The translations under genes were made by a program, and so were the position numbers. From Mycobacterium sp. SMC-8 (GTDB lineage: Bacteria > Actinomycetota > Actinomycetes > Mycobacteriales > Mycobacteriaceae), in contig NZ_CP079865.1 in assembly GCF_025263565.1 (NCBI RefSeq), positions 6,138,001 through 6,202,000 of the forward strand: a stretch of DNA of 64,000 nucleotides, read 5' to 3'. Shown one piece after another: positions 1 to 64,000 of the stretch. The first letter of the stretch is position 1; every line of letters starts with the position of its first letter. The notes below the pieces were generated by a model. It was not told the origin of the DNA, did not search any database, and worked only from the letters and a program-made list of their open reading frames with translations.

Positions 1-627
1 TCCGAGCTCGGCGTGCGTTACGTGCGCACCGACGCGACCTCCGAGGAGTCGGTGCTTGCCGCGATCGCCGAAGCTGAAGCTCTCGGGCCGCTGCGCATTT
101 CGGTGGACACCCACGGTGGACCCGCCGGCGGCGGACGGCTCGTCGGCAAAGACGGATCCCCGCTGGGCTTGGACGCTTTCGAGACAACCATCAAGTTCTA
201 CCTCACCGCCGTGTTCAACATCATGCGGCTCTCGGCGGCGGCGATCGCCAAGACCGAACCGCTCGACGAGGGTGGACGGGGTGTCATCGTCAACACCGCC
301 TCGGTGGCAGGCTACGAGGGACAGATCGGACAGCTGCCGTATTCGGCGGCCAAGGGCGGGGTGATCGGGATGACGCTGGTCGCTGCTCGCGACCTGTCCC
401 CGTTGGGGATTCGCGTGGTGACGATCGCCCCCGGAACCATCAACACCCCGGCCTACGGCAACGCGGCCGATCAGCTCGAGCAGTACTGGGGACCGCAGGT
501 GCCGTTCCCGAAGCGTATGGGCCGGTCCACCGAATACGCGCAGCTGGCGCAGAGCATCGTCGAGAACGACTACCTCAACGGTGAGGTGATTCGGCTCGAC
601 GGGGCACTGCGATTCCCCCCGAAATGA
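1..627 (+). CDS. SDR oxidoreductase, 3-hydroxyacyl-CoA dehydrogenase-like (5' end cut by window)
   Basis: The reading frame is already open at base 1, so the Rossmann GxxxGxG start lies outside the window and only the last 208 residues are seen. They carry the SDR catalytic serine region (NTASVAGYEGQ), the YSAAK Tyr/Lys pair and the PGTINTP loop. The spacing resembles type II 3-hydroxyacyl-CoA dehydrogenases (HSD10 group), which oxidise 3-hydroxyacyl-CoA or hydroxysteroids with NAD in the cytoplasm. The C-terminus (NGEVIRLDGALRFPPK) is typical of this subgroup. It is followed after 19 bp by a second SDR on the same strand, probably in one operon. The class is secure; the substrate is inferred only from the beta-oxidation neighbours. 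Confidence 0.85.
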   Translation, partial: SELGVRYVRTDATSEESVLAAIAEAEALGPLRISVDTHGGPAGGGRLVGKDGSPLGLDAFETTIKFYLTAVFNIMRLSAAAIAKTEPLDEGGRGVIVNTASVAGYEGQIGQLPYSAAKGGVIGMTLVAARDLSPLGIRVVTIAPGTINTPAYGNAADQLEQYWGPQVPFPKRMGRSTEYAQLAQSIVENDYLNGEVIRLDGALRFPPK

Positions 628-646
628 CGCGGGAAGTGACCGACGG

Positions 647-1387
647 GTGACGCTGCAGGGAAAGGTCGCGTTCGTCGCGGGCGCGAGCCGCGGCATCGGC
701 GCCACCGTGGCCGCCGCGCTGGCGCGGGCGGGTGCGTCGGTGGCAGTGGCCGCCCGCTCGGAGCAGGAGGGAAAGCTGCCGGGAACAATCGGGTCTGTCG
801 CACAGCGGATTTCGGACGACGGCGGGCGGGCGCTGCCGGTACCGTGCGACGTCACCGACGAGGAGTCCGTCAACACCGCGATCACCGCGACGGTGGTCGA
901 GTTCGGCGGAATCGACATCCTGGTCGCCAATGCCGGCGTGCTGTGGCTCGGGCCCATCGAAACCACCCCGCTGAAACGGTGGCAGCTGTGCCTCGACGTC
1001 AACACCACCGGCGTCTTCCTGGTCACCAAGGCGGCCATCCCCCACATCCGGGTGCGCGGCCGGGGTTCGCTCATCGCTGTGACGACCACCGGGGTCGCCA
1101 TGACCGATCACGGTGCGAACGCCTACTGGGTGTCCAAAGCCGCGGTCGAACGGCTGTATCTCGGCCTGGCGGCCGATCTGAAACCGGACAACATCGCAGT
1201 GAACTGCCTGAGTCCGTCACGGGTGGTGCTCACCGAAGGCTGGCAGGCCGGCGGGGCGGGAATGCAGATCCCGCCCGAGATGGTCGAACCGCCCGAGGCC
1301 ATGGCCGATGCCGCGGTTTTTCTTGCCGGACAGGATGCTTCGGGCATCACCGGCACCATCCAGCGCTCCGAAGAGCTCACCCCGTAG
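647..1387 (+). CDS. SDR family NAD(P)-dependent oxidoreductase
   Basis: A 246-residue short-chain dehydrogenase with a GTG start. The N-terminal cofactor motif GASRGIG is at about residues 11-17, the NAG motif (VANAGVL) near 90, and the YWVSK catalytic Tyr/Lys near 160. The segment after the first strand (EQEGKLPGTIGSVAQ) is the longer loop seen in HSDL2-like SDRs, and the SDR at 10580 has a similar loop (PHPKLPGTVHTAV), so the two may be relatives. It lies 19 bp after another SDR and probably shares its transcript. The reaction is presumably oxidation of a hydroxyacyl-CoA or a cyclic alcohol; the substrate cannot be read from the sequence. Confidence 0.85.
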   Translation: MTLQGKVAFVAGASRGIGATVAAALARAGASVAVAARSEQEGKLPGTIGSVAQRISDDGGRALPVPCDVTDEESVNTAITATVVEFGGIDILVANAGVLWLGPIETTPLKRWQLCLDVNTTGVFLVTKAAIPHIRVRGRGSLIAVTTTGVAMTDHGANAYWVSKAAVERLYLGLAADLKPDNIAVNCLSPSRVVLTEGWQAGGAGMQIPPEMVEPPEAMADAAVFLAGQDASGITGTIQRSEELTP

Positions 1388-1430
1388 CGCGAGCGGGCAA
1401 GCGAGCCTGTCTCCGCCCCAGCCCCTCCGC

Positions 1431-1491
1431 GCGAGCGGGCGTGTCTGCGCCCGACACGCCGCGTCCTGGACGAACTTCGCGCACGCTCGGG
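1431..1491 (-). repeat. Repeat element copy A (inverted partner of 1636-1697)
   Basis: Read on the minus strand, this segment matches the element at 1636-1697 over most of its length. Shared blocks are CGAGCGTGCG, GCGGCGTGT and CGCAGACACGC, with CGCTCGC at the end. The ends of each copy are themselves inverted repeats (CGAGCGTGCG against CGCNCGCTCG), so each could fold into a hairpin, giving a REP-like mobile or structural element. Confidence 0.6.
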
Positions 1492-1530
1492 CCGCACGAT
1501 CCGCACGCTTGGTTCGCCCACTCCGCGCGC

Positions 1531-1590
1531 CGGTTGGCCTACTCGCTCGGTTGGCCTACTCGCTCGTTCGGCTACTCACTCGGTTGGGCT
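1531..1590. repeat. 17-bp tandem repeat, about 3.5 copies
   Basis: The unit CGGTTGGCCTACTCGCT occurs twice in perfect tandem (1531-1547 and 1548-1564). A diverged third copy lacks one base (1565-1580), and a partial fourth starts CGGTTGGGCT. A degenerate upstream copy may begin near 1508. Minisatellites of this kind are often variable in copy number between strains. Confidence 0.75.
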
Positions 1591-1635
1591 GCGCAATCCG
1601 CGCGTGCGATCCCGCGAGCGTGCGCACCATGCCCG

Positions 1636-1697
1636 GCGAGCGTGCGTGAAATCGGTTCGGAGTGCGGCGTGTTGGCCGCAGACACGCACGCTCGCGG
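1636..1697 (+). repeat. Repeat element copy B (hairpin-forming)
   Basis: The ends GCGAGCGTGCGTG and CACGCACGCTCGC are reverse complements, enclosing a spacer with GCGGCGTGTTGGCCGCAGACAC. It lies just before the stop codon of the leftward enoyl-CoA hydratase gene, so it could serve as that gene's terminator. Copy A at 1431-1491 is the same element inverted. Confidence 0.65.
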
Positions 1698-1707
1698 CAG
1701 GAAGCGC

Positions 1708-2472
1708 CTACTTTTTGGCGATCAGGCCGTCGACGATCTTGTTGAAGTCCGTCGTGCCGAACGACACGTACTCGGCCAGGTTGGCGTAATCCAACGACGC
1801 CATCACCGACTTCTCCAACTGCATGTTCATCAGCCGCTTGGTCGCCTCGACCGCCTGCTGCGGCAGCTCGATCATCTTGTTTGCGCACGTGATCGCCTCG
1901 GCGAGCGGATCCTCCACCACGTGATTGGCCAACCCGAGCTCGACCGCGCGCTGAGCCTTGATCCGCACACCGGTCAGCGCGAACTCCTTGGCCTGCAGCA
2001 GGCTGATCTGTGAACCCCACACCAGCGGGCCACCGTCGGCGGCCACCAGTCCGATCGACACGTGCGGATCGGCGAAGAACGCGTTCTCGGCGATGTAAAC
2101 GACGTCGGACAGCGCCGCCAGGCTGCAGCCCAGCCCGACGGCCGGCCCGTTCACCGCGGCGATCACCGGGATGCGGCAGCGCACCATACCGATCACCAGA
2201 TCACGACCGTGCTTGATCGTCTTCTGACGCAGGGCTTCGTCGTTGCGCAACTCGTCGAGGTAGTTGAAGTCGCCGCCGGCCGAAAACGCCCGTCCCGCAC
2301 CGGTGATGACGGCCGCACGCGCACCGGCGTCCTCGTTGAGTTCCTCCCAGATCTTGGCCAGGCCGACGTGCAGGTTGTCGTTGACCGCGTTGAGGTCGTC
2401 GGGTCGGTTCAGCGTGATGATGCGCAGGGCGCCGTCGGCCTCGACCTTGATTTCGTCTGGCATGGAATACAT
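1708..2472 (-). CDS. Enoyl-CoA hydratase/isomerase family protein
   Basis: 254 residues, the usual crotonase length. The first oxyanion-hole segment is GAGRAFSAGGDF and the second is NGPAVGLGCSLAALSD, both canonical for CoA-thioester hydratases and isomerases. The position where catalytic hydratases usually carry the first glutamate reads Gly/Pro here (NGPAVGLG), and the second acid falls in VSIGLVAADGG, so the exact reaction may not be simple hydration. ATG at 2472 was chosen because AAGGTAG lies just upstream; an ATG three codons later is possible. It is the last gene of a leftward run with two acyl-CoA dehydrogenase subunits and an acyl-CoA synthetase, a complete early beta-oxidation set. 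Confidence 0.88.
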   Translation of the reverse strand: MYSMPDEIKVEADGALRIITLNRPDDLNAVNDNLHVGLAKIWEELNEDAGARAAVITGAGRAFSAGGDFNYLDELRNDEALRQKTIKHGRDLVIGMVRCRIPVIAAVNGPAVGLGCSLAALSDVVYIAENAFFADPHVSIGLVAADGGPLVWGSQISLLQAKEFALTGVRIKAQRAVELGLANHVVEDPLAEAITCANKMIELPQQAVEATKRLMNMQLEKSVMASLDYANLAEYVSFGTTDFNKIVDGLIAKK

Positions 2473-2503
2473 CAGCTACCTTCTTTCTTCGCGCCGGCGC
2501 TCA

Positions 2504-3598
2504 TCAGCCGGAGGCTCCCAGTCCGAGAATGCGTTGCGCGATGATGTTCTTCTGAATCTGCGATGTGCCTCCCATGACACTTTGCGCCCGGCTGTACATG
2601 TAGGCCCCGAACAGTTCCTCGTCGGCGGTGCCGACCGTCGCCAGCGCCGCATGCCCGACCGACTGCTCGGTCCACGTCATCAACAACTTGTCCAGCGACC
2701 CCTGCGGGCCGTGGGTGATCCCGTCCAGCTGTTCGGAGAGCCGCCGCCGCACGTGCAGACGCAGCATCTCGGTCTGCACCCACGCCCACAGCAGCTCTTC
2801 GTTCGGTTCACCGTCGACCCGAGATGCCATCTGCCGCACCGTCTTTCCATAGCGGGCGGAGAAACCGAGCGTCGACGGCTCGCGCTCGTGGCTGACCACC
2901 GTCATCGCCAGCTTCCAGCCCTCGCCGGGTGCGCCGACCATGTTCTCGGCGGGCACCCGGGCGCCGTCGAAGCTCACCTGGCCGAATTCCTTGGTGACGC
3001 CGCTGATCATCTTCAGCGGCCGCTGCTCGATTCCGGGCTGGTGCATGCTGACGATGAACGCCGAGATGCCGCGATGTTTCGGCACGTCCTTGTCGGTGCG
3101 CGCAAGCACCAGGCACCAGTCGGCGACGTCAGAGTAGCTGGTCCAGATCTTGTGCCCGTGGATGACGTACTCGTCACCGTCCCGAACCGCGGTCGTGGTC
3201 AGTGACGCCAAGTCCGACCCCGCACCGGGCTCGGAGAAGCCCTGGCACCAGCGCTCGGTGCCGTTGATCATGCCGGGCAGGAACCGCCGGCGCAGTTCCT
3301 CGCTGCCATGGTGGCTCAGGCCGACGACGAGATAGCCGAGGCTGGGCCGCGCCGGGGCGCCGGCCTTGGCGATCTCCTCGTCGACGATCACGTCGTACAC
3401 CGGCGGCAGATCCTGGCCGCCGTACGCCTTCGGCCATGATGTGCCGAAGAAGCCGGCCTGGAACAGCGCCTGATGCCACTCGCCCGCCTTCGCCCAGTAC
3501 GCGTCGCCGGAGGTCGGAAACCTGCCCTTCTGCTCGGCCAGCCAGGCGCTCAGGCGCTCGCGAAACGCGGCCTCGTCGGGGGAATCACGAAAGTCCAA
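2504..3598 (-). CDS. Acyl-CoA dehydrogenase, large partner of a heteromeric pair
   Basis: 364 residues with the acyl-CoA dehydrogenase fold. The FAD/substrate signature [16 protein letters not shown] lies in the middle domain, followed by HKIWTSYSDVADWCLVLART, and the C-terminal helix ends in MGGTSQIQKNIIAQRILGLG. It overlaps the start of the second, shorter dehydrogenase gene by 14 bp. In mycobacteria such adjacent unequal subunits (for example FadE28-FadE29 for steroid side chains) form alpha2-beta2 flavoenzymes, so I infer a joint enzyme adding the alpha-beta double bond to a bulky acyl-CoA. Electrons would leave through ETF. Substrate unknown. Confidence 0.9.
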   Translation of the reverse strand: MDFRDSPDEAAFRERLSAWLAEQKGRFPTSGDAYWAKAGEWHQALFQAGFFGTSWPKAYGGQDLPPVYDVIVDEEIAKAGAPARPSLGYLVVGLSHHGSEELRRRFLPGMINGTERWCQGFSEPGAGSDLASLTTTAVRDGDEYVIHGHKIWTSYSDVADWCLVLARTDKDVPKHRGISAFIVSMHQPGIEQRPLKMISGVTKEFGQVSFDGARVPAENMVGAPGEGWKLAMTVVSHEREPSTLGFSARYGKTVRQMASRVDGEPNEELLWAWVQTEMLRLHVRRRLSEQLDGITHGPQGSLDKLLMTWTEQSVGHAALATVGTADEELFGAYMYSRAQSVMGGTSQIQKNIIAQRILGLGASG

Positions 3599-4400
3599 TG
3601 GTCAGCTCCTCCAGCTTCGCAGGCCAGGCCTCGGTCGCGGCCAGCACACGGCGCAGATAAACGTGCGCCAGGCATTCCCAGGTGTTGCCGATGCCGCCGT
3701 GTACCTGGATCGACGTCTCGCACACCGTCATCGCCGCCCGCGCACAGTAGATCTTCGCGACCCGGGCAGCCTCGATCGCTTCCCGCACCGGCAGTTCGTC
3801 GACCGCCCACGCGGCATGCCGGGCCACGCTGATCGATCCCTCGATCAGCGCCAGGCTCTCGGCGAGCAGGTGCGCGACGGCCTGGTAGGAACCGATCGTC
3901 GCACCGTACTGCGCGCGCACCTTGGCGTACTCGGTGGCCAGCGCGTGGGTGCCCCGCGCCGCCCCCAGGATGTCGGCAGTGGTCGACGCCAACGCGAGCG
4001 CATACCACCGGCCCGCATCGTCGTCGGAGAGGTCGGCCAGCTCGGCCGGCGATTCGACCACGCCGGCAAGGCTTTTCGTCAGATCCACGGTCTGCGGCAC
4101 GGCCTCGGTGGACGCCACCGGCCGGCCCAGTCGGCGCTGCAGGTCGTCGGCCAGCACCGGCCCGAGGTAGGGCACGTCGACCAGCCCCCGGCCGAACTCC
4201 TCGGCCACGATCGCGACCTCGATCGCGGAGGCGCCGTCGGAGCGCAGCGTGCGGAAACCGGTGGCGTCGACGGCCTTCTCCAGCCGCGCGATGCGTCCCG
4301 AGTCGTCGAGGTCGGCGACCGACCCCGGCCCGAGATCAGCCGACACCTCCGCGGCGGCATCACGCAGCTGTTGCTGCTCACTGGTCAGACGGACGTCCAC
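3585..4400 (-). CDS. Acyl-CoA dehydrogenase, small partner of a heteromeric pair
   Basis: 271 residues, much shorter than a full dehydrogenase. The N-terminal helical domain (TSEQQQLRDAAAEVSADLG) and the C-terminal helical domain with QVHGGIGNTWECLAHVYLRR are clear. The beta domain between them is abbreviated and lacks the EPGAGSD signature. This is the pattern of the non-substrate-binding chain in mycobacterial heterotetrameric dehydrogenases. It overlaps both neighbours: its last 14 bp overlap the larger subunit, and its start overlaps the end of the acyl-CoA synthetase gene. Tight translational coupling is therefore likely. Confidence 0.85.
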   Translation of the reverse strand: MDVRLTSEQQQLRDAAAEVSADLGPGSVADLDDSGRIARLEKAVDATGFRTLRSDGASAIEVAIVAEEFGRGLVDVPYLGPVLADDLQRRLGRPVASTEAVPQTVDLTKSLAGVVESPAELADLSDDDAGRWYALALASTTADILGAARGTHALATEYAKVRAQYGATIGSYQAVAHLLAESLALIEGSISVARHAAWAVDELPVREAIEAARVAKIYCARAAMTVCETSIQVHGGIGNTWECLAHVYLRRVLAATEAWPAKLEELTIGLS

Positions 4401-5811
4401 AGAATTCTCCGCTCTTCGCGCGGGCGCTCATCGCCCGCTCCCGTAAAACTCGCCGAAGCACCTTGCCCGAAGGCAGGCGCGGGATCTCGTCGACGACGAC
4501 CACACGGCTCGGTCGCTTGTAGGAGGCCAGCCGCTCGCCGACCAGGGCCGCGAGCTCGCCGGTGTCCACCGGTCCGCGCGCCGTCACGGCGGCGACGATC
4601 GCCTCGCCATCGCCTGCCGGGACCCCGAACACCGCGCAGTCGTCGACGGCCGGATGTCCGTGCAGCACGGCCTCGACCTCCGCGGGCGCGACCTGGAAAC
4701 CGCGGACCTTGATCATCTCCTTGGCGCGATCGGTGATCCGCAGCCAGCCGTCGGCGTCGAGCGTTCCGACGTCACCGGTGCGATACCAGCCGTCGGTGAA
4801 CGCGTGGCCGGTCCATTCGTCGGGCAGATAACCGGCCATCGCGGAGTCGGACCGCACCTGGATCTCTCCCTCGGCGTCCGGCCCCAACACCTCCCCCGTC
4901 TCCAGCGACACAATCCGGAGATCGACGCCGTCCACCGCGCGGCCAACGGTGTCCAGCCGCGGCTGCTGCAGGTCGTTGCAAGAGATCACCGGCAGCTCAC
5001 TGGCGCCGTAGGCCGTCACCCAGGACACCCCGGTGCGTTGCGTGACGGCAACGGCGACGCTGCTGGTCACCGGGGTGGCGCACCACATGATGCAGCGCAG
5101 CGAGGTGAGATCGTGCTTTTCGAGCTCCGGATGTGCCGACAGAGCCAGCGCGATCGGCGCCACCGCCATCTCAACGGTGATGCGGTCGGATTCGATGTGC
5201 CTGAGCATGGCGTCGATGTCGAAGCGGCGGTGCAACCGGATCCAGGCGCCGGTGTCGAGCGCCATCAGGATGTTGAGCAGCCCCAGGATGTGGGAGGGCG
5301 GCGTCATGACCTGCATGCGGTCCGCGGACGTCAGCCCCAGGCCGGACCGCCAGTGCCGCACCGCGACAGCCAGGGACGCATGCGTGTGCCGGACCGCCTT
5401 GGGCATGCCCGTGGTCCCGGAGCTGAAGACCAGCACCGCGTCGGCGGCCGGGTCGGGCTCGAGCGCCTCATGTTCCGCCGGGGGGATCTCCTGGTCGAGA
5501 GGCAGCATCGGCATGGCCTCGGCGAGGACGGGGTGATCACCGACCGCGTGCGTCGGTTCGGTGAGCGACAGCGCGTGGTCGACCTCGGTCCGCTTCCAGG
5601 CCGGACTCAGCAGCACCGCAGCCCCGCCGAGACGCCAGATCGCGTGCAGGGCCGCCACGAACTCCGGGCGGTTCGATGACATCAGTGCCACCCGTGATCC
5701 CGCGACCACCCCCCGCTGCTGCAACTCCGCGGCCATACCGGCAGCCAGGGCGTCGAGATCGGCGCGCGTGTACTGCCGATCCTCGAAGGCGAGCGCCCAG
5801 GGCTCACTCAC
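4378..5811 (-). CDS. Acyl-CoA synthetase (AMP-binding, FadD-like)
   Basis: 477 residues from a GTG at 5811. The open frame continues far upstream, but I see no ATG, GTG or TTG between that GTG and the divergent promoter at 5880, so this start is preferred. Landmarks are the AMP-binding P-loop VFSSGTTGMPKAVRHTH, the adenine motif TAYGASELP, the hinge region GWYRTGDVGTLDADGWL with RAKEMIKVRGFQV, and the C-terminal catalytic Lys in LPSGKVLRR. It forms an acyl-AMP and then the acyl-CoA, the entry step for the downstream dehydrogenase and hydratase with which it is co-directed and overlapping. Substrate unknown. Confidence 0.9.
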   Translation of the reverse strand: MSEPWALAFEDRQYTRADLDALAAGMAAELQQRGVVAGSRVALMSSNRPEFVAALHAIWRLGGAAVLLSPAWKRTEVDHALSLTEPTHAVGDHPVLAEAMPMLPLDQEIPPAEHEALEPDPAADAVLVFSSGTTGMPKAVRHTHASLAVAVRHWRSGLGLTSADRMQVMTPPSHILGLLNILMALDTGAWIRLHRRFDIDAMLRHIESDRITVEMAVAPIALALSAHPELEKHDLTSLRCIMWCATPVTSSVAVAVTQRTGVSWVTAYGASELPVISCNDLQQPRLDTVGRAVDGVDLRIVSLETGEVLGPDAEGEIQVRSDSAMAGYLPDEWTGHAFTDGWYRTGDVGTLDADGWLRITDRAKEMIKVRGFQVAPAEVEAVLHGHPAVDDCAVFGVPAGDGEAIVAAVTARGPVDTGELAALVGERLASYKRPSRVVVVDEIPRLPSGKVLRRVLRERAMSARAKSGEFCGRPSDQ

Positions 5812-5867
5812 GTCGCGCGCGCCCCTTCCGACACAGTGTTGGATGATGGTTGCGAGAGGATTACCGC

Positions 5868-5908
5868 TTGTCCAGGAGAATACTATTCTCCTATTATCAG
5901 AATGACAA
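5868..5908. promoter_or_regulatory. Divergent promoters sharing a 19-bp palindromic operator
   Basis: A perfect inverted repeat, AGGAGAATA-C-TATTCTCCT, occupies 5874-5892. Rightward, TTGTCC (5868-5873) and TATTAT (5892-5897) are 18 bp apart, and the palindrome fills the space between them. Leftward, TTGTCA (5903-5908 complement) and TAGTAT (5880-5885 complement) are 17 bp apart, with the -10 inside the palindrome. One dimeric regulator bound here could silence both the ferredoxin and the acyl-CoA synthetase operon. The regulator is not identified. Confidence 0.65.
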
Positions 5909-5925
5909 TGTCGAAAGAGGGTTCC

Positions 5926-6246
5926 ATGACCGACCCGCAGACACCCGCAGCGGGGTCCGCCGTCACCGATGCAGGCACCATCACCATCACGTTGGACGGC
6001 ACCACCGCATCGGTGGCGCACCGGCCCGACGAGACGCTGCTGGAGAGCGCGCGTCGCGCCGGCATGGGACCGCCGTTCTCGTGCGAGGCGGGCAACTGCG
6101 GAACCTGCATGGCGTTGCTGACCGACGGGACGGCGACGATGCGGGTCAACGACGCGCTGACCGAGGACGAGGTCGCCGAGGGATACGTCCTGACCTGCCA
6201 GGCGGTGCCGGACACCCCCGATGTGAGGGTCAGCTACGACGAGTGA
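5926..6246 (+). CDS. [2Fe-2S] ferredoxin, plant type
   Basis: 106 residues from the ATG at 5926, which has AGAGGG about 5 bases upstream; ATGs at 5902 and 5908 are in frame but lack such a site. Cysteines 53, 58, 61 and 91 form the C-x4-C-x2-C...C cluster-binding pattern (SCEAGNCGTC and LTCQ). It has no reductase or oxygenase domain, so it should shuttle electrons to a partner oxygenase or reductase not clearly present in the window; the LLM oxidoreductase and cytochromes P450 elsewhere are possible partners. It is divergent from the acyl-CoA synthetase, and its last 13 bp overlap the convergent CoA-transferase gene. Confidence 0.9.
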   Translation: MTDPQTPAAGSAVTDAGTITITLDGTTASVAHRPDETLLESARRAGMGPPFSCEAGNCGTCMALLTDGTATMRVNDALTEDEVAEGYVLTCQAVPDTPDVRVSYDE

Positions 6247-7313
6247 GCCGGCACGGCACGATGCTCGTCGAGCCGGGGCGCCGGCCGGTACTGGGGGGCG
6301 TACCCGGCGATGTGGATCGGGCTGCCGACTTGGCGGAACTCGCCCGCGGTGACCACCGCGTGCGGCGTGGCGGCCAGCGCCTCGGGCAGCGTGCGCACCG
6401 CGGCGACCGGAATACCCAGCGGCTGCAGGCGCTGTTGCCAGTTCACCGCGGAGTCGGTCTGCAACACCGCCCCTACCAGCTCCAACACCTCGTCGCGGCG
6501 AGCCGCGCGTTCGGCCATGGTGGAAAAACCTTCGATTCCCGCCTCGCCCGCAAAGGCCGCCCAGAACGCGTCGTGGGTGATGAACAGTGCCAGGTAGCCA
6601 TCTGCGGTCGGAAACAACTGCGCCGGAACGTAATACGAGTGTGCCCCGTACGGATACCGTTGCGGCTCCACGCCCTCGTTGAGGTACGCCGCGGCGCGGT
6701 AGTTCAGCTGCGAGAGCATCACGTCCTGCAAGGACACGTCGACCTGCCCACCCCGACCGGACACGATCTGGGCGAGAAGCCCCAGCGCTGCGGTCAGACC
6801 GGTGGAGTTGTCGGCCGACGAATACCCCGGCAGCGTCGGAGGCCCCTGCGGGTCTCCCGTCATCGCAGCCACCCCGGTTGCCGCCTGGATGACATAGTCG
6901 AACGCCGGATCGTCCCCGCCGTCGAGGCCGAAGCCGGTCATCGCGACGCACACGATGCGCTCGTTAAACTCCTTGAGCGCCTCATAGGTCAGCCCCAGCC
7001 GCCGGATGGCCGAGGGCTTCATGTTCACCAGCAGCGCGTGGGCATCCGCCACCAGCTCGCCCAGACGGGCACGCCCCTCGGCCGATCTCAGGTCGAGGAC
7101 CACGCTCTGCTTGTTGCGGTTCAGGCTCGCGAAGTAGCTGTCGCTGACCTGCCGGGAGATCTCGCCGCCGGGCGGCTCGACCTTGATCACCTCGGCACCC
7201 AGGTCGGCGAGCATCATCGTCGCGTACGGTCCGGCCAGCATGACGCCGACCTCGATGATCCGAATGCCGGCCAGCGGCGCGCCGCCTACCGGGCCCGGCG
7301 GGCCGGCGCTCAT
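6234..7313 (-). CDS. CaiB/BaiF-type (class III) CoA-transferase
   Basis: 359 residues. The N-terminus GIRIIEVGVMLAGPYATMML with LADLGAEVIKVEPPGG is the family signature, and LNRNKQSVVLDLRS follows. The aspartate in YSSADNSTGLTAALGLLA fits the catalytic Asp that forms the enzyme-acyl anhydride. Family members move CoA between carboxylic acids without ATP; some paralogues are racemases. Here it would activate or recycle an acid in the surrounding catabolic pathway. It is the last of a leftward run with the LLM oxidoreductase and the mutase subunits, and its end overlaps the convergent ferredoxin gene by 13 bp. Confidence 0.88.
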   Translation of the reverse strand: MSAGPPGPVGGAPLAGIRIIEVGVMLAGPYATMMLADLGAEVIKVEPPGGEISRQVSDSYFASLNRNKQSVVLDLRSAEGRARLGELVADAHALLVNMKPSAIRRLGLTYEALKEFNERIVCVAMTGFGLDGGDDPAFDYVIQAATGVAAMTGDPQGPPTLPGYSSADNSTGLTAALGLLAQIVSGRGGQVDVSLQDVMLSQLNYRAAAYLNEGVEPQRYPYGAHSYYVPAQLFPTADGYLALFITHDAFWAAFAGEAGIEGFSTMAERAARRDEVLELVGAVLQTDSAVNWQQRLQPLGIPVAAVRTLPEALAATPHAVVTAGEFRQVGSPIHIAGYAPQYRPAPRLDEHRAVPAHSS

Positions 7314-7341
7314 CGCACTACCTCGCTTTTCACGCCGGCGA

Positions 7342-8298
7342 TCATCGCACGCGCTTGGCGAGCTCGCCGATCACCTCGCGGGTGCGGTACTTCGACGCGA
7401 CCAGCTCGTCGCGGGTCTCCCCGATCGGCAGCAACCGCACCGACAGGTCGGTGACCCCCGCATCGGCGAACTGCTTGAACCGCGCCAGGATCGACTCTTC
7501 GTCACCGGCCGCGCACAGATCGCCGACGTTGCGGGCGTCGCCACGATCCAGCAACCGCTGGTAGTTCGGCGAGGTCTCCGCCTCGGCGAGGATCCGGTTG
7601 GCCCGCTCCTTGGCGGCGTCGACCTCGGAGTTCGCACACAGGCACACCGGGATGCCGGCGACGATTCGCGGCGCTGGGCGCCCCGCCTCGGCGGCGGCCT
7701 TGATGATCTTCGGCGCGATGTGCTCGCCGATTGCCTTCTCGTCGGCCATCCACAGCACGGTGCCGTCGGCGCGCTCCCCCGCGATCTGCAGCATCACCGG
7801 TCCCAGCGCGGCCACCAGCACCGGAAGCGGTTGCTCGGCACCGAGAACCGTCGGATTGTGCACGGTGAACGTGTCGTTCTCGACGTCGACATCACCCGGT
7901 CCGGCGAGCGCGGCGCTGAGCACCTCGAGGTAGTCACGGGTGTAGGCGGCCGGCTTGTCGTACGGGAGGCCCAGCATGTCGCGCACGATCCAGTGATGCG
8001 ACGGCCCGACACCGAGGGCAAGCCGCCCGTTCGCCATCGCATGCACCGAAAGCGCCTGCCGGGCAAGGGCGATCGGATGCTGTGCCTGCAGCGGCACGAC
8101 AGCGGTGCCGAGTTCGATCCGCGAGGTGTGCGCCGCCATCAGGGCGACCATCGTCAGGCAGTCGAAGTCGTTGGGCACCTGCGGCATCCACGCGGTGTCC
8201 AGGCCCGCCGACTCGGCCCACTCGATGTCGGACACCAGCTTGCTGACTTTGCGCGCCATGTCGCCGCGCTCGGCCCCGATCATCACTCCGAGTCTCAT
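7342..8298 (-). CDS. LLM-class flavin/F420-dependent oxidoreductase
   Basis: 318 residues of the luciferase-like TIM barrel: IEWAESAGLDTAWMPQV near the start, then RIELGTAVVPLQAQHPIALA, NGRLALGVGPSHHWIVRD, and AGERADGTVLWMADEKAIGE. Mycobacterial members with this architecture usually use F420, although FMN use cannot be excluded by eye. It probably performs a reduction or dehydrogenation in the same pathway as the CoA-transferase (28 bp downstream) and the B12 mutase (118 bp upstream, separated by a repeat-like spacer). Substrate unknown. Confidence 0.85.
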   Translation of the reverse strand: MRLGVMIGAERGDMARKVSKLVSDIEWAESAGLDTAWMPQVPNDFDCLTMVALMAAHTSRIELGTAVVPLQAQHPIALARQALSVHAMANGRLALGVGPSHHWIVRDMLGLPYDKPAAYTRDYLEVLSAALAGPGDVDVENDTFTVHNPTVLGAEQPLPVLVAALGPVMLQIAGERADGTVLWMADEKAIGEHIAPKIIKAAAEAGRPAPRIVAGIPVCLCANSEVDAAKERANRILAEAETSPNYQRLLDRGDARNVGDLCAAGDEESILARFKQFADAGVTDLSVRLLPIGETRDELVASKYRTREVIGELAKRVR

Positions 8299-8346
8299 TG
8301 CCCACCCCCGCTTCGCCCGCCCGGCCTGATTGAACGTGCCTCCTCC

Positions 8347-8389
8347 GGCGAAAGTGCGCTGAGATCGCGATATCTGCCGAAAGGGCGCT
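8347..8389. repeat. Short direct repeat around a palindromic core
   Basis: In the 118-bp gap before the LLM gene, GGCGAAAGTGCGCT (8347-8360) and GCCGAAAGGGCGCT (8376-8389) are direct near-repeats. They are separated by GAGATCGCGATATCT, which contains the symmetrical GATCGCGATATC. It looks like part of an intergenic repeat element; it is not recognised as any known site. Confidence 0.45.
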
Positions 8390-8416
8390 CTGTGCGCACC
8401 CTCGCTCCACCCGGCC

Positions 8417-8818
8417 TCATGTGTGCTCCACTCTCTCCGTCAGCGCCCGCACATCACGCACCAGGTCCTCCAGCGGCGTCCCGGTCGGGAACACCGCGGC
8501 GGCGCCGGCGTCGAGGAGTTTCTGGACGTCGCCCTGCGGGATGGTGCCACCGACGACGACGGCGATGTCTGCAGCGTCGGCGGCGCGCAGCGCCTCCACC
8601 GTGCGAGCGGTCAGCGCGACGTGGGCTCCCGAGAGGATCGAAAGACCAACCAGCGCAACGTCTTCCTGCAATGCGATGGAAACGATGTCCTCGATGCGCT
8701 GCCGGATCCCGGTGTAGATCACCTCAAAGCCCGCATCACGCAGCGTGCGGGCGACGATCTTGGCTCCCCTGTCGTGGCCGTCCAGACCCGGCTTGGCTAC
8801 CAGCACACGTGTTGACAT
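8417..8818 (-). CDS. B12-binding subunit of acyl-CoA mutase
   Basis: 133 residues from the ATG at 8818, forming a complete cobalamin-binding domain. LVAKPGLDGHDRGAK carries the DxHxxG motif whose histidine replaces the lower axial ligand of B12. VGLSILSGAHVALT and VVVGGTIPQGDVQKL are the SxL and GG segments that hold the nucleotide tail. The start codon shares one base with the stop of the catalytic subunit, so the two chains are almost certainly made together, as in isobutyryl-CoA-type and archaeal methylmalonyl-CoA mutases with split subunits. Confidence 0.93.
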   Translation of the reverse strand: MSTRVLVAKPGLDGHDRGAKIVARTLRDAGFEVIYTGIRQRIEDIVSIALQEDVALVGLSILSGAHVALTARTVEALRAADAADIAVVVGGTIPQGDVQKLLDAGAAAVFPTGTPLEDLVRDVRALTERVEHT

Positions 8819-10407
8819 CAGAACACCACCGGCTGCTGGAACTCGCCCCACACCGACTTCAACGTCGACACCATCTCTCCCACCGTGCAATACGCGTTCG
8901 CGCAGTTGATCAGCTTGTGCATCAGGTTGTCGTCGCCTTCTGCGGCCCGGGCCAGCGCCGTGAGCGCCTCCTTGACGGCGACGTCGTCGCGGTCGGCCTT
9001 GACCTTCGCCAGCCGCCGCAACTGCTTGTCGCGGCCCTCGGCGTCGAGCTCATAGGTGGCCAGGTCCGGCGGCGGCTCGTCGACGACGAATCGGTTCACC
9101 CCGACCACGGGCCGCTCACCCGATTCCACCTCCTGGTGGATCTTGAACGCTTCGTCGGCGATCAAGCCTTGCAGGTAGCCGTCCTCGATGCAGCGGACCA
9201 TGCCGCCGTGTGTCTCGAGGTCGTGCATGATCTCGACGATCTTCTCCTCGGTGGCGTCGGTGAGGGCCTCGACGAAATAGGAGCCGCCCAACGGGTCGGC
9301 CACCTTCGTCACGCCGGTCTCGTACGCCAGGATCTGTTGGGTGCGCAGCGCCAGGGTCGCCGACTCCTCCGAGGGCAGGGCGAACGGCTCGTCCCACGCC
9401 GCGGTGAACATCGACTGCACACCGCCGAGCACCGCGGCCATCGCCTCGTAGGCCACGCGCACCAGGTTGTTCTGCGCCTGCGGGGCATACAGCGACGCCC
9501 CACCGGCCACACAGCCGAACCGGAACATCGACGCCTTGTCCGTGGTGGCCCCGTAACGCTCCCGCACGATCGTCGCCCATCGCCGGCGCCCGGCGCGGTA
9601 CTTCGCGATCTCCTCGAAGAAGTCACCGTGGGTGTAGAAGAAGAACGAGATCTGCGGGGCGAACTTGTCGATGGTCATCCGGCCACGCTCGACCACGGTG
9701 TCGCAGTAGGTGACGCCGTCGGCGAGGGTGAACGCCATCTCCTGCACCGCGTTGGCGCCGGCATCACGGAAGTGCGCACCGGCCACCGAGATCGCGTTGA
9801 ACCTCGGCACCTCGGCCGCACAGAATTCGATGGTGTCCGCGATCAATCGCAGGGACGGCTCCGGCGGCCAGATCCAGGTGCCGCGCGAGGCGTACTCCTT
9901 GAGGATGTCGTTCTGGATCGTGCCGGTGAGCTTCTCCCGCGGCACACCCTTCTTCTCGGCGGCGGCGACGTAGAACGCCAACAGGATGGCCGCCGTGCCG
10001 TTGATCGTGAAGCTCGTGCTGATCTTGTCCAGCGGAATCCCGTCGAACAGGATCTCGGCGTCGGCGAGGGTGTCCACGGCCACGCCGACCCGGCCGACCT
10101 CCTCGCCGTACTCCTCGTCGTCGGAGTCGTAACCGCACTGCGTGGGCAGATCCAGCGCCACCGAGAGCCCGGTACCGCCCTGATCGAGCAGGTAGCGGTA
10201 CCTGCGGTTGGACTCCTCGGCGGTGCCGAAACCGGAGTACTGCCGGAAGGTCCAGGTCTTGCCGCGATACCCGGACGCGAAGTTTCCGCGCGTGAATGGA
10301 TACTGCCCCGGCGGTGGGGGGTCGGCCGCACGATCGCCCGGTCCGTACACGGGTTCCAGCGGGATCCCCGACGGGGTCGCTACCAGAGGGTGGACTTGGT
10401 CACTCAT
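8818..10407 (-). CDS. B12-dependent acyl-CoA mutase, catalytic subunit
   Basis: 529 residues, the catalytic TIM barrel of the methylmalonyl-CoA mutase family without its own B12 domain (the next gene supplies it). Aligned by eye to the Propionibacterium enzyme, the carboxylate-binding Tyr89 is Tyr57 here (FRQYSGFG), Arg207 is Arg175 (EYASRGTWIW), and His244 is His212 (AGAHFRDAG). Those residues favour a substrate with a second carboxylate (methyl- or alkylmalonyl type) over isobutyryl-CoA. The real substrate is unknown; a housekeeping mutAB is expected elsewhere in a mycobacterium, so this is probably a pathway-specific paralogue. ATG at 10407 lies close to its promoter. Confidence 0.92.
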   Translation of the reverse strand: MSDQVHPLVATPSGIPLEPVYGPGDRAADPPPPGQYPFTRGNFASGYRGKTWTFRQYSGFGTAEESNRRYRYLLDQGGTGLSVALDLPTQCGYDSDDEEYGEEVGRVGVAVDTLADAEILFDGIPLDKISTSFTINGTAAILLAFYVAAAEKKGVPREKLTGTIQNDILKEYASRGTWIWPPEPSLRLIADTIEFCAAEVPRFNAISVAGAHFRDAGANAVQEMAFTLADGVTYCDTVVERGRMTIDKFAPQISFFFYTHGDFFEEIAKYRAGRRRWATIVRERYGATTDKASMFRFGCVAGGASLYAPQAQNNLVRVAYEAMAAVLGGVQSMFTAAWDEPFALPSEESATLALRTQQILAYETGVTKVADPLGGSYFVEALTDATEEKIVEIMHDLETHGGMVRCIEDGYLQGLIADEAFKIHQEVESGERPVVGVNRFVVDEPPPDLATYELDAEGRDKQLRRLAKVKADRDDVAVKEALTALARAAEGDDNLMHKLINCANAYCTVGEMVSTLKSVWGEFQQPVVF

Positions 10408-10415
10408 CGATGGAT

Positions 10416-10444
10416 AACGTACTTGCAAAAAATGAGAATGCCAA
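10416..10444 (-). promoter_or_regulatory. Probable promoter of the mutase operon
   Basis: Leftward, TTGGCA (complement of 10439-10444) and TACGTT (complement of 10416-10421) are separated by 17 bp, and the ATG of the mutase is only 8 bases past the -10 box, so the mRNA would have almost no leader. The -35 and the bases after it read TTGGCATTCTCAT, close to TTGTCATTCTGAT at the leftward promoter near 5903, suggesting common control. Confidence 0.5.
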
Positions 10445-10547
10445 TACCGCCTGAGGGAAAGCCGCACGCCGCAGTGCGTGCCGACCCGCCAAAGACCCGC
10501 ATCAAACCCGGGAACACGGCGATTATGGGATTCGCCTAAAATGAGAA
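10429..10547 (+). promoter_or_regulatory. Duplicated 10-mer AAAATGAGAA in divergent promoter region
   Basis: The exact 10-mer occurs at 10429-10438, inside the leftward mutase promoter, and again at 10538-10547, just past a TAAAAT -10-like box (10537-10542) ahead of the rightward SDR. Both copies have the same orientation. It may be a regulator half-site; related GAGAAT sequence occurs in the palindrome at 5874-5892. Confidence 0.4.
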
Positions 10548-10579
10548 CGACGCTATCGGGCGTTGATGAGGAGGCCCCT

Positions 10580-11449
10580 TTGTCTGGAGAGTCCAACGCG
10601 ACCGGCGGGACCGGCGACACCACGTTCGCCGACCGGACCGTCGTGGTCTCGGGCGGCAGTCGCGGAATCGGCCTCGCCATCGCCCTCGCTGCAGCGAGGC
10701 GCGGCGCCAACGTCGTGCTGCTGGCCAAGACCGCCGAGCCGCACCCCAAGCTTCCGGGAACCGTGCACACCGCCGTCGCCGACGTCGAAGCTGCGGGCGG
10801 CAAGGGTGTCGCGGTGGTCGGTGACGTCCGCAAGGAAGAAGACGTGGCGCGTGCGATCGCGACCGCGGTCGAACGCTTCGGCGGGGTCGACATCGTCGTC
10901 AACAACGCCAGTGCGATCGCCACCGAACCGACCGAGGCGCTGTCGGCCAAGAAGTTCGACCTGATGATGGACATCAACGTCCGCGGCACGTTTCTGTTGA
11001 CGAAGGGCGCGCTGCCCCATCTGCGGAAATCGGCGACCGGCGCGCACGTGCTCACCCTGGCGCCGCCGATGAACATGAACCCGCACTGGCTCGGTGCACA
11101 CCCGTCCTACACGTTGTCCAAGTACGGCATGACCCTGCTGTCGCTGGGCTGGGCCAGTGAGTACGCAGACAGCGGCATCGGTTTCAGCTGCCTGTGGCCC
11201 GAGACCTACATCGCGACCTCGGCGGTGAGCAACCTCGCCGACGGTGATGATCTCGTCAAAGCCTCCCGCAGCCCCGACATCATGGCCGACGCCGCCGTGC
11301 AGATCCTGTCGCGGCCACCGGCGCAGGTGAACGGGCAGTGCTACATCGACGCCGCTGTCCTGGTCGAGTCCGGTGTGGCCGACCTGTCGCGTTACGGCGG
11401 CGGCGACGACCCGATCCTCGACATCTTCGTCGACGGGCGAGCCTCATGA
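10580..11449 (+). CDS. SDR oxidoreductase, HSDL2-like
   Basis: 289 residues from a TTG at 10580. That start was preferred because GAGGAGG (10568-10574) sits five bases upstream; an in-frame ATG at 10541 would place a promoter-like motif inside the gene. It has VVSGGSRGIGLAIA (cofactor), VVNNASAIATE, and YTLSKYGMTLL (catalytic Tyr/Lys). The long loop PHPKLPGTVHTAVADVE and the C-terminus are typical of hydroxysteroid-dehydrogenase-like 2 SDRs. Its stop overlaps the start of the next acyl-CoA synthetase by four bases (ATGA). Presumed role: oxidation of a hydroxyacyl intermediate. Confidence 0.87.
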   Translation: MSGESNATGGTGDTTFADRTVVVSGGSRGIGLAIALAAARRGANVVLLAKTAEPHPKLPGTVHTAVADVEAAGGKGVAVVGDVRKEEDVARAIATAVERFGGVDIVVNNASAIATEPTEALSAKKFDLMMDINVRGTFLLTKGALPHLRKSATGAHVLTLAPPMNMNPHWLGAHPSYTLSKYGMTLLSLGWASEYADSGIGFSCLWPETYIATSAVSNLADGDDLVKASRSPDIMADAAVQILSRPPAQVNGQCYIDAAVLVESGVADLSRYGGGDDPILDIFVDGRAS

Positions 11450-12957
11450 GCATCTCGCTGCTGCTGGAGATGGCCACCGACGCCGACCCGGACCGGACCG
11501 CCCTGGTCTCCGACGAACTCCGGCTCACCACCGCCGAACTCAGCACCCTCGCTGACGGCGGCGCCGGGGTGATCGCGGGGTCGGGCGCCCAGCATGTCGC
11601 CTACATCGGCACCGGCGGCGCGATGCTGCCGCTGCTGTTGTTCGCCTCGGCCCGCGCCGCGACACCCGTGACGCCGCTGAACTACCGGCTGTCGGCCGAT
11701 GGGTTGCGTGCGCTGCTCGACCGGCTGCCCGATCCCCTTGTCGTCGTCGACGACGAATACCGCGATGCGGTCGGCGACGGCTATCGGACGATCGGTTCGG
11801 CGGAGTTCCTCGCCGGAGCTCGGACCGCGGATCCCGCGGCCGAGTTCGCCGACCCCGACGCGGTCGGTGTCGTGCTGTTCACCTCGGGGACGACGTCGAA
11901 GCCGAAGGCTGTCGAACTGACCCACACGAACCTCACGAGCTACATCATGGGGACGGTGGAATTCGCGTCGGCCGAGCCGGACGATGCCGCGCTGATCTGC
12001 GTCCCGCCCTACCACATCGCCGGTGTCAGTGCCGCGCTGTCGAATCTGTACGCCGGACGGAAGATGGTGTATCTGAGGCACTTCGACGCCGAGACGTGGG
12101 TGCGGCTGGTCGCCGACGAGGGCGTCACCTCCGCGACCGTCGTGCCGACGATGCTCGACCGGATCGTCTCGGTGCTGGAGGCGCGGGGCACCTCGCTGCC
12201 GACCCTGCGCACCTTGGCCTACGGCGGATCGAAGGTGCCGTTGCCGTTGGTGCGCAAAGCGTTGTCGTTGCTCCCCGGCGTCGGGTTCGTCAACGCCTAC
12301 GGTCTGACCGAGACCAGCTCGACCATCGCGGTGCTGACCCCCGACGATCACCGCGAGGCCCTGGCGGCCTCCGACGAGGCGGCCACCCGGCGGCTCGGTT
12401 CGGTCGGTCGGCCGGTGCCCGGCATCGAGGTGCAGGTCCGCGCCGACGATGGCACGGTACTGGGACCGAACCAGTCCGGCGAACTGTTCGTCCGCGGCGA
12501 GCAGGTGTCTGGCAGGTACACCGACATCGGTTCGGTGCTCGACGAGCAGGGCTGGTTCCCCACCAAGGACGTGGCCTACCTCGACGAGGAGGGCTACCTG
12601 TTCATCGGTGGCCGGTCCGATGACACGATCATCCGCGGCGGCGAGAACATCGCCCCCGCCGAGATCGAAGACGTGCTCGTGGAGCACCCGCACGTGCGAG
12701 ACTGTGCCGTGGTCGGTGCCGATGACCCCCAGTGGGGCCAGATCATCGTCGCCGTCGTGGTCGCGGAACCGGGGACCGTACCCGACGTCGAGGATCTGCG
12801 TGGCCACGTGCGGGCGCAGTTGCGCGGATCCCGCACCCCCGACCGGGTGGTGTTCCGGGACGAACTGCCCACCAACGCGACCGGCAAGGTGCTGCGCCGC
12901 GAACTCGTCGACGAACTGAACCAGGACCCATCGCCGGCACAGCCGGCCGCGACATAA
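11446..12957 (+). CDS. Acyl-CoA synthetase (AMP-binding, FadD-like)
   Basis: 503 residues. Adenylation motifs: LFTSGTTSKPKAVELTH (P-loop), NAYGLTETSSTIAVL (adenine site), WFPTKDVAYLDEEGYLF with GGRSDDTIIRGGENIAPAEI (hinge), and TNATGKVLRREL with the catalytic Lys. The GGENI/APAEI context resembles the short- and medium-chain or aromatic-type ligases. It is translationally coupled to the upstream SDR through ATGA and followed after 11 bp by a 100-residue protein with its own ribosome site. It supplies a second acid-activating activity within this island. Confidence 0.9.
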   Translation: MSISLLLEMATDADPDRTALVSDELRLTTAELSTLADGGAGVIAGSGAQHVAYIGTGGAMLPLLLFASARAATPVTPLNYRLSADGLRALLDRLPDPLVVVDDEYRDAVGDGYRTIGSAEFLAGARTADPAAEFADPDAVGVVLFTSGTTSKPKAVELTHTNLTSYIMGTVEFASAEPDDAALICVPPYHIAGVSAALSNLYAGRKMVYLRHFDAETWVRLVADEGVTSATVVPTMLDRIVSVLEARGTSLPTLRTLAYGGSKVPLPLVRKALSLLPGVGFVNAYGLTETSSTIAVLTPDDHREALAASDEAATRRLGSVGRPVPGIEVQVRADDGTVLGPNQSGELFVRGEQVSGRYTDIGSVLDEQGWFPTKDVAYLDEEGYLFIGGRSDDTIIRGGENIAPAEIEDVLVEHPHVRDCAVVGADDPQWGQIIVAVVVAEPGTVPDVEDLRGHVRAQLRGSRTPDRVVFRDELPTNATGKVLRRELVDELNQDPSPAQPAAT

Positions 12958-12968
12958 GGAGCCCCTGC

Positions 12969-13271
12969 ATGATCAAGAACGGCACCCGACTGCAGAGCCA
13001 GGTCTGCGACACCCAGGTGATCGTGGTCCGCAGCAGCGACAGTCTCGACGACCTGCGCGCCGGCGGCGCCCCGATGGTGCCCGTGGGCGACAGTGTCGAC
13101 GAGAGTCTGTCGCTGGACGGCGAACTGGCCGACGGCAATCTGATGGGCAAGCGCTACGTCGACGACAGCGGCGCCGAGGTGCTCGTGACGAAAGCCGGCA
13201 AGGGCACGCTGAGCATCGGCGCGACCCCGTTGGCGCTCAAGGAGGCCAAGCCGCTACCCGCCAGCGACTGA
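12969..13271 (+). CDS. Small conserved-looking protein of unknown function
   Basis: 100 residues from ATG 12969, with AGGAG at 12957-12961. It starts MIKNGTRLQSQVCDTQVIVV, continues with an acidic SSDSLDDLRAGGAPMVPVG segment, and ends with a probable short beta-rich domain (AEVLVTKAGKGTLSIGATPL). There is one cysteine (residue 13), no signal peptide and no membrane segment. The short spacing after the acyl-CoA synthetase makes a shared transcript likely. I do not recognise the family. Related zinc-ribbon-like small proteins would need a second Cys, which is absent here. Confidence 0.75.
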   Translation: MIKNGTRLQSQVCDTQVIVVRSSDSLDDLRAGGAPMVPVGDSVDESLSLDGELADGNLMGKRYVDDSGAEVLVTKAGKGTLSIGATPLALKEAKPLPASD

Positions 13272-13353
13272 CCAGGAAGCCCGGGGGCGTTCGCGGGTGT
13301 CACCGCGACGAGGTCGAGCCATGCCATCGCCGCGTATCTGATTGCACGCGACT

Positions 13354-13359
13354 GATACC
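13354..13359 (+). promoter_or_regulatory. -10 box for leaderless cyclase mRNA
   Basis: GATACC lies eight bases before the GTG at 13368, and no ribosome-binding sequence precedes that codon, so transcription probably starts at or next to the start codon. I see no good -35 hexamer. Confidence 0.4.
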
Positions 13360-13367
13360 TTCGGCGG

Positions 13368-14834
13368 GTGAGGCCACGCCGCCTGCTCACCAGGTACGCC
13401 GCGGGGCTCACGTCGGCATACCTGCTGACCGTCGCCGAGGTCCTCGCGATCGTGGTAGCGCTCGCCGGCCGTCGTGTCATCACCACCGGCAACGTGATCA
13501 CCTTCTCGGTGGTCGGCCTGATCGGCACCGTCACGGTGGCGCTGGGCGCGGTCCTGATCCTCCGTCCGTCCCTGCGCTGGCTGAGCTCCGGCCGCCGGCC
13601 CACGCCCGGCGAGATCCGGACCACGGCCAAGATCATGCGCCGTCAGGCGGTCATCACGTTGTCGCCGTGGCTGCTCACCGCGGCCATCCTGGTACCGCTT
13701 AACGTGCACGCACCGGCGACGGTGTTCGTGGTGCTCACCACCGCGCTGTTGTTCGGCGCGATCGCCACCGTCACCACCGGGTTCCTGTTCACGTTGCGGA
13801 CTCTGCGGCCCCTGCTGGCGGCCGTGCCCGCCGACGCCAAACGGCCGGCCGCGCCGGGCGTGCGGGCCCGCCTGCTGCTGATGTGGCTGGCCTGTACCGC
13901 ACTGCCCGGCTCGGCCATCGCGGTGCTGCTGATCCTGCAGTCCCAGAACTGGTTGCTCAACGCGTCGTCCCCGATCGAGCTCGCGCTGCTGATACTCGCT
14001 CTGGTCGCGGTCGTGCTCGGTCTACGCTCGATGATCCTGGTGTCGATATCCATCTCGGATCCGCTCCACGAGGTGGCCGAGGCGATGGCCGACGTCGAGA
14101 AAGGCGAACTCGATCGCAGCATCGACGTGTACGAGTGGTCCGAGATCGGGCGGCTGCAGAGCGGGTTCAACCGCATGGTCGCCGGTCTGCGGGAACGCGA
14201 CAGGCTGCGCGACCTGTTCGGCCGCCACGTCGGCGAGGAAGTGGCCCGGCGGGCGTTCGAGCAGGCCGGCACCCGCAGCGACACATCCACCGGCGACGAG
14301 CGCGAGGTCGCGGTGTTGTTCATCGATCTGGTCGGCAGCACGCAGCTGGCCACCGAGCGCAGCCCCCACGAAGTCGCCGACATCCTCAACGATTTCTTCC
14401 AGATCGTCGTCGCCGAGGTCGACGGACGGCACGGTCTGGTCAACAAGTTTCAGGGTGACGCCGCGCTGGCGGTGTTCGGCGCCCCGCTGCGCATCGACGA
14501 CCCGTGCTCGGCTGCGCTGGCGACCGCCCGCGCGTTGGCCGCTCAGTTGCGGCGACTGGCAGTGGATTTCGGTATCGGCGTGTCGGCGGGACCGGTGTTC
14601 GCCGGCAATATCGGGGCCAGGAACCGCTACGAGTACACCGTGGTGGGTGACGCCGTCAACGAGGCCGCCCGGCTGGCCGACCATGCCAAGGAATTCGAGC
14701 GCCGAACCCTGTCCTCGGGTGCGGCACTGACCCGCGCGAACGAGTCCGAGCAGGCCCGGTGGGTCCCATGTGGGCAGGTCACGCTGCGCGGACGCCGCGA
14801 CCCGACCGAGATCCACACCCCGGGTGGAGGTTAG
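13368..14834 (+). CDS. Membrane-bound class III adenylate/guanylate cyclase with HAMP
   Basis: 488 residues. Six hydrophobic segments cover roughly residues 10-220, a HAMP linker follows (ISDPLHEVAEAMADVEKGEL), and the cyclase domain runs from about 310. Metal aspartates are in VLFIDLVGST and KFQGDAALAVFG, the latter with the substrate Lys of the K-x-x-G-D pattern. The transition-state Asn/Arg are in VGDAVNEAARL. This matches the M. tuberculosis Rv1318c-Rv1320c/Rv3645 layout, which makes cAMP at the membrane. It sits among lipid-catabolic genes in its own transcription unit. Whether the membrane part senses a lipid is not shown here. Confidence 0.92.
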   Translation: MRPRRLLTRYAAGLTSAYLLTVAEVLAIVVALAGRRVITTGNVITFSVVGLIGTVTVALGAVLILRPSLRWLSSGRRPTPGEIRTTAKIMRRQAVITLSPWLLTAAILVPLNVHAPATVFVVLTTALLFGAIATVTTGFLFTLRTLRPLLAAVPADAKRPAAPGVRARLLLMWLACTALPGSAIAVLLILQSQNWLLNASSPIELALLILALVAVVLGLRSMILVSISISDPLHEVAEAMADVEKGELDRSIDVYEWSEIGRLQSGFNRMVAGLRERDRLRDLFGRHVGEEVARRAFEQAGTRSDTSTGDEREVAVLFIDLVGSTQLATERSPHEVADILNDFFQIVVAEVDGRHGLVNKFQGDAALAVFGAPLRIDDPCSAALATARALAAQLRRLAVDFGIGVSAGPVFAGNIGARNRYEYTVVGDAVNEAARLADHAKEFERRTLSSGAALTRANESEQARWVPCGQVTLRGRRDPTEIHTPGGG

Positions 14835-14896
14835 GTCCCGCGTCGAGATCCGTAGCGGCGCTCACACCGGGCCGACCAGCGGCCTCGCCGCGAATC

Positions 14897-15319
14897 TCAC
14901 CGATCGGCCGGCGTGTACCTCAACATCGTCACGTCATGCTCGGGGTAGTCGCAGAAGACCGGCTTGACCCGCATGCCGATCACGATGTCCTTCGGCTCGA
15001 CATCGACCAGCTCGGTGGAGAACCGCGGTCCCTCGTCCCACTCCACGATGGCGAGCAACTGAGGCACCGCATCGACGAAGTGAGGGCCGACGGGGCGGCG
15101 GGCCACGGTGAACGAGTACAGCGTGCCCATGCCCGAGATCTCGTGCCACTCCAGGTCGTTCGCCAGCGTCCTGGGGGCGCGCACCCGGGGATAGAAGACG
15201 TAGGACTGCGACGACGGCGAGTACTGAATCACCACCCGATGCTCGGCGAGGGCATCCCAGAACGGCGCAGTGGTAGGCGTTTTGACCGGCATCGGCCGTT
15301 CGAAGGTCGGTGTGCTCAT
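14897..15319 (-). CDS. DUF35 OB-fold protein, ChsH2-like
   Basis: 140 residues. The order FWDALAEHRVVIQYSPSSQSYVFYPRVRAP, then WHEISGMGTLYSFTVARRPV, then VVEPKDIVIGMRVKP-like text follows the zinc-ribbon plus OB-fold layout of acyl-CoA-associated DUF35 proteins. The four zinc cysteines usually found in the first part are missing: the expected C-x2-C reads SPSS. It starts two bases after the stop of a thiolase-like gene. Such pairs form the retro-aldolase Ltp2-ChsH2 in steroid side-chain removal, so I infer that this chain is the partner of the upstream protein. Confidence 0.82.
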   Translation of the reverse strand: MSTPTFERPMPVKTPTTAPFWDALAEHRVVIQYSPSSQSYVFYPRVRAPRTLANDLEWHEISGMGTLYSFTVARRPVGPHFVDAVPQLLAIVEWDEGPRFSTELVDVEPKDIVIGMRVKPVFCDYPEHDVTMLRYTPADR

Positions 15320-15321
15320 GG

Positions 15322-16530
15322 CTAGTCCCCCTCCAGCACGAGTGTGGTCTGTTCGGACAGGATGCCGCCGTTGCCCGAGACGAACGCACGGTGGCAATCA
15401 GGCACCTGCGCCTCCCCGGCCCGGCCCATGATCTGGCGGGCCGCGTCGCACACATGGTGCATTCCCCCCGCATTGCCCGCCTGCCCGAACCCGAGCTGAC
15501 CGCCTGCGGTGTTCAGCGGAAAGTCGCCGCGGAAGGTCAGGTCGCACTGGGAGACGAACTCCATGCCCTTGCCCTTCCCACAGAAGCCGGCATCTTCCAG
15601 ACTCAGCAACACAGTGATCGTGTAGCAGTCGTAGATCGACACCATGTTCATCTGCTCGCGGGTGAGGCCCGACATCGCGAACGCCGTCTCTGCGGCCCGG
15701 GCGATCGGCGTCTGCAGCAGATCCGCGGCGTAGGTGGGCGTCTTGTAGGGCACCTGCTCGCCGAAACCCTTGATCCACACCGGCCGGTTCTTCGCGCGGG
15801 CGGCGACGTCGGCGCTGGCCACCACCACCGCCGCACCACCCAGGCAGGGCATCACGATCTCGAGCATGTGCAGCGGGTCGGCGATGACCGGGCTGGCGAG
15901 CACGTCCTCGATCGTGAGCGGTTTGTCCTTCCAGATGGCCCCTTCGGTGTGGTTTGCGTTGAAGCGTTGGTCCACCACGATCTTGGCCATCGCCCGCTCG
16001 TCGTAGCCGTACACCGAGGCATAACGCTGGGCGACCTGGCCGTACGGCCCGTTCTGGCCCAGATTGCCGTACGGGATCTCGAATTCGGCCTGCGGAGAAC
16101 CGAACTGGTTGCTCGACGCTCCGAAGAACATGGCGTCGACCAGCGGTCGGGGTTTTCTCTCCGATGTCGCTGTCAGGTAACGCGCCGGGATCGCACACAG
16201 CACCACGTCGCAGATCCCGAGTTCGATCGCCGCGGCAGCGCGCCAGACAATGCCCACCGCACTGGCGCCGCCCAGGTCCACCATCTCGGCGAAATTGGCT
16301 CGGACGCCCAGGTATTCGGCCACCGTCGATGGAACGAAGATCTCCGACTCGCTCAGGTGTGTGGTGACCAGGCCGTCGACCGACTCACCGGGCAGCCCGG
16401 CATCGTCGAGCGCCGCGGCGCCGAGTTCCGCCCACTGCTCCAGGGTGAAAGGCGCCGGGGTGGCATTGTTCAGCCGTTCCGGGGGCAGCTCCACGTAACC
16501 GACGATCGCGGCCTCACCGCGCAGACCCAT
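15322..16530 (-). CDS. Thiolase-fold lipid-transfer-like protein, probable aldolase
   Basis: 402 residues from ATG 16530, behind AGGAGAT. The thiolase fold is visible in the N-terminal half (AAIVGYVELPPE, EYLGVRANFAEMVDLGGASA) and in the C-terminal GGQLGFGQAGNAGGMHHVCDA. The usual nucleophile Cys is absent, since that position reads VDLGGASAVG, and the C-terminal Cys-His-Gly signature is changed. Tyrosine-bearing YDCYTITVLLSLEDAGFC is kept. These features fit the Ltp2 type, which with a DUF35 partner cleaves a beta-hydroxyacyl-CoA by retro-aldol reaction. The DUF35 gene follows directly. Whether it is an aldolase rather than a ketothiolase is inference. Confidence 0.82.
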   Translation of the reverse strand: MGLRGEAAIVGYVELPPERLNNATPAPFTLEQWAELGAAALDDAGLPGESVDGLVTTHLSESEIFVPSTVAEYLGVRANFAEMVDLGGASAVGIVWRAAAAIELGICDVVLCAIPARYLTATSERKPRPLVDAMFFGASSNQFGSPQAEFEIPYGNLGQNGPYGQVAQRYASVYGYDERAMAKIVVDQRFNANHTEGAIWKDKPLTIEDVLASPVIADPLHMLEIVMPCLGGAAVVVASADVAARAKNRPVWIKGFGEQVPYKTPTYAADLLQTPIARAAETAFAMSGLTREQMNMVSIYDCYTITVLLSLEDAGFCGKGKGMEFVSQCDLTFRGDFPLNTAGGQLGFGQAGNAGGMHHVCDAARQIMGRAGEAQVPDCHRAFVSGNGGILSEQTTLVLEGD

Positions 16531-16566
16531 GGGTATCTCCTGTCGCTCCGTAGCCCCGCGTCGCAC

Positions 16567-18789
16567 TCACGCGCGAGGCAGTCCGAGGATCATCTGGGCG
16601 ATGATGTTGAGCTGGATCTCCTTCGTCCCGCCGCCGATCAGTTCCGCCGGCAGGTGGAAGTAGGGTTCGACGATCGCCGGCTCGGAGTCTTCGACGAGTG
16701 CCGCCGGTGCGGCGAGCTCGAGCGTGGCCTTGAAGATGCGTCGCAGCATCACGTTCATGGCGACCTTGGCGATGCTCGATGCCGGTCCGGCGGCCTGCCC
16801 GTCGAGCAGGCGCATCACCTCGCGCAGTGCGAGCACCTTGATCGCGTTGGCGTACGCGTCGGCCTCGCCCAGCGCGGCCAGCACCCGGCTGCGGTCGGCG
16901 CGCTCCTCGGCGGCCAGTGCGCGAAGGATGCTGGCCCGGTCGAAGTTGACGTAGCCGCTGATCGCGACCCGCTCCTGCGCCATCGTCGCGATCGCCAGGT
17001 TCCACCCGTCGGTCGGCTCGCCCAGCAGCATTTCGTCCGGGACGAACACGTCGGCGAGGAACACCTCGTTGAAGTGAGACTCACCGGTGGCCTGCCGGAT
17101 CGGTTGCAGGTCAACGCCTTCGGAATTCATGTCGACGATGAAGTAACCGATTCCCCGGTGCTTGGCGACATCCGGGTCGGTGCGGGCGAGTAACGCCCCG
17201 AAGTCGGCGGTGTGCGCCGACGACGTCCAGATCTTGTGGCCGTTGATCCGCCAGCCGCCGTCGACCTTGGTCGCGCGCGTAGTCAGCGAAGCGAGGTCGG
17301 AACCCGCCCCGGGCTCGCTGAACAACTGGCACCAGCCGAGCTCCCCCCGCTGGGTTGGCGGGATGAACCGCTCCTGGATGTGTTCGGGTGCCGAGCTGAT
17401 CAGTGTCGGCAGGATCCATTCGGAGATCCCCAGTGAGGGCCTCACCAGGTCGGGCCGTTTGGCGAACTCCTCGTCGATGATCAACAGCTGCAGCTGCGTG
17501 GCCTCCACCCCCCACGGCCGCGGCCAGTGCGGCGCGATCAGACCCGCTTCGGCCAGCAGTGTCCGCTGGGGTCCGGTCGCGAGGTTCTCATAGTCGCCTT
17601 GGCGCCCCGGACGGTCGTTGCGCAGGGTCCTCGCCTCGTCCAGCACCGCTGCCACGCCGCGGCGGAACTCGAGGTCGACGTCGCCGAGCTTCACCGAGAC
17701 GTCGCGTCCGTGTGTGCGGGTGAGTTCGCCGAGCGACTCGGCGTACCGGCCGGAGGGACCGATCGACGCGGCCAGGCTCGTCGCCTTGCGCCAGTACAGG
17801 TGAAGGTCGTGCTCCCAGGTGTATCCGATCGCGCCGAACATCGTCAGGGCGTCGAGGGCCAGTTCGGGTGCCGGCGTGATCGCCATCAGCGCCGAACCCC
17901 ACGCCGCGATGCGGTGCTGCGCCGGGTCCTCCGATGCCGACCGGACTGCGTCCCACGCCGCCGAACTCGCCAGCTCGCTGTTGACCAACAGCATCGCCGC
18001 CTGGTGCTGGAGGGCCTGGAAAGTCCCGATCGGCCTGCCGAACTGCTCCCGGGTGCGCAGATGATCGGTGACGGCCTGCACACACCAGCGGAGTACGCCG
18101 GAAGCGGCAGCGGCTGCCAGCGCGACCGTCATACACCGCGCCCGGACGTCGTCGATGCCGCTCAGCGCCGCGTCGTCGGTGCAGCGGTGGCCGTCGAGCC
18201 GCACCACCCCCACGTCCACAGTCCGGTCGGTCGCGACGCGGCTCTCGACCGAGACCCCCGGTCCCGCCGGATCGATCGCGAACCACGCGGTGCCCTCACC
18301 GGTGTCGGCCGACACCAGAAGGATCCGCGCCGCGCAGGCCCCCGCGATCGGCGTAGAACGGCCGTCGATCCGCCAGCCGTTTGCGCCCGGCACGGCGCGG
18401 AAACCGTTGTCGCCGGCCAGGATCACCGCGCCGGACGCACCATCGGCGAGGGCCCCGATCAGGGCCTGCCGTGCCGGTGTGTCGTCGGCCAGCAGCGCGA
18501 CCGCGCTGGTGGACACCGTGGCCAGCACCGGCCCCGGCAACAGCGCCGCGGCCGCCGCCTCGATCACGCAGGCGGTGTCGGTCAGCGTGCCGCCCTGGCC
18601 GCCCACCTCTTCGGGCAGGTGGACGGCGTGGAAACCATTGCCGACGAACTGTTCCCACCACGGTGGCAGCTCCCCGGCGGCGAGCGCCTCGAAGGACTCG
18701 CGGGTCTTGTCGACCGGCGCGTGGCGGGCGGCGAACTGGGCGACGGCAGCGCCGAGCTGTTCCTGCTCCGGTGTCAGGCCGATGGTCAT
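16567..18789 (-). CDS. Double acyl-CoA dehydrogenase (two fused domains)
   Basis: 740 residues from ATG 18789 ([13 protein letters not shown]). Residues 1 to about 365 form one dehydrogenase copy without the EPGAGSD signature but with [14 protein letters not shown] near its end. The second copy has [32 protein letters not shown] and a C-terminal [19 protein letters not shown]. Mycobacterial FadE34 (ChsE3) and FadE6-like enzymes have the same fused layout, equivalent to the separate unequal subunits at 2504-4400. It probably desaturates a bulky acyl-CoA. It ends 36 bases before the thiolase-like gene and overlaps the epimerase remnant by four bases. Confidence 0.9.
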
Positions 18790-19094
18790 CGCGCTCCTTC
18801 GGCTACGCGACGGGGCCGGTCTCGGAAGAAGCGCGCGGCCGCTTCGACGGCTTCCGAGCTGGGCCGCGGCTGCCCGCCGAGCTCCCGGACCGCCTTGAAA
18901 TGGTCCATCGGGGACATGATGTGCAACAACCGGATGTTCAGCGGCGTGCGCACCGGATGGCCGTCGATCCCGCGGGTGGAACTGGTGGTGCGGATCATCA
19001 CCTGCACGTCGGGCTCGCCGTCGGCCACCAGTTGCTTGACGACATGGGAGCCGAGGAATCCGCTGGCGCCGATCACCAGCTTGGTTCCCGCCAT
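18786..19094 (-). pseudogene. NAD-dependent epimerase gene with large in-frame internal deletion
   Basis: The 102-residue frame begins as a proper epimerase/dehydratase Rossmann protein ([32 protein letters not shown]). It then jumps straight to what looks like the last part of that family ([40 protein letters not shown]). Intact relatives are about 330-350 residues, so roughly 230-250 residues, including the catalytic YxxxK, are missing without loss of frame. The junction lies near 18960-18975. It cannot be an active reductase. It keeps its start region and overlaps the downstream dehydrogenase, so it may persist for translational coupling. Confidence is high in the truncation, moderate in its being fixed rather than an assembly artefact. 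Confidence 0.75.
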
Positions 19095-19120
19095 CGTCCG
19101 GCTCCTCCACATCTCCTTAA

Positions 19121-19139
19121 ACGAGACGCAACGTCTCGT
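19121..19139. promoter_or_regulatory. TetR-type palindromic operator
   Basis: ACGAGACG-CAA-CGTCTCGT is a perfect inverted repeat with 8-bp arms and a 3-bp centre. It lies in the 100-bp gap between the leftward dehydrogenase operon (start 19094) and the rightward TetR gene (start 19195). Such a place is typical for the site at which the adjacent TetR protein represses itself and the divergent operon. Confidence 0.75.
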
Positions 19140-19194
19140 CTTGTGGCACACTACGGGCGATGCCACAGTGTGTAAAGCCGGACGGACGCTCCTG

Positions 19195-19758
19195 ATGGCC
19201 ACCGAGACCGCGGCGCCCCGGCGGCGCAGCGAGAAGTCCCGGGTGGCCATCATGACCGCCACCCGCAAGCTGCTGATGGAACGGGGTTTCGACAAGCTCA
19301 GCATCGAGGCGGTGGCCACCCGGGCGGGTGTCGGCAAGCAGACGATCTACCGTTGGTGGTCGAGCAGGCACGCCCTGGTCGCCGACGTCATCCTCGAAGA
19401 CGCCGACCGGATCCTGCGCCCCATCGGTCGCACCGACGACGTGACCGCCGATGTCTGCGCGTGGTCGACCGCGCTCGCGACGGCGTTGACCACTCAACGC
19501 GGCCACGCGATGCTGCGAATCTTGACCGCCGCCGGGATGGAGAACCCCGACACCGCGACACGCCTGCACGCCGGCTTCAGTCGCCCGCTGCACGACACCG
19601 TGCGAAACCGATTGACGGAGGCCGGTTTCACGAGCGCTGCGGCCCAGGATGCCACCGACGCGATCGTCGGCGGCATCGTCTACGCGATCCTCGGCGAAGG
19701 CCGCGCGTTCTCGCCGGGACGCGCCGAGTCGATCACCCGCACCGTACTCGGCAGTTGA
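19195..19758 (+). CDS. TetR family transcriptional repressor
   Basis: 187 residues from ATG 19195. The N-terminal helix-turn-helix is clear ([40 protein letters not shown]), followed by a C-terminal ligand domain ([20 protein letters not shown]). It is divergent from the double dehydrogenase/thiolase/DUF35 operon and faces the palindrome at 19121-19139, so it probably controls that operon in response to a pathway acyl-CoA or free acid. The ligand is not known. The open frame runs far upstream, but that part is antisense to the dehydrogenase gene. Confidence 0.9.
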
Positions 19759-19768
19759 CGTTGAGGGC

Positions 19769-20821
19769 TCAGCGCCACCGCGCCCACACATACGGGACCA
19801 GCGAGCGCAGGAACTCCAGGTCGGGTCCCGGCACCGCCGCCGTGAAGGCGTGCTCGAAGTAGTCCTCCGCGACGAGCAGGATGCCCTCGGCGTACTCGCG
19901 GGTGTACTCGATGCTGCCGTAGTCGTCCATCAGTCGACGCACCTCGGTCACCATCTCCTGGGTGCGCTGCGTCCGCCCGCGGCGCAGATAGTCGGCCAGC
20001 ACTTCTCGGTCGGTGCCGGTGGCCGCCGACACCAGGTGCATCAGCGGCAGGGTCCGTTTGCCCTCGTACAGGTCGCCCAGGATCTCCTTGCCGTACGTTC
20101 GTTCGTCGCCGACGAGGTTGAGCAGGTCGTCACGGATCTGAAACGCCGCACCGAAGTGAAACCCGAAGCCCACCAACGCTGCCAGGTCCGCGGTTCCCCC
20201 TGAGCCGACCAGAGCTCCGACGCGTAGCGGGTGAATCGTGGTGTACCAACATGTTTTCCGCATGATCAGGTCTAGGTAGTCGGCCGGACCGAGATCCTCG
20301 ACCCGATCGAGCTGCCAACCGACTTCGATGGCCTGCCCCTCCAGCGTGCGCATCGCCATGGTGTCGAACTCGTGCCACACCAGATCGGCCAGTTCGTCGT
20401 CGAGTTGCCTTGTCGCCCTTCGGAGCACCTGGCTCGCCACCACCGCGAGACCGTCGCCGGCATTGAGCGCCGCGGCGATGCCGTGCGCCGCGGCCAGCGT
20501 CGGTCTGCCACGGCGCATCTGACTGCCGTCGGCGATGTCGTCGTGCACCAGGAACGCATTGTGCAGCAATTCGATCGCGATCGCGATGTCCAGCACGGCA
20601 TCCGGTCCGGCCCCGAACGCGCGACTCGCCGCCAGACACAGCGCCGGCCGAAGCGCCTTGCCGGGGCGCGACGGATACTCGCGCATCGGCGCATACAGCC
20701 ACTCCACCGGCTCTCCGTCGGGAATCGCATCGAGCATCCCCCGGCGGACGGTCTTGGCCACGCTACGCAGGTGATCGTCGACCTCACCGACCAATTCGTT
20801 CCGATCGACGGTGCCGGTCAC
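19769..20821 (-). CDS. Polyprenyl diphosphate synthase
   Basis: 350 residues from a GTG at 20821 that overlaps the preceding stop (GTGA). The first aspartate-rich motif HDDIADGSQMRRGRPT and the second QIRDDLLNLVGDE define trans-isoprenyl diphosphate synthases; YPSRPGKALRPAL carries the conserved GK and R for pyrophosphate binding. The residues just before the first motif (ELLHNAFLVHDD), with only moderately bulky side chains, suggest a C20-C25 product, but length cannot be fixed by eye. Mycobacterial relatives are IdsA/GrcC. It probably makes the prenyl donor for the desaturase-like flavoprotein gene of the divergent operon. No prenyltransferase or phytoene synthase is in the window. Confidence 0.92.
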   Translation of the reverse strand: MTGTVDRNELVGEVDDHLRSVAKTVRRGMLDAIPDGEPVEWLYAPMREYPSRPGKALRPALCLAASRAFGAGPDAVLDIAIAIELLHNAFLVHDDIADGSQMRRGRPTLAAAHGIAAALNAGDGLAVVASQVLRRATRQLDDELADLVWHEFDTMAMRTLEGQAIEVGWQLDRVEDLGPADYLDLIMRKTCWYTTIHPLRVGALVGSGGTADLAALVGFGFHFGAAFQIRDDLLNLVGDERTYGKEILGDLYEGKRTLPLMHLVSAATGTDREVLADYLRRGRTQRTQEMVTEVRRLMDDYGSIEYTREYAEGILLVAEDYFEHAFTAAVPGPDLEFLRSLVPYVWARWR

Positions 20822-21507
20822 GACGCACCCTGCCCGAGCACCAGAACCAGCGGCAGCCACACGCCGGGGTGCCCGTCGACCAGAATCATGCCGCGGTAGG
20901 TGCCCGCAGCGGTGTGCCGTGGCAGCTCGAATTGCACGGTGATCCCCCGACTGCTACGCCCCGGCATCGGTACGATCTCGGGCTCGAACCCCGCCACCTC
21001 GGAACCGATGGTCCCACCGTGGTCCGCCAGCAGCCCTCCGCATCGCAGCCTGATCTTTCCCAAATCAACGGAACCGCTGTTACGCAACCACAGCTCTGCG
21101 GTTGCTACACCGGTCGGTGCCGCTGTCAGCTGCACGCATCCCGACGCCGTCGCCGTCGCCAGATCGAGCGTGGGTTCGGCCGGGGCGGACGGTTGCTCGC
21201 GCTGCTGTACAGGCAGTTTGAGGAACTGGTCGACCATGGCCCACCACGATGCCACGAACGGCTCCAGTCCGGTGGCCCCGAACAGGTCCGTCTGATCGTG
21301 ACCGCCCGACGGGGTCACCGGTTGGCCCGGTTGACCGTAGGCACCGATGCCGGCTGAGGCCATCCTGACGAACCGGTCGACGAGTTCGCTCGCAGCGCGG
21401 AAGCCGTCGGCCTGAATTGCGCTGAGCGCCCGTAGGTTTGCTGCGGAATCAAATACCGCTGCCCACGGGAGTTCGTTGCTGGATCTGCCTCCGCCCCCTG
21501 CGTCCAT
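20818..21507 (-). CDS. Unknown protein: helical N-terminus plus Ig-like beta domain
   Basis: 229 residues. The first 110 or so look helical (FDSAANLRALSAIQADGFRA, SELVDRFVRMASAGIG, SWWAMVDQFLKLP) with a Gly/Pro/Gln-rich link. The last 110 residues look like an immunoglobulin-type beta sandwich (VATAELWLRNSGSVDLGKIR, RHTAAGTYRGMILVDG). There is no signal peptide or membrane helix. It is the first gene of the leftward pair with polyprenyl diphosphate synthase, translationally coupled by GTGA, and divergent from the 467-residue protein. I do not recognise a family. The two-part plan is shared with the 179-residue protein at 22990. Confidence 0.8.
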   Translation of the reverse strand: MDAGGGGRSSNELPWAAVFDSAANLRALSAIQADGFRAASELVDRFVRMASAGIGAYGQPGQPVTPSGGHDQTDLFGATGLEPFVASWWAMVDQFLKLPVQQREQPSAPAEPTLDLATATASGCVQLTAAPTGVATAELWLRNSGSVDLGKIRLRCGGLLADHGGTIGSEVAGFEPEIVPMPGRSSRGITVQFELPRHTAAGTYRGMILVDGHPGVWLPLVLVLGQGAS

Positions 21508-21589
21508 GCGCTTCGCCTCCCTCGAATTTAACGCGCGCCAACGCCTCTATGACGGTATGCTAGCTGCGCATACGACAGCAGGAGGGGGC

Positions 21590-22993
21590 ATGTCGGTACT
21601 GCGCGCGATACTCGAATTGCAAGGATCTCTGGACACCGCGACCGTCCGGACCGGCGACCCGAGCGTCGCCGAGATTGCCGACCGATTCCTCCCCGGCAGC
21701 TCGTCGACCCCGGAGTGGTACCGGGAACTGCTCGCGTTCATGCTCCCCGGCGCCCCGCAGGTCGACGCCGATCCCACCAACGCGATCCTGGCACTGCAGG
21801 AGACGGACTCCACACCGACCGTGCCGGAGCAGGCGCGATTGATCTATGCCCTGGGCGCGGTGATTCACCTGACCAGCAACGTCCCCGACGGTGTCGTGCT
21901 GCCGTTCGACGACCCCACCACCGGGCCGGCCAGGAGTGCTCTGATCTCGTTGCTCGGTCCGACGTTTCCCGAACCATCCGGCTCGCAACGTCCGGCCGAC
22001 CCTCAGGCGCTCCAGCACGAAGGGGACGAACTGCAAACGATCATCGGTCTTTTCGACCAGCAGTTCACCGGATGGCAGGATTGGGACGACGTCGCGCAGC
22101 AGCTCGTCGCGCTGGGGGTGCTCTCCGCCGACGCCGCCGCGGTGCCGCTCTGCCGGCCGTCGGTGGTGTCGATCGGCGGGCGGGACGCGATCGTCGTCGA
22201 CACGGATTTCACCTCCCAGGAGGTATCCCTCAATCAGGTCAAAGGCGTTGCCGATCCGCGGAATTGGGACGAGAACTACCCCGCATTCTTCTGCCACATG
22301 GAGTACCGGAATCTGCGTCCCGACGGTTGGCGGCGGGTGCTGGAGACAGTGGGGATCTGTGCGTTCCCGCCGCCGATCGGCATCCAGCTTCACACCATGC
22401 TGAAGTTCTTCAAGACCACGGTGGATCTGCCCGGCAGCCACAGCGCGCGTTTGGACTACGACCTCAACGACCCCCTTCCGGATCCGGACAGCGACGGCCG
22501 CATCACGATCGACCGCGGCTACATCAACATGTGGGCCCCCCAGGGCAACCCCGACGTGCCGCCGGTGGCGGTGCGCACCCGCAAGGTGGTGCGTATCGAG
22601 GGTATGCGCGCCTTCACCCAGGGGCGGTTCGTCTGCATATTCGGATATGCTTACGCCACAATGGAAATGCTTTTCGGGTCGGCGAAGCGTCCGCCGGAAA
22701 AGGGCGAGTACCGCTGGCCGTGGCTCGACGCCCCCGAGATCCCCGACAACGCAGCGCAGTCCTCGCCTGCGCAACCCCCGGACAACTCGGCGGCATCGAC
22801 TGTCATCACGATGGCCGTCCAGTGCGTCGAGGACATGACCACCAGACATCTCGACGTGACCGACAAATGGATGTCGGGTCAGCTCACCCTGGCGGACCTG
22901 GCGCAGTACAGCGCCGAGGTCGGCGCGCGCATCGCCAGCGAGCCGTGGCGGATCATGCTGGCCCTGTCGAAGCCGAAGGGAGGCGCGAAATGA
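21590..22993 (+). CDS. Unknown 467-residue protein
   Basis: ATG 21590 was chosen because AGGAGGGGG stands just upstream; earlier in-frame ATGs would run into the divergent gene. TATGCT (21556-21561) may be the -10 box. The protein has a mixed helical N-terminal third, a central segment with VVDTDFTSQEVSLNQVKGV and NWDENYPAFFCHMEYRN, and a beta-rich part (RLDYDLNDPLPDPDSDGRIT, RTRKVVRIEGMRAF). It ends in helices (TTRHLDVTDKWMSGQLTLAD). The middle could be a START-like lipid-binding fold, but that is a guess. No signal peptide is seen. It is the first gene of a four-gene overlapping operon. Confidence 0.8.
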   Translation: MSVLRAILELQGSLDTATVRTGDPSVAEIADRFLPGSSSTPEWYRELLAFMLPGAPQVDADPTNAILALQETDSTPTVPEQARLIYALGAVIHLTSNVPDGVVLPFDDPTTGPARSALISLLGPTFPEPSGSQRPADPQALQHEGDELQTIIGLFDQQFTGWQDWDDVAQQLVALGVLSADAAAVPLCRPSVVSIGGRDAIVVDTDFTSQEVSLNQVKGVADPRNWDENYPAFFCHMEYRNLRPDGWRRVLETVGICAFPPPIGIQLHTMLKFFKTTVDLPGSHSARLDYDLNDPLPDPDSDGRITIDRGYINMWAPQGNPDVPPVAVRTRKVVRIEGMRAFTQGRFVCIFGYAYATMEMLFGSAKRPPEKGEYRWPWLDAPEIPDNAAQSSPAQPPDNSAASTVITMAVQCVEDMTTRHLDVTDKWMSGQLTLADLAQYSAEVGARIASEPWRIMLALSKPKGGAK

Positions 22994-23529
22994 CCGGCCC
23001 GACCAATCCCATCGACGCAAACAGGGCGACGACGCAGAAGCTCATCGAGGACACCAGCCGGCTCTGGAACACCGCCGCCGAACAGAGCGACTCGGCCGAA
23101 GGGCTGGGCATCGACGGCCGGATCGGTCTGGTACACGGTCTGATCGACGCGTGGGTCAAGGCATATGTGGCATTTCTGGAGACCCTCATCAAGGGCGGCG
23201 CCTGCCTTCCGGTGCCCTCGACGCTGGGCCCACCGCTGCCCTCTGAGGAGATCACCGTCGCACCAAGGACATTCCCGCGCACCCTGGAATTCGTCGGACC
23301 GCTGGTCCGGGTCGGCCTGCCCAAGGTCACGGTCCAGCCCCCCGCCGTGGCCTTCGACCCGCCGTTCCTGCCCGCAGGGATCGACAAGTTCCGGATCGTC
23401 CTCGTTGACCACAGGTTCATCGGCTCGAACTACGCGGGCACCGTGCGGCTGAGCAGTTCGGCCGGCGCGACGAACCTGTCGCCCCAGGATTTGGTGCCCG
23501 ACGAGGTGTCGGTCACCGTCGGGCTGTGA
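22990..23529 (+). CDS. Unknown 179-residue protein, helical plus beta
   Basis: Starts with the ATGA overlap on the previous gene and ends with a GTGA overlap on the next. The first 75 residues are helical (TTQKLIEDTSRLWNTAAEQS, GLVHGLIDAWVKAYVAFLET) and could coil like a phasin. The rest is proline-rich and then beta (DKFRIVLVDHRFIGSNYAGT, VRLSSSAGATNLSPQDLVP). It resembles the 229-residue protein of the divergent arm in plan. No known domain is recognised. Its position fixes it as part of the polyprenyl/flavoprotein system. Confidence 0.8.
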   Translation: MTGPTNPIDANRATTQKLIEDTSRLWNTAAEQSDSAEGLGIDGRIGLVHGLIDAWVKAYVAFLETLIKGGACLPVPSTLGPPLPSEEITVAPRTFPRTLEFVGPLVRVGLPKVTVQPPAVAFDPPFLPAGIDKFRIVLVDHRFIGSNYAGTVRLSSSAGATNLSPQDLVPDEVSVTVGL

Positions 23530-26500
23530 GCGACGACGACGTCCACACCCCGATCGACGATCTGTTGACCAGGGCGGTACAGGCGATCAACCGTGGCGAC
23601 CGGCGGACCGCCGACGCACTCGCCGACCAGGTTCTGGCCGTGGACGGGGATAACCAGGAGGCCGAGGATCTGCTCACCGCACCCGATGAGCAGGGTGAGA
23701 TGCGCAGGCTGACCATCATGTTCGCCGACCTGGTCGACTCGACGGCGTTGTCCACCCGCGTCGAACCCGAGGTGTACCGCACGGTGATCGGGCGCTACCG
23801 CGAGGAGGTCGTCCGCCTCGTCGACCACTACGAAGGCCACATCGCGTCCGTCAAGGGCGATGGTCTGCTCGCACTCTTCGGGCATCCGAAGGCCCACGAG
23901 AACGACGCGCATCGCGCGGTGTACGCCGGCCTGGACATTGTCCGTGCGATAGCCGAACTCAGCGAGCGGGTGCGGCGCCGGTTCGGATTCGGCATCAGCG
24001 TGCGGGTGGGCATCCACCGCGGGCTGGTGTACCTCGACACCGTCCAGGACGACATCTACGGTCTTGGGGCGAATTTCGCCGCGCGGGTGTGCAGCGTGGC
24101 CGATCCCGGCTCGGTCGCGGTGTCCGAGTCGATCGAACTCGTCGTCCGTGACACCTTCCACACGGATGTGCGCGCGGCGCAGGCCGTGAAGGGCGTGCCC
24201 GAGCCCATCACGACGTTCCGCGTCACCGGGGAACGCGACGTGCTCGTCAGCACCACAGGGCCGCTCGTCGGCCGCGAGCCCGAACTGGAGCATTTGCGGT
24301 CGTGTTGGCAGCTGGCCCGGCACCACACGCTCGGCACGCCCGGGGTCGCGTTCCAGGGTGAGGGGGGTGTGGGCAAGACGCGACTGGCCTACGCCGCGGT
24401 CGAGATGGCTGCGCGGGACGGCGCGGTGGTGCTCGGGTTGTTCGGATCCCCGTTCCACGCCGATGTCGGTCTGCGACCGGTGCGGCGACTTCTGGAGCGC
24501 CGCTGCGGGATCCAGCGCGAAAGCAACCCCGCCCAACGGCTGCGCGCCTTGGAGAACGAGGTGCTGCAGCGGTCGTTGAGCCCCGAGACGGTCGTCCCGC
24601 TGCTGGCACCCGTGTTGGGCATCCGGGCCGAGAGCGGGTACCAGGCCGTCCAATCCGAGGGTGCGAAGTTGTCGGCGCGCATCGCCGGTGCAGTCCAGGA
24701 TTATCTGCGCGCCTGCATCGATTCCGGCCCGGCCCTCGTCCTTGCCGACGACGTGCACTGGTTCGACCCCGACACCGTTGCCGTCCTGAAGACGTTGCTC
24801 GGCATCGAGACCGGAAAGCTGATGGTGGTCATCACCGGCCGCACCCTGCCACCACTCGGTGACCGCGTCACCGAGTTCTCGGTGCAACCGCTCGACGAGG
24901 CCGAGGCCGACGAACTGGTCGGCAAGCTGCACCCCGAACTGTCCGGCGACGCGCGCCGGGCGGTCCGCGCGCGCTGCGACGGCATCCCGCTCTACATCGA
25001 AGAGGTCGTCGCGCGTCTGAAGGATCAGCCCAGGGGCGACATCCGGGCGACTGCGGTTCCCGACACACTCTATGAAGCCCTCTTCGCCCGCCTGCACACC
25101 GATCCCGACGCATTGCGCTTCGTGGGCGCTGCCGCGCTGATCGGCAGCAGGTTCGATCGGGGGCTGTTATCCCGGGTGCTGGGGCTCGACCTCGACGCGA
25201 TCGAGGCGACTCTGACCGGCCTGGCACAAGCCAGGGTGGTCGAACCTGTCGACAAGGAGAGCTGGCGCTTTCGTCACGAACTGCTGCGCGAGGTGGCGGT
25301 CGAGGTGTCTCCCCCGACCGTGCGCCGCCGACTGCACAGCCGCATCGCCGACGCCCTCGTCGCCGGCGCCGATCGCGCCGACCCCGAATGGTCCTTGCTC
25401 GCCCAGCATTACGAGTCGGCGGCACGATACGGTGAGGCGGCCACCGCGTACGAGCACGCGTCGACCGACGCCCGCCGGCGCGGCGCGCTGACCGAGGCGC
25501 GGGCCCATCTGGCCAAGGCATTGGCCGATGTCGCCATGGACAAACCTGGCCCGGCCCGGGATCACCGTGAGATCGAACTTCGTTTGGAGTCAGGCCATCT
25601 CGCGTCCGCGGCACAGGGTCATTCCAGCCCGGAGGCGGTCGCCGAGTTCGAGCGTTGTCTGGAGCTCATCGGTCCGGATCCGTCACCTGAGCTCTACGCC
25701 ACGTTGAATGCGTTGTGGATCTACTACACGGCCCGGGGGGACCTGCGCCGTAGCACCCAACTCGCCGAGACGCTGCAGGCCAAGGTGGACAAGTCACCGA
25801 AAGCCGCACCGGGGATGGCCACCACCATGGGAATCTTGGCCGGTTTCCGTGGCGATTTCCACGGTGCGCGGGACATGCTGGAGAAGGCGGCGGCCTCTGT
25901 CCTGGACTCGTCGGCGCAGTCCTCGTTCACCTACTATGGCCCGAACGATCCGATCGGTGGCATGTACTCGTTCCTCGCCTTCGTGCGGTTCGTCCAGGGC
26001 GATCTGGACGGCGCCGAGGACGCTTTGAAACTCATGGAAGCGCGCAGCTTGGCGGTCGGATTCCCGAAGGGCGCCTTCAGTTTGTGCTACGGACGATCCA
26101 TCGAGGCGCTGGTGCGATCTGAGTCCGGCCAGCCCGCTGTCTGCGCCGACCTCGCCTCCGGACTCGTCTCCCTGGCAAAGCAATACGACTTCGACGAATG
26201 GGTGATGGTCGGATGGAGCCAACAGAGTTCCGGACTCGCGATGGCCGCGCTCGCCGACGGCCGGACCGATCGCGCCGTCCTGGAACCTCACATCGAGACA
26301 ATGCGGACGGTCGTCCGGACGTGGCGGGCCTTCGAGGTGATGACATTCCTCGCAATGTCCGATGCCGTGCTCGCCCGGCTGCTGATCGCTGTCGGTGATC
26401 TGGACGAGGCCCGTGAATGCCTCGATGTCTCGCTGAAGATGGGGCAGGACACCTGGATTCAGTTCTACGACGCCGAACTGCTGCGGCTTCGCGCGCAGAC

Positions 26501-26714
26501 ATTCCCCGACCAGCAGGCACGGCATGAACAGCTGCGCTCCTCGCTTGAGCTGGCCCGTAGACAAGGGTCCCATCTTCTCGGACTACGCTCTGCCATCGAC
26601 GATTTCGTCCTCACGGGCGATGCCGCCCGGCATGCGCTGCGCGATGCGCTCCAGCGGCTGCCGGAAGATTCGGCACTGCCGGAGGTCTCGCGTGCCCGAA
26701 CGCTGCTACGGTGA
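23526..26714 (+). CDS. Cyclase-AAA ATPase-TPR signalling protein
   Basis: 1062 residues. A short TPR-like N-terminus (1-55) precedes a class III cyclase domain (about 58-240) with metal aspartates in IMFADLVDST and KGDGLLALFG and the Asn/Arg in GLGANFAARV. An ATPase follows, with Walker A GEGGVGKTRLAY near residue 278 and Walker B ALVLADDVHWFD near 400. A long TPR-type helical C-terminus has no LuxR HTH. The Lys that selects adenine in adenylate cyclases appears shifted (ASVKGDG), so nucleotide preference or activity is uncertain. Embedded in the polyprenyl/flavoprotein operon by GTGA overlaps on both sides, it is probably its regulator or power source. Confidence 0.88.
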   Translation: MSDDDVHTPIDDLLTRAVQAINRGDRRTADALADQVLAVDGDNQEAEDLLTAPDEQGEMRRLTIMFADLVDSTALSTRVEPEVYRTVIGRYREEVVRLVDHYEGHIASVKGDGLLALFGHPKAHENDAHRAVYAGLDIVRAIAELSERVRRRFGFGISVRVGIHRGLVYLDTVQDDIYGLGANFAARVCSVADPGSVAVSESIELVVRDTFHTDVRAAQAVKGVPEPITTFRVTGERDVLVSTTGPLVGREPELEHLRSCWQLARHHTLGTPGVAFQGEGGVGKTRLAYAAVEMAARDGAVVLGLFGSPFHADVGLRPVRRLLERRCGIQRESNPAQRLRALENEVLQRSLSPETVVPLLAPVLGIRAESGYQAVQSEGAKLSARIAGAVQDYLRACIDSGPALVLADDVHWFDPDTVAVLKTLLGIETGKLMVVITGRTLPPLGDRVTEFSVQPLDEAEADELVGKLHPELSGDARRAVRARCDGIPLYIEEVVARLKDQPRGDIRATAVPDTLYEALFARLHTDPDALRFVGAAALIGSRFDRGLLSRVLGLDLDAIEATLTGLAQARVVEPVDKESWRFRHELLREVAVEVSPPTVRRRLHSRIADALVAGADRADPEWSLLAQHYESAARYGEAATAYEHASTDARRRGALTEARAHLAKALADVAMDKPGPARDHREIELRLESGHLASAAQGHSSPEAVAEFERCLELIGPDPSPELYATLNALWIYYTARGDLRRSTQLAETLQAKVDKSPKAAPGMATTMGILAGFRGDFHGARDMLEKAAASVLDSSAQSSFTYYGPNDPIGGMYSFLAFVRFVQGDLDGAEDALKLMEARSLAVGFPKGAFSLCYGRSIEALVRSESGQPAVCADLASGLVSLAKQYDFDEWVMVGWSQQSSGLAMAALADGRTDRAVLEPHIETMRTVVRTWRAFEVMTFLAMSDAVLARLLIAVGDLDEARECLDVSLKMGQDTWIQFYDAELLRLRAQTFPDQQARHEQLRSSLELARRQGSHLLGLRSAIDDFVLTGDAARHALRDALQRLPEDSALPEVSRARTLLR

Positions 26715-28756
26715 CCCGGAAGCGGCAACGGGTCGCCGTCCTCGGCGGCGGCATGGCGGGCCTGACCGCAGCATGGCGGCTCAGCGAACCCGGGTGGCGG
26801 GACCGTTTCGAGTCCATCACGGTGTATCAGCGGGGGTGGCGGCTCGGCGGAAAGGCGGCATCGAGCCGCGGTGTGCACGGCCGTATCGAAGAGCACGGCC
26901 TGCACGTGTGGCTGGGATGCTATGAGAACGCCTTTGTGGTACTACGGGAGTGCTACGCCGAACTCGACCGCGCCACAACGGATCCGAACTCGCCTATCCA
27001 GTCCTGGGACGATGCCTTGGTGCCGGCGCACTCGTTGGGTATCGCCGAGCGGTCGGGCGAGCGCTGGCTGGTGTGGCCCGGCCGGCTCGCCGCCGACAGC
27101 GAACTACCTGGCGAACCGGACTCGACCGGCACCGAGTTCACTGCTGTCGACTTCGCGCTGCGCGCCATGGCGCTCGTCGTCGCCTTCGTCGACTCGCTCA
27201 CCACGTCGGCCGATGCGTCGTCACCCACCGCAGAGCTGACACGACAGCTCGAGGCGATCCGCAGCGTGGCGACCGTGGTCCTGACGGGTCTGATCAAGCC
27301 GCCGGCACCGCTGACCGTGCCCGCCGACATCCTGCTTCGCGCCCAGGACGTGATCGCCGACGCTCTCGACCACGACCAGCCTCTCGAGACCCGTCGGCTG
27401 TTACTGCTGGTCTCGATGGAGACCGCCGTGGTGCACGGCATCATCGCCGACGGTCTCGTAACCGACCCGAAGGGATTCCGCACCATCAACGACGAGGATT
27501 TCTGCACGTGGATCACCCGGCACGGCGCACACCCGGGTGTCGTCGATTTCCCCCTCGTGCGCGGACTGTACGACATCGTCTTCGGCTACGAGGACGGCGA
27601 CGTCGGACGGCCCGCACTGGCCGCCGGTGTCGCCGTCCTGCTGACCGGCATCGCGCTGTTCCGGTACAAGGGGGCGTTCTTCTGGAAGATGACCGCCGGT
27701 ATGGGCGACATCGTCATCGCCCCCATGTACCAGGTGCTGCGGCGGCGCGGAGTGCGGTTCGAGTTTTTCCACCGCGTCGACTCCCTTCACCTGGACGGAT
27801 CGCGGCAGGCCGTCGAGGCGGTGACGGTGGGGCGGCAGGCCCGGTTGGCCGGGGGTGTCACCGAATACGAACCGCTCACCAGGGTCGGGGGCCTGCCGGT
27901 GTTCCCGGCCCGTCCGCTGGCGCGACAGCTCGACGGCGGTGCGCGCCTCGAAGATGCCGAGTCCCACTTCTGCGAGCGAGCCGATGTCGAAGTCCGGGTG
28001 CTGCGCCGGGGTGTCGAGTTCGACTCGGTCGTGCTTGCCGTCTCACTCGGAATGGTCGAACTCGTGGCGGCCGAGCTCGTCGCGGACAACCCGCAGTGGC
28101 GTGACATGACCACGCATGTGCGCACCGTCGCCACGCAGGCATTCCAGCTGTGGCTGCGGCCCGAGGAGGCGGCTCTCGGGTGGGACCTTCCCGGTGTCAC
28201 CACCAGCGGCTACGTCGCGCCATTCGACACCTGGGCGTCGATGCCGCAGACGCTGTGGGCCGAACAGTGGCCCGACCACGACCGCCCCGGAACCGTGGCC
28301 TACTTCTGCGGTGCGCTGAACACTGTGTGGCCCAACACTGTTGAACCGGCAGATTACGTCGCCCAGTGCCGGCGGCAGACCCTCGACGGCGCCGTCGGTT
28401 ATCTGGACAGCCATGTCGGGTTGTACCTTCCGGGCGCGGCCACCGCCGACGGCTTCGCCTGGCATCTGCTTGCCGGCAATGACGGGCTGTGCGGCATCGA
28501 GGCTCTGCAGACCCAGCACGTCAGCGTCAACATCGACCCGTCGGATCGATATGTGCTGTCTGTCCCCGGTTCCGACAGATATCGGCTCCGTTCCGACGAG
28601 AGCGGCTACGACAACCTCGTCCTCGCCGGCGACTGGACCGATACCGGTCTGAACGCCGGATGCATCGAAGCGGCGGTCATCTCGGGCCTGCAAGCCGCCA
28701 ACGCGCTTCTCGGCCGCGGCCAGCGGCACCGTATCCGCGGGTTCTTCATGCCCTGA
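26711..28756 (+). CDS. Large FAD-dependent oxidoreductase, carotenoid-desaturase-like
   Basis: 681 residues from GTG 26711 (GTGA overlap). VAVLGGGMAGLTAAWRLSE is the FAD-binding Rossmann motif. TVYQRGWRLGGKAASSRG and IEEHGLHVWLG follow as in desaturases and monoamine oxidases, and the C-terminal NLVLAGDWTDTGLNAGCIEA closes the FAD site. The family usually has about 500 residues; here about 150 extra, mostly helical, residues follow the first 110. Partners in the divergent set make prenyl diphosphates, so an isoprenoid substrate is a reasonable inference, for example desaturation or dehydroxylation of a polyprenyl chain. No phytoene or squalene synthase is seen. Confidence 0.87.
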   Translation: MTRKRQRVAVLGGGMAGLTAAWRLSEPGWRDRFESITVYQRGWRLGGKAASSRGVHGRIEEHGLHVWLGCYENAFVVLRECYAELDRATTDPNSPIQSWDDALVPAHSLGIAERSGERWLVWPGRLAADSELPGEPDSTGTEFTAVDFALRAMALVVAFVDSLTTSADASSPTAELTRQLEAIRSVATVVLTGLIKPPAPLTVPADILLRAQDVIADALDHDQPLETRRLLLLVSMETAVVHGIIADGLVTDPKGFRTINDEDFCTWITRHGAHPGVVDFPLVRGLYDIVFGYEDGDVGRPALAAGVAVLLTGIALFRYKGAFFWKMTAGMGDIVIAPMYQVLRRRGVRFEFFHRVDSLHLDGSRQAVEAVTVGRQARLAGGVTEYEPLTRVGGLPVFPARPLARQLDGGARLEDAESHFCERADVEVRVLRRGVEFDSVVLAVSLGMVELVAAELVADNPQWRDMTTHVRTVATQAFQLWLRPEEAALGWDLPGVTTSGYVAPFDTWASMPQTLWAEQWPDHDRPGTVAYFCGALNTVWPNTVEPADYVAQCRRQTLDGAVGYLDSHVGLYLPGAATADGFAWHLLAGNDGLCGIEALQTQHVSVNIDPSDRYVLSVPGSDRYRLRSDESGYDNLVLAGDWTDTGLNAGCIEAAVISGLQAANALLGRGQRHRIRGFFMP

Positions 28757-28759
28757 CGC

Positions 28760-30016
28760 TCAGTCCAGCCGCGCGACGTCGAACGTCACCCCGGCCGCGC
28801 GCAGCCGCGCAGCCAGCACCTCGCCCATCGCCGAGGCCGGCGTCAGCACCCCGGCGCGGTCCGGCAGCCGGTCCCGCTCGAAGGCGAGTGCGAGCGCGCC
28901 CTCTCCCAACAGCACTGCAGTGGAGGCATATCCGGGATCGGCGCGCTGGCCCATCCGGGCCACATACCGCCTGCCGTCGCTGGTGACGGCGTACGTCTCG
29001 ACTCGGTAGTGGCCGGTGCCCGTGTCGTCACGCGAACCGACCGTCGTCCGTGAGGTCATGGCTTCCAGAACGCCGGGAGGGATCATCTGCAAGTACGGGC
29101 CGCCGAGTGTGGCCGCGGCGCTGATGGTCGCATTGGTCATCAGCGCCATCACCGGCGCCGCCGCCGAGCAGCCCATGCTGGCGGCCTCGCGGTAGCGGAA
29201 CCGCCGCCCGTACCTCCAGTTCAGCAAGGCATTGCTGCGGCGCACGCACCGGGTGTTGTAGAGCGCCATCAGATATCCGCTGGTCCACAGTCCCGCCAGT
29301 TCGGGCGCGAGCTCCTCCCCCCGCTGCAACGACAGATCGGGCTGCGGGCCCAGATCAGGCTCGGCAGAACGGTTGGGGCTCAGGCTGTACGGATCGTCGA
29401 GGAGTTGCCGCATGTCAGGGTCACCGGAGCCCGCGCGCATCAGGGACAGCATGGTTTCCACGCTCCCCCGCGAGAATCCGGCGGCGTAGTTCGCCGACCT
29501 CAATACGCACGTGGTGTCGCCCAGCTCGCCGCCGCCGTCGGCGGTCAGCTGACGGTGCAGCGCGTAGACGGTCAAGTCCGACGGGACCGAGTCGAAGCCG
29601 CACGAATGCACGATCCGGGCGCCGGTGCCCGCCGCCGCCCGGTGACAGCGGTCGATGCTGGTGCGGACGAACGGGATCTCGCCGGCCACGTCGACGTAGT
29701 CGGTGCCTGTCGAGGCGCACGCTTGAACCAGCGGCAGACCGAGACGACCGTACGGGCCGACCGTGCTGACGACCAGCCCCGACCTGACCACGATCTGGGC
29801 GAGCCGTGCCGGATCGGTCAGGTCGGTGCGCAGCAGGGGCCAGTCCGCGGCCGGCGCCCCCAGCGCTTCCCGCAACGCGCCCAACCGCTGCTCCGACCGG
29901 CCCGCCAGACCGATGCGCGCGTCCGGCCAGGCGGCGGCGAGGTATCGGGCCGTCAGCGTGCCGACGGACCCGGTGGCCCCGAAGAGCACGATGTCGAGGT
30001 CGCGGCCGGCCCGCAT
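28760..30016 (-). CDS. Saccharopine-dehydrogenase-fold protein, trans-acting enoyl reductase type
   Basis: 418 residues from ATG 30016. LDIVLFGATGSVGTLTARYL is the nucleotide-binding motif, VVSTVGPYGRLGLPLVQACA and TDYVDVAGEIPFVR follow, and VHSCGFDSVPSDLTVYAL is the family hallmark. M. tuberculosis relatives are Rv2449c and Rv2953, the latter a trans-acting enoyl reductase for phthiocerol and glycolipid synthesis. No polyketide synthase is nearby, so the partner is unknown. It converges on the flavoprotein gene with three bases between the stops and diverges from the SRPBCC gene. Confidence 0.85.
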   Translation of the reverse strand: MRAGRDLDIVLFGATGSVGTLTARYLAAAWPDARIGLAGRSEQRLGALREALGAPAADWPLLRTDLTDPARLAQIVVRSGLVVSTVGPYGRLGLPLVQACASTGTDYVDVAGEIPFVRTSIDRCHRAAAGTGARIVHSCGFDSVPSDLTVYALHRQLTADGGGELGDTTCVLRSANYAAGFSRGSVETMLSLMRAGSGDPDMRQLLDDPYSLSPNRSAEPDLGPQPDLSLQRGEELAPELAGLWTSGYLMALYNTRCVRRSNALLNWRYGRRFRYREAASMGCSAAAPVMALMTNATISAAATLGGPYLQMIPPGVLEAMTSRTTVGSRDDTGTGHYRVETYAVTSDGRRYVARMGQRADPGYASTAVLLGEGALALAFERDRLPDRAGVLTPASAMGEVLAARLRAAGVTFDVARLD

Positions 30017-30120
30017 GGTGGCGACGCTACCGCAGCGGTGCTGCCGCCGCCGGGGACTCGTGACGCCGAGTTCCGGTGCGTCTTCGCCCATCCGAGGGCG
30101 CGACCGACTTGGATGGGCCC

Positions 30121-30567
30121 ATGGCCGACATCAGCCGCCGTCGTTGCGTTCCCTCCGCCCCCGAGGAGGTGTGGGGGTTGCTCGCCGATTTCGGCGCGCT
30201 GGCCACATGGGCCGACGACGTCGACCATTGCTGCCTGCTCAACGGCGACGAGGGTTCGGGACCTGTCGGGCTGGCCCGCCGAGTTCAGCGCGGCCGCCAG
30301 ACCTTCGTCGAGACGATCGTGGAATTCGACGCCCCACATGTCCTCGCCTACCGGGTCGCCGGTGTGCCGAAGGGTTTCTCGGTGACCAACCGCTGGAACG
30401 TGGCGCGCGGGCCCGGGGACGCGACTACGGTGACCCTGACGAGCACGATCCGGTCGTCGCATCCCCTGTGGCGTCCCGTCGCCGAACGCGCTTTCGCGGG
30501 GTTGATGGCACGGAACTCGAGCAGGCTGCTCGACTCGCTGGTGAACACCGTGGAAGGAACGGCATGA
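30121..30567 (+). CDS. SRPBCC (polyketide cyclase/START-like) protein
   Basis: 148 residues from ATG 30121. The pattern ISRRRCVPSAPEEVWGLLAD, FGALATWADDVDHCCLL and FVETIVEFDAPHVLAYRVAG is the helix-grip fold of small ligand-binding SRPBCC proteins. No catalytic residues can be assigned. Its stop overlaps the start of a sulfatase by four bases (ATGA), so the two are co-translated; the ligand may relate to the sulfatase substrate or product. Confidence 0.82.
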   Translation: MADISRRRCVPSAPEEVWGLLADFGALATWADDVDHCCLLNGDEGSGPVGLARRVQRGRQTFVETIVEFDAPHVLAYRVAGVPKGFSVTNRWNVARGPGDATTVTLTSTIRSSHPLWRPVAERAFAGLMARNSSRLLDSLVNTVEGTA

Positions 30568-32387
30568 CCTCCGAACGGCCCGACATCGTCGTCATCATGA
30601 CCGACGAAGAGCGTGCGGTCCCGCCGTACGAGCCCGACGACCTCCGTATGTGGCGTGACCGGACGTTGAGCGGCCGAAAATGGTTTCACGACAACGGGGT
30701 CAGCTTCACGCGCCACTACACGGGCTCACTGGCCTGCGTGCCGTCCCGGCCTACCATCTTCACCGGCCAGTATCCCGATCTGCACGGCGTGACGCAGACC
30801 GACGGCATCGGGAAGGCCCATGATGATTCGCGGCTCAGATGGCTACGCCCCGGTGAAGTGCCCACCCTCGGGCACTGGCTGCGTGCCGCTGGTTATGACA
30901 CCCACTATGACGGCAAGTGGCACATCTCGCACGCCGACCTCACCGACCCGCAGACCGGCAAGTCGCTGGCCACCAACGACGACGACGGGGCGGTCGACCA
31001 GGCCGCGGTGCGCCGCTACCTGGATGCCGATCCGCTGGACGCGTACGGGTTTTCGGGCTGGGTGGGCCCGGAACCGCATGGTGCCAAGCTGTCCAACGCG
31101 GGCATCCGCCGTGATCCGTTGATCGCCGACCGGGTGGTGGCCTGGCTCGAAGACCGCTACGCGCGACGCCGCGCGGGTGACCCCGCCGCTCTGCGACCGT
31201 TTCTCGTGGTGGCCAGCTTCGTCAATCCGCATGACATCGTCCTCTTTCCGGCCTGGGCACGCCGCAACCCGCTGCCCGCATCGCCGCTGGACCCTCCTCC
31301 GGTGCCGGCCGCGCCCACCGCGGACGAGGATCTGTCCGGCAAGCCCGCCGCCCAGATCGCGTTCCGCGAGGCGTACTACTCCGGCTACGGTCCGGCACGG
31401 TCCATCGAGCGGACCTACCGACGCAACGCCCAGCGCTACCGGGACCTCTACTACCGGTTGCACGCCGAAGTGGACACCCCGATCGACCGGGTGCGCCGCG
31501 CCGTCACCGAGGGCGGGACCGGAGCCGGACCCGACGACACCGTGCTGATTCGTACCGCCGATCACGGTGATCTGCTGGGCGCGCACGGTGGGCTGCACCA
31601 GAAGTGGTTCAACCTCTACGACGAGGCGACCCGGGTTCCGTTCGTCATCGCCCGGGTCGGCAGCCGCGCCACCATCGCGCGGAGCATCACCGCGCCGACG
31701 TCGCACGTCGATCTCGTTCCGACCGTGCTCTCGGCGGCCGGCGTCGACGTGGAGGCGGCCGCCGCCCTCCTGATGGAGTCGTTCTCCGAGGTTCATCCCC
31801 TGCCCGGCCGCGACCTCATGCCCGTCGTCGACGGTGACCGGCCCGACGACCACCGCGCGGTGTATCTGATGACGCGCGACAACATGCTGGAGGGTGACAC
31901 CGGCGCCTCGGGGCTGGCCCGCGCCTTGAAGCTGACCTCGAATGTCCCTGCGCCGCTGCGTATCCGGATCCCAGCCCATACGGCCGCCAATTTCGAAGGG
32001 CTGGTGGTGAGGGTCGAGGAAGAGGCGCCCGCGCCCGAGCGCGGGCATCTGTGGAAACTGGTGCGGTCGTTCGACGACCCGGGCACGTGGACCGAGCCGG
32101 GGGTTCGTCATCTCGCCGCCGACGGCATGGGCGGACCCGCCTATCGAACCGACCCGCTCGACGACCAATGGGAGCTCTACAACCTCACCGACGACCCGGT
32201 CGAGGAACACAACCGGTGGACCGATCCCGAATTGCACGAGCTGCGCGCCCACCTGCGCGCGCGACTGAAACAGATTCGCGCCGAATCGATTCCGGAGCGC
32301 AATGAGCCCTGGCCCTACGTCCGGCGACAGCCGCCGCAACGGGCCCCGTGGACACCGGCGCGCGCGTTGCGACGGCTGCGCCGGTGA
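30564..32387 (+). CDS. Type I sulfatase
   Basis: 607 residues. DIVVIMTDEER starts the alkaline-phosphatase-like metal site, and Cys58 in LACVPSRPTIFTGQYPDLHG is the C-x-P-x-R signature that is converted to formylglycine. GKWHISHADL and RTADHGDLLGAHGG hold further metal and sulfate residues. There is no signal peptide, so it should act in the cytoplasm on a small sulfate ester, arylsulfate or choline-sulfate-like compound. A formylglycine-generating enzyme must be encoded elsewhere. Coupled to the SRPBCC gene by ATGA; its end faces the amidohydrolase gene. Confidence 0.9.
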   Translation: MTSERPDIVVIMTDEERAVPPYEPDDLRMWRDRTLSGRKWFHDNGVSFTRHYTGSLACVPSRPTIFTGQYPDLHGVTQTDGIGKAHDDSRLRWLRPGEVPTLGHWLRAAGYDTHYDGKWHISHADLTDPQTGKSLATNDDDGAVDQAAVRRYLDADPLDAYGFSGWVGPEPHGAKLSNAGIRRDPLIADRVVAWLEDRYARRRAGDPAALRPFLVVASFVNPHDIVLFPAWARRNPLPASPLDPPPVPAAPTADEDLSGKPAAQIAFREAYYSGYGPARSIERTYRRNAQRYRDLYYRLHAEVDTPIDRVRRAVTEGGTGAGPDDTVLIRTADHGDLLGAHGGLHQKWFNLYDEATRVPFVIARVGSRATIARSITAPTSHVDLVPTVLSAAGVDVEAAAALLMESFSEVHPLPGRDLMPVVDGDRPDDHRAVYLMTRDNMLEGDTGASGLARALKLTSNVPAPLRIRIPAHTAANFEGLVVRVEEEAPAPERGHLWKLVRSFDDPGTWTEPGVRHLAADGMGGPAYRTDPLDDQWELYNLTDDPVEEHNRWTDPELHELRAHLRARLKQIRAESIPERNEPWPYVRRQPPQRAPWTPARALRRLRR

Positions 32388-32388
32388 A

Positions 32389-33651
32389 TCACGTCCGAGC
32401 GAACTGCTTTTCGTTGTAGAGCCGCGCCCACTCGGCCCGCGGCCGGATGGACACGTCGACGTCGGCGGCCTTGGCGCGCAAGGCGCCCGCGGTGGCCTGC
32501 TCCTTCGGTGTCAGCTTGAACGGGTCCCAGCCGAAGAATCGGCAGGAGTTCTCCCACGTGATCTTGTTGATGTCGGAATCCGAGGCGCCCGCGGCGTTCA
32601 GTTCGGCGAGCACCTGCTCCGGCGCGTCAGGCCAGAAGCAGTCCGAGTGCGGATAGTCGCACTCCCACGCGATGATGTCGATGCCGATCTCGTGACGCAG
32701 CTTCAGCGACGTCTTGTCGGTGACGTAGCAGGCCAGTGAATGCTCGCGGAACACCTCGCTGGGCAGCTTGTCGCCGAAGTCCCGGCGCAGCCACTTCTGG
32801 TTGGTGTAGTGCCGGTCGCTGCGGTCGAGGTAGAACGGGATCCAGCCGATGCCACCTTCGGAGAAGGCGAACTTCAGGTCCGGGTAGTTGCGCATCGCCG
32901 GGCCCCACAACAGGTCCTGTGCGCACATCGCCGAGACCTGGGTGGCCAGGATGATGAGATTGTCGATCGGGGCGTTGGGCGCCATGCTGATGGCTCCGAA
33001 GCCGGTGCCGATGTGCAGGCACATCACCACGTTCTCTTCGGAGAGGGTGCGGAACACCGGGCCCCAGTAGTCGTCATCGTGGTAGCTCGGAAGCCCTTCG
33101 AGGTGCGGCAGTTCCGGCATGGTCACCGCGCGGCAGCCCTTGGCGGCGACGCGGCGGATCTCGTTGCACATTGCCTCGGGGTTCCACGTGGGCAGGATCG
33201 CGATCGGGATGAAGCGATCGGGGTACGAACCGGCCCATTCGTCGATGTGCCAGTCGTTGTAGGCCGAGACCATCACCAGCGTGGCCTCTTCGCGGTGCAT
33301 GTTCAGGTGGCGCGCGGAGAAGCCCGTGAACGTCGGGAAGCACATCGAGGCGAGGATCCCGTTGCGGTTCATGTCGCGCACCCGTTCGTGCACGTCGTAC
33401 ACGCCGGGACGCATTTCCGCGAACCCGGCCGGGTCACGGCCCCACTCCTCGGCCGGCCATGACACCACAGCGTTGAGGCCGCTGACTCCCTGTGGCCTGC
33501 CCTGGTACATCCACTGATCGACGCCCTTCTCGTCGGTGACGACGATCGGCGCCTCCTGCTTGTACTTCTCCGGCACGTGACGCAGAAACATGTCCGGCGG
33601 CTCCACCACGTGGTCGTCGATGCTCACCAGTATCAGGTCGTCTTTGTGCAC
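32389..33651 (-). CDS. Amidohydrolase-family metal enzyme (decarboxylase/hydrolase type)
   Basis: 420 residues from a GTG at 33651, behind GAGGAG. SIDDHVVEPPDMFLRHVPEK replaces the usual DxH metal motif with DDH. CLHIGTGFGAIS and the C-terminal IAWECDYPHSDCFWPDAPEQ, with its aspartate, complete the metal site of the 2-amino-3-carboxymuconate-semialdehyde decarboxylase branch. In mycobacteria many such paralogues accompany catabolic genes. It is divergent from an AraC regulator 50 bp away, which probably controls it. Substrate unknown. Confidence 0.85.
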   Translation of the reverse strand: MHKDDLILVSIDDHVVEPPDMFLRHVPEKYKQEAPIVVTDEKGVDQWMYQGRPQGVSGLNAVVSWPAEEWGRDPAGFAEMRPGVYDVHERVRDMNRNGILASMCFPTFTGFSARHLNMHREEATLVMVSAYNDWHIDEWAGSYPDRFIPIAILPTWNPEAMCNEIRRVAAKGCRAVTMPELPHLEGLPSYHDDDYWGPVFRTLSEENVVMCLHIGTGFGAISMAPNAPIDNLIILATQVSAMCAQDLLWGPAMRNYPDLKFAFSEGGIGWIPFYLDRSDRHYTNQKWLRRDFGDKLPSEVFREHSLACYVTDKTSLKLRHEIGIDIIAWECDYPHSDCFWPDAPEQVLAELNAAGASDSDINKITWENSCRFFGWDPFKLTPKEQATAGALRAKAADVDVSIRPRAEWARLYNEKQFART

Positions 33652-33701
33652 TGTCGCTCCTCACATCTGCGCGTATAGCTCCAGTAGTACCGTCTGAAGG
33701 C

Positions 33702-34553
33702 GTGACCGTCTCTGCGTCTTCGGACAGACTCTTGCCCGAATCGGCCAATGTGGTGCGGCGCCGCGTGATCGATCTCCGTCGTGGCGGCCGGGCACTGGGT
33801 GGCAGCTATCTGTACGAGGGCGATGCCCTGATCACCGGGTGGCACTCCCATGACGTGCACCAGATCGAGTACGCGTTGCATGGCGTCGTCGAGGTGGAGA
33901 CCGACTCGGCGCATTACCTGCTTCCGCCTCAGCAGGCGGCCTGGATCCCGGCCGGGCTGGAGCACCAGGCGGTGATGAACCCCGACGTGAAGACGGTGGC
34001 GGTGATGTTCGACCGCACCCTGATCCCTGACGGCGGCGACCGGGCCCGGATCCTGGCGGTGTCGCCGTTGATCCGCGAGATGATGATCTACGGGCTGCGC
34101 TGGCCCATCGACAGGCGCGGAGGGGCCGCAGAAGACGAAGCCGTTTCCGACGGCTTCTTCCGGACCCTGGCGGCGTTGGTCGGCGAGGCGCTCGACCACG
34201 AGGCGCCACTGAGCCTGCCCACGTCGGACCATCCGATCGTCGCGGCGGCCATGGAGTACACCAAGAACCACCTCGACACCGCGACGAGCGAAGACGTCAG
34301 CCGCGCAGTGTCGGTCTCGGAGCGCACCCTGCGTCGGCTGTTCGCAGACTCGCTCGGATTACCTTGGCGCACTTATCTTTTACATGCCCGAATGCTGCGC
34401 GCGATGGCTCTGCTGGCCGGGCCGGCGCAGAGCGTGCAGGAGACGGCGACCGCGGTCGGCTTCGACAGCGTCAGCTCCTTCACCCGCGCCTTCACCCAGT
34501 TCTGCGGAGAAACGCCGTCGGCATACCGCCGGAGAGTCGCCGACACCTCCTGA
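33702..34553 (+). CDS. AraC family transcriptional regulator with cupin sensor
   Basis: 283 residues from a GTG at 33702; TAGTAC (33685-33690) may be its -10 box. The N-terminal cupin half (TGWHSHDVHQIEYALHGVVE, YLLPPQQAAWIPAGLEHQ) should bind a small ligand. The C-terminal half has the two AraC helix-turn-helix motifs (SEDVSRAVSVSERTLRRLFA; VQETATAVGFDSVSSFTRAF). It is divergent from the amidohydrolase gene, the likely target. A short AT-richer patch (34360-34385) inside the DNA-binding part differs a little from the surrounding base use. Confidence 0.9.
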   Translation: MTVSASSDRLLPESANVVRRRVIDLRRGGRALGGSYLYEGDALITGWHSHDVHQIEYALHGVVEVETDSAHYLLPPQQAAWIPAGLEHQAVMNPDVKTVAVMFDRTLIPDGGDRARILAVSPLIREMMIYGLRWPIDRRGGAAEDEAVSDGFFRTLAALVGEALDHEAPLSLPTSDHPIVAAAMEYTKNHLDTATSEDVSRAVSVSERTLRRLFADSLGLPWRTYLLHARMLRAMALLAGPAQSVQETATAVGFDSVSSFTRAFTQFCGETPSAYRRRVADTS

Positions 34554-34556
34554 AGA

Positions 34557-35175
34557 TCAGTCGGCCTCGGGACGTCGGAACAGTCCTTCGCGCAACAGCG
34601 AGTCCACGGCGGCCTGCCACCGCAGAAGCTGGTTCGGCGAGATCAGCGGTTCCGCCAGATGCCGGTCGAGATGTGAGTGGAGGCTGATCGCGCCGAGGGC
34701 GAGTACCAGGCCGTTGATCGCCGCCCACGTGACGTCGACATCCGGACGAAGCTCACCGCGATCCTTGCGTTGCTGCCACCGCGCCACGCCGGCGCTGAAG
34801 AGTGTGTCGAAGATCTTCGCGCCGACGGGGCTTCCGTCGACGAGGGCACGCCCGAGGTAGGCGGCGACCTCGGGGTTCCCACTGAAGAGCGAGCTGATTC
34901 TGCTGCCAATCTCGGCGACGGAGTCCGCGGGCGGCTCCGATAGGGGCCGGCTGAAGGTCTCCCCGATCAGCGCCAGCACGTAATCGTCGACAGCGCTGAT
35001 CAAGCCGGCTTTCGTGGCGAAATGATGCTGCACCAGGCCCAGCGACACTCCGGCCGCCGCAGCCACACCCCGCATCGTGGTCCCGGCGGCGCCGTTTGCT
35101 GCGAGACTGCGCCGCGGCGCGGATCTTCTCCACGTTGCGCGGCTCGTCTGCGCCGGTCCGACCCACCTCTGACAC
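34557..35175 (-). pseudogene. TetR family regulator with N-terminal frameshift
   Basis: The frame ending at 34557 encodes a TetR protein body (VAAAAGVSLGLVQHHFATKA) and a ligand domain, but with ATG at 35075 the first recognition-domain helix is missing. Continuing upstream, LAANGAAGTTMRGVA stays in that frame, while the preceding part of helix 1 (EPRNVEKIRAAA) lies in another frame starting at GTG 35175. The frames part near 35101-35112, where one extra base or two missing bases would explain it. The product is therefore either a disabled repressor or reflects a sequencing error. It converges on the AraC gene and diverges from whiB. Confidence 0.65.
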
Positions 35176-35217
35176 CACAGTGTTCACCGTAGACAACACC
35201 GTCACCAGCGAACTCGA

Positions 35218-35233
35218 CAATACGGCGGTATTG
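35218..35233. promoter_or_regulatory. Short palindrome ahead of whiB-like gene
   Basis: CAATAC-GGCG-GTATTG, perfect 6-bp arms, in the gap between the broken TetR gene and the WhiB gene. It could be the operator of either; no other site of this sequence was noticed. Confidence 0.45.
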
Positions 35234-35285
35234 CTTTTACGGTACAAACGTATTGAGTGAGAACGGAAAGGAAGGGCAGGTGTCC

Positions 35286-35558
35286 ATGAGCTCGATACGA
35301 GTCGACGAGGAAGCGTGGACCGCGCCCTGCACGCGCGATCCGGACCGATGGATGGTCACCGCGGACGAAGGGGCCAAGTCGTTGTGCCGCGCTTGCCCGC
35401 GACGCTGGCAGTGTGCGCGCGACGCGTGTGTGACGCCGGGGGCCGTGGGCCTGTGGGCGGGGATCGTGCTCCCGGAGGGCGGCCGGAACCGGCAATTCGC
35501 CCTCAGACAACTGCGTTCGCTGGCCGAACGCAACGGGTTCTCGGCCACGAAGCGGTGA
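35286..35558 (+). CDS. WhiB-like Fe-S regulator
   Basis: 90 residues. ATG 35286 was chosen because AAAGGAAGGG (35267-35276) lies nine bases upstream; a GTG at 35280 and a TTG at 35253 are too close to or ahead of that site. Cys15, Cys34, Cys37 and Cys43 give the C...C-x2-C-x5-C ligands of a [4Fe-4S] cluster (SLCRACPRRWQC), and VGLWAGI replaces the common G-V-W-G-G turn. A fifth Cys (48) is extra. The basic tail ALRQLRSLAERNG follows. WhiB proteins bind sigma-A and sense redox change. Paralogue unknown. Its stop touches that of the convergent hydrolase. Confidence 0.9.
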   Translation: MSSIRVDEEAWTAPCTRDPDRWMVTADEGAKSLCRACPRRWQCARDACVTPGAVGLWAGIVLPEGGRNRQFALRQLRSLAERNGFSATKR

Positions 35559-36431
35559 TCAGCGGTTCTGCGTGGCGACGGCCGAGGACTGCCCCGACGA
35601 CGAGATGAAGTCCTCCAGCAGATCCACCACGTCGGTCGGTTTCTCGACGTGGGGAAAGTGACCGACGCCGGGGAGGACCTCCAGTCGACAGCCCGGCCGC
35701 AGCCGGTCGAGCTCATAGCCGTGTTCGACGGGAATGATGTGGTCCTGATCGCCCCAGATCACCATCAGCGGCAGTTCCGAGGTCAGGTGCAGGCGGTTCA
35801 ACGCGCTCACGGCTTGACCGCGGTAATCCACGACGGACCGCAGCGTGCGCAGGAACGCCTGCCGGGTCTGTGGATCAGACAGAGACGAGTAGGCGCTCCA
35901 CATCTCAGCTCCCCGGGGTGACTGGATGTTCGCGGCGGAGAACCAGCTACGGACCTTGTTGCCGAGTCGCACCACGGGCGAGGGGGCGATGACCGGCAGG
36001 AGCAGTTCGGCGCCCGGCGCCGACAGCAGGCGCAACGTCCAGCCCACGTCCTGGCCGAGGCCGCCGCTGCTGATGAGCACCAGCCGTCGGCAGTAGTCGG
36101 GGTGCTGGTAGACGAACTGCATGGCCACCCCGCCGCCAAGTGACTGACCCACGACGGTGACCTGCGTGACGCCGAGTTCGTCGAGCAGGTCCCGAAGCCC
36201 CACGGCGAACGCGCCCAAGGAGTAGTCGCTGCGCGGCTTGGCGGACTGACCGTGACCGAGAAGATCCGGGGCGATCACGCGGTACCGCTTCGCGAGCTGG
36301 GGCAGGACCGCGCGCCAGGTGTCGGAGCTGCCGGCCATGCCGTGCAGCAGCAGCAAGGTCTCCTCGCCGCGACCGACGTCCCGGTACGCGACGCGATCAC
36401 CGTGCAGATCCAGGTACTTCAAATCGGTCAT
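35559..36431 (-). CDS. Alpha/beta hydrolase
   Basis: 290 residues from ATG 36431 (in-frame ATGs at 36449 and 36470 are alternatives; none has a strong ribosome site). LLLLHGMAGSSDTWRAVLPQ gives the oxyanion strand, VVGQSLGGGVAMQF the nucleophile elbow with Ser, VIWGDQDHIIPVEHG the acid Asp and GVGHFPHVEKPTDVV the His. The fold is that of epoxide hydrolase, haloperoxidase and C-C hydrolase relatives; substrate not predictable. It is alone, convergent with whiB. Confidence 0.88.
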   Translation of the reverse strand: MTDLKYLDLHGDRVAYRDVGRGEETLLLLHGMAGSSDTWRAVLPQLAKRYRVIAPDLLGHGQSAKPRSDYSLGAFAVGLRDLLDELGVTQVTVVGQSLGGGVAMQFVYQHPDYCRRLVLISSGGLGQDVGWTLRLLSAPGAELLLPVIAPSPVVRLGNKVRSWFSAANIQSPRGAEMWSAYSSLSDPQTRQAFLRTLRSVVDYRGQAVSALNRLHLTSELPLMVIWGDQDHIIPVEHGYELDRLRPGCRLEVLPGVGHFPHVEKPTDVVDLLEDFISSSGQSSAVATQNR

Positions 36432-36569
36432 CAGGCGTATGTCCCCCATCCGTGACGTAATACTCGCCATGGTCGCAGAGGATCCGCGCCGGCACGCCCT
36501 GTCGTGCGCATCCCGACCCGCGGCATCAGAAGGTGAGCAGCATCACCAGAGTGGTGGCGAAGCGAAAGA

Positions 36570-36594
36570 GGTTTCGCGGCCTCGCGGCGGGGTA
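36570..36594 (+). promoter_or_regulatory. SigF-type promoter
   Basis: GGTTT (36570-36574), 15 bases, GGGTA (36590-36594): an exact match to the mycobacterial SigF consensus GGTTT-N15-17-GGGTA. It stands 44 bases before the start of the small membrane protein gene and points toward it. Confidence 0.8.
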
Positions 36595-36638
36595 ATTATC
36601 GGCCCAGTCGAGCGCGTCGAGGTCGAGAAGGAGAAGTC

Positions 36639-36890
36639 ATGGCCGACAGGGCCGGAGGCACCCCCAGTTCGGACGATCCATTCAACGAGACCGTCGCCAC
36701 CACGGGCCTCTTCCTGATCATCACCGCGATCATCTCGCTGGCCTTTGCCGTCGCCAGCTGGGGACTCTCGGAGACCGTGATCGCGGTCTTCGCCGGGGCC
36801 ATCGCGGTCGTCAGCTTCACCGCGAGCATCCTGTGCTTCAAGAATCAGGCGGGCGACGCCGCGCCGGCCGCGGTCGAAGCGTCTGCCTGA
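36639..36890 (+). CDS. Small two-helix membrane protein, SigF-controlled
   Basis: 83 residues from ATG 36639, with AAGGAGAA seven bases upstream. Two predicted membrane helices: TGLFLIITAIISLAFAVASW and TVIAVFAGAIAVVSFTASIL. The ends are hydrophilic (TPSSDDPFNET; KNQAGDAAPAAVEASA). No function is recognised. The near-perfect SigF promoter indicates expression under envelope or energy stress and in stationary phase. It is a single-gene unit. Confidence 0.82.
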   Translation: MADRAGGTPSSDDPFNETVATTGLFLIITAIISLAFAVASWGLSETVIAVFAGAIAVVSFTASILCFKNQAGDAAPAAVEASA

Positions 36891-37186
36891 TCTTCCTCCG
36901 GTCGGCGAACGTTCCGGGCCCTCTTTGGCGGCCGCGGGGTACACCTGCAGCGAACCCGCGAAGCGGCGCGTTTTGGCCATAGACCGGCAGTTGCGCAGAG
37001 CCGGGACGAGGCGATCCTCGCAGCGTATTTCCGGACCATCGATCACATGCGACGGCCCGTCCTCACCAGTAGGCGGGCCGTTCGTCGTTCTCAACCACGG
37101 CGACGTCTCCCCCGATGCTTCATGACGCCCTCTTGTCGCTCGCGCAACACGCGGTGGCGAGTTGAGGGCGCGAGAGGGGACTTGAG
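36891..37186. other. Gene-free stretch before tRNA-Leu
   Basis: About 300 bases with no convincing gene. Its right end (37168-37186) repeats the 3' end of the tRNA, described separately. I see no other structured element in the rest. Confidence 0.5.
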
Positions 37187-37206
37187 TGCGCGAGGGGGGA
37201 CTCGAA
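37168..37206. repeat. Partial tandem copy of tRNA-Leu 3' end
   Basis: GCGCGAGAGGGGACTTGAG (37168-37186) matches GCGCGAGGGGGGACTCGAA (37188-37206, inside the tRNA) at 16 of 19 positions, exactly 20 bases apart. It copies the acceptor and T-stem of the tRNA and could be an old attachment-site remnant. Confidence 0.6.
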
Positions 37207-37269
37207 CCCCCACGCCCGTAGGGCAATGGAACCTAAATCCATCTCGTCTGCCAGTTCCGACACTCGCGC
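37187..37269 (-). tRNA. tRNA-Leu (anticodon UAG)
   Basis: Read on the minus strand, the acceptor stem is GCGCGAG (from 37269) paired with CTCGCGC, with discriminator A at 37187. The anticodon stem ATGGA/TCCAT encloses the loop TTTAGGT with anticodon TAG. A long variable arm (TGCCCTACGGGCG) and the T-arm GGGGGTTCGAGTCCCCC complete the class II leucine tRNA. CCA is not encoded. Confidence 0.95.
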
Positions 37270-37356
37270 AAGCCCGCCGAGTCTAGCGCGCCGTGTAAGG
37301 GAACCTGTCGGACAACGTCCCTACCTTGACCTCAAACAGCAAGACCAGGGGGCGAC

Positions 37357-38132
37357 ATGAGATCAAGGGAAGAATTCGAAGAAGTCCAGCGACTGATCGC
37401 GACGGGCAAGAACGATTGCGAGATAGCAAGACTGACCGGCATCCCGCGAAAAACCGTGTGGGAGTGGCGTCGTAGACCGCCATCCAGCGACCGGCCACGG
37501 GCGGGACGGTCGGCGTGCGGAGTCGAGCACGACCTGCCAAGTCTGCCGGGCAAGCCCTACGCCTATCTCCTAGGTCTTTATTTGGGCGATGGGTGCATTT
37601 CCAAAGCGGCACGCAGCTACACCCTGCGCGTCACATGCGACAAGCGATATCCGAGCATCATCGACCGGTGCCGCCAAGCGATCGACGCGTTGTTTCCCCG
37701 GCAGCGTGCCGGAGTCTATTGGCGGAGAAGCGGCTGTGCGGACGTGTATCAGTGCTCCAAACATTGGCCGTGCCTGTTTCCTCAACACGGCCCCGGCCGC
37801 AAGCACCACCGGAAGATCGCGCTCGAGCGGTGCAGCAGGAGATCGTCGACCGCGAGACCGAGGAGTTCGTCATGGGGCTGATCCACAGCGACGGCTGCCG
37901 CGTCGTCGCCAACGACCGCGGCGTGCTCAGTGTCCGGTACCACTTCAGCAACCGGTCCGAGGACATCATCGGACTCTTCACTGCTGCGCTCGACAGACTG
38001 GGCATCACCTGGCGGCGGTCGGACAAGTACACCGTCTCGATTTACCGCAAAGCCGCGACGGCCCGCATGGACGAGTTCATCGGACCCAAGGATGTCGCGG
38101 TACCGTTGAACGGTGTCCACTACACGGCGTAG
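37357..38132 (+). pseudogene. HTH/LAGLIDADG-type protein gene, frameshifted
   Basis: The first frame encodes an N-terminal helix-turn-helix (DCEIARLTGIPRKTVWEWRR) and a first LAGLIDADG-like motif (YLLGLYLGDGCI). The second motif (FVMGLIHSDGCR) and the C-terminus lie in a frame one base earlier. The join falls near 37828-37831, where CGGTG instead of CGGGTG would explain the loss of one base. The intact protein would be about 258 residues, of the size of homing-endonuclease-derived DNA-binding proteins. It lies 87 bp from tRNA-Leu, and its 3' end overlaps the start of lprD. Probably inactive unless the frameshift is a sequencing error. Confidence 0.75.
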
Positions 38133-38505
38133 GAGGCCGGCGCTCATCCTGTTGATGGTCGCCGCCGCCGCGGGCTGCCTCGCCCTGGCGTGGTGGCAAT
38201 GGACCCGCTACGAGTCGACATCGGGCAGCTTCCAGAATCTCGGCTACGCGTTGCAGTGGCCGTTGTTCGCGGGGTTCTGCGTGTACGCATACTTCAAATT
38301 CGTCCGCTACGAGCAGGCCCCACCCGAGCCGCACCCGAGCGATACCGTCACCGAGATTCCCGCCGGCCTGCTGCCCGAGCGTCCGAAGGCGTCGAGCGGG
38401 GCAGATGACGACGCGACATTGCGCGAGTACAACGCCTACCTGGCAGAGTTGGCGAAAGCCGATGCCGAAGACCAGACGCAGCAGACAAGAGGAACCGGTA
38501 CGTGA
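38113..38505 (+). CDS. lprD: LprD-like small membrane/lipoprotein
   Basis: 130 residues from GTG 38113; TACCGT (38101-38106) may be a -10 box of a leaderless mRNA, inside the pseudogene end. The N-terminal helix LILLMVAAAAGCLALAWWQW includes AAAAGC, a poor lipobox. ALQWPLFAGFCVYAYFKFVR is a second membrane segment, and an acidic cytoplasmic tail follows. The sequence agrees with my memory of M. tuberculosis LprD (Rv1343c), and the following gene matches Rv1342c as in that genome. True lipidation is doubtful. Overlaps the next start by four bases. Confidence 0.85.
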   Translation: MSTTRRRRPALILLMVAAAAGCLALAWWQWTRYESTSGSFQNLGYALQWPLFAGFCVYAYFKFVRYEQAPPEPHPSDTVTEIPAGLLPERPKASSGADDDATLREYNAYLAELAKADAEDQTQQTRGTGT

Positions 38506-38846
38506 CCGCACCCGAATCCCCCACGCCCATCGTCCCCGTCGAGGCCATCCGTAAGGCCCTCACCGGATACCGTGTCCTGGCCTGGGCCACCGGTCTCTGG
38601 CTGATCGCGCTCTGCTACGAGATGGTGATGAAGTACGCATTCAACGACGACTCGCTGGGCTGGATCGCGGTGGTCCACGGCTGGGTGTACTTCGTCTACC
38701 TGCTGTTCACCGCGAACCTCGCCGTGAAGGTGCGCTGGCCGATCGCCAAGACCGTCGGCATCCTGCTCGCCGGCACCGTCCCGCTCGTCGGCATCATTGT
38801 CGAGCACTTCCAGACCCAGAACATCAAGGCACAGTTCGGTCTCTGA
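38502..38846 (+). CDS. DUF3817 membrane protein
   Basis: 114 residues starting at a GTG in the GTGA overlap. Three membrane helices: YRVLAWATGLWLIALCYEMV, WIAVVHGWVYFVYLLFTANL and TVGILLAGTVPLVGIIVEHF. The HGWVYFVY motif is the core of DUF3817. Equivalent of Rv1342c by sequence and position. Function unknown. Co-translated with lprD. A second member of the family stands at 60574. Confidence 0.9.
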   Translation: MTAPESPTPIVPVEAIRKALTGYRVLAWATGLWLIALCYEMVMKYAFNDDSLGWIAVVHGWVYFVYLLFTANLAVKVRWPIAKTVGILLAGTVPLVGIIVEHFQTQNIKAQFGL

Positions 38847-38872
38847 CCGGCGTTTGCCCACGCATCGATAGC

Positions 38873-38878
38873 TACACT
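38873..38878 (+). promoter_or_regulatory. -10 box for leaderless acyltransferase mRNA
   Basis: TACACT lies seven bases before GTG 38886, and no ribosome site is seen, which suggests a leaderless transcript. TTGCCC (38854-38859) is too close to be an ideal -35. Confidence 0.45.
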
Positions 38879-38885
38879 CGATGCG

Positions 38886-40151
38886 GTGTCAGCCAGCCCC
38901 GGCGTGCGCTGTGGCGCCGCCCCGGCGGGCCGGCATCACCACGCGTCGTCCCGCGATCCTGCCCTCACCGGTCTGCGTGCGGTCGCGGCATTGCTGGTCG
39001 TCAGCACGCACGCGGCGTTCGCGACCGGCTACCTCACGCACGGCTACCTCGGCGCCATGTACGGGCGCCTGGAGATCGGCGTCGCGATCTTCTTCGTGCT
39101 GTCGGGTTTCCTGCTGTTCCGGCCCTGGGTGCGCGCGGCCGCCGACCGTCGGCCCCCGCCCTCGCTGCGCCGCTACACCCGAAACCGGTGGCGCCGCATC
39201 GTGCCCGCCTACGTGGTCACGGTGGTCGCGGTCTTCGAGATCTATACCGTGTTCGCGCCGGGCCCCAACCCCGGGCAGACCTGGCAGGGGTTGCTGCGCT
39301 ATGTGACCTTCACCCAGATCTACAGCGATGACTATCTGGTGACGCTGCTGCATCCCGGGCTGTCGCAAATGTGGAGTCTGGCCGTCGAGGCGTCGTTCTA
39401 CCTCGCGCTCCCGGCGCTGGCGTACCTGGTGCTGCGGATCCTCGGCCGCGGGCAGTGGCGACCCGCGCGGACGCTCGCCGGACTCGCACTGCTCGCGGCG
39501 GTGACACCGGTGTGGCTGGCGGTGGTCACGGTCACCGACGTCCTGCCGAACTCGGCGGGGATGTGGTTGCCGGCGCATCTGGCCTGGTTCGCCGGAGGAA
39601 TGGCGCTGGCGGTGCTGGAGGCGATCGGCGCGCGCTGCGCCGCGATCGTCGCGATACCTGTCGCGTTCGTGTTGTTCCTGCTGGTGTCGACGTCACTCGG
39701 GGGCACGCTGTCGGGACCTGATCCGGCCTCGGCGCCGATCGTGAGGTCCATGCTGTACGCGGTGATCGCGACGCTGGTCGTGGCGCCGGTCGCGCTCGGC
39801 CATCATGACTCCTACGCGCGGGTGCTGGCCGGCAGGCCGATGGTGTGGCTCGGTGAGATCTCCTACGAGATCTTCCTGGTCCACGTCGTGGTGATGGCAC
39901 TGACAATGCATCTGGTGCTGGGCTGGCCGCTGTTCACCGGGTCGATGCCCGGCTTGTTCGCGGCGACGCTGGCGCTGACCATCCCGGTGGCCTGGCTGCT
40001 GCACCGGGTCACCCGGCCTCAGACCAGAGAACGCAGCGACGGCAGCAGCGCGGCCAGTGCACGGCCGCGGTGCGACGCCGCGTCCTTCTCCGCGGGGCTC
40101 AGCTCGGCCGCGGTCCTCGCCGAACCGGCGGGAAGGAATACCGGGTCGTAA
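38886..40151 (+). CDS. Membrane acyltransferase (acyltransferase 3/OafA type)
   Basis: 421 residues from GTG 38886. ALTGLRAVAALLVVSTHAAF carries the Arg and His of the family's catalytic start. EIGVAIFFVLSGFLLFRPWV, YTRNRWRRIVPAYVVTVVAV and MWSLAVEASFYLALPALAYL follow, with ten or so membrane helices. Such enzymes O-acylate sugars or lipids in the envelope. The last 44 codons lie antisense to rdgB (133-bp overlap), giving a charged tail with no membrane segment. It is not part of the order I recall for M. tuberculosis at this place. Confidence 0.88.
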   Translation: MSASPGVRCGAAPAGRHHHASSRDPALTGLRAVAALLVVSTHAAFATGYLTHGYLGAMYGRLEIGVAIFFVLSGFLLFRPWVRAAADRRPPPSLRRYTRNRWRRIVPAYVVTVVAVFEIYTVFAPGPNPGQTWQGLLRYVTFTQIYSDDYLVTLLHPGLSQMWSLAVEASFYLALPALAYLVLRILGRGQWRPARTLAGLALLAAVTPVWLAVVTVTDVLPNSAGMWLPAHLAWFAGGMALAVLEAIGARCAAIVAIPVAFVLFLLVSTSLGGTLSGPDPASAPIVRSMLYAVIATLVVAPVALGHHDSYARVLAGRPMVWLGEISYEIFLVHVVVMALTMHLVLGWPLFTGSMPGLFAATLALTIPVAWLLHRVTRPQTRERSDGSSAASARPRCDAASFSAGLSSAAVLAEPAGRNTGS

Positions 40152-40624
40152 CCGAACCCTCCGTCGCCGCGCGGCTCCCGGACGATGCTGCCGCGCCACT
40201 CGCCGCGCACCACTACCGACTCGTTCTTCCCGGGACCGGAGACCAGCGCGCACGCCGACACGAACGCCGCGCCACGGCGCTCCTCGGGTACGTCGGCGAG
40301 CTGACCGAGCAGCAGTGCAGTATTGGCCGGATCGTCGCCGTGTCGTCCCGACCAGCGCGCGCTGAGCACGCCCGGCATCCCGTTGAGCGCGTCGACCTCC
40401 AGCCCGGAATCGTCGGCGACCGCGGGTATGCCGGTCGCGGCGAATGCGTCCCGCGCCTTGGCCAACGCGTTCTCCTCGAACGTCGCCCCGGTTTCTGGTG
40501 CCTCGTCGAACGGCACGACATCATCGAGCGACAACAGAGTCAGCTCCACACCGGCGCCGTCGAGCACGCGGCGCAGCTCGGCGAGCTTCTTGGGGTTGCG
40601 GGAGGCGACCAGGACCCGAGGCAC
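40019..40624 (-). CDS. rdgB: dITP/XTP pyrophosphatase (RdgB/HAM1)
   Basis: 201 residues from a GTG. The signature starts with VLVASRNPKKLAELRRVL, then FEENALAKARDAFAATGIPA, VADDSGLEVDALNGMPGVLS and GDGGFGYDPVFLP with SHRGRALAAL. It hydrolyses non-canonical purine triphosphates to monophosphates, keeping deaminated bases out of DNA and RNA. Equivalent of Rv1341. It begins five bases after the rph stop, in a leftward run, and its 3' end lies under the convergent acyltransferase. Confidence 0.95.
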   Translation of the reverse strand: MPRVLVASRNPKKLAELRRVLDGAGVELTLLSLDDVVPFDEAPETGATFEENALAKARDAFAATGIPAVADDSGLEVDALNGMPGVLSARWSGRHGDDPANTALLLGQLADVPEERRGAAFVSACALVSGPGKNESVVVRGEWRGSIVREPRGDGGFGYDPVFLPAGSARTAAELSPAEKDAASHRGRALAALLPSLRSLV

Positions 40625-40629
40625 CCGGG

Positions 40630-41409
<780 letters not shown>

Positions 41410-41435
41410 GGGCCAACCCTAGCCGGACGCTCCGA

Positions 41436-42209
41436 TCAGGAGCGCGCGACCTCGAAGGTCTCGTTGGAGACCACCGCGTGCACTGGGCCGTCGAACTCCG
41501 CCTTGGCCTCGCTGATCACGTCCTCGCGCGACGTCCACGGCGGAATGTGGGTGAGCAGGAGTTCGGACACACCGGCGCGGGCCGCCGCGCGGCCGGCTTC
41601 GGCGCCGGACAGGTGCAGCCGCGGCGGACGGTCCGGCGAGTCGGTCCAGGACGCCTCGCACAGGAACACGTCGGCGCCGCGGGCCAGGTCGATCAGCGCA
41701 TCGCAGTAACCGGTGTCGCCGCTGTAGACCAGCGTCGCACCGGACAGATCAGTGATACGCATGCCGTAGGACTCCGTCGGGTGGCAGACCAGGCGCGGCA
41801 GCACGGTCAGCGCGCCGATATCCACGGCCTGGTTGTCGACCCAGTGCCGGATCTCGAAGATGTCGCTGAAGTCGTCGATCTCGCCGTCCTCGGGCGACGA
41901 CGCCGCACCGAGGCGGGCCCAGGTGTTGGCGGGGCCGTAGACGAAGCCGCGTTCCTGCGCCGGCGTCGGGTGATAGCGCCGCCAGACGAACAATCCGGGC
42001 AAATCCAGACAGTGGTCGGCATGCAGATGTGACAGCAACACGTGGACGGCGTTCGGATCCGCGTGACGCTGCAGCGCTCCGAGGACACCGCCACCGAAAT
42101 CGAGAACCAACGGCGGCGTGTCGGGCGCGGTGACGAGATATCCCGACGCGGGCGAATCAGGACCGACCACACTGCCGGAGCAACCGAGTACGGTGATTCG
42201 CACGCTCAC
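41436..42209 (-). CDS. Metallo-beta-lactamase-fold cyclic nucleotide phosphodiesterase
   Basis: 257 residues from GTG 42209 (MSVRITVLGCSG). SHLHADHCLDLPGLFVWRR is the HxHxDH zinc motif, VYSGDTGYCDAL and LLLTHIPPWTS give further metal ligands, and PRLVCHPTESYGMRI lies between. It is the equivalent of M. tuberculosis Rv1339, reported as an atypical class II cAMP phosphodiesterase that lowers cAMP and alters drug tolerance. Three nucleotide-cyclase genes in this window make that role relevant. Leftward with rph and rdgB. Confidence 0.9.
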   Translation of the reverse strand: MSVRITVLGCSGSVVGPDSPASGYLVTAPDTPPLVLDFGGGVLGALQRHADPNAVHVLLSHLHADHCLDLPGLFVWRRYHPTPAQERGFVYGPANTWARLGAASSPEDGEIDDFSDIFEIRHWVDNQAVDIGALTVLPRLVCHPTESYGMRITDLSGATLVYSGDTGYCDALIDLARGADVFLCEASWTDSPDRPPRLHLSGAEAGRAAARAGVSELLLTHIPPWTSREDVISEAKAEFDGPVHAVVSNETFEVARS

Positions 42210-42267
42210 TAGCTTGCCATGCCCGGGATCGCCATGACGAAAACATCGCCGCTTTGGGCGACGAACG

Positions 42268-43097
42268 TCATGTTCGGGCGCCGGCGTGACGCTGAACAGG
42301 CCGGACCCCGTCAAGGCTGGGACCGAGGAACCGTGTCGCCAGCGCGGTGAACGCGCCCGGGTCCCCGGTCGCTTCGAATTGCCGGCGCGGACCCACCGCC
42401 GGGTCGACCGGATGCGGTTTCAGCAACTCCTGCTCGGTCAGCACGCGCAGCAGATCCTTGGCGGTCTCCTCGGCGCTGGACACCAGCGTGACGTGGTCGC
42501 CCATCGCCAGCTGGATCAGACCCGACAGCATCGGATAGTGCGTGCAGCCGAGCACCAGCGTGTCGACCCCGGCCCGCTGCAGCGGCTCCAGGTATCCCTC
42601 GGCGAGACCGAGCACCTGACGTCCGCTGGTCACCCCCCGCTCGACGAAGTCGACGAAGCGGGGGCAGGCCACCCCGAACACCTCGATGTCGCGGGCCGCC
42701 GCGAAGGTGTCCTGGTAGGCGCCCGACGCGATGGTCGCTGCCGTGCCGATGACTCCGATCCGGCCGTTGCGGGTGGTGGCGACCGCGCGCCGCACCGCGG
42801 GCAGGATCACCTCGACCACCGGGATCGGCGCGTAGCGTTCCCGTGCGTCACGCAGGCACGCCGAGGACGCCGAGTTGCAGGCGATCACCAGCGCCTTGAC
42901 GCCCCGCGCGGCGAGGTCGTCGCCGACGGCCAGCGCATGGGCGCGGATCTCGGGGATGGTCAGCGGTCCGTACGGTCCGTTGCCGGTGTCGCCGATGTAG
43001 ATGATGTCCTCGTCGGGCAGCTGGTCGATCACCGCGCGGGCGACCGTGAGGCCTCCCACCCCGGAGTCGAAGATCCCTATCGGCGCCTGCTGTGACG

Positions 43098-43101
<4 letters not shown>
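42268..43101 (-). CDS. murI: Glutamate racemase
   Basis: 277 residues from ATG 43101, overlapping the rhomboid stop by four bases. [51 protein letters not shown] and [15 protein letters not shown] supply the catalytic pair of cysteines and the conserved aspartate. It converts L- to D-glutamate for peptidoglycan stems. Equivalent of Rv1338. An in-frame extension upstream is antisense-like arginine-rich text inside the rhomboid and cysM genes and is not coding. Confidence 0.95.
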
Positions 43102-44746
<1,645 letters not shown>

Positions 44747-45019
44747 TCAACCTCCCGCGACGGCGGGCAGGATGGTGACCGAGTCACCGTCGGAGATCGC
44801 CGTGTCCAGACCGCCGGAGAAACGCACGTCCTCGTCGTTGACGTAGATGTTGACGAAGCGGTGCAGCTTGCCGTTATCGACGAGCCGTTCCGAGATGCCG
44901 GAGTAGTTCGCCTCGAGGTCGGCGATCACGGCCTGCAGGGTGTCCCCTGAGGCGGAGACGCGCTTCTCGCCGCCGGTGTGGGTGCGCAGGATCGTGGGGA
45001 TGGACACAGAGATGGCCAT
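44747..45019 (-). CDS. cysO: CysO sulfur-carrier protein (ThiS/MoaD fold)
   Basis: 90 residues from ATG 45019, with AGGAG upstream. The ubiquitin-like core reads AISVSIPTILRTHTGGEKRV, VNIYVNDEDVRFSGGLDTAI and DGDSVTILPAVAGG, ending in the Gly-Gly that is adenylated and made a thiocarboxylate. It gives sulfur to CysM, and the CysO-cysteine adduct is then cut by Mec. Equivalent of Rv1335, in the order mec-cysO-cysM. Confidence 0.95.
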   Translation of the reverse strand: MAISVSIPTILRTHTGGEKRVSASGDTLQAVIADLEANYSGISERLVDNGKLHRFVNIYVNDEDVRFSGGLDTAISDGDSVTILPAVAGG

Positions 45020-45042
45020 GGAAGGACTCCTTCGGGTTGTCT

Positions 45043-45456
45043 TCAGTACTGCTCGACGATGGTGACGGGCTCTTCGGCGACGACGCCGTCCACAATGCGG
45101 TAGCTGCGCAACTCGTGGCGGTCGGGGTCGCGGGTGGACACCAGGACGTAGTGGGCGTCGGGTTCGGACGCGTAGGAGATGTCGGTCCGGCTCGGGTAGG
45201 CCTCGGTGGCGGTGTGCGAGTGGTAAATCACCACGGGAACCTCGTCCGCCTGCTCCATGGCGCGCCACACCTTGAGTTGCTCACCGGAGTCGAACCGGTA
45301 GAACGTCGGCGAGCGCTCCGCGTTGACCATCGCGATGAACCGCTCAGGACGATCGGAACCCTCGGGGCCCGCGATGACGCCGCAGGCTTCGTCGGGATGA
45401 TCGGCGCGGGCGTGGCTGACCATGGCCTCGACCAGGTCAGCACGGATCGTCAGCAC
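45043..45456 (-). CDS. mec: CysO-cysteine peptidase Mec (JAMM)
   Basis: 137 residues from a GTG at 45456 (MLTIRADLVEAMVSHARADH). The JAMM zinc motif is YHSHTATEAYPSRTDISYA (HxH...S..D), with the Glu in HPDEACGVIAGPEG. It releases cysteine from the CysO-Cys adduct. Equivalent of Rv1334. Upstream frame extension runs into an 18-bp tandem duplication and was not taken as coding. Confidence 0.93.
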   Translation of the reverse strand: MLTIRADLVEAMVSHARADHPDEACGVIAGPEGSDRPERFIAMVNAERSPTFYRFDSGEQLKVWRAMEQADEVPVVIYHSHTATEAYPSRTDISYASEPDAHYVLVSTRDPDRHELRSYRIVDGVVAEEPVTIVEQY

Positions 45457-45469
45457 GCGGCTCTTCCTT

Positions 45470-45505
45470 TCACTCGAACGCTCCCGGTCACTCGAACGCT
45501 CCCGG
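45470..45505. repeat. Perfect 18-bp tandem duplication at a gene end
   Basis: TCACTCGAACGCTCCCGG occurs at 45470-45487 and again at 45488-45505. The second copy contains the stop and last codons of the P1 peptidase gene (leftward), so the duplication repeats that gene end just downstream. Confidence 0.9.
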
Positions 45506-46510
45506 CAACACATGACGGTAGGTCGGTATTCCGGCGAGCGCGTCGGCGGCCAGCACCCCGACCAACACCGCGCGGGCCAGCACCTCGGCCGCGGCGGCGC
45601 CGACCGCAGTGACCAGCGGGAGCTCCGGGGTCATCGACGCCGGCGTCGTCGGGTCGGGATTCACCTCCACCGCGCCGGTGGCCAGCGCGAACACCGTGTC
45701 ACCGTCCAGCGGGGTGTGGCACGGGTTGATGGTGCGGGCCAGCCCGTCCTGAGCCGCCACCGCAACCCGGCGGCAGGCCGCCTTGCTCAGCGCCGCGTCG
45801 GTCGCGACCACGGCGATGGTGGTGTTGAGCGGACTCAGCTCGCCGTGGCGGTCGGCGTAGGCCGCCAGTTCGTTCTCGGGCGGGGCGACGAGCCCGAAGT
45901 GCTCGACGTGGGCGGCCAGCCAGGGCAGCCCGGTGGCGGGGTCGACGACATCGCCCGCGGAGTTGACCACGACGAGCGCGCCGACGGTCACGCCGGATTC
46001 CAGGGTGACCGACGCCGTACCGACGCCACCCTTGAGGACTCCGGCGCGCGCACCGACGCCGGCGCCCACGGTTCCGATCCCCACCTCGGTGCCCGCCGCG
46101 GCGGCGGCCCGATAGCCGAAGCCCGCGTCGGGTCGGCACCGCCAACCTCCGACCGGGAGGTCGAAGATCACCGCGGACGGCACGATCGGGACCACGCCGC
46201 CGTCGAGAGCCACACCGCGGTTCTGCTCCTCCAGCCAGGTCATCACGCCGTCGGCGGCGGCGAGTCCGAACGCACTCCCTCCGGTCAGCACCACCGCGTC
46301 GACGTGCCGCACCGAGTTGCTCGGATCGAGCAGATCGGTCTCTCGGGTACCCGGCGCCCCACCCCGGCCGTCGACGGCGCCGACCGTGCCCGGCGGGGTG
46401 AGCACCACGGTGGTGCCGGTCGCCCAGCCCGAGCCCAGCTGCGCGTCCTCGTCGATCCGGTGATGGTGCCCCACGCGGATACCCCCGACGTCGGTGATCG
46501 ATCCGCTCAT
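45488..46510 (-). CDS. P1 family N-terminal-nucleophile peptidase
   Basis: 340 residues. SITDVGGIRVGHHHRIDEDA, TRETDLLDPSNSVRHVDAVV, LTGGSAFGLAAADGVMTWLE and the internal SPLNTTIAVVATDAALSK, whose Asn-Thr is the usual autocleavage site, mark the DmpA/P1 group. Equivalent of Rv1333. These enzymes cleave N-terminal residues or D-amino-acid peptides; the natural substrate here is unknown. Directly follows the DUF2017 gene (no gap). Confidence 0.9.
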   Translation of the reverse strand: MSGSITDVGGIRVGHHHRIDEDAQLGSGWATGTTVVLTPPGTVGAVDGRGGAPGTRETDLLDPSNSVRHVDAVVLTGGSAFGLAAADGVMTWLEEQNRGVALDGGVVPIVPSAVIFDLPVGGWRCRPDAGFGYRAAAAAGTEVGIGTVGAGVGARAGVLKGGVGTASVTLESGVTVGALVVVNSAGDVVDPATGLPWLAAHVEHFGLVAPPENELAAYADRHGELSPLNTTIAVVATDAALSKAACRRVAVAAQDGLARTINPCHTPLDGDTVFALATGAVEVNPDPTTPASMTPELPLVTAVGAAAAEVLARAVLVGVLAADALAGIPTYRHVLPGAFE

Positions 46511-47095
46511 CTAGCGGGACCGATCCATCAGGCAGATCACCAGGTACTCCTGCAACACCGTCAGCCACTGGTACACGTCGAGGTGACCGGCCATCGGATG
46601 GTCGGCGGGCAACCGGTCGGGGATGTCGGAACCGACGTCGAGCATGGTTCCGAGCGCCAGCCGCACGTCGTTGACCGCCGACGCCCACGCCTGCGCGTCG
46701 GCCTCGGACAACTCGAGTTTGCCGCCACCGGCGGGAACGGTGTCCAGCAGGCGTTGCGCCGCTTCGCGTTTGGCCTCGATGATGGCGGGCTCGTGCAGGC
46801 TGCGCAGTGCGCTGTTGAGGCTTTCCGCGGCACCCGATCCGGCCGGGTGGTCGGTGGCCGGCCGGTAGAAGTCCGGCAGCAGCCTCTTGAGCGTATCGTC
46901 TTGCGGCGGAACGGAATTGCCGGTCCTGATTCCGGTGATCTCGGCGAGTTCGTCGACCGGGGCGGACGCTTCCCGGGTGTCGAGCATGCCCAGCAGCGAG
47001 GTGACCAGACTACTCAGCAGCTCGGCCTCGTGTGCGGCCAGCGCCGACCGGAACCGCGGGCCGTCGGCGCCCTCGACCCGCTTCCATTTACGCAC
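46511..47095 (-). CDS. DUF2017 family protein
   Basis: 194 residues: MRKWKRVEGADGPRFRSALA, EAELLSSLVTSLLGMLDTRE, KRLLPDFYRPATDH and LDVYQWLTVLQEYLVICLMD. It is all helical and has no catalytic motif that I can name. Its place directly downstream of clpS is conserved in actinobacteria (Rv1332), so a link with the Clp adaptor is possible but unproven. Confidence 0.92.
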   Translation of the reverse strand: MRKWKRVEGADGPRFRSALAAHEAELLSSLVTSLLGMLDTREASAPVDELAEITGIRTGNSVPPQDDTLKRLLPDFYRPATDHPAGSGAAESLNSALRSLHEPAIIEAKREAAQRLLDTVPAGGGKLELSEADAQAWASAVNDVRLALGTMLDVGSDIPDRLPADHPMAGHLDVYQWLTVLQEYLVICLMDRSR

Positions 47096-47102
47096 AGTGT
47101 CT

Positions 47103-47417
47103 TCAGCGGTCCTGTTGCAGTGTCGCCCACAGCCCGGCGGCGTGGAGCCTGGTCACATCGGCTTCCATGGATTCCCGGCTGCCTGCCGACACCACGGCCC
47201 TGCCCTCGTTGTGCACCTGCAGCATCAACTTGGTGGCGTGCGGCTCGCTGTAGCCGAAGAGTTTCTGGAAGACGTAGGTCACGTAGGTCATCAGGTTCAC
47301 CGGGTCGTCCCAGACGATGGTCACCCACGGCACGTCGGCGGCCGCGTCCGTCTCCCGGTCCACGCGTGCGTCACGGTCTTCGCGGGTACCCGGTCGTGCC
47401 TTCGCCGGAGTCACCAT
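47103..47417 (-). CDS. clpS: ATP-dependent Clp protease adaptor ClpS
   Basis: 104 residues from ATG 47417. [40 protein letters not shown] and [20 protein letters not shown] match ClpS, which hands N-degron substrates to ClpC1P. The N-terminal 30 residues are charged and flexible. Equivalent of Rv1331. Divergent from pncB with 52 bases between the starts. Confidence 0.95.
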
Positions 47418-47455
47418 GGGGCCAGGATACCGGGGCTCCGGACCGGCCTCGAACC

Positions 47456-47461
47456 GATACG
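47456..47461 (+). promoter_or_regulatory. -10 box for leaderless pncB mRNA
   Basis: GATACG lies eight bases before GTG 47470, with no ribosome-binding site between, in the 52-bp divergent gap with clpS. A leaderless start is likely. Confidence 0.4.
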
Positions 47462-47469
47462 GTGAGCCG

Positions 47470-48816
47470 GTGACCTTCTCGCCCACGGACCTGTCGCACA
47501 CGTCTACGGCGCTGCTCACGGACAAATACGAACTGACGATGCTCGCGGCCGCGTTGCGGGACGGGACGGCGGGCAGGCACAGCACCTTCGAGGTGTTCGC
47601 CCGCCGCCTTCCCGGCGGGCGACGCTACGGCGTCAACGCCGGTACGGCGCGGTTCGTGGATGCGTTGCAGGCGTTCAGGTTCGACACAGCGGCGTTGAGT
47701 CTCCTGCAGGACGTCGTCGACGACACCACCCTGGACTATCTCGCCGGTTACCGCTTCACCGGCGACGTGGACGGCTACCCGGAGGGTGAACTGTACTTCC
47801 CCGGCTCACCGGTGCTGTCGGTGCACGGCACCTTCGGCGAATGCGTGCTGCTCGAGACGCTCGCCTTGTCGATCTTCAACTACGACAGCGCGGTGGCGTC
47901 CGCGGCGGCGCGGATGGTCAGCGCCGCGGCGGGTCGGCCGCTGATCGAGATGGGCTCGCGACGCACCCACGAACAGGGCGCCGTCGCCGCCGCGCGCGCG
48001 GCCTACCTGGCGGGGTTCGCCGGGTCGTCGAACCTGGAGGCCCAGCGGCGCCACAGCGTGCCGGCGCTGGGCACCAGCGCGCACGCCTTCACCCTGCTGC
48101 ACACCACCAGGGACGGGACCCCGGCGGACTGGGAGAAGGCCGCGTTCCGCGCGCAGATCGAGGCGCTGGGCGCGGGTACCACCCTGCTCGTCGACACCTA
48201 CGACATCACCGCAGGTGTGGCGCACGCGATCGAGGTCGCGGGCACCCGTCTGGGCGCGGTGCGCATCGACTCCGGCGACCTCGGCGTGCTGGCCCGTCAG
48301 GTCCGCGATCAGCTGGACGGCCTCGGAGCGGCCGAGACGCGCATCGTGGTGTCGGGTGATCTCGACGAATTCGCGATCGCCGCGCTGCGCGCCGAACCGG
48401 TGGACGTCTACGGCGTGGGAACCTCGGTGGTCACCGGGTCGGGCGCCCCGACTGCCGGCATGGTCTACAAGCTTGTCGAAGTCGACGGGATCCCGGTCGA
48501 GAAGCGCAGCAGCCACAAGGAGTCCCACGGCGGGCGCAAGCGGGCGTGCCGGCTCGTCAAGAGGTCGGGCACCATCGTCGAAGAGGTGGTCTATCCCGCC
48601 GGCGGTGCCCCTCCGGACCCGGAAGACCTGCACATCCGCGAGCTGACAGTGCCGCTGGTGCGCCACGGCGAGCCGGTCGCCGACCTGGGGCTGGACGCCG
48701 CCCGCGCCCGCGTCGCCGACGGCCTGCTCAGCCTGCCGTGGGACGGTCTGAGCCTGTCGAGCGGCGATCCCGCGATCCCGACCCGGATGGTCGCTCCCCC
48801 GCCCGGACGGAAGTAG
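47470..48816 (+). CDS. pncB: Nicotinate phosphoribosyltransferase
   Basis: 448 residues from GTG 47470. [20 protein letters not shown] and [20 protein letters not shown] start the enzyme. [20 protein letters not shown] holds the autophosphorylated His region, and [20 protein letters not shown] and [20 protein letters not shown] follow. It makes nicotinate mononucleotide from nicotinate and PRPP in NAD salvage. Length equals my memory of M. tuberculosis PncB1 (Rv1330c). It is followed after six bases by dinG. Confidence 0.95.
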
Positions 48817-48822
48817 ACCCCG

Positions 48823-50823
48823 GTGGAGGTCACCGGTCTGCTGGCCACGGCCGTCGCCGCGCTGGGCGGCGCCACCCGCGACGGCCAGATCGCGATGGCC
48901 GAAGCGGTCGCGCGTGCGTTCGACACCGGGGAGCATCTCGCCGTCCAGGCCGGCACCGGCACGGGTAAGTCGCTGGCGTATCTGGTGCCTTCCGTCGCGC
49001 ACGCGGTGGCGGAGAACCGCCCTGTGGTGGTCTCGACGGCCACGATCGCGCTGCAGCGCCAGCTGGTCGACCGCGACCTCCCCCGGCTCGTCGACTCGCT
49101 GGCCGCGGCGCTGCCCCGCCGGCCGACCTTCGCGCTGTTAAAAGGTCGCGGAAACTACCTGTGCCTGAACAAGATTCACAACGGATCCACGGGCAGCGAA
49201 CCGGACGACATCCCGCAGGAGGAACTGTTCTCCCCGGTGGCGAGCAGCGCGCTGGGCCGCGACGTGAAACGGCTCACCGAGTGGTCGGAGACGACGGACA
49301 CCGGGGACCGTGACGAACTCAAACCCGGTGTTGCGGACCGGTCCTGGTCGCACGTCAGCGTGTCGGCACGCGAATGCATCGGGGTGTCGCGGTGCCCGTT
49401 CGGCACAGACTGTTTCGCCGAACGGGCGCGCGGCCGGGCCGGTGAGGCCGACGTCGTGGTGACCAACCACGCGCTGCTGGCCATCGACGCCATCGGTGAT
49501 GCCAACGTGCTGCCCGAACACGAGTTGCTCGTCATCGACGAGGCGCACGAACTGGTCGACCGCGTCACCGGGGTCGCCACCGCCGAACTGTCGGCCACGC
49601 TGCTGGGAATCGCGCACCGGCGGGCCGCGCGGGTGGTGACGCCCGAACTCGCCGAACGGCTGGAGGCCGCGTCGACGACGTTCTCGTCGGCGGTTTTCGA
49701 GGCCCGTCCCGGCCGGATCGACGTTCTCGACGAGGAGTTGGGAAGCTACCTGGCCGCTCTGCGCGACGCCGCGCACGCGGCACGCACCGCGGTCGACACC
49801 GCGCCCAACGATCCGAAGACGGCGTCGGCGCGCGCCGAGGCGGCCACCGCGCTGTCGGATGTCAGCGACACCGCCGCCCGGATCCTCGACTCGTTCGTGC
49901 CGGCCATTTCCGACCGCACCGACGTGGTGTGGCTCGACCACATCGACGACGCCAGGTCCGGCAGCCGCGCGGTGCTGCGGGTTGCGCCGCTCTCGGTGGC
50001 CGGGCTGTTGCGAAGCAGGCTGTTCGGGCATTCGACAGCGGTGTTGACCTCCGCGACGCTGACCATCGGGGGCAGTTTCGATGCGATGGCCGCCGCATGG
50101 GGTCTGTCCGGCGGCGCCGACCGCGAGCCCGGTCAGCAGAGCAGCGCCGTGCGCTGGCGCGGTCTGGACGTCGGGTCGCCGTTCGACCATGCGAAGTCGG
50201 GCATCCTCTACGTCGCCGCGCACCTGCCGCCGCCCGGCCGTGACGGCGCCGGATCCGCGGAACAACTCGACGAGATCTGCGCGCTGATCGAGGCCGCCGA
50301 CGGCCGCACGTTGGGGTTGTTCTCGTCGATGCGCGCCGCCAAGTCGGCGGCGGAGGTGATGCGCGAGCGACTCGACACCCCCGTGCTGTGCCAGGGCGAT
50401 GACAACACGTCGGCACTGGTCCAGCGTTTCGCCGACGACGAGCAGACCTCACTGTTCGGCACGCTGTCGCTCTGGCAGGGCGTCGACGTGCCGGGGCCCT
50501 CGTTGTCGCTGGTGCTCATCGACCGCATCCCGTTTCCCCGCCCAGACGATCCGCTGCTCACCGCGAGGCAGCGCAGGGTGGCCGCGCGCGGCGGCAACGG
50601 TTTCATGGCGGTCGCGGCCAGCCATGCGGCGCTGCTGCTCGCCCAGGGCGCCGGAAGATTGCTGCGCGGCATGGACGACCGCGGCGTGGTGGCCGTGCTG
50701 GATTCCCGGATGGCCACCGCCCGCTACAGCGGATTCCTGCGCGCATCGCTGCCGCCGTTCTGGGCGACGACCGACGGCGCAGCGGTGCGGGCGGCGCTGC
50801 AGCGTCTTCGCGGCCCGCGCTGA
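48823..50823 (+). CDS. dinG: Fe-S cluster ATP-dependent DNA helicase (DinG/YoaA family)
   Basis: 666 residues from a GTG. QAGTGTGKSLAYLVPSVAHA is Walker A, LLVIDEAHELVDRVTG the DEAH box, and CLN..., ECIGVSRCPFGTDCFAER the four cluster cysteines. VLTSATLTIGGSFDAM, LFGTLSLWQGVDVPGPSLSL and QGAGRLLRGMDDRGVVAVLD are the C-terminal motifs. XPD-like 5'-3' helicases of this type unwind G-quadruplexes and forked or RNA-paired DNA. Equivalent of Rv1329c. Shares a transcript with pncB. Confidence 0.94.
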   Translation: MEVTGLLATAVAALGGATRDGQIAMAEAVARAFDTGEHLAVQAGTGTGKSLAYLVPSVAHAVAENRPVVVSTATIALQRQLVDRDLPRLVDSLAAALPRRPTFALLKGRGNYLCLNKIHNGSTGSEPDDIPQEELFSPVASSALGRDVKRLTEWSETTDTGDRDELKPGVADRSWSHVSVSARECIGVSRCPFGTDCFAERARGRAGEADVVVTNHALLAIDAIGDANVLPEHELLVIDEAHELVDRVTGVATAELSATLLGIAHRRAARVVTPELAERLEAASTTFSSAVFEARPGRIDVLDEELGSYLAALRDAAHAARTAVDTAPNDPKTASARAEAATALSDVSDTAARILDSFVPAISDRTDVVWLDHIDDARSGSRAVLRVAPLSVAGLLRSRLFGHSTAVLTSATLTIGGSFDAMAAAWGLSGGADREPGQQSSAVRWRGLDVGSPFDHAKSGILYVAAHLPPPGRDGAGSAEQLDEICALIEAADGRTLGLFSSMRAAKSAAEVMRERLDTPVLCQGDDNTSALVQRFADDEQTSLFGTLSLWQGVDVPGPSLSLVLIDRIPFPRPDDPLLTARQRRVAARGGNGFMAVAASHAALLLAQGAGRLLRGMDDRGVVAVLDSRMATARYSGFLRASLPPFWATTDGAAVRAALQRLRGPR

Positions 50824-50925
50824 CCTCCGCGATACCCGCAGTCGGCGGCGCGAATTCACTATCCTGTCGACAACGTTCGGCCGCCGGAGTCACGCCGCTG
50901 CGGCCACGAGGGAAAGGCGGCGTCC

Positions 50926-52383
50926 ATGAGCCCGTCGAGAAGGCCGCGCGCACTGTTCGGCATCGCGGTCACCGGCTGCGCGGTCCTGGCCGCCGTCGCC
51001 TGCTCCACCACGCTGGCGGGCAGCCCGGTGTCCGTGTTCGACGACCCGTTCCGGGTGGCGGGGATGCCGGCCACCGACGGCCCGACCGGGTTGCGCCCCG
51101 GCGCCGAAGGCCCCGCACGCGATGTCCGCGACACTGACGGTGGCGCGATGGATGAGCTCGCCGCGAACGCGATCAGCGACATCGAAGACTACTGGGCGAG
51201 GGCCTACGAGGAGACCTTCGACGAGAGGTTCCGCCCGGTCGCCGAACTGATCTCGTGGGACGCCAACGGGTTTGACGGCGAGTTCTGCGGCGAGGACACC
51301 TACGGTCTGGTCAACGCCGGCTACTGCTACGCCGACCGGACCATCGGTTGGGACCGTGGCGAGTTGCTGCCCGGACTGCAGCGCGCACACGGGGACATCG
51401 GCGTGCTGATGGTTCTCGCGCACGAGTACGGGCACGCCGTCTCGCGGTTGGCCGGCCTGACGAAGAAGGACACGCCGACGCTGGTCGCCGAGCAACAGGC
51501 CGACTGCTTCTCCGGCGCCTATATGCGCTGGGTCGCCGAGGACTCCTCACCGCGGTTCACGCTGAGCACCGGCGAGGGCCTCAACAACGTACTCGCCGGC
51601 GTCATCTCCGTCCGCGATCCGCTGCTGACCGAGGGCGATCCCGATGCCGGTGTCGACGAGCACGGTTCGGCATTCGAGCGGTTGTCGGCGTTCCAGTTCG
51701 GCTTCACCGACGGCCCGTCGGCGTGCGCGGGCATCGATCTGGCCGAGATCGACCAGCGGCGCGGAGACCTGCCGGTGCTGCTGCCCGAGGACCAGACGGG
51801 CGAGTTGCCGGTCACCGAGGATTCTGCCCGCTCGATCGTCGATGCGATGGGAATCCTGTTCTCGCCCAAGAACCCTCCCACGCTGAGCTTCGACGCCGAG
51901 GCCGCGCGCAGCTGTCCGGACGCCCGGCCGAGCCCGCCCGCGTCCTTCTGCCCGGCGACCAACACGATCGTCGTCGATCTGCCCGCGCTCGAGGAGATGG
52001 GCGCACAGGCCGATCCCCGGGACGGCGGAAGCCTGGCCACCGGCGACAACATGGCCTACTCGGTGCTGGTGTCGCGGTACATGCTGGCGATCCAGCATGA
52101 ACACGCTGGGGTGGCACTGGACAGCGCCGAGGCCGCGCTGCGGACCGCGTGTCTGACCGGGGTCGCGACGGTGAAGATGACCGAAGAAGTGACCACCCCC
52201 GACGGTGACACGGTCGCGCTCACCGCCGGCGACGTCGACGAGGCGGTCTCCGGCATTCTCACCAACGGGTTGGTCGCCAGCGATGTCAACGGGGAATCCG
52301 TGCCCTCGGGGTTCTCCCGCATCGACGCCTTCCGGCTGGGGGTCCTCAGCGACGCGGAGCGCTGCTTCAAACGCTTTCCGTGA
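50926..52383 (+). CDS. Zinc-metallopeptidase-like lipoprotein
   Basis: 485 residues. The signal FGIAVTGCAVLAAVACSTTL contains the lipobox AAVAC, so Cys26 should be lipidated and the protein held on the outer face of the membrane. VLAHEYGHAVSRLAGL gives HExxH, and VAEQQADCFSGAYMRW the third ligand region of the YpfJ/neutral zinc metallopeptidase family. The C-terminal 200 residues form a cysteine-bearing second domain (ARSCPDARPSPPASFCPA). It has its own start 102 bases after dinG; convergent with glgP. M. tuberculosis, as I recall, has none at this place. Confidence 0.88.
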   Translation: MSPSRRPRALFGIAVTGCAVLAAVACSTTLAGSPVSVFDDPFRVAGMPATDGPTGLRPGAEGPARDVRDTDGGAMDELAANAISDIEDYWARAYEETFDERFRPVAELISWDANGFDGEFCGEDTYGLVNAGYCYADRTIGWDRGELLPGLQRAHGDIGVLMVLAHEYGHAVSRLAGLTKKDTPTLVAEQQADCFSGAYMRWVAEDSSPRFTLSTGEGLNNVLAGVISVRDPLLTEGDPDAGVDEHGSAFERLSAFQFGFTDGPSACAGIDLAEIDQRRGDLPVLLPEDQTGELPVTEDSARSIVDAMGILFSPKNPPTLSFDAEAARSCPDARPSPPASFCPATNTIVVDLPALEEMGAQADPRDGGSLATGDNMAYSVLVSRYMLAIQHEHAGVALDSAEAALRTACLTGVATVKMTEEVTTPDGDTVALTAGDVDEAVSGILTNGLVASDVNGESVPSGFSRIDAFRLGVLSDAERCFKRFP

Positions 52384-52402
52384 GCCGGGGTCTGCGGCGG
52401 CG

Positions 52403-55027
52403 TCACGCCAAGGTGATCAGCCCTAGTTCGTTGTCGCCGGCCAGCAGCCGGTGATGGGGCAGCACCCGGACCGTGTACCCGACCGATCCGGCGATCGGCA
52501 GCGGTGTCGTCGCGGTGAAGATCTCGTCGCCGCTCTCGGCCGTGCCCGCGTGGTCCATCGGCACGATGGCCGGGTCGAGGAGCGAATCGCCGGCGTCGAC
52601 GCGGCCCAGCACCGCCTGCACCGCCACCTCGTCGGGACGCAGGCGGCCGAGCGACACCGTCGCGGTCAGCGTCAGTTCCGAGCCCAGTAGCGGGGTGTCA
52701 GGCAGCCCGTAGCTGTCGACGTCGGTGATCTTGACGTGCGGCCAGGCCTGTCTGACCCGCCTGCGGTAGTCGGCGAGTTCGCGTGCCGCGCCGAAGGGCT
52801 GGCCGAACTCCGGTGCGCTGCCGGGCTCGATCACCTGTCGCAGCGCATGGGCCGCAGGCAGATAGTACTTCTCGGTGTAGTCGCGAACCATGCGGGAGGC
52901 CAACACCTTCGGCCCCAGCGTCTGCAACGTGTGGCGAACCATTTCGACCCACCGGGTCGGGACGCCGTTCTCGTCGCGGTCGTAGAACTTCGGTGCGACC
53001 GCACGCTCGAGCAGGTCATACAATGCCGCGGCCTCAAGGTCGTCGCGCCTGCCCTCGTCGGCCAGTCCGTCGGCAGTCGGTATCTCCCAACCGTTCTCAC
53101 CGTCATACCACTCGTCCCACCACCCGTCGCGGATGGACAGGTTCAGGCCACCGTTGAGCGCACTCTTCATCCCCGAGGTGCCGCACGCCTCCAGCGGGCG
53201 CAGCGGGTTGTTCAGCCACACATCGCAACCGTGGTAGAGCTTGCGCGCCATCGAGATGTCGTAGTCGGGCAGGAAGGCGATGCGGTGGCGCAGGTCTTCC
53301 CGGTCGGCGAACCTCACGATCTGCTGGATCAGCGCCTTGCCGCCCTCGTCGGCGGGGTGCGATTTCCCGGCCACGATCAGCTGCATGGGGCGCTTGTCGT
53401 CGAGCAGCAATCTGGCCAGCCGTTCGGGATCGCGCAGCATCAGCGTCAGCCGCTTGTAGGTCGGCACCCGGCGAGCGAACCCGATGGTGAGTACGCCTGG
53501 ATCGAAAGCGGTTGCCACCCAGCCGAGCTCGGCGTCAGAGGCACCACGCTCCAGCCAGGAGCGGCGCAGCCGGGCGCGGACGTCCTCGATCAGCTCGGCG
53601 CGCAGCTGCGAGCGGATCCACCACAGATGTCCCGAATCGACCTGCTGCAACCTCGACCAGGACTCGGTCTCTCGCAGCGAGGTCAGGTCCTCGCTGCCGA
53701 GCAGCTCGCGTCCCAGCTCCATCCACTGCGGCGCCGCCCAGGTGGGCGCGTGCACGCCGTTGGTGATCGACCCGATCGGAACCTCGCCCGGGTCGAAACC
53801 CTGCCACAGATCGTTGAACATCACCCGGCTCACCCGCCCGTGCAGCAGGGACACCCCGTTGGCGCGCTGGGCCAGGCGAAGGCCCATGTGCGCCATGTTG
53901 AATTTCGTCGGGTCATCCTCGGCGCCGAAGGCGAGGATGCGTTCCAGCGGCACCCCGGGCAACAGCGGGGAGCCGCCCACCGCGGGCGCGCCGAGCTCAG
54001 GCCCGAAATACCGTTCCACCATCTCGACCGGGAACCGGTCGATGCCCGCGGCGACCGGGGTGTGGGTGGTGAACACGGTGGACGCCCGGACCACCGACAG
54101 CGCGGTGTCGAAGTCCAGACCGGCCTCGATCAGCTCACGGATGCGTTCGGCGCCCAGGAACCCGGCGTGGCCTTCGTTCATGTGGAAGACCTCCGGGGCG
54201 GCCAGGCCTTCCAGTTCGGTGAACGCGCGGATGGCGCGCACACCGCCGATACCGGCCAGGATCTCCTGCCGGATTCGGTGCTCCTGGTCACCGCCGTACA
54301 GCCGGTCGGTGACAGAGCGCAGCTCGTGCTCGTTCTCCGGGATGTCAGAGTCCAACAGCAGCAACGGAATTCGACCGACCTGCGCAATCCAGATCCGTGC
54401 CGAAAGCTGCGCACCGTCGGGCAGCGCCAGCTCGACGAGGACCGCGGCGCCCCGCGCATCGGTCAACAGCCGCAGCGGCAGACCCTGCGGATCCAGCGCC
54501 GGATAGGCCTCGTGCTGCCAACCGTCGGCGGTCAGCGACTGGCGGAAGTACCCGCAGCGGTAGTACAGGCCCACGGCGATCAGCGGCAGTCCGAGGTCTG
54601 AGGCCGACTTCAGGTGATCGCCGGCCAGGATTCCGAGGCCACCCGAATAGTTCGGCAGCACCTCGGCCACGCCGAACTCCATCGAGAAGTACGCGATGCC
54701 CCGCGGCGGTTCCGCATCCTGTTGGTCGCCGAGCTGCTGGTACCACAGCGGCCTGCTCAGGTAGTCGTCGAGGTCGGCGGCCAGCGCATCGAGGCGCCGG
54801 ACGAAGGATTCGTCGGCGGCCAGCTCCTCCAACCGGGCGGGACCGACCTGACCGAGCAGCGCCACCGGGTCTCCACCGACCTGTTCCCACAGCCTCGGGT
54901 CGATCGCCTCGAACAGATCCTGGGTCGGTTTGTCCCAGGACCAGCGCAGATTGACAGAGAGCCGCTCGAGCGCGGACAACTGTTCGGGAAGGTGGGCACG
55001 GACGGTGAATCTGCGGAGAGCTTTCAC
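52403..55027 (-). CDS. glgP: Alpha-glucan (glycogen/maltodextrin) phosphorylase
   Basis: 874 residues from a GTG. RGIAYFSMEFGVAEVLPNYS, HMNEGHAGFLGAERIRELIE, FTTHTPVAAGIDRFPVEMVE and EACGTSGMKSALNGGLNLSI identify the bacterial alpha-glucan phosphorylase branch (GlgP, Rv1328). The PLP lysine lies in the GMKS..NGGL neighbourhood as in the family. It releases glucose-1-phosphate from the non-reducing ends of glucan. It is divergent from glgE, so synthesis and breakdown of the polymer are encoded back to back. Confidence 0.94.
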   Translation of the reverse strand: MKALRRFTVRAHLPEQLSALERLSVNLRWSWDKPTQDLFEAIDPRLWEQVGGDPVALLGQVGPARLEELAADESFVRRLDALAADLDDYLSRPLWYQQLGDQQDAEPPRGIAYFSMEFGVAEVLPNYSGGLGILAGDHLKSASDLGLPLIAVGLYYRCGYFRQSLTADGWQHEAYPALDPQGLPLRLLTDARGAAVLVELALPDGAQLSARIWIAQVGRIPLLLLDSDIPENEHELRSVTDRLYGGDQEHRIRQEILAGIGGVRAIRAFTELEGLAAPEVFHMNEGHAGFLGAERIRELIEAGLDFDTALSVVRASTVFTTHTPVAAGIDRFPVEMVERYFGPELGAPAVGGSPLLPGVPLERILAFGAEDDPTKFNMAHMGLRLAQRANGVSLLHGRVSRVMFNDLWQGFDPGEVPIGSITNGVHAPTWAAPQWMELGRELLGSEDLTSLRETESWSRLQQVDSGHLWWIRSQLRAELIEDVRARLRRSWLERGASDAELGWVATAFDPGVLTIGFARRVPTYKRLTLMLRDPERLARLLLDDKRPMQLIVAGKSHPADEGGKALIQQIVRFADREDLRHRIAFLPDYDISMARKLYHGCDVWLNNPLRPLEACGTSGMKSALNGGLNLSIRDGWWDEWYDGENGWEIPTADGLADEGRRDDLEAAALYDLLERAVAPKFYDRDENGVPTRWVEMVRHTLQTLGPKVLASRMVRDYTEKYYLPAAHALRQVIEPGSAPEFGQPFGAARELADYRRRVRQAWPHVKITDVDSYGLPDTPLLGSELTLTATVSLGRLRPDEVAVQAVLGRVDAGDSLLDPAIVPMDHAGTAESGDEIFTATTPLPIAGSVGYTVRVLPHHRLLAGDNELGLITLA

Positions 55028-55110
55028 GCGTGGTCACCTTACTGCCGCGCGGCGTCCTCCGGTGGGATGATCATCCGCCCCGGCCGGCGGACCCGATGAC
55101 CGACGAAAGG

Positions 55111-55138
55111 TTGAGTCGGACACTACGGTGGGTATAGG
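55111..55138 (+). promoter_or_regulatory. Probable glgE promoter (SigA-like, overlapping SigF-like)
   Basis: TTGAGT (55111-55116) and TATAGG (55133-55138) are 16 bases apart, a good SigA pair. The same bases give GGTTG (55109-55113) and GGGTA (55130-55134) spaced 16, one mismatch from SigF. The start codon of glgE is about 135 bases further on, leaving a long leader. Confidence 0.5.
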
Positions 55139-55274
55139 CGCGACAGGGCTTTGAGCCGGGCCTGCGGACGGGGACAGGACCACACCGGCCGAGCAGGTTG
55201 AGAACGAGGCAACGACGCGCGGTGCACGCCGTGCGGTGCTGATCGAGTGGTAGGGAGTGCCAGGGAGTGATCGC

Positions 55275-57365
55275 GTGACCGCCGGTCGAATCGAGATCGA
55301 TGACGTCCAGCCCGTGGTGTCGGAAGGGCGCTTCCCCGCCAAAGCGGTCGTCGGCGAGGTTGTCCCGGTGTCGGCAACGGTGTGGCGGGAGGGCCACGAC
55401 GCGGTGGCGGCAACCCTGGTGGTCCGCTACCACGGCACGGCCTATCCCGCGTTGGCCGACGAGCCCCCGGGCCGGGTCCGCTCCACCGAGGCGGTGCCGA
55501 TCCAGGAGGTCGTCACCCCCGGACCGCGGGTGCGGCCGCTGGCCCTGCCGATGGCCCCGGGTCGCACCCCCGACGTGTTCCACGGCCAGTTCACTCCGGA
55601 CGAGGTCGGACTGTGGACGTTTCGGGTGGACGGCTGGGGTGACCCGATCGCGACGTGGCGCAAGAACGTGACTGCGAAACTCGACGCGGGTCAGAGCGAG
55701 GGCGAGCTGAACAACGACCTGCTGATCGGGGCCCGTCTGCTGGACCGCGCCGCGACGGGCGTGCCCCGTCAGGACCGCTACCCGCTGGCGGAGGCGGCCG
55801 CCCGGCTGCGCGAGCCGGGCGATCCGTACTACCGCGCCGGCGCTGCGCTGGCCCCCGACCTGGTGGCGCTGCTCGATCAGTACCCGCTGCGCGAGCTCGT
55901 CACCCGCGGCAAGCAGTACGGCATCTGGGTGGACCGCCCGCTGGCGCGGTTCAGCTCCTGGTATGAGTTGTTCCCGCGCTCCACCGGCGGGTGGGACAGT
56001 TCCGGCCATCCTGTGCACGGGACGTTCGCCACCGCCACCAAGGCGTTGCCGCGGGTGGCCCGGATGAACTTCGACATCGTCTATCTGCCGCCGATCCATC
56101 CGATCGGCAAGGTGCACCGCAAGGGGCGCAACAACAGCGTCACCGCCGCACCGGGGGATGTCGGATCGCCGTGGGCGATCGGCAGCGACGAGGGCGGCCA
56201 CGAGGCCGTCCACCCGGACCTGGGCACCATCGAGGACTTCGACGAGTTCGTCAGCGCCGCACGCTACGAGGGGCTCGAGGTCGCACTGGACCTGGCGCTG
56301 CAGTGCGCGCCGGACCATCCGTGGGCCCGTGAGCACCCCGAGTGGTTCACCGTGCTGCCCGACGGCACGATCGCCTACGCGGAGAACCCGCCGAAAAAAT
56401 ACCAGGACATCTACCCGCTGAATTTCGACAACGATCCCGCCGGGCTCTACGAGGAAGTGCTGCGGGTGGTCAAGTTCTGGGTGTCGCACGGCGTCAAGGT
56501 GTTTCGGGTCGACAACCCGCACACCAAGCCGCCCAACTTCTGGGCCTGGCTCATCGGGGAGGTGAAGAACACCGATCCTGACGTGCTGTTCTTGGCCGAG
56601 GCGTTCACCCGGCCGGCGCGACTGTTCGGACTGGCCAAGCTCGGGTTCACGCAGTCCTACACATATTTCACCTGGCGAACCGCCAAGTGGGAGCTGATCG
56701 AGTTCGGTGAGTCGATCGCCGAGCACGCCGACTACAGCAGGCAGAGCCTGTGGGTGAACACCCCCGACATCCTGCACGAGAGCTTGCAGCACGGCGGTCC
56801 GGGCATGTTCGCGATCCGGGCCGTGCTCGCGTCGACGATGAGCCCCACCTGGGGCATGTACTCCGGCTTCGAACTGTTCGAGCACCGCGCCGTGCGCGAG
56901 GGCAGTGAGGAGTACCTGAACTCGGAGAAGTACGAGTTGCGGCCCCGCGACTTCGAGGCAGCGCTGTCCGACGGCGAATCGCTGGAGCCATTCATCACCC
57001 GGCTCAACGAAATCCGCCGCCTGCACCCGGCTCTGCAGCAGATGCGCACCATCAAGTTCCACCACGTCGACAACGATGCGCTGCTGGCCTACAGCAAGTT
57101 CGATCCCGTCTCGGGCGATCAGGTGCTTGTGGTGGTGACTCTCAACCCGTTCGGCCCGGAGGAGGGAACGCTGTGGCTGGACATGGAGGCGCTGGGCATG
57201 GACCTGCAGGACCGCTTCTGGGTGCGCGACGAGATCTCGGGCGAGGAATACCAGTGGGGCCAGAGCAATTACGTGCGTCTGGAGCCGGCCAAAGCCGTGG
57301 CCCACGTGTTCAACATGCCCCAGGTTCCCGCCGACCAACGAGCCAACCTTCTGCGTAGGGAGTGA
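55275..57365 (+). CDS. glgE: Alpha-1,4-glucan:maltose-1-phosphate maltosyltransferase
   Basis: 696 residues from GTG 55275, with AGGGAG seven bases upstream; GTG 55257 would add six residues but has its purine stretch too close. [20 protein letters not shown] starts the family N-domain. [18 protein letters not shown] holds the nucleophile Asp of the GH13_3 active site, [15 protein letters not shown] the acid Glu, and [22 protein letters not shown] text the sugar-1-phosphate loop. It extends glucan from maltose-1-phosphate. Loss of this enzyme kills M. tuberculosis by phosphosugar build-up. Four bases before glgB. Confidence 0.96.
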
Positions 57366-57369
57366 CGAC

Positions 57370-59589
57370 ATGACCAACGCGTCCAATATCCAGAATCAGG
57401 TGGACAGCCCGCACCTGCGGCCGCACACCGCCGACCTGAACCGGCTGCTGGCCGGCGAGCACCACGACCCGCATTCGGTCCTCGGCGCGCATGAATACGA
57501 CGATCACACCGTGATCCGCGCCTTCCGGCCGCACGCCGTAGAGGTGGTCGCGGTGATCGGCGGCACGCGATATCCGTTGCGCCACATCGAGGCAGGCCTG
57601 TTCGCCGTCGCGGTCCCGTTCGTCAATCTGATCGACTACCGGTTCGAGATCAAGTACTCCGAAGACGAGTCGGCCTTCGTGCACACCGTCGCCGATGCCT
57701 ACCGGTTCCTTCCGACCCTCGGCGAGGTCGACCTGCACCTGTTCTCCGAGGGCCGGCACGAACGGCTCTGGGAGGTCCTCGGGGCGCACCCGCGCAGCTT
57801 CACCACCCCCGACGGTGAGGTCACCGGGGTGTCGTTCGCGGTGTGGGCGCCGAACGCCAAGGGTGTGAGCGTCACCGGCGATTTCAACCACTGGGGCAAC
57901 GAGGCGCAGATGCGCGTGCTCGGCTCCACCGGCGTGTGGGAGCTGTTCTGGCCCAACTTCCCTGACGGCGGGCTCTACAAGTTCCGGGTGCACGGCGCCG
58001 ACGGGGCGGTCACCGACCGCGCCGATCCGATGGCGTTCGCGACCGAAGTCCCTCCGCAGACCGCCTCGCGCGTGTTCGAGAGCGACTACACGTGGAACGA
58101 CGAGGAGTGGATGAGCGGGCGGGCGCTGCGCAATCCCGTCTTCGAACCGATGAGCACCTACGAGGTGCACCTGGGCTCATGGCGGCCCGGACTGAGCTAT
58201 ACCGAGCTGGCCGAGCAGCTCACCGCTTATGTTGTTGAGCACGGCTTCACCCACGTCGAGATGCTGCCGGTGGCCGAGCATCCGTTCGGGGGTTCCTGGG
58301 GATACCAGGTCACCTCGTACTATGCGCCGTCGTCGCGGTTCGGCACTCCCGACGAGTTCCGCTACCTCGTCGACGCGCTGCACCGGGCCGGCATCGGCGT
58401 GATCGTGGACTGGGTGCCCGCCCACTTCCCGAAGGACGCGTGGGCGCTGGGCCGCTTCGACGGCACCGCGCTCTACGAGCACGGCGATCCCCGCCGCGGC
58501 GAGCAATTGGACTGGGGCACTTATGTGTTCGACTTCGGTCGAGCCGAGGTGCGCAACTTCCTGGTGGCGAACGCGCTGTACTGGCTGCAGGAGTTCCACG
58601 TCGACGGGCTCCGCGTGGACGCCGTCGCCTCGATGCTCTACCTCGACTATTCCCGCCCGGAAGGCGGCTGGTCGCCGAACATCTACGGTGGCCGCGAGAA
58701 TCTCGAGGCCGTGCAGTTCCTGCAGGAGATGAACGCCACCGTGCACAAGATCAACCCCGGCATCGTCACCATCGCCGAGGAGTCGACCTCCTGGCCGGGC
58801 GTGACGCGCCCGACAAGCCTTGGCGGCCTCGGCTTTTCGATGAAGTGGAACATGGGATGGATGAACGACACGTTGGAGTTCATCAAGCGGGACCCGATCC
58901 ACCGCAGCTACCACCACCACGAGATCACCTTCTCGATGCTGTACGCGTTCAGCGAGAACTACGTGCTGCCGATCAGCCACGACGAGGTGGTGCACGGCAA
59001 GGGCACGCTGTGGGGCCGGATGCCAGGCGACGATCACAGCAAGGCCGCAGGCATTCGCGGCCTGCTCGCCTACCAGTGGGCACACCCGGGCAAGCAGCTG
59101 CTGTTCATGGGCCAGGAATTCGGCCAGCGTGCCGAGTGGTCCGAGGAGCGCGGGGTCGACTGGTTCCAGCTCGACGAGCAGGGCTTCTCCGACGGAATTC
59201 TGCGAATGCTCACCGATGCCAACGAGATCTACCGCACGCGCCGGGCGTTGTGGTCGCGGGACACCCAACCCGAGGGCTACTCCTGGATCGACGCGAACGA
59301 CTCCGCCAACAACGTGCTGAGCTTCCTGCGGTTCGGCGACGACGGCTCGATGATGGCGTGCGTGTTCAATTTCTCGGGCTCAGAGCACACCCGCTACCAG
59401 TTGGGGCTGCCGCATGCGGGCAAGTGGCGCGAGGTGCTCAACACCGATTCCGATACCTATCACGGTTCGGGCATCGGCAACTACGGTGCCGTGGAGGCCA
59501 CCGACGAGCCGTGGCACGGCAGGCCGGCCTCAGCGGTGATGGTGCTGCCGCCCCTGACCGCGCTGTGGTTCGAGCCCGAAAAACCCTGA
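57370..59589 (+). CDS. glgB: 1,4-alpha-glucan branching enzyme
   Basis: 739 residues. An N-terminal CBM48 pair ([40 protein letters not shown]) precedes the GH13 barrel with [18 protein letters not shown] (nucleophile Asp), [15 protein letters not shown] (acid Glu) and [19 protein letters not shown]. It forms alpha-1,6 branches in cytosolic glucan and capsular glucan precursors. Equivalent of Rv1326c. Coupled with glgE by a four-base gap. Confidence 0.96.
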
Positions 59590-59601
59590 TCGACTTTGCG
59601 G

Positions 59602-59658
59602 CGAAATCGCATTCCACGCGCCAAATCCCGAGTCGGGGCCGCATGGAATGCGATTTCG
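59602..59658. terminator. Hairpin repeat between convergent glgB and ybbN-like gene
   Basis: Perfect 15-bp arms CGAAATCGCATTCCA (59602-59616) and TGGAATGCGATTTCG (59644-59658) with a 27-base loop. It begins 12 bases after the glgB stop and ends six bases before the stop of the leftward gene. It could end transcription in both directions; the loop is long for an intrinsic terminator and there is no T-run, so a dispersed palindromic repeat is also possible. Confidence 0.65.
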
Positions 59659-59664
59659 GCGGGA

Positions 59665-60561
59665 TCAGTAGAGGGCGTTGGCCAGATTGCGCCGCCCCGC
59701 GATGACGTCCGGGTCGGCTGGGTCGAACAGATCGAAGAGCTCGATGAGGCGGGTGCGCACCCGGGTGCGGTCGTCGCCTTCGGTGCGCTTCACCAGAGCG
59801 GTCAGCCGCGCGAACGCGGCGGCGACATCCTGCTGCATGACCTCGACGTCGGCGGCGGCGAACGCGGCGTCGATGTCGTCGGGTGCCGCATCGGCCGCGG
59901 CGATCGCGTCCCGGGAATGCGTGGTCGCACGCTGCAGGAACTCGATCTGACGCACTGCGCCCTTGGCCTCGGGATGATTCGGGTCGGCGTCGAGGATCGC
60001 CTGGTACGCGTTGCGTGCGGCGTCGAAATCCCCGGCGTCGAGATGGGCGCGCGCCTGCTCAACCTCGGGATCGACCGCTTCAGCGCCGTCTGCATCGCCG
60101 GCACCCCCGGCGAGCTTGCCGGCTGTTGCGCTCAGCAGGGAGTCGATCCAGCGCCGCAGCTGCTCGGGCGGCTGCATGCCCTCGAAACTGGACAGCGGTC
60201 GGCCCGCGGCCAACGCCACAACGGTCGGCACCGCCTGCACACCGAACATCTGCGCGACGCGCGGCGTGGTGTCGACATTGACCGAGGCGAAGGCCCACTT
60301 GGGGCCGTCGGCGGCGGCCAGCGCGGACAGCGCCTCACCGAGTTGGACACTGGAATCGCTGCGCGGCGACCACAGCAGCACGACGACGGGCACCTCGGTG
60401 GAGCGCGCCAGCACCTCGGCTTCGAGGTTGGCTTCGGTGATCTCCACGCCACCCGGGTTCCCTGCCGGCGCGCTATCGCCGGCCGCGGGGCGTTGCTTGA
60501 GCGCCGACAGGTCGACAGCTCCCGTCAGCGCAGACGAAATTCGGGGTCCAGGTCGAGTCAC
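59665..60561 (-). CDS. Thioredoxin-fold/TPR co-chaperone-like protein (YbbN type)
   Basis: 298 residues. The thioredoxin fold is seen in VPVVVLLWSPRSDSSVQLGE, FASVNVDTTPRVAQMFGVQA and VPTVVALAAGRPLSSFEG, but the CxxC site reads WSPRSD and I see no cysteine in the whole protein. The second half has TPR-like helices (ARAHLDAGDFDAARNAYQAI). E. coli YbbN (CnoX) has this plan and works as a holdase. Equivalent of Rv1324. No redox activity is possible. Confidence 0.88.
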   Translation of the reverse strand: MTRPGPRISSALTGAVDLSALKQRPAAGDSAPAGNPGGVEITEANLEAEVLARSTEVPVVVLLWSPRSDSSVQLGEALSALAAADGPKWAFASVNVDTTPRVAQMFGVQAVPTVVALAAGRPLSSFEGMQPPEQLRRWIDSLLSATAGKLAGGAGDADGAEAVDPEVEQARAHLDAGDFDAARNAYQAILDADPNHPEAKGAVRQIEFLQRATTHSRDAIAAADAAPDDIDAAFAAADVEVMQQDVAAAFARLTALVKRTEGDDRTRVRTRLIELFDLFDPADPDVIAGRRNLANALY

Positions 60562-60573
60562 ATCTCAAGTCTG

Positions 60574-60948
60574 TCACGTCGTTTCGGGTACCGGCGCGCC
60601 CGGTCGAGGAAGCCCGTCGGAAACCGGCTGGGATCCCATCCGACCACTGCGATCAGCCCATATGAGGAAGATCACACTACCTAACGGTACGATGCTGCCC
60701 AGCAACGCCAGCAACCACGTCCCGACACCCCATTTGTTCAAGATCCCGACGACGAGCGCGGCCACCCCGAACGCGACGAACACGCCGCCGTGCACCGGGC
60801 CGAACACCTTCACACCGATCTCGGTCTGCGGTGAGCCCAGGTACTTGAAGTACATACCGAGCAGCAGTCCGACCCAGCTGACCGCCTCGGCAAAAGCGAT
60901 CAACCGGAACCAGCCCGCCGCGCTGCGGAGGTCGTAAGCGCTAGTCAT
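60574..60948 (-). CDS. DUF3817 membrane protein, second copy
   Basis: 124 residues from ATG 60948 (ATG 60957 is possible; neither has a clear ribosome site). Membrane segments GWFRLIAFAEAVSWVGLLLG, FGPVHGGVFVAFGVAALVVG and TWLLALLGSIVPLGSVIFLI, with GPVHGGVFVAF as the DUF3817 core. Related in plan to the 38502 gene. Function unknown. Follows on the same strand as the ybbN-like gene (12 bases). Confidence 0.85.
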   Translation of the reverse strand: MTSAYDLRSAAGWFRLIAFAEAVSWVGLLLGMYFKYLGSPQTEIGVKVFGPVHGGVFVAFGVAALVVGILNKWGVGTWLLALLGSIVPLGSVIFLIWADRSGRMGSQPVSDGLPRPGAPVPETT

Positions 60949-61008
60949 GCCGGCCATTGTGCCCGACCGCACGACCAGCTACTACACCGCGTCGTTGATG
61001 CGAGTTGC

Positions 61009-62190
61009 TCAGGGCCTGCGCAGGATCAGGGCGTCACCCTGCCCGCCGGCGCCGCACAGCGCGGCCACCGCGTAGCCCGAACCGCGACGAGCCAACTCCA
61101 GCGCGGCGTGCAGCGTGATCCGCGCGCCGGACATCCCGATCGGGTGACCGATAGCGATGGCGCCGCCGTTGGTGTTCACCTTCTCAGCGTCGATCCCCAA
61201 CTCCTTGGTCGACGCGAGCGCCACGGCGGCGAATGCCTCGTTGATCTCGACGACGTCGAGCTGGTCGACCGAGATGCCTTCCTTGGTCAGCGCCTTCTTG
61301 ATCGCGTTGGCCGGCTGGCTCTGCAGCGTCGAATCCGGACCGGCCACCACGCCGTGGGCACCGATCTCGCACAGCCAACTCAGCCCCAACTCCTCGGCCT
61401 TGGCCTTGCTCATCACCACGACCGTGCATGCGCCGTCGGAGATCTGCGACGCCGAACCGGCGGTGATGGTGCCGTCGTTGCGGAACGCGGGCTTCAGGCC
61501 CGAGAGCGACTCGGCGCTGGTATCGGCGCGGATGCCCTCGTCCTCGCTGAACTCGATCGGGTCGCCCTTGCGCTGCGGGATCTTGACGGGCACCACCTCG
61601 TCGGCGAAGACCCCGTCCTTCCACGCCCTGGCCGCCTTCTGATGCGACGACGCCGCGTACTCGTCCTGCTCGGCGCGGGTGAATCGGTCGACGTCGTTGC
61701 GCTGCTCGGTCAGCGCGCCCATCGGCTGATCGGTGAACACGTCGTGCAAACCGTCGTAAGCCAGGTGATCGAGCGCCGTGACGTCGCCGTACTTGTACCC
61801 TGACCGGCTGTTCATCAGCAGGTGCGGGGCCTGGGTCATCGACTCCTGACCACCGGCGACGATGACGTCGAACTCACCCGCCCGGATCAGCTGATCGGCC
61901 AGCGCGATCGCATCGATGCCCGACAGGCACATCTTGTTGATCGTCAGCGACGCCACGTCCCACGGGATGCCGGCAGCCACCGCAGCCTGCCGCGCCGGCA
62001 TCTGGCCGGCGCCGGCCGTCAACACCTGGCCCATGATCACGTACTCGACCGCGGAGGCGGGAACGTTCGCCTTCTCCAGCGCGCCGGCGATCGCCACGGC
62101 ACCGAGATCACTGCCCTTGAAATCCTTGAGCGAACCCATCAGCTTGCCCACCGGGGTACGCGCTCCAGCAACGATCACTGACGTCGTCAT
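61009..62190 (-). CDS. fadA4: Acetyl-CoA acetyltransferase (thiolase)
   Basis: 393 residues from ATG 62190, behind [46 protein letters not shown] (acyl-Cys), [37 protein letters not shown] (His) and [18 protein letters not shown] (base Cys) are all intact. It is a biosynthetic-type thiolase; the equivalent is FadA4 (Rv1323). Divergent from methylmalonyl-CoA epimerase, as in M. tuberculosis. Confidence 0.95.
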
Positions 62191-62283
62191 GACGACCTCC
62201 ACACTTGTTTCGGATGGCTGGAAAGAGGCTATACGTGCGCACCGGCCTATTCGAAACTGATCTTGTCAGGTTACCTTTACGTT

Positions 62284-62763
62284 ATGACCGCCGAGCAGAC
62301 TGACGCCCGTCCGGCATTGGCCACCGCGCTGGTGACCGGGATTGACCATGTCGGCATCGCCGTCCCCGATCTGGACGTGGCGATCAAGTGGTATCACGAC
62401 CACCTGGGCATGATCGTGCTCCATGAGGAGATCAACGAGGAGCAGGGTGTCCGCGAGGCGATGCTGTCGGTGCGCGGCGCGCCGGTGGGCAGCGCACAGA
62501 TCCAGTTGATGTCGCCGCTGGACGAGACCTCGACGATCGCCAAGTTCATCGACAAGCGGGGCCCCGGCCTGCAACAGCTGGCCTACCGAACCAGCGACAT
62601 CGACGCGCTCAGCGAGCGCCTGCGTGAGCAGGGCGTCCGGCTGCTGTACGACACCCCGCGGCGCGGCACCGCGAACTCGCGGATCAATTTCATCCATCCG
62701 AAGGACGGCGGCGGCGTGCTGATCGAGCTGGTCGAGCCCGCCAAGGATTCGGCAGCGCACTAG
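62284..62763 (+). CDS. mce: Methylmalonyl-CoA epimerase
   Basis: 159 residues from ATG 62284 (an in-frame TTG/GTG upstream is less likely). The vicinal-oxygen-chelate fold has ALVTGIDHVGIAVPDLDVAI (first metal His), AQIQLMSPLDETSTIAKFID, GPGLQQLAYRTSDIDALSER (second His replaced by Gln/Leu neighbourhood, check needed) and GGGVLIELVEPA (Glu). It interconverts (2R)- and (2S)-methylmalonyl-CoA for propionate use. Equivalent of Rv1322A. Its stop overlaps the convergent small gene by four bases. Confidence 0.92.
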   Translation: MTAEQTDARPALATALVTGIDHVGIAVPDLDVAIKWYHDHLGMIVLHEEINEEQGVREAMLSVRGAPVGSAQIQLMSPLDETSTIAKFIDKRGPGLQQLAYRTSDIDALSERLREQGVRLLYDTPRRGTANSRINFIHPKDGGGVLIELVEPAKDSAAH

Positions 62764-63053
62764 GACCACCGGCGGGTCGGACCGCGCGTGGCGCGGTGCG
62801 TCCAGCACGACGTGTGCCAGTGACGCCGATCGTCCACCCCTTCCGGATCGTCGACCGGCCACACGACGACGTGCGCCGTGCCCGGCCGAATCTCGTGATC
62901 GCACCCCGGACACCGGTAAGCCTTGGCCGCCCGCGCGCCCGGCACCGTGCGGACCTCATAGTCGTAGCCGTCGGCGCCCGCCTCGATGCGCCGCGGCGCG
63001 GGCAGCGGGTCACGCACCGGCGCTCGTCTGCGCGGAATGCGCCGCCTGCCCAT
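62760..63053 (-). CDS. Small zinc-ribbon-like protein (Rv1322 type)
   Basis: 97 residues from ATG 63053, which shares one base with the nucS stop. A basic N-terminus ([20 protein letters not shown]) precedes YRCPGCDHEIRPGTAHVVVW and RRHWHTSCWTHRA, giving C-x2-C...H...H-x2-C, suited to bind zinc. It is conserved in place next to nucS (Rv1322). A role with NucS or nucleic acid is suggested by position and charge only. Confidence 0.88.
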   Translation of the reverse strand: MGRRRIPRRRAPVRDPLPAPRRIEAGADGYDYEVRTVPGARAAKAYRCPGCDHEIRPGTAHVVVWPVDDPEGVDDRRHWHTSCWTHRATRGPTRRWS

Positions 63054-63724
63054 CAGAACAGTCGGAACTCGTCGTTGTCCATGCCCCGCATCTTGTCGTA
63101 ATCCAAAGTCACACAACGGATTCCACGGTCAGTTGCCAGCGTGCGGGCCTGCGGTTTTATCTGCTGGGCGGCGAACACCCCGGCGACCGGCGCCAGCAGC
63201 GAGTCCCGGTTAAGCAGCTCGAGGTAGCGGGTGAGTTGTTCGACTCCGTCTATCTCGCCCCGGCGCTTGATCTCCACAGCGACCGAGCGGCCCCGCTCGT
63301 CCCGGCACAGCAGGTCGACCGGCCCGATCGGGGTCATGTACTCGCGACGCACCAATGTGTAGCCGGCGCCGAGCAGTTCGACGTGCTCGGCCAGCAGGGC
63401 CTGCAGATGCGCCTCGACGCCGTCCTTGACCAGACCCGGGTCGACACCCAACTCATGGGAGGAGTCGTGCTCGATTCCCTCCACCGTGATCCGCAACTGC
63501 TCCCCCGCCTTGTTCTCGACCACCCAGACCGGCGCTTCGCCGTCGGGCTGCTCGATGATCCAGCAGGGGGGAGACATCCAGTTCAGGGGCTTGTAGGCAC
63601 GGTCGTCGGCATGCACACTGACCGACCCGTCTGCCTTGAACAGCAACAGCCGCCGGGCCGAAGGCAGGTGAGCGGTGAGTCGTCCGACGTAGTCCACGGT
63701 GCACTGGGCGATGACGAGGCGCAC
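63053..63724 (-). CDS. nucS: Mismatch-specific endonuclease NucS (EndoMS)
   Basis: 223 residues from GTG 63724 ([16 protein letters not shown]). [20 protein letters not shown] and [20 protein letters not shown] form the N-terminal DNA-binding part. [20 protein letters not shown] and [20 protein letters not shown] carry the nuclease Asp, Glu and Lys. Actinobacteria lack MutS/MutL and use NucS for non-canonical mismatch repair with the beta clamp; loss raises mutation rate. Equivalent of Rv1321. Divergent from a cyclase gene. Confidence 0.96.
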
Positions 63725-63771
63725 GGAACCACCATAGATGTCGGACGAAGTGTCACTAGGCTGACGCCACA

Positions 63772-64000
63772 ATGAACGCGACGAAGAGCGTGCCGCATCG
63801 GTTGGGCCGAGTGCTGGAGAGGGTGACTCGACAGAGCGGGCGGCTGGGGACGCCGGACTACGGGTCCTGGCTGCTGGGCAAGCCGGAGGAAAGCCAAGCC
63901 CGACGACGCGTCCGCATCCAGGTCATCCTGACAATCCTTCTCCTGTTCACCAACATCCTGGGCATCGCGGTGTCGCTGTTGCTCAACACGGTCGCCATCC
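63772..64000 (+). CDS. Membrane cyclase, Rv1320c type (3' end outside window)
   Basis: 76 codons are visible from ATG 63772. [20 protein letters not shown] and [20 protein letters not shown] match the start of the M. tuberculosis Rv1318c-Rv1320c cyclases with N-terminal membrane domains. The catalytic part is cut off. Its place next to nucS and its orientation agree with Rv1320c. It would be the third class III cyclase in the window. Confidence 0.85.

Follow-up and report, generated by a model that had tools for sequence, protein, structure and literature searches.

A gene cassette of some mycobacteria that probably makes or alters an isoprenoid lipid

The window (the whole 64 000-nucleotide stretch of Mycobacterium sp. 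SMC-8 DNA analysed here) contains one copy of a six- or seven-gene block that is found as a unit in some mycobacteria and recurs almost complete in numerous species. The block probably makes or alters an isoprenoid lipid, assisted by uncharacterised partner proteins of two kinds and a nucleotide-signalling protein. In the literature searched, which included few subscription papers and no bioRxiv preprints, no description of the gene set was found; the part of PMC12632256 available to us deals with idsB2 and the mevalonate pathway of M. marinum and mentions neither adenylate cyclase nor vaccae. If our interpretation is true, some mycobacteria possess an undescribed isoprenoid pathway, often adjoining the type VII secretion gene eccB, with a dedicated synthase, partners of START and Ig type and built-in nucleotide signalling. 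It would also provide concrete targets for an unknown lipid, folds for two uncharacterised protein families and a testable role for a large, little-studied flavoprotein family that has AAA_16 signalling neighbours in other phyla.

Results

Gene layout and recurrence of the set

Translations and raw sequence place the genes in two divergent operons (Table 1), joined internally by four stop/start overlaps of 4 bp (GTGA on the left arm; ATGA, GTGA and GTGA on the right); the coordinates, the overlaps and the 82-bp gap had been given correctly to the base in the preliminary description. Within the divergent region TATGCTA is present in 23 of the 25 loci examined, and the conserved element around GGTATGCTAGCTGCGCA (TATGCTAGC) is a putative promoter.

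Table 1. Features of the locus, in window coordinates
Feature	Position	Strand	Description
PPS, trans-polyprenyl diphosphate synthase	19769-20821	-	350 aa, GTG start
U229	20818-21507	-	229 aa; helices and Ig/MSP/PapD-like domain (predicted)
Divergent region	21508-21589		82 bp; conserved element facing right arm
U467	21590-22993	+	467 aa; START/SRPBCC core (predicted)
U179	22990-23529	+	179 aa; helical and Ig-like halves by eye
CYC, cyclase-ATPase	23526-26714	+	1062 aa; Pfam Guanylate_cyc, AAA_16, weak TPR
FAD, large flavoprotein	26711-28756	+	681 aa; Pfam Amino_oxidase, NAD_binding_8
SacDH, saccharopine-dehydrogenase-like NADP-binding protein	28760-30091 (start codon provisional)	-	Pfam Sacchrp_dh_NADP 1.5e-10

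That the six products form one conserved set, as had been proposed, was borne out by the recurrence of the same layout in other genomes. PPS, FAD, U229 and U467 were each present in all 22 other complete loci, CYC in 21 and a recognisable U179 in 19, U179 being unrecognisable by tblastn in the remaining three. One of the loci, L002, comes from Mycolicibacterium vaccae. This count leaves out the contig-cut loci L006, L016, L019 and L020, the short loci L023-L032, L037 (of the same length as L010, 138,032, and presumably an identical contig) and L033, L035 and L036. The six-gene content given earlier was nevertheless incomplete, as a seventh gene goes with most loci: SacDH, convergent with FAD, adjoins it in 18 of the 22 and is absent from four, and is a probable member of the cassette. 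In one set of 251 genomes FAD and U229 occurred in the identical six, which include G002, the centre of the genome draw and chosen as a cassette carrier, and U467 in those six and at one contig end; scattering of the unknown proteins without the synthase and the flavoprotein, a pattern that had been named as speaking against a system, was not seen among the 251.

Gene order was conserved down to 25 % identity. dN/dS values of 0.12-0.26 for all six genes between the window and locus L001 (0.12-0.27 over all comparisons made) indicate purifying selection. Median identity to the window was 75.6 % for PPS and 65.5 % for FAD, and the partner proteins drift, with medians of 45.2 % for U229, 34.4 % for U179 and 33.4 % for U467. 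It could be argued that the genes are adjacent by chance, or form unrelated operons lying side by side, since the divergent arms share only the region between them and U179 escapes recognition in three loci; this reading is refuted by the co-occurrence of the genes, and the conserved order, the natural fusions described below, the identical presence set and the purifying selection also make it extremely improbable. A viral or plasmid origin was likewise considered and rejected: relatives of U467 were not found in viral contigs or plasmids at the sensitivities used, and for FAD the only plasmid relatives are distant ones.

In 17 of the 22 complete loci the cassette is flanked by eccB on one side and by a CGNR-regulator gene on the other, and in nine genomes with an empty slot these two genes are separated by 69-114 bp. 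This cassette-like location was missed in the preliminary description. The limit used in the slot search (E 1e-100) was strict, giving no match in 37 of 60 genomes; G004 is among these and its locus, L013, does carry eccB, so the 37 genomes say nothing about the slot.

A distant version in another actinobacterial class

Recurrence in unrelated actinobacteria, which had been put forward as support for a system, was found once, in genome G442, which belongs to another class of actinobacteria and whose locus L033 holds a version of the set with fused partners; in a class-level search around G442, one of 24 genomes was positive, namely G442 itself. In L033 a 229-type domain is joined to PPS (hhalign to U229, E 3.4e-9), and a 467-like domain is followed by a C-terminal region of Ig-like appearance. 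An hhalign comparison of U179 with the 518-residue protein of L033 gave nothing useful, and the Ig-like character of its C-terminus is therefore a by-eye reading. Alignments show natural fusions of U467 with U179, among them P0092 and P0095. In the alignment with the P0092 fusion, lone U179 rows are misaligned over the helical half. A Crp regulator lies beside the system in L033, and another lies beside a FAD relative and a cyclase in L042.

Partner proteins

None of U229, U467 and U179 had a Pfam match above cut-off, and U467 had no NCBIfam match. Two of these three proteins, described earlier as of no recognised family, show recognisable folds when modelled. The U467 model has a helical N-terminal part, a core (about residues 184-373) that matches the START/SRPBCC fold and a long C-terminal helix hairpin (401-460); the core is, as modelled, a START/SRPBCC lipid-binding fold, and to this extent the lipid theme suggested earlier stands in outline. 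For U229 the model, Foldseek and VIA indicate N-terminal helices, of low confidence, and a C-terminal Ig/MSP/PapD-like domain, to which U179 gives a weak hhalign match (E 0.016); inspection by eye suggests that the first half of U179 is helical and the second Ig-like. For phasin or lipid-droplet coat proteins, Pfam and NCBIfam gave no match, the one resemblance being that of helices, seen by eye.

The prenyl synthase

PPS matches Pfam polyprenyl_synt at 2.8e-56 (191 bits against a gathering cut-off of 27). Its first Asp-rich motif has the DDxxD form (DDIAD, in HDDIADG..RRG). The canonical form of the second such motif in trans-polyprenyl synthases is DDxxD, with tolerated variants; PPS has DDLLN, and DD[LVI]LN is found in 25 of 26 rows, L013 being unreadable there. 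In four host genomes the cassette synthase is 52-79 % identical to the window PPS and the other synthases 31-38 %, from which we conclude, on sequence comparison, that PPS is an extra, dedicated synthase of its host.

The best NCBIfam match of PPS is to the family 2 encapsulin polyprenyl transferase (1.7e-56), and a cyclic-nucleotide theme is proposed for both systems, so that the cassette might be seen as a derivative of the family 2B encapsulin polyprenyl-transferase system. The match, however, reaches 191.9 bits against a model cut-off of 450, 11 of 14 hosts lack the SrpI-like (HK97-fold) shell gene, which in the other three lies elsewhere in the genome, and the shell-gene contig of G442 carries its own synthase. 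Such a derivation is accordingly very improbable, and the identification of PPS as encapsulin cargo was rejected on the cut-off, the shell gene and the separate synthase.

The flavoprotein and the lipid chemistry

By sequence, FAD is a member of the HpnE/phytoene-desaturase-like superfamily, and we take it to be COG3349. Its best curated match is NCBIfam HpnE (4.1e-25, 89 bits), which does not reach the cut-off of 283.05, and at 681 residues it is some 250 longer than the 430 positions of that model. The FAD motifs (dinucleotide GGG, GWRLGGK, RIEEHG[LI]H and AGDW) are preserved almost throughout an alignment of 33 rows. Unlike the HpnCDE route, the set includes no squalene/phytoene synthase among its six proteins; Pfam and NCBIfam revealed no terpene cyclase among them either, and SQS_PSY (PF00494, HpnC/HpnD-type) was found in ten of 14 cassette hosts and not in the other four (drafts included), so that the substrate of FAD is not evident. 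A search of the hosts with the HpnE model was uninformative because it matched all 14 control genomes as well as all 14 hosts, none over the cut-off. A squalene/hopene or carotenoid cluster was rejected on the cut-offs and the missing partner enzyme. In cyanobacteria, according to the available part of PMC4558948, a phytoene desaturase placed in COG3349 lies in a cluster with a phytoene/squalene synthase.

FAD relatives are numerous: of 7,993 candidates scored, 4,717 had E <= 0.001. Where they are encoded on plasmids of other phyla, their neighbours include acetoacetate-decarboxylase-like proteins and, among those listed, no synthase, and FAD chemistry need therefore not be prenyl. AAA_16 signalling proteins stand beside FAD relatives in four of six distinct contexts other than the cassette: a cyclase-AAA_16 protein plus Crp in L042, a kinase-AAA_16-GAF-PAS-histidine kinase in L043, a kinase-AAA_16-GAF-cyclase in L046 and a weak kinase-AAA_16-GAF-GGDEF in L035. 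The core may thus be a signalling module, consisting of a lipid-active flavoprotein coupled to an AAA_16 signalling protein whose input and output domains can be exchanged, with PPS and the START and Ig proteins as an actinobacterial substrate-delivery branch. We regard this as possible but rather unlikely: no AAA_16 protein was recognised beside the FAD relatives of L036 (two large neighbours searched) or L044 (from annotation), the remaining cassette genes stay where CYC is lost in L017, and there are six contexts only, at about 31-46 % identity by segment. A broader version, which we consider unlikely, extends across phyla: a flavoprotein that oxidises lipids would be coupled to an AAA_16 signalling machine whose output (cyclic nucleotide, histidine kinase or GGDEF) can be swapped, and actinobacteria would have added a full substrate branch made up of a separate prenyl synthase, the START carrier and the Ig/MSP-like tethers. 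If true, the cassette would encode a bacterial assembly that hands over lipids and signals its state via a second messenger.

The cyclase-ATPase

CYC has a class III nucleotidyl cyclase domain (Pfam Guanylate_cyc, 1.2e-19) and an AAA_16 ATPase domain (1.1e-14), with weak TPR matches in the C-terminal region. In class III cyclases two Asp residues bind metal, and an Asn and an Arg are the transition-state residues; all four are present in 24 of 24 mycobacterial rows, which include both L010 and L037. Outside those rows L033 keeps the cyclase residues, L042 is without the Asn, and L046, whose cyclase is at the other end of the protein, is not comparable in the alignment. The substrate-specifying Lys and Asp look non-canonical, the window protein having Ser and Leu at the places expected from the consensus. 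Nucleotide control, as suggested earlier, is hence upheld in outline by the cyclase domain and by Crp beside two distant versions, but the specifying positions look non-canonical. L017 is without CYC, which makes the sensor dispensable.

If the cassette served anti-phage or stress defence, CYC would be a sensor of STAND-like type and the remaining genes would act on membranes. Such a role would be in keeping with the patchy presence (6/251), the one favoured slot, the fast drift of three partner proteins and the match of PADLOC PycC models to the cyclase domain. A Pycsar system, however, requires a cyclase and a recognised effector; the PycC models match CYC alone, and the PADLOC Pycsar effector models match none of the six proteins. 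Beyond PycC there are two weak and, as effectors, unconvincing PADLOC matches at the N-terminal, FAD-binding part of the flavoprotein (to a model named as a desaturase, E 0.0085, and to LmuA, E 0.036 over 22 residues), and the cassette content is one of lipid enzymes. We therefore consider a defence role improbable.

Discussion

The explanation that we favour, with moderate confidence, is that the cassette is inherited as one compact isoprenoid-lipid system, an assembly of enzymes with a carrier of START type, tethers of Ig type and CYC as the sensor. It is favoured because of the conserved layout, the single presence set, the fusions, the START fold, the dedicated PPS, the Crp neighbours in L033 and L042, the cyanobacterial clustering of a COG3349 desaturase with a phytoene/squalene synthase and the combination of conserved enzymes with partners that drift yet have low dN/dS. 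Counted against the isoprenoid-lipid reading are the lack of a recognised terpene cyclase or squalene/phytoene synthase among the six proteins, the neighbourhoods of the FAD relatives on plasmids, the loss of CYC in L017, that of SacDH in four loci and the apparently non-canonical CYC positions; a fold, moreover, does not establish a function. Our current working model is that PPS, judged by its family and motifs, would make a linear prenyl diphosphate, and that FAD would dehydrogenate, and the SacDH-like protein perhaps reduce, a prenyl or prenyl-derived chain. The predicted START pocket of U467 may hold a hydrophobic intermediate and pass it between enzymes, and the fusions suggest that U229 and U179 tether PPS and U467 to each other or to a surface. 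The architecture of CYC is consistent with an AAA_16-TPR part that would sense a ligand or the state of assembly and so govern production of a cyclic nucleotide.

Several known systems resemble parts of this cassette. HpnE and the phytoene/zeta-carotene desaturases share with FAD an FAD-binding N-terminus and a C-terminal AGDW-type motif. Among the matches listed, START/SRPBCC lipid-transfer and polyketide aromatase/cyclase proteins are 3-15 % identical to U467, and, unlike in those families, the U467 core is flanked by helical regions and lacks a Pfam or NCBIfam match. Residues 53-1020 of CYC align with the TOMM kinase/cyclase fusion (TIGR03903; 7e-81), but CYC scores 272.6 bits against a cut-off of 705.75, its match begins at model position 279 and it has no Pfam kinase domain. 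Family 2B encapsulin systems, as presented in the available part of PMC8346489, share with the cassette the closest curated PPS model and a proposed control by cyclic nucleotides; they differ in that a disordered domain of 50-100 residues comes first, whereas the PPS domain in the window begins at about residue 40 of 350.

Recurrence of the six-gene cassette

The preliminary description had claimed six reading frames, four 4-bp overlaps and an 82-bp divergent gap, and these match the window sequence exactly. The polyprenyl synthase, the cyclase-AAA_16 protein and the flavoprotein are recognized by Pfam; the 467-, 179- and 229-residue proteins gave nothing above cut-off in Pfam and NCBIfam family scans. 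For three of the window's proteins, Mycobacterium sp. 4D054 records give matches of 99-100%. The divergent region contains a putative promoter, a conserved element resembling GGTATGCTAGCTGCGCA; the motif TATGCTA occurs in 23 of 25 loci (all but L004 and L038). Apart from the sRNA listed in the table, an Rfam scan of the window gave no match above gathering score.

When a profile of the 467-residue protein was scanned against a collection of 84,980 species, 22 loci were obtained, 21 of them titled Mycobacterium or Mycolicibacterium and the other a 3.6-kb contig of a metagenome-assembled genome titled Nocardiaceae. Among the 22 loci outside the window in which the whole region is present, including the additionally read L034, L038, L039 and L040, the synthase, the flavoprotein and the 229- and 467-residue proteins are each found in 22/22 and the cyclase in 21/22. 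The 179-residue protein is recognizable in 19/22, its slot in L022, L034 and L039 being occupied by another ORF with, for L022 and L034, a weak hhalign match to its profile (E 7.9e-5 and 2.2e-4). The flavoprotein gene precedes the cyclase gene in L034. In L017, which lacks the cyclase, the flavoprotein gene directly follows that of the 179-residue protein, so that the cyclase is either dispensable or supplied elsewhere.

In the family of G002, the flavoprotein and the 229-residue protein occur in the same 6/251 genomes (a count that includes G002, the centre of the draw), and the 467-residue protein in these and in G040, where the match starts at base 63 of a contig, apparently that of L016. 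Between the window and L001, purifying selection acts on each of the six genes (dN/dS 0.12-0.26), as it does on the four genes compared with L002 (0.13-0.27). The six-gene set is therefore a unit, a real conserved cassette.

Locations of individual features
Feature	Location	Strand	Remarks
HAMP and nucleotidyl cyclase protein	window 13368-14834	+	HAMP, Pfam 1.5e-9; Guanylate_cyc 8.4e-15; ~5 kb from cassette
Saccharopine-dehydrogenase-like gene	window 28760-30091	-	Pfam 1.5e-10
Polyketide_cyc2/SRPBCC protein	window 30076-30567	+	163 residues; Pfam 4.4e-21; just past the saccharopine-dehydrogenase-like gene; second START-type protein near cassette
Mycobacterium sRNA Ms_AS-5	window 30735-30779	-	Rfam 52.1 bits, gathering 46
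Polyprenyl synthase, Mycolicibacterium litorale	L013 8170-9215		Two overlapping frames: broken gene or sequencing error
Cassette without cyclase gene	L017 11410-14043
Crp-type regulator	L033 4234-4899		Pfam cNMP_binding 1.2e-25; immediately upstream of distant cassette
Flavoprotein with weak ADC match in extension	L036 7902-11165		E 0.0015, below cut-off
Flavoprotein fused to acetoacetate-decarboxylase-like C-terminal part	L042 9983-12889		Above Pfam cut-off

Predicted enzymes

The synthase carries the motifs DDIAD and DDLLN in a motif alignment. It differs from the remaining synthases in four host genomes, to which it is 31-38% identical. The flavoprotein has motifs of the HpnE/phytoene-desaturase type, with a score far below the HpnE cut-off; SQS_PSY genes were found in 10 of 14 host genomes searched, G002, G005, G008 and G442 giving none. 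The cyclase is a predicted nucleotidyl cyclase, its metal-binding and transition-state residues being kept in 24/24 mycobacterial rows, and the positions that we take to determine the choice between ATP and GTP look non-canonical.

Probable seventh gene and chromosomal slot

The saccharopine-dehydrogenase-like gene is convergent to the flavoprotein gene in 18/22 complete loci (exceptions L005, L022, L034 and L039) and accompanies it in more than one chromosomal context. In 17/22, the cassette is flanked by eccB, identified by the EccB equivalog TIGR03919, and a CGNR-regulator gene. Past eccB lies a subtilase gene, mycP-like by eye, and past the regulator EamA and, mostly, cutinase genes; rpoA is also within reach in L034, L038 and L040. 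This is presumably the ESX-4 neighbourhood. The occupied eccB-CGNR gap measures 9,454-10,411 bp, apart from L009 (13,344 bp) and L012 (12,815 bp), with extra DNA between the synthase gene and eccB, and the cyclase-less L017 (7,226 bp).

Of 60 genomes of the genus surveyed, 23 had a strong eccB match. The cassette synthase lay beside eccB in three; four had a partial match to CGNR 1.1-1.3 kb away, five had cutinase and two none of these genes. In the other nine, CGNR lies directly beside eccB (69-114 bp), and an empty version of the slot thus exists. The cassette adjoins a TetR-type gene, not the eccB slot, in the window, L001 and L002, and no eccB was seen near it in L004, L005 and L039.

Distant relatives

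The 467- and 179-residue proteins are naturally fused into one chain in some cases, for example in P0092 and P0095. The flavoprotein was matched in 6/396 genomes of the phylum, among them G442, which belongs to another class. Its locus, L033, runs: Crp regulator; a protein of 518 residues, similar in its middle part to the 467-residue protein (hhalign E 9.3e-8); cyclase (30% identity); flavoprotein (45%); and a 548-residue protein in which a 229-residue-type domain (E 3.4e-9) is fused to the synthase (53%). Because of this order and fusion, the two arms in the window belong to one system. G510 (L035) and G612 (L036) have a flavoprotein relative, with no adjoining synthase or 229-residue protein by tblastn.

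Flavoprotein relatives also occur in 11 of 72,556 plasmid records, from four genera, all covered by the five regions read (L042-L046). Adjacent ADC-like genes are present in L043 and L044 (Pfam) and L045 (annotation), and AAA_16 signalling neighbours in L042, L043 and L046 (Pfam) and L045 (annotation). A Crp regulator is among the L042 neighbours, and both Azospirillum regions have an annotated outer-membrane transport protein. In L035, the AAA_16-GAF-GGDEF protein also matches a kinase model at a score that falls just short of the cut-off. Two large proteins encoded near the L036 flavoprotein are of the cell-wall and UvrC types. Counting L035, L036, L042, Azospirillum, L044 and L046 as distinct contexts, four of the six have an AAA_16 signalling neighbour, a small sample without random background.

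Comparison with known systems

The literature searched contained no account of this gene set, which is not proof of absence, and the cassette is apparently undescribed so far. It most likely serves to make or handle an isoprenoid lipid and includes signalling by nucleotides, a mechanism that we infer from anatomy and folds. Family 2B polyprenyl transferases are described (PMC8346489) as having a disordered N-terminal domain of 50-100 residues and sitting with shell genes. In G442, a pair of SrpI-like encapsulin shell genes lies on contig C51 together with a further prenyl synthase, separate from the cassette on C129. By the features compared, the cassette is distinct from HpnCDE, TOMM, Pycsar and family 2 encapsulin systems.
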